From Chloroflexia bacterium (lineage in GTDB: Bacteria > Chloroflexota > Chloroflexia > Thermomicrobiales > JALYUS01): 6,344 nt of DNA. The stretch's first letter is position 1; each line of letters starts with the position of its first letter. Shown here piece after piece: positions 1-6,344 of this stretch. The DNA is taken from NCBI GenBank assembly GCA_025924435.1, contig JAICIL010000268.1, forward strand, positions 1-6,344, written 5' to 3'. The notes under the pieces are model-generated. The model saw nothing but the letters and a program-made list of their open reading frames with translations. It was not told where the DNA came from and made no database searches. The translations under genes were made by a program, and so were the position numbers.

Positions 1-102
1 AGGGCCACCTAACCAACCCCAAATGCGAAGTTTTCTCCCCTTTCCTGCTGGGGGCCGGCCTGCTCGGCGGGGCCGCTTCCGTCATCCCCGGCTCCGCGCG
101 CC
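1..102. other. Left-edge non-coding stretch
   Basis: No supportable gene is visible here. Reading frames are closed early or are antisense shadows without a ribosome binding site. The stretch contains the short palindrome GGCCGGCC and GC-rich sequence but no clear terminator. It is the far upstream region of the FMN-binding gene, and its relation to whatever lies to the left of the window cannot be seen. Confidence 0.5.
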
Positions 103-157
103 TCTCACCATTTTCTCATTCGCGCCCCCCTCTCCTCTCAGACGCGCGCCGTATCGT
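103..157 (+). promoter_or_regulatory. Phased TCTCA-box promoter (copy 1)
   Basis: TCTCA boxes lie at 103-107, 114-118 and 136-140, so their starts are 11 and 22 bp apart. A -10-like TATCGT follows at 152-157. No recognisable TTGACA-like -35 lies 17 bp upstream of the -10; that region is C-rich. The same layout recurs at 2668-2722 and 3736-3790. Direct repeats on an 11-bp period beside a weak -35 are typical of activators of the PhoB/OmpR family, so the response regulator encoded at 4381-5073 is the natural candidate, by inference. Transcription would start near 164, giving a leader of about 49 nt. Confidence 0.75.
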
Positions 158-164
158 GGGAGCG

Positions 165-183
165 TGCCGGGGATGGCCCGGCG
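165..183 (+). promoter_or_regulatory. 5'-end leader hairpin
   Basis: GCCGGG (166-171) pairs with CCCGGC (177-182) across a 5-nt loop, with a possible T-G wobble closing pair. It lies 8-9 bases after the -10, so it would form almost at the first transcribed base. A hairpin in the equivalent place follows promoter copy 2. Terminal 5' hairpins often protect mRNA from decay; that role here is inference. Confidence 0.4.
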
Positions 184-212
184 GAAAGCGGAATGAGATC
201 GAGGATGGACGC

Positions 213-911
213 ATGACAGAGAATTTGAAAAGAGGACCGGCCGTCCCCCCGGCGCGGCGATCGGGGCCGGGTTCGCCCGCCTCGGCCGCATCGAGCGGGA
301 AGAAGGGCGGCGGGAAGAACAAGAAGGTGGCGAACGGCCTCGTCGCCCTCGGCTCGGCGGCGATCATCTCGGTCTACGGCCTCGGCTACGCCCGCACGCA
401 ATCGGCGGAGGCATCCGTCAACGGCGGCAGCCCGACGATCGCCGTCGCCACCGCCGCGCCCACGGCGACAACTGCCGCCATAGCGGCCCAGGCGCCCGCC
501 TTCCAGTCGCCGCTCTTCGCGCCGACGGCGACCGCCGCAGCGCCGAGCGCGACCGCCACCGGCGTCGCGCCGACGGCAACCACTACCGCACCCGCCGCGA
601 CGACCGCCCCCACGACCGCCCCCAAGGCCCCCGCTACGACGAGCGCGGCCTACAAGGACGGCACGTACACCGGCACCGGCACGAGCCGCCACGGCAGCAT
701 CACGGCGTCGGTCGTCATCCAGGGCGGCACGATCGCCTCGGCGGAGATCACGCAGTGCGGCACGCGCTACCCCTGCGCGAAGATCGCGACGCTCCCCGGC
801 CAGGTCGTGGCGCGCCAGAGCGCCGCCGTTGATCTCGTCTCCGGCGCGACGGACAGCTCGCAGGCGTATCAGGGCGCGATCAAGAACGCCCTCGCGAAAG
901 CGGCGGCATGA
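213..911 (+). CDS. Membrane-anchored FMN-binding domain protein (RnfG/NqrC-type flavin carrier)
   Basis: This 232-aa protein probably carries covalently bound FMN outside the cytoplasm. A basic, Pro/Gly/Lys-rich N-terminus (1-39) precedes one hydrophobic segment (about 40-60), a signal anchor or uncleaved signal. A Thr/Ala/Pro-rich low-complexity linker (about 75-145) leads to a compact FMN-binding domain (about 147-232). That domain has the YKDGTYTG opening and the SGATDSS motif at 210-216; in this family ApbE joins FMN to the last Thr/Ser of SGA[T/S], here T213. Cys182 and Cys188 lie close together and may form a disulfide. The start at 213 is preferred over 156 because GAGGA sits at 201-205 and 156 lies on the predicted -10/start-site region. 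The RnfD-like gene follows 70 bp downstream with no terminator, so the two are probably co-transcribed. No ApbE gene lies in the window. Confidence 0.88.
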   Translation: MTENLKRGPAVPPARRSGPGSPASAASSGKKGGGKNKKVANGLVALGSAAIISVYGLGYARTQSAEASVNGGSPTIAVATAAPTATTAAIAAQAPAFQSPLFAPTATAAAPSATATGVAPTATTTAPAATTAPTTAPKAPATTSAAYKDGTYTGTGTSRHGSITASVVIQGGTIASAEITQCGTRYPCAKIATLPGQVVARQSAAVDLVSGATDSSQAYQGAIKNALAKAAA

Positions 912-981
912 GCATGGCGGGATGCATCATCTCCGCGCCCCGGTCGCGACGAATGACGGAAAGATTTACGAGGTACCGCCA

Positions 982-1950
982 ATGACCGCATCAACGCGCA
1001 CATTCGCCATCGGGTCGCAGTTCCAGCCGGTCAAGCGCTTCTTCCGCACACCGAAGGGGCTGCTCCTCGTCGCGCTCGCGCTGCTCGCGGCGGTCGCGGC
1101 CACGCACGAAGGCATGCGCCTCATCCTGCCGGGGGTTTTCGGCGCGATGCTCGCCGCCGCGCTCCTCGATGTCGGGCTGGCGCGGATCGTCCGGGGCGCG
1201 TGGTTCTTCCCGAGCGGCGCGCTCCTCTCCGGCCTGATCGTCGCGCTCATCATCAGCCCCACGGAGTCGCCTCGCGTCGCCGCCGTCACGGCGATGCTCG
1301 CGGTCAACTCGAAGTACCTCTTCCGGGCGCGCGGCAAGCACATCTTCAACCCGGCCGCGCTGGCGCTCGTCGCGGCGTACTTCCTCTTCGCGAGCGGGCA
1401 GAGTTGGTGGGGCGCGCTCGCGAACCTGCCCGCGCCGTTCGTCGTCGCGCTGCTCGCGGCGGGGGTCTTCATCGCCGACCGCGTGAACAAACTGCCGATG
1501 GCGCTCGCGTTCCTCGGCTGCTATCTGCTGCTCTTCACGCTCGTGGCGTTCGTCGGCGACGCCGGGCGGGCGGCGGAAATCTTCCGCGCGCCGGACATCA
1601 ACGCCGCGCTCTTCTTCGCCTTCTTCATGCTCACCGACCCGCCGACCTCGCCCGCGCGCTACCGGGATCAGGCGCTGTTCGGCGTCGGGGTGGCGGTCGC
1701 GTGCGTCGCAATGTACCTGACGCTCGGCGCGCTCTACTTCCTCCCGGCCGGGCTGCTGATCGGGAACGGCTGGGAGGCGTGGCGCCGCACGCGGACGCGT
1801 TCGCGGGCGTCATCGCCCAACATCGGTGCGGGCAAGCGCACGCCCGCAGCCTCTCCCGCGCGGGCCGACGGGCGGGGAGAGCGCCCCGCGTCGGATCGGC
1901 GCGCCCTGGCCGTCGAGCATGCCGTCTCGCCGCCCCGCCCATCGCGGTGA
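982..1950 (+). CDS. NqrB/RnfD-family integral membrane protein, stand-alone
   Basis: This 322-aa polytopic protein has roughly eight to ten hydrophobic segments between residues 26 and 262. Family landmarks are FNPAA at 122-126 (the FNPAM site of RnfD/NqrB) and TDPPTSP at 218-224 (the TDPVTSP site). RnfD and NqrB bind flavin and pass electrons across the membrane within ion-pumping complexes. The SGAT/STAT flavinylation segment that RnfD/NqrB carry between these landmarks is not seen here, so this copy may lack covalent FMN. The start at 982 is chosen because GAGGT (970-974) lies 7 bp upstream and it gives the expected N-terminus; in-frame ATGs at 829 and 922 would add a basic, atypical extension. 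The tail (about 266-322) is Arg/Ala/Pro-rich and is encoded over a palindrome, so it may be an acquired extension. The partner is the preceding FMN-binding gene. No other Rnf/Nqr subunits are present. Confidence 0.85.
   Translation: MTASTRTFAIGSQFQPVKRFFRTPKGLLLVALALLAAVAATHEGMRLILPGVFGAMLAAALLDVGLARIVRGAWFFPSGALLSGLIVALIISPTESPRVAAVTAMLAVNSKYLFRARGKHIFNPAALALVAAYFLFASGQSWWGALANLPAPFVVALLAAGVFIADRVNKLPMALAFLGCYLLLFTLVAFVGDAGRAAEIFRAPDINAALFFAFFMLTDPPTSPARYRDQALFGVGVAVACVAMYLTLGALYFLPAGLLIGNGWEAWRRTRTRSRASSPNIGAGKRTPAASPARADGRGERPASDRRALAVEHAVSPPRPSR
1851..1881. repeat. GC-rich palindrome inside the 3' end of the RnfD-like gene
   Basis: CTCTCCC (1851-1857) is complementary to GGGAGAG (1875-1881), with further G/C pairing possible inside. 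It lies in the stretch encoding the low-complexity C-terminal tail and resembles the style of the hairpin about 80 bp downstream. It may be a dispersed palindromic element; copy number cannot be judged from one window. Confidence 0.45.
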
Positions 1951-1961
1951 TCCCACTCCCG

Positions 1962-1990
1962 CCCCTCCCCGCGTCGGGGAGGGGTTTATC
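1962..1990 (+). terminator. Rho-independent-type terminator after the RnfD-like gene
   Basis: CCCCTCCCC (1962-1970) pairs perfectly with GGGGAGGGG (1976-1984) across a 5-nt loop and is followed by TTTATC. The 9-bp G/C stem starts 12 bp after the stop codon at 1950. The T tract is short. Because it lies between convergent genes (stops at 1950 and 2017), it may also limit read-through from the minus strand, though no T tract exists in that direction. Confidence 0.65.
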
Positions 1991-2002
1991 GCGAGCGCGC
2001 AT

Positions 2003-2016
2003 CCGCCTTTCGGCGG
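2003..2016 (-). promoter_or_regulatory. Small GAAA-loop hairpin at the stop of the minus-strand gene
   Basis: Read on the minus strand, a 5-bp stem CCGCC/GGCGG closed by a GAAA tetraloop follows the TAA at 2017-2019 directly. GNRA loops make short hairpins stable. There is no T tract, so this is more likely a 3'-end structure than a terminator by itself. Confidence 0.35.
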
Positions 2017-2550
2017 TTACAGCGTCGAATTGCGCATCACGGTCGGCGATGTTTCATGGATCAGCCCGCGCGCCTCGCTCTCCGGTCGGGATTCGCGGGG
2101 GCCGCCCGCGTCCTTGCGCGGCTCTCGCATCGCCGTCGTGAGGGCCTCGCTCTCCGTTCGCGGCTCTTGCGGGCCGGCCGCCTCCGCCGCGTGGGCGAGC
2201 CGCCGCTCGGAGCGCACCTCTTTGTCCGCCTCCTCGTCGCCCTCGATCCAGGTCGCGAAGAGATGCGTCATCCCCTTGCGCACGGTGATGCTGACCTCGA
2301 ACTCGTGGCCCTCGTCGCACCAGCACTGGATGCAGATATCCGGGAAATCCCGGTCCACCGCCCCGCGCGGGATGAGCGGATACTCCCGGACCCGGTGCAG
2401 GGCGGGCCCGAGATGGACGTTCGACCCATCATCCGTCCCCACCCCGCGCGCCCGACAGACGGGGCAGGGGAGGACCGCCTCCCGCGCCGTCACCTCGACG
2501 CGCAGCGTGCGCCCATCGTTTCGTGGTGCCTTCCTGCTCACTGCTACCAT
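2017..2550 (-). CDS. Unrecognised protein with zinc-ribbon-like cysteine pattern
   Basis: I do not recognise a family for this 177-aa protein. It has CPVC at residues 29-32 and CIQCWC at 73-78 followed by H82. Two CxxC knuckles about 40 residues apart are a common zinc-ribbon layout, so metal binding is likely by inference. The conserved-looking core runs from about residue 15 to 105 and ends in an acidic stretch. The C-terminal third is charged and low-complexity, with a 24-residue-spaced duplication (125-137 and 149-161, pattern GP-x-E-x-R-x-ESEA). There is no signal peptide or membrane segment, so it is probably cytoplasmic. The start at 2550 is preceded by a strong GGAGGTGGAGGAACG leader; an upstream in-frame ATG at 2676 would lie ahead of the predicted promoter and lacks such a site. 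It is convergent with the RnfD-like gene and divergent from the 2793 gene. Confidence 0.75.
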   Translation of the reverse strand: MVAVSRKAPRNDGRTLRVEVTAREAVLPCPVCRARGVGTDDGSNVHLGPALHRVREYPLIPRGAVDRDFPDICIQCWCDEGHEFEVSITVRKGMTHLFATWIEGDEEADKEVRSERRLAHAAEAAGPQEPRTESEALTTAMREPRKDAGGPRESRPESEARGLIHETSPTVMRNSTL

Positions 2551-2609
2551 CGTTCCTCCACCTCCCGGGCAATTGCGCCGAACAACATTATGTCGAGTCC
2601 CAATGAGGA

Positions 2610-2638
2610 ATGATAGCGATGTATCAAGCGAAATGCAA
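2610..2638 (-). promoter_or_regulatory. Sigma-70-type promoter of the minus-strand gene
   Basis: Read on the minus strand, TTGCAT (2633-2638) and TATCAT (2610-2615) are separated by exactly 17 bp in a locally AT-richer patch. Transcription would begin near 2603, about 50 nt before the ATG at 2550, which supports that start. Unlike the three TCTCA promoters it has a fair -35, so it may not need an activator. Confidence 0.55.
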
Positions 2639-2667
2639 ATAGACGCCGCGTCGTAGCGGCGCGCGAT

Positions 2668-2722
2668 GCTCACCATCCTCTCATTTTCGCCGCCCCGTTC
2701 TCTCAGACGCGCGCCCTATCGT
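2668..2722 (+). promoter_or_regulatory. Phased TCTCA-box promoter (copy 2)
   Basis: Boxes GCTCA (2668-2672), TCTCA (2679-2683) and TCTCA (2701-2705) keep the 11- and 22-bp start spacing of copy 1. TATCGT at 2717-2722 starts 16 bp after the last box start, again as in copy 1. The first box has one mismatch. The segment from the last box to the -10 is nearly identical to copy 1. It drives the secreted helical-repeat gene at 2793, with a predicted leader of about 64 nt. It lies 30 bp from the -35 of the divergent promoter, so a bound regulator could affect both. Confidence 0.75.
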
Positions 2723-2729
2723 GGGGATG

Positions 2730-2748
2730 TGCCGGAAATCGTCCGGCA
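2730..2748 (+). promoter_or_regulatory. 5'-end leader hairpin
   Basis: TGCCGGA (2730-2736) and TCCGGCA (2742-2748) form a perfect 7-bp stem with a 5-nt loop, at the predicted transcript start. Position and loop size match the hairpin at 165-183. Confidence 0.5.
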
Positions 2749-2792
2749 TACGATGCGGCGGGAAAAGCAAGCCCGCAAAAGGAGCCAGCACC

Positions 2793-3668
2793 ATGAAGCG
2801 ATCCGTGAAACAGGCCATCGCCGCGACCGTCGTCGGCCTCGGCGTCACCGGCGGCGTTGTCCTCGCGCAGACGCCGACCACGACCCCGGCGCCCGGCGCG
2901 ACAACAACCGGCACCGCGACGACGCAACCGGCGGCCACCGCACAAGCGCCGAACGCCAACGCGCCGCAAGCCCCCGATGGCGGGCCGGGCGGACACGGGC
3001 AGTTCGGCCCGCGCGGTCGGGGGCCGGGCGGGGGGCCGCAAACGCCGACGACCGCCTCGGTCACCGCGCAAATCACCAACCTGACGCAGTCCATCACGAG
3101 CGCCAAGGCGGATCGCGACTTCGCCAACGGCAAGATGGACCTCGCGACGGTGAACGGCCTGATTGACAAGGCGAGCGCGTTGCAGGGCCAGGCGCAGAGC
3201 GCCCTGACCGCCAACAACCTCACGCAAGCGAGCGGCTATGTCCGCGCGGCGGAGGAGGCGCTACACAGCGCGGACGACCTGATCGTCGCCAGCATCGGCA
3301 CGACGGGGCTGCCCTCCGCCGCCAACCGCCCCGCGCGCCCCGCGCCGACGACGGCCCCGACCGCCGATCAGCAGAAGGCGCGGTCGAGCAACGAACTGGC
3401 GCGGGCGTATCAGGGCATCGTCAATGAGACGAACACCGTGAAGGCGAACGGCACGAGCGCCGCAGGCGACCTCTCCTTCTACGTCACGACGGCGCAGGGG
3501 CTGTACAAGCAGGCGTACGACCTCTACAACGCCGGGAAGTACGACCAGGCAAGCCAGACTGTCCGCGCCGCCGAGAGCGTCGCGCACATCGCCGACGATC
3601 TCCTGCACGCCGCCGGTGTGACACCGACCGGGCCGCAGGTCGTGCCCGTCCCGGCCCCCAATTTCTAA
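2793..3668 (+). CDS. Secreted protein with duplicated alpha-helical module
   Basis: I do not recognise a named family for this 291-aa exported protein. A signal peptide (residues 1 to about 25, KR-rich start, hydrophobic core, cleavage near VLA/Q) is followed by a Thr/Pro/Ala linker (26-62) and a Gly-rich segment (63-82). A helical module follows (about 88-168), then a Pro/Ala/Thr linker (about 170-195) and a second module (about 198-275). The modules are related: VRAAE-x5-ADDL occurs at 150-163 and again 107 residues later. AGKYDQAS near 247-254 gives the second copy a TPR-like look. A scaffold, binding or envelope-sensing role is possible but unproven. AAAAGGAG at 2777-2784 fixes the start at 2793, in preference to the in-frame ATG at 2721, which overlaps the -10. 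It is probably controlled by promoter copy 2 and ends at the hairpin at 3690-3720. Confidence 0.82.
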   Translation: MKRSVKQAIAATVVGLGVTGGVVLAQTPTTTPAPGATTTGTATTQPAATAQAPNANAPQAPDGGPGGHGQFGPRGRGPGGGPQTPTTASVTAQITNLTQSITSAKADRDFANGKMDLATVNGLIDKASALQGQAQSALTANNLTQASGYVRAAEEALHSADDLIVASIGTTGLPSAANRPARPAPTTAPTADQQKARSSNELARAYQGIVNETNTVKANGTSAAGDLSFYVTTAQGLYKQAYDLYNAGKYDQASQTVRAAESVAHIADDLLHAAGVTPTGPQVVPVPAPNF

Positions 3669-3689
3669 CATTTGGCATCCCTGCCTCCG

Positions 3690-3725
3690 CATCACCGAGG
3701 GTTCCCCGCCCTCGGTGATGTTTGT
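3690..3725 (+). terminator. Strong intrinsic terminator
   Basis: A perfect 12-bp stem, CATCACCGAGGG (3690-3701) with its complement at 3709-3720, encloses a 7-nt loop and is followed by TTTGT. It begins 21 bp after the stop at 3668. The next promoter's first TCTCA box starts only 15 bp downstream, so this hairpin insulates adjacent transcription units. Confidence 0.85.
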
Positions 3726-3735
3726 GCGCCGCCGC

Positions 3736-3790
3736 TCTCATCGAGTTCTCATTTTCGGCCCCCGCTCCTCTCATTCGCGCCCTGTATCCT
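3736..3790 (+). promoter_or_regulatory. Phased TCTCA-box promoter (copy 3)
   Basis: TCTCA boxes occur at 3736-3740, 3747-3751 and 3769-3773, with the same 11- and 22-bp spacing as the other two copies. TATCCT at 3785-3790 starts 16 bp after the last box start. Box 2 and its next six bases match copy 2 exactly. The predicted transcript starts near 3797, about 53 nt before the ATG at 3850. Because it directly follows a strong terminator, it must supply transcription for the downstream gene, and possibly for the regulator genes if read-through passes the fold-back repeat. Confidence 0.72.
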
Positions 3791-3849
3791 GAATGCGGTG
3801 GGGCAGATGCGGCAATGATCCGGCCTCGCGATACACAGGAGCATTTCCG

Positions 3850-4299
3850 ATGGCGCGCACCCCCACGCAACTCGTTTCGGAGCATCTCACCGGCGATCCC
3901 GCCATGCTGCGCGATGCGCGGAAGCGGTTGACGCTGGCGGACAGCCCGGCGGATGTGCGGGAACGGGTTGCATGCGCCTTGCGACGATCCGAGCGGCGCG
4001 GGTATGCGGCGATCCACAACGAGCGCATGATCCGCACGCACGCCCACCTCGGCGCGCTGCGGCGGGCGTTGGTGCAGTGGTCGGCGCAGCACGCCCCCCG
4101 CGAGATCGGTGACTATCGCGCGCTGCTCGGATGGGCGCTCGCGCGGGTGGACTGGCCGGCGGTGATGCAATCCGTTTCGCTGTTGGAGCAACCAAGCACG
4201 CAAAGAAAGATTGAACGCAGAGATCGCGGAGACCGCAGAGGACGATTCCTTTTCGTTTCCTCTCTGTGCGCTCCGCGATCTCTGCGATCTCTGCGTTAA
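3850..4299 (+). CDS. Unrecognised small protein with repeat-encoded C-terminus
   Basis: This 149-aa protein matches no family I can name. Residues 1 to about 115 read as a coherent, Arg- and Ala-rich, probably all-helical soluble domain, with recurring Leu/Ala spacing and no signal peptide, membrane segment or cysteine/histidine cluster. From about residue 118 the character changes to RDRGDRRGR then SLCAPRSLRSLR, because the DNA enters the inverted repeat at 4201-4314. The native protein probably ended near there and its stop was displaced by the repeat. AGGAG at 3837-3841, 8 bp upstream, sets the start at 3850. It sits between a TCTCA-type promoter and the two-component genes, so a role in the same response is plausible but only inferred. 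Confidence 0.62.
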   Translation: MARTPTQLVSEHLTGDPAMLRDARKRLTLADSPADVRERVACALRRSERRGYAAIHNERMIRTHAHLGALRRALVQWSAQHAPREIGDYRALLGWALARVDWPAVMQSVSLLEQPSTQRKIERRDRGDRRGRFLFVSSLCAPRSLRSLR

Positions 4300-4314
4300 G
4301 TTCGTTCTCTTCGC
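4201..4314. repeat. Fold-back (inverted) repeat of 'cgcagagatcgc' type
   Basis: The left arm (core 4214-4242) reads AACGCAGAGATCGCGGAG and onward. The right arm (core 4257-4297) gives AACGCAGAGATCGCAGAG when reverse-complemented. The similarity extends outward more weakly (AAGA-rich on the left, its complement TCTT on the right). Each arm also holds short direct repeats of 'GCAGAGATC' kind. The arms flank a short T-rich centre. The element resembles dispersed fold-back repeats seen in large bacterial genomes and may be MITE-like, but no transposase or target duplication is visible. It encodes the C-terminus of the preceding gene and ends about 65 bp before the response regulator, so its RNA could form a long hairpin. 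Confidence 0.75.
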
Positions 4315-4353
4315 GCGCTTGCGGCGCGGTGGGGACCAGCGTCCAGAGTGCGG

Positions 4354-4359
4354 TAGAAT
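4354..4359 (+). promoter_or_regulatory. Possible -10 element ahead of the response regulator
   Basis: TAGAAT lies 21 bases before the ATG at 4381. No good -35 or TCTCA box is found at the matching distance, so this is a weak candidate. A short leader would follow, including GAGGG at 4372-4376 as ribosome binding site. Confidence 0.3.
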
Positions 4360-4380
4360 GGCGGGAAAAGCGAGGGCAAG

Positions 4381-5073
4381 ATGACGGCACCGGAACCGAA
4401 CGCGGCGGCGCTGACCGTCCTGCTCGTCGAGGACGAGGAGACGATCATCGAGTTTCTGACGATGGGGCTGACCTACGAGGGGTTCGCTGTCCACGCCGTG
4501 CGGGACGGGCGTGAGGCGCTGCCGACCTTCGAGCGCGTCCACCCGCACCTCGTCCTGCTGGACATCATGCTCCCCGGCGTGGACGGCATCGCCCTCTGCC
4601 GCACGCTCCGCGCCCGCAGCGACGTGCCGATTATCATGCTCACCGCGCGCGGCGAGGTGGAGGACCGGGTCGCCGGGCTGGATAGCGGCGCGGACGACTA
4701 CCTGCCGAAGCCCTTCCGGTTCGTGGAACTGATGGCCCGCATCCGCGCCGTCCTGCGGCGGCATCAGATCGTCGTCGGCAGCGCGCTCACGGTGGGCGGC
4801 CTGCGGCTGGACCGGAACACGCGCGAGGTGACGGACGCGGGCGAGCCGGTCAGCCTGACGCCGCGCGAGTTCGACCTGCTCGAATGCTTCATGCTCCACC
4901 CCCGGCAGGTGCTGACGCGCGACGCGATCCTCAATCGCGTCTGGGGCTACGATCAGGCGGTGGACACGAATGTCGTGGATGTCTACGTGCGCTATCTGCG
5001 CGCCAAATTGAACGACGAGCGGCACGAGCGGATCGAGGCGGTGCGCGGCGTCGGCTACACGTTGCGGGCATGA
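4381..5073 (+). CDS. OmpR/PhoB-family response regulator
   Basis: This 230-aa cytoplasmic transcription factor is phosphorylated by a partner kinase and binds DNA through a winged helix. The receiver domain (about 11-127) has the acidic pair E17/D18, phospho-acceptor D61 in LLDIMLPG, T88 in MLTAR, and K110 in LPKPF; all the conserved switch and catalytic residues are present. The C-terminal winged helix (about 135-229) has LTPREFDLLE, the RVWGY segment, VDVYVRYLRAKL as the recognition-helix region, and the terminal VRGVGYTLR. Length is normal for the family. GAGGG at 4372-4376 precedes the ATG. It overlaps the kinase gene by ATGA, indicating translational coupling. Regulators of this family bind direct repeats with a period of 10-11 bp, which makes the TCTCA boxes at 103-140, 2668-2705 and 3736-3773 its likely targets (inference). 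Confidence 0.95.
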   Translation: MTAPEPNAAALTVLLVEDEETIIEFLTMGLTYEGFAVHAVRDGREALPTFERVHPHLVLLDIMLPGVDGIALCRTLRARSDVPIIMLTARGEVEDRVAGLDSGADDYLPKPFRFVELMARIRAVLRRHQIVVGSALTVGGLRLDRNTREVTDAGEPVSLTPREFDLLECFMLHPRQVLTRDAILNRVWGYDQAVDTNVVDVYVRYLRAKLNDERHERIEAVRGVGYTLRA

Positions 5074-6344
5074 GGAGCGCGCTGCGCCACCGGCATCGCT
5101 CCTTGCGCGCGACGTTGATCGCGCTGACGGCCTCCGTGCTCGTCAGCATCATGGCGCTCTTCGGGATCATCCTCTATGTCGGCATTGGCCGTGTCCTCAT
5201 TGACAACACCGCGCAGGGTCTCCGCTCCTCGGCGGGCGCCGCGATTGACGGGCAACTCAACGGCCCCCGGCGGCCGCGGGATGACCGCACGCTGCCGATT
5301 CCCGGTATCGCGCCGGGGCCGCCCATCGGCCAGGGTGGCGCGCCGCCCGCGCAGGACACGGCGCGGTCGCTCCACGATCTCGCCCGGGCGCTGACGACGC
5401 GCGACATCGCCGCCCTGACGACCGACGCGGCGGGGGCGACGGTCGGCGACGGCCCCGCGCTCGCCGGCATCACGACGGTGAGCGCGCCCGCGCTCGACCC
5501 CGCCACCTATGCATCGGTCGCGGCGACGAACCGGGAGCGCCATTTCCGCTCCCAGACGGCGGATGGCCCCGTGCTGGTCGAACTGGTGCCGCTCGTCCGG
5601 CAGGTGGGCGCGGCGCCGCGCGCGGTCGGCGTGCTCGAGCTGAGCACATCGCTGCGGAACGTTGATGCCTTCCTGGACCGGCTGCGCCTGCTGCTGCTGA
5701 TCGGCACGCTATTGGCCGTTCTGACGACGGTCCTCCTGACGATCCCGCTCGTCGCCGGGCTGCTCCAGCCGCTCCGCCGGATGGCGGGGACGAGCCGGGC
5801 AATCGCGGGCGGCGACCTCAGCCTGCGCGTGGCCGTCCCGCGCGGCGGGGACGAGTTGACCGACCTTGCCGTGGCGTTCAATGAGATGGTCGGCAAACTG
5901 GAGGCGGCGTTCGCCACGCAGCGCCGGTTCGTCGCGGACGCCTCGCACGAACTGCGCTCGCCGCTCGCCGCGCTCGGCGGCGGCATCGAGATGCTGCTCA
6001 TGGGCGCGGACCGGGCGGACCCGGCGGCGCGCGCCCGGCTCCTGCGGCTGATGGAGTCGGAGATCGCCCGGATGGGCCGCCTCGTGGACGATCTGCTGAC
6101 CCTGACGCGCTTCGATGCCAGCCCGCTCGGCACGATGCAGCGCGCGCCCGTGGACCTCGGCGCGCTCGCCGCCGATGTCGCCGATGTGACGCGCCTGCTC
6201 GCGCCGGACCGGGTGATCGCGCTGGACGTGCCCGCCGATACGGCGATCATCGTGCCGGGCGACGCGGACCGGCTGCGCCAGGCGCTCCTCAACCTCTGCG
6301 CGAACGCCCGCGCCTATACGCCCCCCGGCGGCACAATCACCGTC
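5070..6344 (+). CDS. Membrane sensor histidine kinase, 3' end cut by the window
   Basis: The reading frame is open from 5070 to the window edge (425 residues seen, no stop), so the protein is incomplete; the family is usually about 460-500 aa. The order is a basic N-terminus, TM1 (about 12-37), an extracytoplasmic sensor region (about 41-204) with a Pro/Gly-rich stretch at 64-94, TM2 (206-231), HAMP linker (about 232-285), dimerisation/phospho-acceptor helix with H293 in SHELRSPL, and the start of the ATP-binding domain with N412 of the N box (NLCANARAYTPPGG). The D/F/G boxes lie beyond the edge. The start is set by the ATGA overlap with the regulator; the sequence just upstream lies in the regulator's coding end, so coupled translation is likely. 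It phosphorylates, and probably dephosphorylates, that regulator. The ligand is unknown: the sensor region matches no domain I recognise. Confidence 0.93.
   Translation, partial: MRSALRHRHRSLRATLIALTASVLVSIMALFGIILYVGIGRVLIDNTAQGLRSSAGAAIDGQLNGPRRPRDDRTLPIPGIAPGPPIGQGGAPPAQDTARSLHDLARALTTRDIAALTTDAAGATVGDGPALAGITTVSAPALDPATYASVAATNRERHFRSQTADGPVLVELVPLVRQVGAAPRAVGVLELSTSLRNVDAFLDRLRLLLLIGTLLAVLTTVLLTIPLVAGLLQPLRRMAGTSRAIAGGDLSLRVAVPRGGDELTDLAVAFNEMVGKLEAAFATQRRFVADASHELRSPLAALGGGIEMLLMGADRADPAARARLLRLMESEIARMGRLVDDLLTLTRFDASPLGTMQRAPVDLGALAADVADVTRLLAPDRVIALDVPADTAIIVPGDADRLRQALLNLCANARAYTPPGGTITV

Follow-up and report, generated by a model that had tools for sequence, protein, structure and literature searches.

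PhoB activates pstS, at which the array of pho boxes serves in place of a -35. In E. coli K-12 the pho boxes of pstS read TGTCA-N6-TGTCA-N17-TGTCA-N11-TAT and form four 11-bp units, of which the third is degenerate and the fourth has its core 16 bp before the -10; the general layout of PhoB pho boxes is given in parts of PMC1906773. The PhoP/PolR-type direct repeats of Actinobacteria, according to sections of PMC6754071, are units at 11-nt spacing that response regulators read. They have a GTTCAC core and phosphate-related targets. No OmpR-type motif for Chloroflexota was found described in the open-access literature searched.

The stretch of DNA analysed here (6,344 nucleotides, in the following the window) comes from a Chloroflexia bacterium and holds three sites whose layout is of a well-known kind and whose box sequence is new. 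The features of the window are listed below; G565 and G594 are two related genomes.

103 to 157, + strand: site 1; boxes 103-107, 114-118 and 136-140, degenerate unit at 125, -10 TATCGT at 152-157; putative target, the FMN_bind and RnfD/NqrB-like pair downstream
213 to 911, + strand: FMN_bind protein of the RnfG/NqrC type (PF04205, E 1.4e-6, above cut-off), 68% identical in G565
982 to 1950, + strand: RnfD/NqrB-like membrane protein (PF03116, E 5e-13), 73% identical in G565
2668 to 2722, + strand: site 2; boxes 2668-2672 (GCTCA), 2679-2683 and 2701-2705, degenerate unit at 2690, -10 TATCGT at 2717-2722; putative target, the ORF 2793-3668 downstream
2793 to 3668, + strand: putative secreted protein, signal-peptide-like N terminus by inspection, homologues after a site in G565 and G594
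3736 to 3790, + strand: site 3; boxes 3736-3740, 3747-3751 and 3769-3773, degenerate unit at 3758, -10 TATCCT at 3785-3790; putative target, the ORF 3850-4299, then the regulator-kinase pair
3850 to 4299, + strand: small ORF, first gene past site 3, 67.5% identity to G565 over residues 1 to 120
4381 to 5073, + strand: OmpR/PhoB-family response regulator (PF00072 and PF00486), the proposed activator
5070 to 6344, + strand: sensor histidine kinase (HAMP and HisKA), start overlapping the regulator stop, continuing past the window end

Across the whole window, the layout TCTCA-N6-TCTCA-N17-TCTCA-N11-TATCST occurs at 103, 2668 and 3736 without any change of spacing, as the original prediction had claimed; counted from box starts, the -10-like hexamer always begins 49 nt after the first box and 16 nt after the last. 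Eight of the nine boxes are exact TCTCA and the ninth, at 2668, is GCTCA, the single mismatched box that had been announced. This lies far beyond chance. The exact three-box pattern is present at two places in the window versus none in 200 dinucleotide shuffles, and about 9e-8 places are expected at the window composition of 70% G+C (at least 14/15 box letters plus TATC in this layout, both strands). The plus strand has nine TCTCA words, eight of which are array boxes. The likeness extends past the boxes, site 2 being 78% and site 3 61% identical to site 1 over 88 nt. Each site is a four-unit 11-bp array, the 22-bp gap representing a skipped, degenerate third unit (CCCCCCTCTCC, CCGCCCCGTTC and GCCCCCGCTCC).

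The geometry of the sites is base for base that of pstS, including the degenerate third unit and the distance of the unit 4 core from the -10. From this agreement it would seem that activation of this type constrains how far the last regulator unit stands from the -10, and that the constraint has been conserved. The core is TCTCA and not of the TGTCA type read by PhoB, and the linkers between units 2 and 4 are C-rich, whereas those of the E. coli pho boxes are A/T-rich. With the PhoP/PolR-type units the sites have the 11-nt spacing in common, but neither core nor targets. The sites thus have two features of OmpR/PhoB-type direct-repeat operators: head-to-tail repeats at about 11 bp, and an array about 10-11 bp upstream of a -10 that lacks a -35. 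The absence of a usable -35 had been predicted and agrees with a promoter scan, in which the plus strand of the window yielded nothing sigma-70-like; activator-type sites would fit this arrangement. Rfam gave no match at gathering thresholds in the window. Neither TKTTAAGAAM, the motif of MprA in Corynebacterium, nor TAWATAAA, that of CutR, resembles TCTCA, and a suspected MprA-box likeness was not confirmed. Overall the original prediction was largely right; new beyond it are the four-unit PhoB-type array, a likely activator in the window and TCTCA-type arrays in related genomes.

If the layout marked a class of promoters read by an alternative sigma factor, with no regulator operator involved, the fixed distance to a common TATCST would be accounted for. 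In three genomes of G100's class, sites are followed by a gene of the sigma-70 family, typed by Pfam in one of them. We give this reading hardly any credence, since 11-bp tandem repeats that extend to about 61 bp before the inferred start do not match the footprint of a sigma factor, and the -10 in relatives varies (TATACT, TATCCT or TAGCCT). Repression, or activation together with repression, from these sites would be in keeping with the closeness of unit 4 to the -10 and with CutR of Streptomyces, a response regulator that acts both ways by site position according to parts of PMC12802291. No -35-like hexamer is present, though, and the position equals that at PhoB-activated pstS, which makes this reading improbable.

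The protein encoded at 4381-5073 has the receiver and Trans_reg_C domains of an OmpR-family response regulator, and its residues D61, T88 and K110 are invariant in all 20 aligned rows. Its best NCBIfam and PDB sequence match is MtrA (MtrAB) of Actinobacteria, a likeness of the regulator protein that amounts to 249.5 bits against a family cut-off of 300. PhoB follows with 231 (cut-off 296.2), and the regulator thus lies below both equivalog cut-offs. As far as can be judged from sequence, it is the likeliest binder of the arrays. Together with the layout of the sites, their conservation and their co-location with this gene, all directly visible in the DNA, this makes it probable that the sites are PhoB-type operators bound by the 4381-5073 regulator, activating three transcription units including its own operon. 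The kinase encoded from 5070 onwards would phosphorylate the response regulator. The regulator would then bind head to tail to the array, in which units 1, 2 and 4 have the core TCTCA and unit 3 is degenerate, and would recruit RNA polymerase, the array standing in for the -35. The first unit of such a regulon would comprise the FMN_bind and RnfD/NqrB-like genes, an extracytoplasmic flavin electron-transfer pair, the second the putative secreted protein (2793-3668), and the third the operon of the 3850 ORF, regulator and kinase, which would result in autoregulation. The signal is perhaps the redox or envelope state.

The motif scan on whole genomes was run in relatives. In G565, a relative found among the genomes of G594's order, the whole genome has only three sites (<=3 mismatches; backwards control 0), all at orthologous places of this one cluster, as expected for the small local regulon that had been proposed. 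The ortholog of site 1 lies on locus L196, reverse strand, with identical spacing and two box letters changed; sites 2 and 3 likewise have orthologs, and a homologue 83% identical to the 2793-3668 protein is encoded downstream of a site. Between the window and G565 the three sites keep 42/45 box letters, 18/18 letters of the -10 and 83/102 other site letters, and their upstream flanks have 33/55, 16/55 and 16/55 letters alike. The G565 contig stops within the gene of the regulator, of which the rest of that genome yielded no ortholog (best match 52%). The three sites could also go back to the duplication of a single promoter block and resemble one another through descent, not function; the identity of sites 1 and 2 beyond the boxes speaks for this. 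We consider this reading very improbable: over those 88 nt site 3 shows less similarity, in G565 all three sites remain separate and conserved, most flanks having diverged, and the cluster of G594 holds a single site. Retention of the sites implies function, even though duplication may be their origin.

G594 was found in the class of G100 and has a regulator 74% identical to that of the window; other sampling by phylum, order and class gave only regulators of 53-60% identity. The adjoining kinase homologue is 52% identical. G594 has two sites (<=3 mismatches), one of which lies directly after the regulator-kinase pair and precedes a homologue of the 2793-3668 protein (32%, E 2e-27); no FMN_bind match was obtained in this genome.

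The sites might be PhoB-type operators bound by another regulator of the OmpR/PhoB family (a PhoB- or MtrA-like paralogue) whose gene lies elsewhere, the adjacent regulator being a mere target. Their geometry is that of PhoB sites, G565 has 13 further matches over almost the full length of the regulator, one of them interrupted by a stop, and regulators of several lineages adjoin TCTCA arrays. We nevertheless judge this unlikely: the sites found in G565 are confined to the locus and one of the two in G594 lies beside this regulator, whereas sites elsewhere would be expected of a global PhoB. The scan of the window ORFs also turned up no phosphate gene of the kind that a Pho regulon contains.

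TCTCA-type arrays extend beyond these relatives. Among 400 sampled genomes of the phylum, 22 have 26 sites (<=1 mismatch; backwards control 0), and 24 of 61 genomes of G594's order have 35 sites (<=2 mismatches; control 2); in more distant genomes TCTCAG versions prevail. In genome G068 all three sites with <=1 mismatch fall within 7.4 kb of a single contig, and a regulator-kinase pair lies between two of them. An OmpR-type regulator lies within about 1.5 kb at 6/26 and 7/29 tested 3-kb site loci (13/55 together, several of them from close relatives and not independent), against about 3.6% expected from a background we estimated ourselves; at the remaining 20/26 and 22/29 no regulator was found within that distance. 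That the motif lies outside genes, as the original prediction requires, holds for G565, whose sites fall between genes as placed by homology, but elsewhere some sites may lie inside genes. An open frame of at least 200 codons covers sites at 8/26 and 12/29 tested loci, counts that are upper bounds because the intergenic G565 sites 2 and 3 are included.

When loci were instead fetched by their similarity to the regulator, only two out of 13 had a site (L151, L157), and three genomes with 58-60% regulators (G138, G218, G524) have no site nearby. Among 80 listed loci with more distant regulators, none above 52% identity, two show a site (L019, L075); viral contigs have only 34-40% regulator relatives. 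The 11/22 spacing occurs at 2/17 distinct places in the regulator-similarity loci and other spacings once each, so that the spacing gains no real backing from these loci. The regulators beside sites belong to several lineages and not to one clade, at least seven label changes being forced on a tree whose labels are biased (the motif itself served to fetch most motif rows, many of the remaining rows belong to other phyla, L157 is unlabelled despite a 14/15 site, and some loci were thinned out beforehand). The tree rejects a single regulator family for all TCTCA sites, and other regulators may thus read TCTCA too. A Y-[VI]-x-Y-L-R sequence in the recognition helix, present in 12/13 site-side regulators including that of the window, was dropped as a shared signature, several regulators without a nearby site having the same.

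More broadly, and tentatively, one can envisage a Chloroflexota-wide TCTCA code of 11-bp arrays whose third unit is skipped or weak. Several related two-component systems that sense the envelope would read it, with flavin electron transfer outside the cytoplasm, secreted proteins, HtrA proteases and a sigma factor under their control, and the pstS-identical geometry would have been kept between phyla. For a phylum that is mostly uncultured, the array provides a concrete, searchable candidate operator of a two-component system, and would tie a flavin electron-transfer pair in a small membrane gene cluster to one sensor.

The RnfD/NqrB-like protein scores 49.5 bits with PF03116 (curated cut-off 27.7), which places it in this family, and its gene is presumably co-transcribed with the FMN_bind gene. 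The product of the latter contains DLVSGAT, which we take to resemble the ApbE flavinylation motif. An FMN_bind protein adjoining an NqrB/RnfD homologue recalls the NQR/RNF-like flavinylated electron-transfer systems treated in parts of an eLife 2021 article (PMC8238504); unlike in these, no NAD-binding domain was seen in the RnfD-like protein of the window, and the window ORFs that were scanned gave no match to ApbE. At the head of the proposed third transcription unit, the 3' end of the small ORF 3850-4299 overlaps a palindrome.

The window contains three blocks with the common layout TCTCA-N6-TCTCA-N17-TCTCA-N11-TATCST, as originally described, with identical spacing in all three; their surroundings are as follows.

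103-157, plus strand, site 1
213-911, FMN_bind protein, first gene downstream of site 1
982-1950, RnfD/NqrB-like membrane protein (PF03116), after the FMN_bind gene
2668-2722, plus strand, site 2
2793-3668, putative secreted protein, downstream of site 2
3736-3790, plus strand, site 3
3850-4299, small ORF, first gene downstream of site 3
4381-5073, OmpR-family regulator, after the small ORF and behind site 3
5070 onwards, kinase, overlapping the regulator gene by 4 nt

Eight of the nine boxes read TCTCA and the ninth GCTCA, confirming the single mismatched box reported before, and the -10-like hexamers of sites 1, 2 and 3 are TATCGT, TATCGT and TATCCT. In its exact form the three-box pattern is present at two places in the window and in none of 200 shuffles, and from the window base composition about 9e-8 places are expected (at least 14 of 15 box letters plus TATC). 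The lack of a usable -35 noted before held as well: at 17-bp spacing from the -10, inspection finds zero to one of six -35 letters matching, and a promoter scan of the window's plus strand returned no sigma-70-like site. The leaders between -10 and start codon measure 55, 70 and 59 nt.

Box starts at 0, 11 and 33 and the -10 at 49 describe an array of four 11-bp units, the third degenerate. The same layout is found in E. coli K-12 as TGTCA-N6-TGTCA-N17-TGTCA-N11-TAT, the single exact match in the fetched region, upstream of pstS; the core differs, being TCTCA in the window sites and TGTCA at pstS. PMC1906773 describes pho boxes as 8-bp repeats in tandem, joined by a 3-bp linker and placed 10 bp upstream of the -10, and PMC6754071 gives 11-nt units for Streptomyces PhoP, beside a PolR site. 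Due to this shared four-unit 11-bp geometry, the window holds a predicted PhoB-type operator with a TCTCA core. The architecture is already known; the operator sequence and the regulon appear to be undescribed, as judged from searches of one open-access collection of papers, in which nothing on either turned up.

Concerning conservation, the related genome G565 has the gene order of the window on a 6,090-base contig, which stops in the first part of the regulator gene. Identity to the window is 68% for the FMN_bind protein, 73% for the RnfD-like protein, 83% for the counterpart of the 2793-3668 protein and, over 120 residues, 67.5% for the small ORF. All three sites are present with unchanged spacing. 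In ungapped comparison, 42/45 box letters, 18/18 -10 letters and 83/102 other site letters are alike; the upstream 55-nt flanks of sites 1, 2 and 3 share 33, 16 and 16 positions, and the leaders 19/55, 44/68 and 15/57. A whole-genome scan of G565 (4.4 Mb as listed, up to three mismatches) gave exactly three sites, all in the cluster, and none for the backwards control pattern. A second relative, G594, encodes a regulator 74% identical to that of the window and has two sites (up to three mismatches). One comes immediately behind the regulator-kinase pair, with a 185-aa ORF and a protein homologous to that of 2793-3668 encoded downstream; the second lies about 120 nt before an ORF of 268 aa whose start resembles that of a secreted protein. 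The FMN_bind protein has no match in G594; thus, regulon content varies.

Among 400 sampled genomes of the phylum, 26 sites were found in 22 genomes (up to one mismatch; backwards pattern 0), and among 61 genomes of the order of G594, a slightly shorter pattern gave 35 sites in 24 genomes (up to two mismatches; control 2). The first box is TCTCAG in 18 of the 26 phylum-sample sites, the third unit is often recognisable and the -10 is often TATACT-like. Some sites are placed at operons that encode a regulator and a kinase: directly upstream of the regulator at four loci (L125, L126, L131, L132), directly after the kinase at L133, on either side of the regulator-kinase pair at L197-L199 and about 1.4 kb after a regulator at L019. 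In genome G068, the three sites (up to one mismatch) fall inside a 7.4-kb stretch; two of them bracket a regulator-kinase pair, and a ferric-reductase-like gene and an FMN_bind gene are nearby. An OmpR-type regulator is encoded in the 3-kb locus of 6/26 and 7/29 tested sites (29 of the 35 in the order scan), several of these loci coming from close relatives, against an expected ~3.6%, estimated from ~10 regulator matches per Mb in seven genomes.

Some sites in other genomes may lie inside genes: open frames of at least 200 codons hold 8/26 and 12/29 sites, an upper bound that counts G565 sites 2 and 3 though homology places them between genes. No regulator lies within ~1.5 kb at 20/26 and 22/29 site loci. 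Because of these two results, some matches outside the clade may be accidental or unrelated. Thirteen loci fetched by regulator similarity yielded a site only in L151 and L157, and 80 loci with more distant regulators in two; the 11/22 spacing showed no convincing enrichment in regulator-similarity loci (2 of 17 distinct places). The tree spreads site-side regulators over more than one clade: 10 label changes are required, versus 18.3 in shuffles (0/500 as low), with seven or more imposed by well-supported branches. As most site loci have no regulator and site-side regulators are not one clade, the predicted reading of the window sites by the window regulator is based on sites and regulator lying together in the window, G565 and G594, plus the general site-regulator association.

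At pstS, PhoB takes over the role of a -35 element through contact with RNA polymerase. By analogy, the phosphorylated window regulator would occupy units 1-2 and 3-4 in head-to-tail order and contact the polymerase likewise, and site 3 would provide positive autoregulation. D61, T88 and K110, which are the usual phosphorylation residues, are invariant in 20/20 sequences of the regulator alignment.

Read against PMC8238504, the FMN_bind/RnfD pair points to a redox role outside the cytoplasm. In four cases, a relative of the RnfD-like protein and one of the regulator come with longest contigs of equal size (75,425, 311,002, 15,700 and 7,343 bases), which suggests, and does not prove, that the two genes are linked there too.

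TCTCAT-type arrays stand ahead of a sigma-70 family gene in G204, G100 and G236 (L114, L115, L117), all three of one class. An HtrA-like protease is encoded some 370 nt after another G100 site (L116), and in G565 an HtrA-like gene (Trypsin_2 + PDZ; L196:3660-4955) lies just ahead of the FMN_bind site. A four-unit array of the TTTCAT kind, with -10 TATAGT, occurs at L075:16250 and may represent a related specificity.

The stretch joining the small ORF to the regulator has a near-perfect palindrome at window 4214-4297 (27-nt arms, 89% complementary; fold of 4205-4305 -51 kcal/mol, z -6.2); G565 is ~81 nt shorter there, which gives the palindrome the look of an inserted REP-like element. An ORF of unassigned function (2017-2571, minus strand) separates the RnfD-like gene from site 2; these are only ~30 nt apart in G565, so the ORF was inserted in the window or lost in G565. 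The RnfD-like tail DRRALAVEHA (within 1894-1950) can be aligned by eye to the opening strand of the C-terminal receiver-like domain of P0124, a 79% identical homologue with PF03116 and PF00072 domains, and is perhaps the remnant of a fused receiver.
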